NCBI GenBank assembly: GCA_947455695.1
Contig: CANGRN010000012.1
Span: forward strand, 1-12,586
Direction of reading: 5' to 3'
Source: Alphaproteobacteria bacterium
GTDB taxonomy: Bacteria > Pseudomonadota > Alphaproteobacteria > Micropepsales > Micropepsaceae
Length of the DNA stretch: 12,586 bases
A model generated the notes under the pieces. The model saw only the letters and a program-made list of their open reading frames with translations, did no database searches and was not told the origin of the DNA. Positions 1 to 12,586 of this stretch are shown piece by piece; the stretch's first letter is position 1, and every line of letters starts with the position of its first letter. The position numbers were made by a program, and so were the translations under genes.

Positions 1-1121
1 CGGCGCTGGGCCTGTCGGGCAGCCTGATCGTCTATGACCAGGAAATTGCAAACTTCTTTGATGCGCCGCCGCACGCCGCGACCGCCGGCATGCCGCTGCC
101 GCTGACCATGATCCAGGGCACGGCACGCCATATCGCCGAAGACAAGGGACTGGACGGCGGACAGATGCAGATCATGCCGCCGCAAAAGCCCCGCGATCCG
201 GTGGTGGTGCGCCTGGGCGGCATTTCACCGATGGGCGCCGTGCCGGGCGCCAGCCGCGAAGGCGGCGGTGAACGCCGCGGCGCGCGCCGCACCGAAGGTG
301 CGGGCGGCCGTGGTCTTCAGATCTTCATAGACCCGGTGTCCGGTGAAGTGCTGGGCAGCCGCAAATCCGTGCTGCCGCCCTTCCTGACATTCGCCCACCA
401 GCTGCACGGCAACTTCCTGATGAGCCGCGAGACCGGCCGCCCCCTTGTCGGCTGGCTGGGCGTGGCGATGTGCATATTGGGCATCACCGGCCTGGTGCTG
501 TGGTGGCCCAAGCGCGGGCAATGGAAATATGCGTTCAAGGTGCGCGCCGCCGCCCGGGGCCTGCGCTTTCACCGCGAGCTGCATGCCGCTACCGGCATCT
601 GGATATTTTTCGTCTTCATGGCGGTCAGCTTCTCGGGCGTGGTGATCGCCTGGCCGCAGACTTTGGGGCTGAATCCGCCGGGCTTCAATCCGCGCCAGAT
701 GCCCAAGGTCGCGGTGCAGGACACCAAGCGGCTGGGCGCCACCGAAGCGGTGATCGCGGCGCAGACCGCGATGCCCGATCTGGTGCCGCGCGTCATCACC
801 ATTCCGGCGCGCCCCGATGCGCCCATCACGGTCGGCTATCTCAGCAATGGCGCCATGAACGCCCAGGTGCTGGTCGATCCCTATAGTGGCAAGGTATTGC
901 AGGTGCGCGACCAGTCCGAACGCTTCCTGGCCTGGATGCGCCCGGTCCATGATGGCAGCCTGAACGGCGTGTGGCGCTTCCTGGTGTTCCTGTCGGGGCT
1001 GGTGCCGCTGCTGTTCGTCGTCACCGGCATCGTCATGTGGGCCAAGAAGCGCAAGCGCCGTATCCCCATGACCACCATGACCGACGAGGCGGCGTTGCCC
1101 GACGATGAGGACGAGGCATGA
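1..1121 (+). CDS. PepSY-associated transmembrane protein (PiuB-like), 5' truncated
   Basis: This is the C-terminal part of an inner-membrane PepSY_TM protein. The frame is open from base 3, so the true start lies before the window. The first visible residues (ALGLSGSLIVYDQEI) are the end of a first membrane helix, and starting at the ATG at 90 would lose it. Further helices lie at about nt 453-509, 600-659 and 972-1040, followed by a basic KKRKRR stretch and an acidic tail. Histidines sit near helices in HQLH (nt 396-407), HRELH (570-584) and PVHDG (about 945); in this family such residues are thought to bind heme or take part in iron reduction. A periplasmic loop at about nt 252-314 is rich in Arg and Gly. 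The 4-bp overlap with tonB and the family's usual company suggest ferric-siderophore or heme uptake, probably with a TonB-dependent receptor upstream. The family call is firm; the substrate is unknown. Confidence 0.85.
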   Translation, partial: ALGLSGSLIVYDQEIANFFDAPPHAATAGMPLPLTMIQGTARHIAEDKGLDGGQMQIMPPQKPRDPVVVRLGGISPMGAVPGASREGGGERRGARRTEGAGGRGLQIFIDPVSGEVLGSRKSVLPPFLTFAHQLHGNFLMSRETGRPLVGWLGVAMCILGITGLVLWWPKRGQWKYAFKVRAAARGLRFHRELHAATGIWIFFVFMAVSFSGVVIAWPQTLGLNPPGFNPRQMPKVAVQDTKRLGATEAVIAAQTAMPDLVPRVITIPARPDAPITVGYLSNGAMNAQVLVDPYSGKVLQVRDQSERFLAWMRPVHDGSLNGVWRFLVFLSGLVPLLFVVTGIVMWAKKRKRRIPMTTMTDEAALPDDEDEA

Positions 1122-1795
1122 CGGTCCAGTTCCCGCTCGGCGCGTTCGACCATGCCCATATGGTGCGCCCCCGGGCGCGCCCTGCGTTCGACCGCGCCAA
1201 GCTGGTCAGTATCGGCATCACCATCGCCATCCATGTCCTGATCCTGGTGGGTGCGCTGACGGTGGTGCAGGTGTCTCATACCAAGGTGATGCAGGAACTC
1301 TCGGTGCATATCGCGCCCCAGAAAATCGAACCGGCCAGGGAAATCGCCGCGCCGCCGCCCAAGCTTGTCCAGCCCGCCACCATGACCGTTCCGCTGCCCG
1401 AAGTGACGATCCGCACGGTGACGCCGCCGCCGGTCACAACACAGCCATCGGTGGCGCCCGCCGCGCCCACCCCGCCCGCTGCCGCGCCGAACGGCTCGGG
1501 CGAGGGGCGCGACAGTTTTCTGGGACGGCTGTTGGCCCAGCTCAACCGCTTCAAGCAGTATCCGCGCACCGCACGCCAGGCCCATATCGAGGGCGTGGTG
1601 ATGTTGCATTTCGTGATGGACGCGCAAGGCAAGGTGATCAGCTATGAGATCGCCAAGAGCAGCGGCCGCCCCGTCCTGGATACCGAGGCGCTGGCCTTGA
1701 TCCAGCGGGCCCAGCCCTTGCCGGCGCTGCCGGCGGATTTCCCCACCCGCACCCTGGACGCGATTGTCCCCATCGAGTTCACTCTGAATCACTGA
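1118..1795 (+). CDS. tonB: TonB family energy transducer
   Basis: This 225-residue protein passes proton-motive energy from an ExbB/ExbD complex to outer-membrane receptors. Residues 1-28 are cytoplasmic and basic. One membrane helix spans about residues 30-51, with T35 and H39 at the spacing of the SxxxH motif of TonB helices. A Pro/Ala-rich periplasmic linker runs from about 70 to 125. A TonB C-terminal domain fills about 133-225, with the typical YPRTAR at 148-153, a GVVMLHFVMDAQGKV strand pair and a final VPIEFTL strand. The ATG overlaps the stop of the PepSY gene (ATGA), and a GAGGA lies 6 bases before it, so the two are translationally coupled. No exbB or exbD is in the window. It is most likely a dedicated TonB for a siderophore or heme receptor; the symbol names the family and does not imply the housekeeping copy. 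Confidence 0.9.
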   Translation: MTVQFPLGAFDHAHMVRPRARPAFDRAKLVSIGITIAIHVLILVGALTVVQVSHTKVMQELSVHIAPQKIEPAREIAAPPPKLVQPATMTVPLPEVTIRTVTPPPVTTQPSVAPAAPTPPAAAPNGSGEGRDSFLGRLLAQLNRFKQYPRTARQAHIEGVVMLHFVMDAQGKVISYEIAKSSGRPVLDTEALALIQRAQPLPALPADFPTRTLDAIVPIEFTLNH

Positions 1796-1947
1796 GTTCA
1801 GGGCCGCCCGATTTCTGCGGCCAGACGCCTCAGCCGGGCTGGTTTTCCCGGCTTCCCCGCCCGCTTTGCGCGGGCAGAATCTGTGCTAGCCTTGCGACCG
1901 CTTGAGCCGGGAAACACCGGCCGGCGCACCGATTTTGGGGAGTTTTC
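1796..1947. other. Intergenic region between tonB and ridA-like gene
   Basis: This 152-bp gap separates the TonB operon from the sugar-acid operon and must hold the promoter for the latter. The first half holds three adjacent hairpins, listed separately. The second half has a weak candidate for an alphaproteobacterial promoter: TTGCGCG at 1866-1872, 12 bases, then GCTAGCCT at 1885-1892. This matches the Caulobacter-type consensus only partly. A clear ribosome-binding site, GGGGAG at 1937-1942, sits 5 bases before the ATG at 1948. No small gene was seen. Confidence 0.4.
1802..1875 (+). terminator. Three tandem GC-rich hairpins after tonB, possible terminator
   Basis: There are three perfect stems in a row. 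GGCCGC at 1802-1807 pairs with GCGGCC at 1817-1822. AGCCGGG at 1832-1838 pairs with CCCGGCT at 1847-1853, with loop CTGGTTTT. GCCCGC at 1859-1864 pairs with GCGGGC at 1870-1875, with loop TTTGC. They begin 7 bases after the tonB stop. None is followed by a proper T run, so a textbook Rho-independent terminator is not shown. They could instead stabilise the mRNA 3' end or assist Rho-dependent ending. Confidence 0.35.
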
Positions 1948-2424
1948 ATGGAAAAGAAGTCACGACGCGGCCTGTTGACCAAAACCGTGGCCGCCGCAGC
2001 CGCCGCCACGGCGCTGGCCGCCACTGGCGCCGATGCCAAGTCCAAGGCCGCGCCCAAGTTGACCAAGCGCTCGCCCTATCCGCCGCGCGATCCTTTGGCC
2101 GGCAAGCCGATGTTCAGCCGCGGCGTTGCTTACGGCAACATGATTTTCATCTCCGGTATCGGCTACCACAAGCCCGGCACCATCGCCGAGCACACCAAGG
2201 GCGTGCTGGACGAACTGTCCCAGGCCCTGAGCGATGCCGGTTCCTCGCTGCAGCAGTGCCTGAAGGTCACCGTTTTCTTGGCCGACCTGAAGGATTACGC
2301 GGCCATGAACGAAGTCTATAAGAGCTACGACTGGGGTGACGTGCCGCCGGTGCGCACCACCACGGCCGCGGCCGGCGTGCCGGGCAATTCGCTCGTGGAA
2401 ATCGACGTCATCGCCTACATCTAG
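1948..2424 (+). CDS. Tat-exported RidA family deaminase (enamine/imine hydrolase)
   Basis: This 158-residue protein has a RidA/YjgF domain at about 40-158 behind a twin-arginine signal peptide. The N-terminus reads KKSRRGLL followed by an Ala-rich hydrophobic stretch to about residue 30, with likely cleavage near ADA-K. RidA proteins are trimers that hydrolyse reactive enamines and imines, such as 2-aminoacrylate released by PLP enzymes, to keto acids and ammonia. The key arginine is present as R136 in PPVRTTT, and the C-terminal VEIDVIAYI carries the conserved glutamate E151. Ordinary RidA is about 130 residues and cytoplasmic, so export is the oddity. The start has GGGGAG 5 bases upstream. 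It opens a five-gene operon, 26 bp before a PLP enzyme that also carries a Tat signal, so it probably clears that enzyme's unstable product in the periplasm. The domain and signal are clear; the substrate is inferred. Confidence 0.88.
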   Translation: MEKKSRRGLLTKTVAAAAAATALAATGADAKSKAAPKLTKRSPYPPRDPLAGKPMFSRGVAYGNMIFISGIGYHKPGTIAEHTKGVLDELSQALSDAGSSLQQCLKVTVFLADLKDYAAMNEVYKSYDWGDVPPVRTTTAAAGVPGNSLVEIDVIAYI

Positions 2425-2450
2425 GCGCACATTACACAAGGGGTTCGGAT

Positions 2451-4037
2451 ATGGGTTTGTTCAGCAAGTGGTCGCGTCGCGATCTGTTGAAGAGTTCGAG
2501 TGCGGTGGCGGGTGTTGCTGCTGCGCCGGCGGCGGCCCTGGCCGCACCGGCCAAGCCCAAGGACATGGTCGTCCATTCAGGCACGATGGAGAAAAATCTC
2601 TTCACCGAAGTTGGCGTGCGCCCGATCCTGAATGCGCGCGGCACCTACACCATCATCAGCGGCTCGCGCTCGCTCCCCCAGGTCAAACAGGCCATGTTCG
2701 AAGCCTCGCATTACTACGTCCAGATGGACGAAATGATGGAAGGCGTGGGCAAGGAACTGGCGCGGCTGAATGGCTGTGAAGCGGCCATGGTCACCAATGG
2801 CTGCGAGTCGGCCATCGTGCTGGCGACCATCGCCTGCGTCGCCGGTTCCAATATCGAGAAGTGCCAGGCGCTGCCCTACATCAAGGGCAAGGACCAGGTG
2901 ATCATCCCCAAGCATTCGCGCAATCCCTATGACGTGGGCGTGCGGGTGGTGGGCGCCGAGCTGGTGGAAGTCGAGACGCCGGATCAGCTGCGCGCCAAGA
3001 TCTCGGGCCGCACCGCCATGATCTACATCATGTCGGACCCGGATGAAGCCAAGAGCGCCCTGCCGATCCAGACCGTCATCAACATCGCCAATGAAAAGAA
3101 AATCCCGGTATTCGTGGATGCGGCGGCCGAAGAACCGATGAGCCCCAACGTCTATATGAAGATGGGCGCCAGCTTTGTCGGCTATTCGGGCGGCAAGTGC
3201 CTGCGCGCGCCGCAATCCTCCGGCATGCTGCTGGGCAAGGCGGACCTGATCAAGGCGGCCTGGTTCCAGGCCTCGCCGCACCACAACTACGCCCGCGCCC
3301 TGAAATGCTCCAAGGAAGAGACGATGGGCCTGCTGGCCGCGGTGCGCCAGTGGTACAAGCGCGATCATGACGCCGAGCAGCGCATGTGGCGCGGCTGGAT
3401 GGAGCATGTGCAGGCGCGCCTGAAGGGCGTCAACGGCCTGACCTTCACCTACCTGGAGCCGCAGGGCTTGTCGAACCGCGCCACCCGGCTGCGCATCGAC
3501 TGGGATGCCGGCGAAGTCGGCATTACCGGCAATGAGCTGGAAAAGCGCCTGAACGACGGCTCGCCGCGCATCATGACCGAGCCCAGCACCGGCCACCGGC
3601 CTGACATGATGGCCAGCCACATCACCCTGATGCCCTACATGATGGATGCGGGCGACGAGAAGGTGCTGGCGGATGCGCTGCTCAAGATCTTCACCAACCC
3701 GGGCCATTATGAAAATCCGCCGATGCCCACGGGCGCGCCGGCTTCGGTGGCCGGCACCTGGTCGGTCACCATCCAGTATAGCTGTGGCCTGGGCGAACAG
3801 CATTTCACCCTGAGCCAGGACGGCGGCAACGTCACCGGCGACCACAAGGGCGAAATCTACAAGGGCGGCATGAAGGGCACGGTGCATGGCGACCTGGTCA
3901 AGCTGCAAAGCGCTATGCCGGTGGGCGGCAATTCCATCCGCTGGACCTTTACTGGAACGGTGCGCGGCAATTCCATGTCGGGCACTGTGGACATGGGTGA
4001 ATATGGTCCGGCGACCTTCTCGGCGGTCCGCGCCTGA
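2451..4037 (+). CDS. Tat-exported SelA/DgaE-like PLP-dependent enzyme, probable ammonia-lyase
   Basis: This 528-residue protein has three parts. Residues 1-33 are a textbook Tat signal (SRRDLLK at 8-14, then a hydrophobic Ala-rich stretch). About 45-425 is a fold-type-I PLP domain of the SelA-like COG1921 group. About 432-528 is a beta-rich extension. The likely PLP lysine is K249 in YSGGKCLRAPQSSGMLLG, and D223 in FVDAAAEEP should contact the pyridine nitrogen. Its nearest characterised relatives, from memory, are DgaE-type D-glucosaminate-6-phosphate ammonia-lyases, which eliminate ammonia from an amino acid or aminosugar acid. It is not selenocysteine synthase: it lacks that context and is exported. 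Tat export fits a protein that must fold around its cofactor in the cytoplasm. AAGGGG lies 7 bases before the ATG. Neighbours are an exported RidA and an exported amidohydrolase; COG3964 amidohydrolases and SelA-like proteins are known genomic partners. The exact substrate is unknown. Confidence 0.85.
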   Translation: MGLFSKWSRRDLLKSSSAVAGVAAAPAAALAAPAKPKDMVVHSGTMEKNLFTEVGVRPILNARGTYTIISGSRSLPQVKQAMFEASHYYVQMDEMMEGVGKELARLNGCEAAMVTNGCESAIVLATIACVAGSNIEKCQALPYIKGKDQVIIPKHSRNPYDVGVRVVGAELVEVETPDQLRAKISGRTAMIYIMSDPDEAKSALPIQTVINIANEKKIPVFVDAAAEEPMSPNVYMKMGASFVGYSGGKCLRAPQSSGMLLGKADLIKAAWFQASPHHNYARALKCSKEETMGLLAAVRQWYKRDHDAEQRMWRGWMEHVQARLKGVNGLTFTYLEPQGLSNRATRLRIDWDAGEVGITGNELEKRLNDGSPRIMTEPSTGHRPDMMASHITLMPYMMDAGDEKVLADALLKIFTNPGHYENPPMPTGAPASVAGTWSVTIQYSCGLGEQHFTLSQDGGNVTGDHKGEIYKGGMKGTVHGDLVKLQSAMPVGGNSIRWTFTGTVRGNSMSGTVDMGEYGPATFSAVRA

Positions 4038-4059
4038 CAAAACAAGAAGGGGTACGGGG

Positions 4060-5385
4060 ATGAAGAAGCTGATAGCGGCAAGCGCGCTGGCGCTGCTGAC
4101 GGCGTCGGGTGCGAACGCGCAACCGCCGCTTCCGGCCTATGACCTGCTGCTGCGTGGCGGCCATGTGATCGACGCCAAGAACCACATCGATGCGGTGATG
4201 GACGTCGCCATCAAGGACGGCAAGATCGCCAAGGTGGCATCGGGCCTCAAGGCCAGCGACGCCATCAAGACCATCGATGTGAAGGGGCTGTACGTCACCC
4301 CCGGCCTGATCGACCTGCATACCCACAATTACGTCGGCACGGGCGAAAGAAATTCCTATGCCGGCGATCTCAGCGTGCAGCCGGACGGCTTCACCTTCCG
4401 CACCGGCGTCACCACCGTGGTGGACGCCGGATGCTCGGGCTGGCGCAATTTCGAGGACTTCAAGGACAAGATCGTCGACCGGGCCAAGACCCGCATCCTG
4501 GTGATGCTCAATATCGTGGGCAAGGGCATGCGCTCGGGCAATATCCAGCAGGATTTGTCCGACATGGACGGCGAAGAAACCGCCAAGATGGCGCTGAAAT
4601 ATCCGGGCGTGATCGTCGGCATCAAGACGGCGCATTTCAATGGCCCGGAATGGAAGCCGGTGGAGCAGGCGGTGATTGCCGGCACCAGGGCCAATATTCC
4701 GGTGATGGTGGACTTCGGCGCCGACCGTCCGCAGCGTCCGCTGTATGATCTGCTGACCAAGAAGCTGCGGCCCGGCGACATCTACACCCACATGTATTCG
4801 GGCCTGCGCCATGAACAGGACCCGGTCACGAAGGGCCCGCAAAACGCCATGATCGAAGGCCGCGCGCGCGGCGTCTATTTCGATGCCGGCACCGGGGGCG
4901 GCAGTTTCAAATGGTCGCTGGCCGTTCCCTTCATCCAGCAGGGCTTCAAGCCGGACTCGCTGTCCACCGACCTGCATGTCGACAGCATGAACAGCACCAC
5001 CAAGGACATGCTCAATGTCGCGAGCAAGTTCATGGCGATGGGATTGCCCTTGTCCGAAGTGGTGGCCGAGATGACCGCCCATCCGGCGAAGGAAATCCGC
5101 CGCGAAGACCTGGGCAATCTGTCGGTGGGTTCGGTGGCGGACGTTGCCGTGCTGCGCCTGGAAAAGGGCAAGTTCGGCTTCATGGACATGGTCAATACGC
5201 GGCTGGACGGCAGCCAGAAGCTGGTGGACGAGCTGACCATCAAGGACGGCAAGATCGTCTATGACCTGAACGGCATGGAATCCCTGCCCTGGACGGCGCC
5301 GCAGGGCGATATTTCCCAGGACAAGCGCTGGACCAGCTGGCCCCGGCCCAAGCCGCGTCCCGATGACGGCGTGAAGCTGCACTAG
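4060..5385 (+). CDS. Secreted COG3964-type amidohydrolase/deacetylase
   Basis: This 441-residue metal-dependent hydrolase of the amidohydrolase superfamily begins with a Sec signal peptide (MKKLIAASALALLTASGANA, cleaved near A20-Q21). The ATG at 4060 is preceded by AGAAGGGG with a 7-base spacer; the open frame further upstream lies inside the previous gene. Expected binuclear-site residues are H87 and H89 in DLHTHN, K189 in VGIKT (candidate carboxylated lysine), H244 in YTHMYSG and D304 in STDLH. The beta-strand-5 position, normally histidine, is D218 in VMVDFG. The family is often misnamed dihydroorotase or adenine deaminase; from memory, studied COG3964 members cleave acetyl groups from (R)-hydroxy or D-amino acids. 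Placed 22 bp after a SelA-like gene, it probably releases a free amino or hydroxy acid for that enzyme in the periplasm. The family call is strong; the reaction is inferred. Confidence 0.85.
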   Translation: MKKLIAASALALLTASGANAQPPLPAYDLLLRGGHVIDAKNHIDAVMDVAIKDGKIAKVASGLKASDAIKTIDVKGLYVTPGLIDLHTHNYVGTGERNSYAGDLSVQPDGFTFRTGVTTVVDAGCSGWRNFEDFKDKIVDRAKTRILVMLNIVGKGMRSGNIQQDLSDMDGEETAKMALKYPGVIVGIKTAHFNGPEWKPVEQAVIAGTRANIPVMVDFGADRPQRPLYDLLTKKLRPGDIYTHMYSGLRHEQDPVTKGPQNAMIEGRARGVYFDAGTGGGSFKWSLAVPFIQQGFKPDSLSTDLHVDSMNSTTKDMLNVASKFMAMGLPLSEVVAEMTAHPAKEIRREDLGNLSVGSVADVAVLRLEKGKFGFMDMVNTRLDGSQKLVDELTIKDGKIVYDLNGMESLPWTAPQGDISQDKRWTSWPRPKPRPDDGVKLH

Positions 5386-5397
5386 GAGTTCGATTTG
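5384..5397 (+). promoter_or_regulatory. RBS fixing the TTG start of rhmD
   Basis: AGGAG at 5384-5388 overlaps the TAG stop of the amidohydrolase gene and lies 6 bases before TTG at 5395. No ATG or GTG with a comparable site is near, and the protein reads in register with RhmD from this TTG ([10 protein letters not shown]). This implies translational coupling to the gene before it. Confidence 0.75.
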
Positions 5398-6582
5398 GCT
5401 TTTCCGAAGATCAAGCATGTCCGCGCCTTCGTGGTGCGCGGCGGCGGCGCCGATTATCACGACCAGGGCGGCGGCCACTGGATCGACGATCACATCGCCA
5501 CGCCGATGTCGCGCTATCCCGAATACGCCGCAAGCCGCCAGAGCTTCGGCATCAATGTGCTGGGCACCTTGGTGGTGGAGATCGAAGCGGAAAACGGCGT
5601 CACCGGCTTTGCCGTGACCACGGGTGGTGAGCCCGCCTGCTACATCGTGGAAAAGCACCTGGCGCGATTCCTGGAAGGGCGCGACCCGGCCCAGACCGAG
5701 AAGATCTGGGACCAGATGTATTTTTCCACCCAGTATTACGGGCGCAAGGGACTGGTGATCAACGCCATCTCGGGCGTCGACCTGGCGCTGTGGGATTTGC
5801 TCGGCAAGCTGCGCGATGAACCGGTGCATCAATTACTGGGCGGCGCGGTGCGTGACGAGCTGACCTTCTATGCCACCGGCGCGCGGCCCGACCTGGCCAA
5901 GGAGATGGGCTTCATCGGCGGCAAGATGCCGTTGCATCATGGCCCCGCCGAAGGCGAAGAGGGCATGAAAAAGGCCCTGGCCGAGATCGCCACCATGCGC
6001 GAACGCGTGGGACCGGATTTCTGGCTGATGCTGGATTGCTGGATGGCGCTGGATTTGAACTACGCCACCAAATTGGCGACCCGGGCCTGGGAACAATCAG
6101 GCCTGAAATGGATCGAGGAGGCGCTGAGCCCCGATGATTACTGGGGCTACCGCGACCTGAAGAAGGCGGTGCCGCCCGGCATGCTGGTGACCACCGGTGA
6201 GCATGATGCCACCCGCTGGGGTTTCCGCATGCTGCTCGAGATGGACTGCTGCGACATCATCCAGCCCGATGTCGGCTGGTGCGGCGGTGTCACCGAGCTG
6301 ATCAAGATCGCCAACCTGGCCGAAAGCCACGGCAAGCTGATGGTGCCGCATGGCTCATCGGTCTACAGCTACCACTTCGTCATTACCCGCCATAACAGTC
6401 CTTTCGCGGAATTCCTGATGATGGCGCCCAAGGCCGACCAGGTCGTGCCGATGTTCGCGCCGCAACTGCTGGGCGAACCGGTGCCGAAGAACGGCCGTAT
6501 CAAGCTGTCGGAACTGGACAAGCCGGGCTTTGGCGTGGAGCTGAACCGTGAGGTCAAGCTGCACCGGCCTTATGCCCGGTAA
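5395..6582 (+). CDS. rhmD: L-rhamnonate dehydratase (enolase superfamily)
   Basis: It dehydrates L-rhamnonate, and usually L-lyxonate or L-mannonate, to 2-keto-3-deoxy-L-rhamnonate with Mg2+ in the cytoplasm (EC 4.2.1.90). The 395-residue protein matches remembered E. coli RhmD (about 405 residues) along its length, including the family blocks [51 protein letters not shown] and [11 protein letters not shown]. Metal ligands are D214 (LMLDCW), E241 (WIEEAL) and E269 (TTGEH). The catalytic His-Asp pair is H319 (VPHGSS) and D292 (QPDVGW), and H33 lies in the family's N-terminal capping segment. It has no signal peptide. It begins with TTG, 9 bp after the amidohydrolase gene. No KDR aldolase, rhamnose dehydrogenase or lactonase is in the window, so the rest of the pathway would be elsewhere. 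The match to RhmD is specific, far beyond a generic mandelate-racemase-family similarity. Confidence 0.93.
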
Positions 6583-6597
6583 TTCTGGTCCCCGCTG

Positions 6598-8208
6598 ATG
6601 CTGGACGGCGAATATGATTACATCGTGGTGGGGGCGGGGTCCGCCGGCTGCGTTGTCGCCAACCGCCTGTCCGCCGCTCCGAAAAACCGCGTGCTGCTGC
6701 TGGAAGCCGGCGGCCAGGATGACTGGATCTGGTTTCACATCCCCGTCGGTTACCTTTACCTGATTGGCAATCCGCGCAGCGACTGGATGTTCGAGACGCA
6801 GGCTGATCCGGGCCTGAATGGGCGCAAGCTCAACTATCCGCGCGGAAAGGCGCTGGGCGGATCGTCCAGCATCAACGCCATGCTCTCCATGCGCGGCCAG
6901 GTAGGCGATTACGACCATTGGCGTCAGTTGGGCCTGACCGGTTGGGGCTGGGACGATGTGAAGCCGGTCTTCCGGAGCCTGGACCGGCATTTCCTGGGCG
7001 ACAGCGAGCATCATCGCGCCGATGGCGAGTTGGCGGTGGATCAACCGCGGGTGCGCTGGGAAATATTGGATCGCATCATCGATGCCGCCGAAGAGACCGG
7101 AATTCCGCGCCGCGCCGATCCCAACACCGGCGACAATGAAGGCAGCTACTATTTCCACGTCAACCAGAAGCGTGGCCGGCGCTGGTCGGCGGCACGCGGC
7201 TTCCTGCACCCGGCACTGGGGCGCCCCAACCTGCGGCTGGAAGCCGATGTCGCGGTCGACAAGGTGCTGTTCGAGGGCAAGCGCGCCACCGGCGTGCGGT
7301 TCAAGCGTGGCAACGCGTGGGTGGAAGCGCGCGCCAAGGGCGAAGTGATCCTGTGTGCCGGCGCCATTGGTTCGGTGCAGATTTTGCAACGTTCGGGCGT
7401 GGGTCCATCCCAATGGCTGGGCGAATTAGGCGTGCCGGTTTTGCACGCTGCCGAAGGGGTAGGGCGCAATCTTCAGGATCACCTCCAGTTGCGCGCCATG
7501 TACAAGGTTCAGGGGGTGAAGACCCTGAATGAGATCTATTATTCGCCGCTGGGCCGCCCGCTCATGGGGCTGCAATATGCGCTGCTGCGGCGCGGGCCCA
7601 TGACCATGGCGGCGTCGCAGCTTTGCATCATCACCAGGTCCGATCCGTCACAGGAACGCGCCAATATCCAGTTTCACGTCCAACCCTTGTCGCTGGACCG
7701 CTTCGGCACGCCGCTGCACCGCTTTCCGGCCGTTACCGTCAGCCCCTGCAACCTGCGGCCCAGCTCGCGCGGCGAAGTGCGGATCACCTCCACGGCGCTG
7801 GACGCCAGTCCCAGCATCGCGCCCAATTATCTGTCCACCGACGAGGATCGCCGCATTGCCGCCCAGGCGCTGCGCCTGACCCGCACCTTGATGCGCCAAC
7901 CCGCCCTGGCGCAGTACCATCCGGAAGAATTCCGTCCCGGTCCTGAAGTGTCGGACAGCGATGCCGACCTTGTTCACGCCGCCGGCGATATCGGCACCAC
8001 CATTTTCCATCCTGTCGGCACGGCGAAAATGGGGCTGGCGAGCGATCCCTTCGCCGTGGTGGACGAACGCTTGCGGGTGCGCGGCCTGGATGGCTTGCGG
8101 GTGATCGATGCGTCGGTGATGCCGACGATTACGTCGGGCAACACCAACACCCCCACCATCATGATCGCGGCCAAGGGCAGCGAGATGGTGTTGCAGGACG
8201 CTAGGTAA
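6598..8208 (+). CDS. GMC family FAD-dependent oxidoreductase (choline/alcohol dehydrogenase-like)
   Basis: This 536-residue flavoprotein oxidises an alcohol group. The FAD-binding dinucleotide motif is [19 protein letters not shown] at residues 7-25, with the family LLLEAGG at 33-39. The first GMC signature region is [21 protein letters not shown] (80-100), and the second is [16 protein letters not shown] (255-270). The catalytic histidine is H471 in [10 protein letters not shown], with partner asparagine(s) N515/N517 in [15 protein letters not shown]. Length is normal for the family and there is no signal peptide. The ATG at 6598 lies 15 bp after rhmD; the ribosome-binding site is poor, so translation may depend on coupling. 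Relatives act on choline, aliphatic alcohols, PEG or sugars, so the substrate cannot be read from sequence. From context it may oxidise a polyol or sugar alcohol feeding the acid pathway. It is the last gene of the operon and overlaps garD tail to tail. Confidence 0.88.
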
Positions 8209-9745
8209 CAGGCGCTGGATTGAAAAGGGTCAGGTCATTGTGCAGGCCCCAGCGGTCGGCCCAGACTTGTTTCCTGCCGCTGGCCACGTCCAGCATCAGC
8301 TGGAACAGCTCCCAGCCCACCTGCTCGATGGTCTTTTCGCCGGTGGCGATGGGTCCGGCATCCAGGTCGATCAGATCGTTCCAGCGCTTGGCGAGCTCGC
8401 TGCGTGTCGAGACCTTGATCACCGGCACGGCGGCCAGGCCATAGGGCGTGCCGCGTCCGGTGGTGAAGACATGCAGGTTCATGCCCGAGGCCATCTGCAA
8501 GGTGCCGCAGACAAAATCGCTGGCTGGGGTGGCGGCGAACACCAGGCCGCGGCTGCGGACTTTTTCGCCCGGCGCCAGCACGGCATTGATGGCGCTGGTG
8601 CCCGACTTGGCGACCGAGCCCAGCGATTTCTCGATGATGTTGGACAGGCCGCCCTTCTTGTTGCCCGGCGTGGTGTTGGCGCCCCGATCCACTTCCCCCT
8701 TGGCCAGGTAATCGTCGTACCAGCGCATTTCGCGCACCAGGGCGTCGGCGACGTCCCTGGTCGCGGCGCGGGGCGTCAGCAGGTGGATGGCGTCGCGAAC
8801 CTCGGTCACTTCCGAGAACATCACCGTGGCCCCGGCCCGCACCAGCAGGTCGGCGCAATAGCCCAGTGCCGGATTGGCGGTCAGGCCGGAGAAGGCATCG
8901 CTGCCGCCGCACTGCATGCCCACGATCAGTTCGGCGGCCGGCACGGTCTCGCGCCGGCGCTTGTCCAATATCTTCAGCCGCTCCTCGACCCGTTCCATGA
9001 TGCCGTCGATCATGGCGCCGAAGCCGACATAGGCTTCGTCCTGCAGCCGCAGGGTGCCGGTTTCCTGCCCCTTGGGCAGCAACCGTTCGGGCACCAGCTT
9101 TTCGCAGCCCAGTCCCACCACCAGCACTTCGCCGCCGAAATTGGGATTGGCCGCCAGGTTCTGCAGGGTGCGGATCGGCACAATGGCGGCCGGGGCGTTG
9201 ATGGCGACGCCGCAGCCATAGGCATGGGTCAGCACCACCACGTCATCCACATTGGGATACTTGGGCAGCAGTTCTGCCTTGATGCGCTTGAGGGCAAATT
9301 CCATCGTGCCCGAAACGCATTGCACGCTGGTGGATACCGCCAGGATGTTCTTGGTTCCCACCGTGCCGTCGGCGTTGCGATAGCCTTCGAACGTATAACC
9401 CGTCAGCGGTTCAGGTTTTGCCGGCGGGCGCGTCGCCATCTCCAGCTGGTCCAGCGGCGGGGCGGTGCCCATCACAACATTGTCTTCATTGACCCAGTCG
9501 CCGCGTTTGATGTCGCCCTTGGCGGTACCGATCACTTCGCTGTAGCGGATGATGTTGCCGCCATCGGCGATGTCGGCCAGCGCCACCTTGTGGCCCTGGG
9601 GCACGAAATGGTTCAGCACCAGCCCGTCGGGAAAGGTGCTGCCGGCGGGAAGGCCCAGCCCGTTGACGATGATGGCGACATTATCGCCGGGCGCCACCTG
9701 GATGCGGCGCGGTTCTTCATGGGGCGGCTTGGCTTGGACGTTCAT
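8201..9745 (-). CDS. garD: D-galactarate dehydratase
   Basis: It dehydrates D-galactarate (mucate) to 5-dehydro-4-deoxy-D-glucarate in the cytoplasm (EC 4.2.1.42). The 514-residue protein follows remembered E. coli GarD (523 residues) almost block for block: [24 protein letters not shown] and IRYSEVIG in the N-terminal SAF domain, then [103 protein letters not shown] and [12 protein letters not shown], ending in FNPAPVT as in E. coli. This separates it from altronate dehydratase UxaA, which is usually split or differs in these blocks. It is the last gene of gudP-gudD-garD, 18 bp after gudD, with no clear Shine-Dalgarno site before the ATG; a TATAAT lies in that gap. Its last 8 bases overlap the end of the converging GMC gene. 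Product identity is very likely. Confidence 0.95.
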
Positions 9746-9763
9746 GGGGAAATTATAGCAGCC
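9746..9763 (-). promoter_or_regulatory. gudD-garD gap with a TATAAT box and no clear RBS
   Basis: Read on the minus strand, the gap is GGCTGCTATAATTTCCCC directly before the garD ATG. It has no AGGAG-like site; the nearest is AAGG at the gudD stop, about 15 bases away. TATAAT sits 6 bases before the ATG, but 17 bases further upstream the -35 position reads GTGTCT, a poor match. It may be chance, a weak internal promoter giving a near-leaderless garD mRNA, or simply a coupled start. Confidence 0.3.
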
Positions 9764-11101
9764 TTAGCGGACCAGACACGGCTTCTTGGGGTCGAATTTC
9801 CAGCCAGGGATCAGGAACTGCATGGCCGCGGCATCGTCGCGGGCGCCGTCGCCCAGGCTTTTGTAGGCGGCATGGGCTTTTTCCACCTCCGCAATGTCAA
9901 GTTCCACGCCCAGCCCGCCACGTTTGGGCACCTGCACCAGGCCGCCCTTGATCTGGAAGGGCTCCCTGGTCAGGCGTTGGCCGTCCTGCCAGATCCAGTG
10001 GGTATCGATGGCGGTGACGTTGCCGGGCGCCGCCGCCGCGACATGGGTGAACATGGCCAGCGATACGTCGAAATGGTTGTTGGAATGGCTGCCCCAGCGC
10101 AGGTCGCGGTCGGCGCACATCTGCGCGACGCGCACGCTGCCGGCCATGGTCCAGAAATGCGGATCGGCCAGTGGAATATCCACCGAGCCCAGGTCCATCG
10201 CATGTACCATCTGGCGGAAGTCGGTGGCGATCATGTTGGTGGCGGTGGGAAGGCCGGTGGCGCGGCGGAACTCCGCCATGATCTCGCGGCCCGAATAGCC
10301 GGCTTCGGCGCCGCAGGGATCTTCGGCATAGGCCAGGATATCGCCGCGGCCCTTGCACAGGCCAATGGCTTCCTTCAGCGACCAGGCGCCGTTGGGGTCC
10401 AGGGTGATGCGCGCCCTGGGGAAGCGCTTGGCCAGGGCTTCGATGGCCTTCATTTCTTCGGCGCCGGACAGCACGCCGCCCTTGAGCTTGAAGTCGTTGA
10501 AGCCATAGCGGGCATAGGCCGCCTCGGCGGTCGCCACGATGGCGGCCGGTGTCAGGGCCTCCTCGTCGCGTATCCTGATCCAGTCATCGCCCTTCTGGTC
10601 ATGGCGATAGGGCAGGTTGGTCTTCTTCCGGTCGCCGATGAAGAAGAGATAGCCAAGCATCTCCACCGCCTCGCGCTGCTGGCCATCGCCCAGAAGCGCA
10701 GCCACCGGTACATCCAGATGCTGGCCCAGAAGATCGAGCAACGCGCATTCTAGCGCCGCCTGGACATGCACGGTCACGCGCAGGTCGAAGGTCTGCAGGC
10801 CGCGGCCGCCGGAATCGCGGTCGGCAAAACGCTGGCCCACGGTGCTGAGAATGTTCTTCCAGTGGCCCAGTCCCTGGCCCACCACCAGGTCACGGGTTTC
10901 TTCCAGGGTCTGGCGAATTTTCTCGCCGCCCGGCACTTCGCCCACGCCGGTATTACCGGCGCTGTCGGTCAGGATCACCAGGTTGCGGGTGAAGAAGGGC
11001 CCGTGCGCTCCCGACAGGTTCAGCAGCATGCTGTCCTGGCCGGCGACCGGGACAACCTTCATCTCCGTCACGCGCGGCGCGCCGGTCTTGTCCTTGCTCA
11101 T
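9764..11101 (-). CDS. gudD: D-glucarate dehydratase
   Basis: It dehydrates D-glucarate (and L-idarate) to 5-dehydro-4-deoxy-D-glucarate in the cytoplasm (EC 4.2.1.40), as a Mg2+-dependent member of the enolase superfamily. The 445-residue protein is co-linear with remembered E. coli GudD (446 residues), and the catalytic residues keep the same numbers: K205 and K207 in FKLKGG, metal ligands D235 (LDPNGAW), E260 (AYAEDPC) and N289 (TATNMIATD), D313 (LADPHF) and H339 (WGSHSNNH). [11 protein letters not shown] near the N-terminus and the GARDDA and IPGWKFD blocks near the C-terminus are also typical. These rule out the non-catalytic GudX paralogue, which lacks catalytic residues. The ATG is 10 bp after the gudP stop, with a GAGGA overlapping that stop, so the genes are coupled. 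It shares its product with GarD next to it. Confidence 0.96.
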
Positions 11102-11111
11102 AAAAACGTCC

Positions 11112-12434
11112 TCAGGCTGTTTTCAGAACCACGCGTTTCAGCTCGCCGGCGATCACGCCATACCCGATCATGGCGACGATGGAATGGGCGAACAGGAAGA
11201 CCAGCGCCAGGTTCCAGTCATTGCCGGTGGCCTTCAGGATGTAGCCGATCACGATGGGCGTGAAGATGCCCGCCGCATTGCCGAACAGGTTGAAGACGCT
11301 GCCGGCCAGGCCGGTGGCCTCGCGCGGCGCCACGTCGCTCATCACCGCCCAGCCCAGCGCCGCCACGCCCTTGCCGAAGAAGGCGATGGACATGAACAGC
11401 ATGATCATGGCCTGGGTGTCGGTATAGTTGCAGGCCAGGATGGCGCAGGAGATGACGAGGCCGATCAGGATCGGAATCTTGCGCGCCGCGGAAAGCGACA
11501 CGCCCTTTTTCAGCAGCATGTCCGACAGCACGCCGCCCAGCACGCCGCCGACAAAGCCGGCGATGGCAGGGCCGGCCGACATCAGGCCCGCCTTGGCCAC
11601 GCCCATGTGCCGGGCCTCCATCAGGTAGATGGCGAACCAGGTGGAATAAAAATAGGTCAGCGCGGTAATGCAGTATTGCGCCAGGTACACGCCCAGAAGC
11701 ATGCGGTTGGCCAGAAGCTGGCTGACGATGCCCCAGCGGATCGGCTGCGCCGCCGAAGCCGGCTTGTCCAGATTCACCAGCGCGCCGCCTTCCTCGATGA
11801 AGGCATACTCGCGCTTGGAGATGTGCTTGTGGCGCGCAGGTGCGTGCACCACCATGGCGAAGATCACCGCGCCGGCAAATCCGATAACACCCATCCAGAA
11901 GAACACCGACTCCCAGCCATGATATTGCGCCAGCCAGCCCATCAGGGGGTTGAAGGCGACCACCGAGAAATATTGCGAGGCGTTGAAGATGGCGCTTGCC
12001 GTGCCGCGCTCGGCCTTGGGAAACCAGTTGGCGACGATGCGGGCATTGGCGGGAAAACTGGGCGCTTCGGCAAAGCCCAGCGCCAGGCGCAGGATGAACA
12101 GGCTGATCATCACCGGGACGAAGGACAGGTAGGACACGAAAGCCTGTAGCCCGGTGAAGACCGCCCAAAGTCCGATCGCCCAGAGATAGACCGGCCGCGA
12201 GCCATATTTGTCCAGCAGCGCGCCGCCGGGAATCTGCGCGATGGCATAGGACCAGGCGAAGGCCGAGAACAGGTAACCCAGCTGCACCGGGTCGAGATGG
12301 AATTCGGCCGCCAGCGGCTTGCCCGCCATCTGCAAGGTGGCGCGGCTGGCATAGGCGATGGACGAGATCATGAACAGGACCGCGATGATCCAGAAACGGA
12401 CGTGACTGTTGCGTGTCTCGCTGATTGGCGTCAT
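11112..12434 (-). CDS. gudP: D-glucarate/D-galactarate MFS transporter
   Basis: This is a 440-residue 12-helix permease of the anion:cation symporter family (GudP/GarP/DgoT type), which imports sugar diacids across the inner membrane with protons. GudP-like blocks run throughout: [16 protein letters not shown] after helix 2, [21 protein letters not shown] in helix 4, [54 protein letters not shown] and [17 protein letters not shown]123 and R31 match residues tied to proton coupling and substrate binding in DgoT. The usual helix-1 aspartate before that arginine is Ser30 (YASRATL instead of YADRATL). GGAG lies 5 bases before the ATG. It is first in the operon with gudD and garD, which makes glucarate and galactarate the natural substrates. 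The family call is very sure; the exact diacid preference is inferred from neighbours. Confidence 0.93.
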
Positions 12435-12498
12435 GGCTGCTCCACCCTCTGGCTAGATGGACCGCTCGCGGGTCCTTCGCCTTGAAAAGGCTGATAAA

Positions 12499-12527
12499 AT
12501 CTAGGGATAGAAGCTTGGCCCGTCCAA
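12499..12527 (-). promoter_or_regulatory. Possible gudP operon promoter
   Basis: On the minus strand TTGGAC (12522-12527) and CTAGAT (12499-12504) are 17 bases apart. CCTAGATT resembles the alphaproteobacterial -10 form GCTANAWC; the -35 is a partial match. This would give a leader of about 60 nt before the gudP ATG. It is the best candidate in the 152 bp upstream of gudP, but weak by itself. Confidence 0.35.
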
Positions 12528-12529
12528 GC
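12513..12529. promoter_or_regulatory. Inverted repeat overlapping the putative -35, possible operator
   Basis: GCTTGG at 12513-12518 and CCAAGC at 12524-12529 form a perfect 6-bp inverted repeat around CCCGT. It covers the proposed -35 hexamer on the minus strand, a position that suits a repressor site. Which regulator family might bind cannot be told. Confidence 0.35.
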
Positions 12530-12541
12530 CAAAGGTTCAAG

Positions 12542-12568
12542 CGATCAATGCCCGCTTAGCATTGATCG
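12542..12568. promoter_or_regulatory. Perfect 9-bp inverted repeat upstream of gudP, possible operator
   Basis: CGATCAATG at 12542-12550 and CATTGATCG at 12560-12568 are perfect inverted copies separated by CCCGCTTAG. The half-site centres are 18 bp apart, close to two helical turns, so a dimeric regulator could bind one DNA face. It starts 14 bp upstream of the proposed -35 of the gudP operon. There is no T run on either strand, so a terminator is unlikely. A divergent gene may begin just beyond (GGAG at 12568-12571, ATG at 12583), but the window ends there. Confidence 0.5.
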
Positions 12569-12586
12569 GAGCGGCTATTCCGATGC

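Follow-up and report, generated by a model that had tools for sequence, protein, structure and literature searches.

The window, that is, the whole stretch of 12,586 nucleotides analyzed here, contains three adjacent genes whose deduced products all carry predicted export signals: a RidA-family protein, a DgaE/SelA-like PLP enzyme (PLP1) and a COG3964-type amidohydrolase. We tentatively propose, with a confidence slightly short of even, that these proteins form an exported deacetylase - ammonia-lyase - RidA module that would work outside the cytoplasm on N-acetyl-hexosaminic acids, i.e. GlcNAc and/or GalNAc oxidised at C1.

All three genes are located on the + strand. The RidA gene (positions 1948-2424; 158 amino acids) lies 26 bp upstream of the PLP1 gene (2451-4037; 528 amino acids), which is followed after 22 bp by the amidohydrolase gene (4060-5385; 441 amino acids). 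The translated N-termini read MEKKSRRGLLTKTVAAAAAAT for RidA, MGLFSKWSRRDLLKSSSAVAGV for PLP1 and MKKLIAASALALLTASGANAQ for the amidohydrolase. Together with the open reading frames, they confirmed the assignments of the sequence-only reading, namely Tat signals in RidA (SRRGLL) and PLP1 (SRRDLLK) and a Sec signal in the amidohydrolase. Tat and Sec calls were made by custom sequence rules and reading by eye. The twin-arginine motif was present in 120/120 PLP homologues (the best 120 of 1468 matches) and in 118 of 120 RidA homologues (the best 120 of 1989 matches), the two remaining RidA sequences either starting late (P0147) or reading LRRGLL (P0194). In the genome loci, the Tat rule recognized 49 of 50 RidA and 74 of 77 PLP1 proteins, so that the proposed check on whether homologues keep their signals was passed for the near relatives; the three missed PLP1 proteins all show RR by eye, and three further copies cut by contig ends were left out of the 77. 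The amidohydrolase was classified as Tat or Sec-like in 41 of 44 copies, with one more, cut copy left out. The background in the same loci amounted to 54 Tat and 279 Sec-like calls among 711 gene calls, and the latter number makes the Sec rule weak when used alone. An earlier signal rule, replaced before these counts were taken, had called 116 of 762 background genes Tat-like and had missed 31 of 50 RidA proteins, because lysines interrupt their hydrophobic stretch.

The conserved twin arginines combined with a hydrophobic segment characterize RidA and PLP1 as predicted Tat substrates, and export of all three proteins is well supported by sequence, which would place them outside the cytoplasm. 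It is highly improbable that the N-termini are non-exporting in practice and that the pathway is cytoplasmic: although an oxidase linked to the module in Acidobacteriaceae shows no signal and export is predicted here from sequence, signals are retained throughout by RidA, PLP1, another PLP paralogue, the amidohydrolase and an RraA-type protein, in two phyla for four of these five components, against the Tat background given above.

The RidA-family protein matched PF01042 with 77.5 bits (cut-off 27.3), whereas the TIGR00004 subfamily cut-off was not reached (71.7 versus 106.25). An arginine occupies the Arg136 column in all 50 aligned RidA proteins and is presumably the active-site arginine; domain and arginine together make the protein a predicted member of the RidA family. 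The amidohydrolase scored 407 bits against NF006689 (cut-off 371), and its HxH/Lys/His/Asp metal-site residues, aligned with those of PDB 2ogj, are kept in 44-45 of 45 amidohydrolases. Family model and metal ligands thus place it in COG3964 with a predicted deacetylase action. PLP1 matched DgaE, Cap15 and SelA, which are fold-type I PLP enzymes, by sequence and by fold search, but stayed far under both DgaE-family cut-offs (TIGR01437, 168 versus 385 bits; NF047797, 141 versus 600). The comparison with DgaE (PDB 7lc0; 114 bits) aligned K249, the PLP lysine, with the lysine of YSGAK, and both K249 and D223, the aspartate of the DAAAE motif, align with 7lc0 and are present in 80/80 PLP1 proteins. 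The relationship to DgaE and the conserved PLP lysine suggest that PLP1 may act as an ammonia-lyase on a 2-amino-2-deoxy-aldonate. Outside the part aligned with DgaE, PLP1 has a C-terminal domain (3735-4034, + strand) modelled by AlphaFold2 as an eight-stranded beta-barrel (mean pLDDT 95.1); a PDB search with this barrel was empty at E<=0.001, the best match being a domain of quinohemoprotein amine dehydrogenase at 3e-3. Cap15 (PDB 8t7j) is an oxygen- and PLP-dependent enzyme. It is nearly as close to PLP1 (101 bits) as DgaE and ranked first in the fold search, for which the PLP1 model was poor (pLDDT 69.9).

Judged by spacing, the operon appears to extend beyond the amidohydrolase gene. After 9 bp follows a gene for an L-rhamnonate dehydratase-family enolase (5395-6582, + strand, TTG start; NF011968, 761 bits, cut-off 393; PDB 2oz3, 750 bits) and after another 15 bp a GMC oxidoreductase gene (6598-8208, + strand; PF00732 and PF05199), with no signal seen by eye on either product. 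The - strand encodes a galactarate dehydratase (8201-9745; TIGR03248, 897 bits, cut-off 731), a glucarate dehydratase-like protein (9764-11101; TIGR03247, 826 bits, just below the cut-off of 829) and a sugar-acid-type MFS transporter (11112-12434; TIGR00893, 376 bits, cut-off 395). Promoter and terminator scans gave scores at or below those of shuffled sequences. The upstream PepSY_TM and TonB genes were set aside from the module as a likely iron-uptake unit, since in locus L008 they are preceded by genes for a PKHD-type hydroxylase and a TonB receptor and since the window has a gap of 152 bp between the TonB and RidA genes. As an observation on the window itself, its neighbouring genes indicate L-rhamnonate, glucarate and galactarate, which counts against a hexosaminic-acid substrate.

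The position of the L-rhamnonate dehydratase gene after the amidohydrolase gene and the two Cap15 matches of PLP1 could also be explained if the module targeted another polyhydroxy amino acid outside the cytoplasm, or if PLP1 were a Cap15-like oxygen-dependent enzyme instead of an ammonia-lyase, the target in the window lineage being perhaps tied to deoxysugar catabolism. Locus L011, with RhaT, L-rhamnose 1-dehydrogenase and a weak mutarotase match, and locus L006, with an alpha-L-fucosidase, point in the same direction. We nevertheless regard this explanation as unlikely, as a RidA partner would be more in keeping with a lyase that releases an enamine than with an oxidase, and as the acidobacterial context is one of amino-sugar oxidation.

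Among loci with enough flanking sequence, the three genes are adjacent in 9/9 alphaproteobacterial, 20/35 close acidobacterial and 2/24 distant loci, and RidA is near PLP1 in only 5 of 31 more distant loci. The three-gene linkage of the sequence-only reading therefore holds for near relatives in two phyla but not for the PLP family at large. In the alphaproteobacterial relative G565, PLP1 and the amidohydrolase are present and RidA is absent from the region examined. The alphaproteobacterial copies constitute one clade among those of Acidobacteriaceae, and the PLP1 and amidohydrolase trees agree on this single clade; the module apparently came from Acidobacteriaceae. Within the genus of the window, 6 of 25 genomes gave good PLP1 matches. 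Such a patchy distribution might be expected of unrelated exported proteins that are adjacent by chance, an explanation that is scarcely credible in view of the gene order conserved in two phyla and the common clade in both trees. Chance adjacency and non-functional signals are thus both disfavoured by linkage, conserved signals and trees.

The neighbouring genes in Acidobacteriaceae, whose families were identified in part (18 proteins by Pfam, 10 by NCBIfam), bear on the substrate. The module is accompanied by an exported RraA-type aldolase in 31/36, a lactonase in 18/38 and a flavoprotein in 15/38 loci. The flavoprotein matched the N-acetyl-D-hexosamine oxidase of PDB 7zzk over its full length with 711 bits, the next match scoring 268. 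Of the close acidobacterial loci, 15 of 38 have this oxidase homologue within 9 kb of PLP1, regardless of strand, as against 2 of 31 distant loci. In 150 Acidobacteriaceae genomes the oxidase occurred in 16, PLP1 in 15 and both in 13 (hypergeometric 3e-14, kinship ignored). Coordinates placed the two genes within 10 kb of each other in 8 of these 13 genomes; in G399, G435, G517, G530 and G537 they are widely separated or do not share a contig. PLP1 occurs without the oxidase in the Acidobacteriaceae G421, G499 and the genome of locus L014, and the oxidase without PLP1 in G440, G467 and G497. By comparison, only 2 of 398 Pseudomonadota genomes contained the oxidase at E<=1e-80, with 40% identity. 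The plasmid pACIX902 of Granulicella tundricola carries, in one same-strand run, genes for RraA, the second PLP enzyme, RidA, PLP1, amidohydrolase, lactonase and an oxidase homologue (51% identity). In 12 of 17 loci the oxidase and PLP1 genes are on opposite strands. No signal peptide was seen by eye in the 16 oxidase copies with the N-terminus read, nor in L087; the 17th copy (L031) is split. The RraA proteins have Sec-like N-termini in 33/33 cases and likewise all contain G-X20-RD, which we take to be a mark of active RraA-type aldolases, whereas a longer RraA motif matched 0/33. An RraA-type retro-aldolase would fit a 4-hydroxy-2-keto acid. Around the alphaproteobacterial modules, oxidase and lactonase were found in 0/11 loci and RraA only in L017 and L029. 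RraA was absent at E<=1e-20 from the relatives G564 and G565, which are 98-100% complete and contain PLP1. The signal-less oxidase, its frequent position on the other strand, the genomes that have one gene without the other or both at a distance, and the lack of these partners around most alphaproteobacterial modules speak against the proposed hexosaminic-acid route.

The sequence-only reading had guessed at an N-acylated aminosugar acid or a D-amino acid. Of the two, the former is favoured by the neighbourhood in Acidobacteriaceae with its lactonase, its aldolase and its protein resembling N-acetyl-D-hexosamine oxidase. If the module instead scavenged N-acyl-D-amino acids, for example N-acetyl-D-serine, deacylation by the amidohydrolase would be followed by dehydration of the 3-hydroxy amino acid by PLP1, and RidA would finish the keto acid. 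The chemistry would be identical, and OngC, the PLP deaminase of the ong pathway discussed below, takes D-serine and D-threonine too (PMC9537276). This reading is quite unlikely, however, as it leaves the linkage to the oxidase homologue, the lactonase and the retro-aldolase family protein unexplained, and the Pfam scan of 18 neighbour proteins turned up no peptidase.

For the preferred N-acetyl-hexosaminic acids, we infer location, substrate and each reaction from what is read in the sequences, namely the signals and their conservation, linkage, catalytic residues and co-occurrence. The Sec-exported amidohydrolase would take off the acetyl group to yield a 2-amino-2-deoxy-aldonic acid, from which Tat-exported PLP1, by analogy with DgaE and with its conserved PLP lysine, would eliminate the 3-hydroxyl to give an enamine/imine; RidA, with its conserved arginine, would hydrolyse this intermediate to a 2-keto-3-deoxy acid and ammonia. 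In Acidobacteriaceae, the N-acetylhexosamine oxidase homologue and the Tat lactonase may supply the N-acetylhexosaminic acid, and the exported RraA-type aldolase may cleave the keto acid to give pyruvate and glyceraldehyde. In the window lineage, where oxidase, lactonase and aldolase are not beside the module, import of the keto acid by the sugar-acid transporter is a guess. A more far-reaching version, which we consider rather unlikely, would place the entire oxidative N-acetylhexosamine pathway of Acidobacteriaceae outside the cytoplasm. The oxidase, folded with FAD inside, would be carried out as a hitchhiker by the neighbouring Tat lactonase; lactonase, deacetylase, PLP ammonia-lyase, RidA and RraA would follow, with acetate, ammonia, pyruvate and glyceraldehyde arising in the periplasm, and the core would have moved once into Alphaproteobacteria, the window lineage included. 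If the module works as proposed, common soil bacteria would carry out several steps of amino-sugar breakdown outside the cytoplasm, with a PLP lyase and an accompanying RidA among the enzymes. The N-acetylhexosamine oxidase would then gain a pathway, there would be a second and unrelated route for breaking down oxidised chitin units, and RidA function could be tested in another compartment. A literature search covering titles and abstract openings, with most subscription journals outside its range, retrieved no exported RidA and no hexosaminic-acid pathway in Acidobacteria.

The closest described counterpart is the intracellular ong pathway of oxidative chitin utilisation in Pseudoalteromonas prydzensis, comprising OngB, OngC and OngD (PMC9537276; PMC12017989). 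There, a deacetylase, a PLP deaminase and a RidA protein are likewise clustered, each is required for growth on GlcNAc1A (PMC9537276), and GlcNAc1A is converted to keto-deoxy-gluconate, the reaction also proposed here. The ong enzymes are, however, reported as cytoplasmic, whereas those of the window module all have Sec or Tat signals predicted by rule. Moreover, OngB is described as a D-aminoacylase-like subtype V amidohydrolase (Cys/His/His), in contrast to the COG3964 protein with its 2ogj-like metal site, and OngC as a fold-type III PLP enzyme, in contrast to the DgaE/SelA-like PLP1. In our best reading, the window module is therefore analogous to the ong pathway and not homologous. With DgaE, the D-glucosaminate-6-phosphate ammonia-lyase, PLP1 has in common the sequence family, the PLP lysine, the DAAAE motif and the logic of a lyase combined with an aldolase, DgaF being the aldolase partner of DgaE. 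PLP1 differs in being 24% identical to DgaE in the fold-search alignment and in having a Tat signal and the additional C-terminal barrel, and the substrate of DgaE is phosphorylated, which would not be expected of a PLP1 substrate outside the cytoplasm. The window amidohydrolase shares family model and metal-site residues with 2ogj, which reportedly hydrolyses acetyl-(R)-mandelate, but has an export signal. Finally, the biological function of the N-acetyl-D-hexosamine oxidase HexNAcO (7zzk) was called unclear by its discoverers (PMC9299179); the end-to-end match of the acidobacterial neighbour protein and its linkage to the module would provide HexNAcO with such a function.

The three open reading frames of the module proposed by the sequence-only reading were recovered by translation of the window, all on the forward strand. 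The RidA gene comes first (1948-2424; 158 aa), followed after 26 bp by the gene of a DgaE/SelA-like pyridoxal phosphate (PLP) enzyme, here termed PLP1 together with its homologues (2451-4037; 528 aa), and after another 22 bp by that of a COG3964-type amidohydrolase (4060-5385; 441 aa). According to family models, PLP1 belongs to the DgaE/SelA-like group with a score far below the DgaE cut-offs, the amidohydrolase exceeds its own family cut-off, and RidA scores over the Pfam and under the TIGR00004 cut-off. Arg136 of RidA was conserved in 50/50 aligned proteins, K249, D223, R282, K285 and K288 of PLP1 in 80/80, and HxH, K189 and H244 of the amidohydrolase in 45/45 aligned homologues (D304 in 44/45). 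The structure model of PLP1 was poor as a whole, unlike its well-predicted C-terminal barrel; a second site in the same genome (G000:C45:7024-7305) weakly matches this barrel (28% identity, E 3.9e-4). The PepSY_TM and TonB genes at positions 3-1795 likely form an iron-uptake unit, and at a related locus, L008, this pair is preceded by genes for a TonB-dependent receptor and a PKHD-type hydroxylase.

Export signals were called by rules from the N-terminal sequence. Among the best matches listed, which are the top ones by similarity and hence non-independent, a twin-arginine motif lies near the N-terminus of 120/120 PLP1 and 118/120 RidA homologues. The best 80 of 210 loci, from species-level genomes, yielded Tat calls for 49 of 50 RidA proteins, for 74 of 77 PLP1 proteins (the other three show RR by eye; three more are cut by contig ends) and for all 29 copies of PLP2, a second DgaE-family paralogue. 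The amidohydrolases were Sec-like in 39 and Tat-like in two of 44 cases, the remaining three being hydrophobic at the N-terminus by eye and one more being cut; the RraA-type aldolase family protein (RraA) was Sec-like in 33/33. The background among other gene calls in these loci amounted to 54/711 for Tat and 279/711 for Sec-like; the Tat result is strong and the Sec rule by itself weak. The second RidA match of the window's genome lies in a 133-aa open frame with little space for a signal. The earlier expectation that homologues keep their signals is borne out for near relatives, with 41 of 44 amidohydrolases Sec- or Tat-like. The three module enzymes are likely exported.

With respect to loci with enough flank, PLP1 is linked in Alphaproteobacteria to RidA (10/10), to the amidohydrolase (10/10) and to both (9/9). 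The 38 close acidobacterial loci contain RidA in 33/37, an adjacent amidohydrolase in 22/35, both in 20/35, RraA in 31/36, PLP2 in 26/36 and an outer-membrane beta-barrel protein gene in 26/36 cases, the commonest order being RraA-(PLP2)-RidA-PLP1-amidohydrolase. More distant loci (31) mostly lack the module (RidA in 5/31, both partners in 2/24). The three-gene linkage anticipated earlier is seen in both phyla among the nearer loci and is mostly absent from the distant ones. By these comparisons the feature with its predicted signals is real and conserved, beyond what the sequence-only reading could see. A good PLP1 match occurs in 6/25 genomes of the window's genus and 0/16 other relatives, so the module is an accessory trait there; a 38% partial match in genome G550 of this genus scores PLP2-like and is not among the six. 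In G565, which is among these six, PLP1 is accompanied by the amidohydrolase, and RidA was not found in the region examined. PLP2 (e.g. L014 8149-9432) carries a Tat signal, lacks the C-terminal barrel, lies upstream of RidA in the 26 close acidobacterial loci that have it and might serve a sugar epimer. L025 (17295-20736), L058 (17337-21034) and L063 (14841-18275) each contain, downstream of the first set, a second and divergent RidA-PLP-amidohydrolase set that looks exported; PF01042 was confirmed for its RidA in L025 and L063, and Tat motifs were seen on its RidA and PLP proteins.

A DgaE-type elimination requires a 2-amino-3-hydroxy acid, and a retro-aldolase such as RraA a 4-hydroxy-2-keto acid. 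Together these needs describe a 2-amino-3,4-dihydroxy acid, from which we infer a 2-amino-2-deoxy-aldonic acid as the substrate. RraA matches 4-carboxy-4-hydroxy-2-oxoadipate aldolase-type proteins, every score being under family cut-offs, and keeps G-X20-RD in 33/33. The PLP1 family is capable of oxygen chemistry too, as indicated by the fold-search relative Cap15, an oxygen- and PLP-dependent enzyme.

A recurrent acidobacterial neighbour encodes a FAD_binding_4 and BBE protein (Pfam). The one representative compared with solved structures, from L056, has as its best relative the N-acetyl-D-hexosamine oxidase HexNAcO (PDB 7zzk; 711 bits, residues 1-509; next match 268 bits), whose description gives GlcNAc and GalNAc as best substrates and calls the function unclear (PMC9299179). 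This oxidase lies within 9 kb of PLP1, on either strand, in 15/38 close acidobacterial, 2/31 distant acidobacterial and 0/11 alphaproteobacterial loci, and on the PLP1 strand in 5/17 of those loci. It is often adjoined by a PF10282 lactonase, Tat-like in the copies read and weakly matching gluconolactonase-type structures. No signal peptide was found in 16 oxidase copies with the N-terminus read (L031 is split), nor in L087; co-export with the lactonase would be compatible with the 4-bp gene overlap in L056 and the closeness of the genes in L052 and L026. In L051, L052 and L056 the lactonase gene directly precedes PLP1, and in L052 and L056 it is itself preceded by the oxidase gene; neither RidA nor amidohydrolase was found within the flank examined at these three loci. 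L042 and L044, about 460 kb apart on one chromosome of Terriglobus roseus DSM 18391, share the same layout and near-identical PLP1.

Among 150 genomes of one family, Acidobacteriaceae, some of which also supplied loci for the linkage counts, 16 contain the oxidase (E<=1e-100), 15 PLP1 (E<=1e-80) and 13 both (P = 3e-14, shared ancestry ignored). From the coordinates, the two genes are at most 10 kb apart in eight of these 13 and far apart or on separate contigs in G399, G435, G517, G530 and G537. PLP1 occurs without the oxidase in G421, G499 and, outside this sample, the genome of L014, and the oxidase without PLP1 in G440, G467 and G497. The amidohydrolase, counted in oxidase genomes alone, is present in 15/16. 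Outside, the oxidase is rare: with a limit of E<=1e-80 it turned up in 2/398 genomes of Pseudomonadota, at 40% identity. On Granulicella tundricola pACIX902, a single strand encodes a sensor kinase, a response regulator, an outer-membrane protein, RraA, PLP2, RidA, PLP1, the amidohydrolase, the lactonase, a homologue of the oxidase (51% identical to its L056 counterpart), a hypothetical protein and a GH35 beta-galactosidase.

The 12 alphaproteobacterial rows of the PLP1 tree form one clade (100/99) within Acidobacteriaceae, as do the 11 of the amidohydrolase tree (100/100); both trees have midpoint roots, and the direction of transfer is therefore inferred. The first-branching alphaproteobacterial rows for PLP1, L029 and L017, retain RraA. 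The starred set one step larger in this tree holds ten acidobacterial rows, five with the oxidase in the locus (L012, L013, L024, L030, L036) and five without it there (L014, L022, L025, L058, L063).

In the window lineage neither an oxidase nor a lactonase gene was found near the module. The operon continues with an L-rhamnonate dehydratase-family gene 9 bp after the amidohydrolase gene and a GMC oxidoreductase gene 15 bp further on; its sugar-acid genes suggest L-rhamnonate. At E<=1e-20, no RraA was found in the window's own genome, which is only 58.8% complete, or in G564 and G565, which are nearly complete. In G567, the nearest relative, module and RraA homologue occupy different contigs, and the homologue has a Sec-like N-terminus. 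Scavenging of N-acyl-D-amino acids such as N-acetyl-D-serine, to be set against the substrate derived from DgaE- and RraA-type chemistry, appears improbable. Reasoning from the acidobacterial loci, an amino-sugar acid would be the substrate here as well. L011 (13031-16439) has, beside the module, L-rhamnose 1-dehydrogenase and RhaT genes scoring above their cut-offs, together with one of the L-rhamnonate dehydratase family and a weak match to a mutarotase; as judged from family assignments, these constitute a non-phosphorylative rhamnose route. Upstream of the module, proteins with export-signal-like N-termini resemble the enolase superfamily (L010 4455-8054, L011 4335-7991) and PQQ dehydrogenases (L010, L011, L020 5863-7863), the family scan covering the L011 pair. 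In L006, the gene of the amidohydrolase is separated from that of the rhamnonate dehydratase by an alpha-L-fucosidase gene (9788-11416; PF01120), whose product has a signal-like N-terminus of the KR type.

The best explanation, held tentatively and at slightly less than even confidence, is an exported deacetylase - ammonia-lyase - RidA module that would act on N-acetyl-hexosaminic acids. Counting against it are the oxidase copies without a signal peptide, the sugar-acid operon of the window lineage with neither oxidase nor lactonase nearby, the genomes lacking RraA, the Cap15 precedent for oxygen chemistry and the poor PLP1 model. That Acidobacteriaceae run a whole oxidative N-acetylhexosamine pathway outside the cytoplasm, the core of which moved into Alphaproteobacteria, is rather unlikely. 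Confidence in both readings was lowered slightly by the strand of the oxidase and by the genomes with one gene of the oxidase/PLP1 pair, and that in N-acyl-D-amino acid scavenging was raised by as little. The closest known route is the ong pathway of oxidative chitin utilisation, which likewise combines a deacetylase, a PLP deaminase and RidA (PMC9537276, PMC12017989), each required for growth on C1-oxidised GlcNAc (GlcNAc1A; PMC9537276). The ong deacetylase and deaminase are of types unrelated to those of the module, and the ong pathway is reported to work in the cytoplasm (PMC9537276, PMC12017989), whereas the module enzymes bear predicted export signals.
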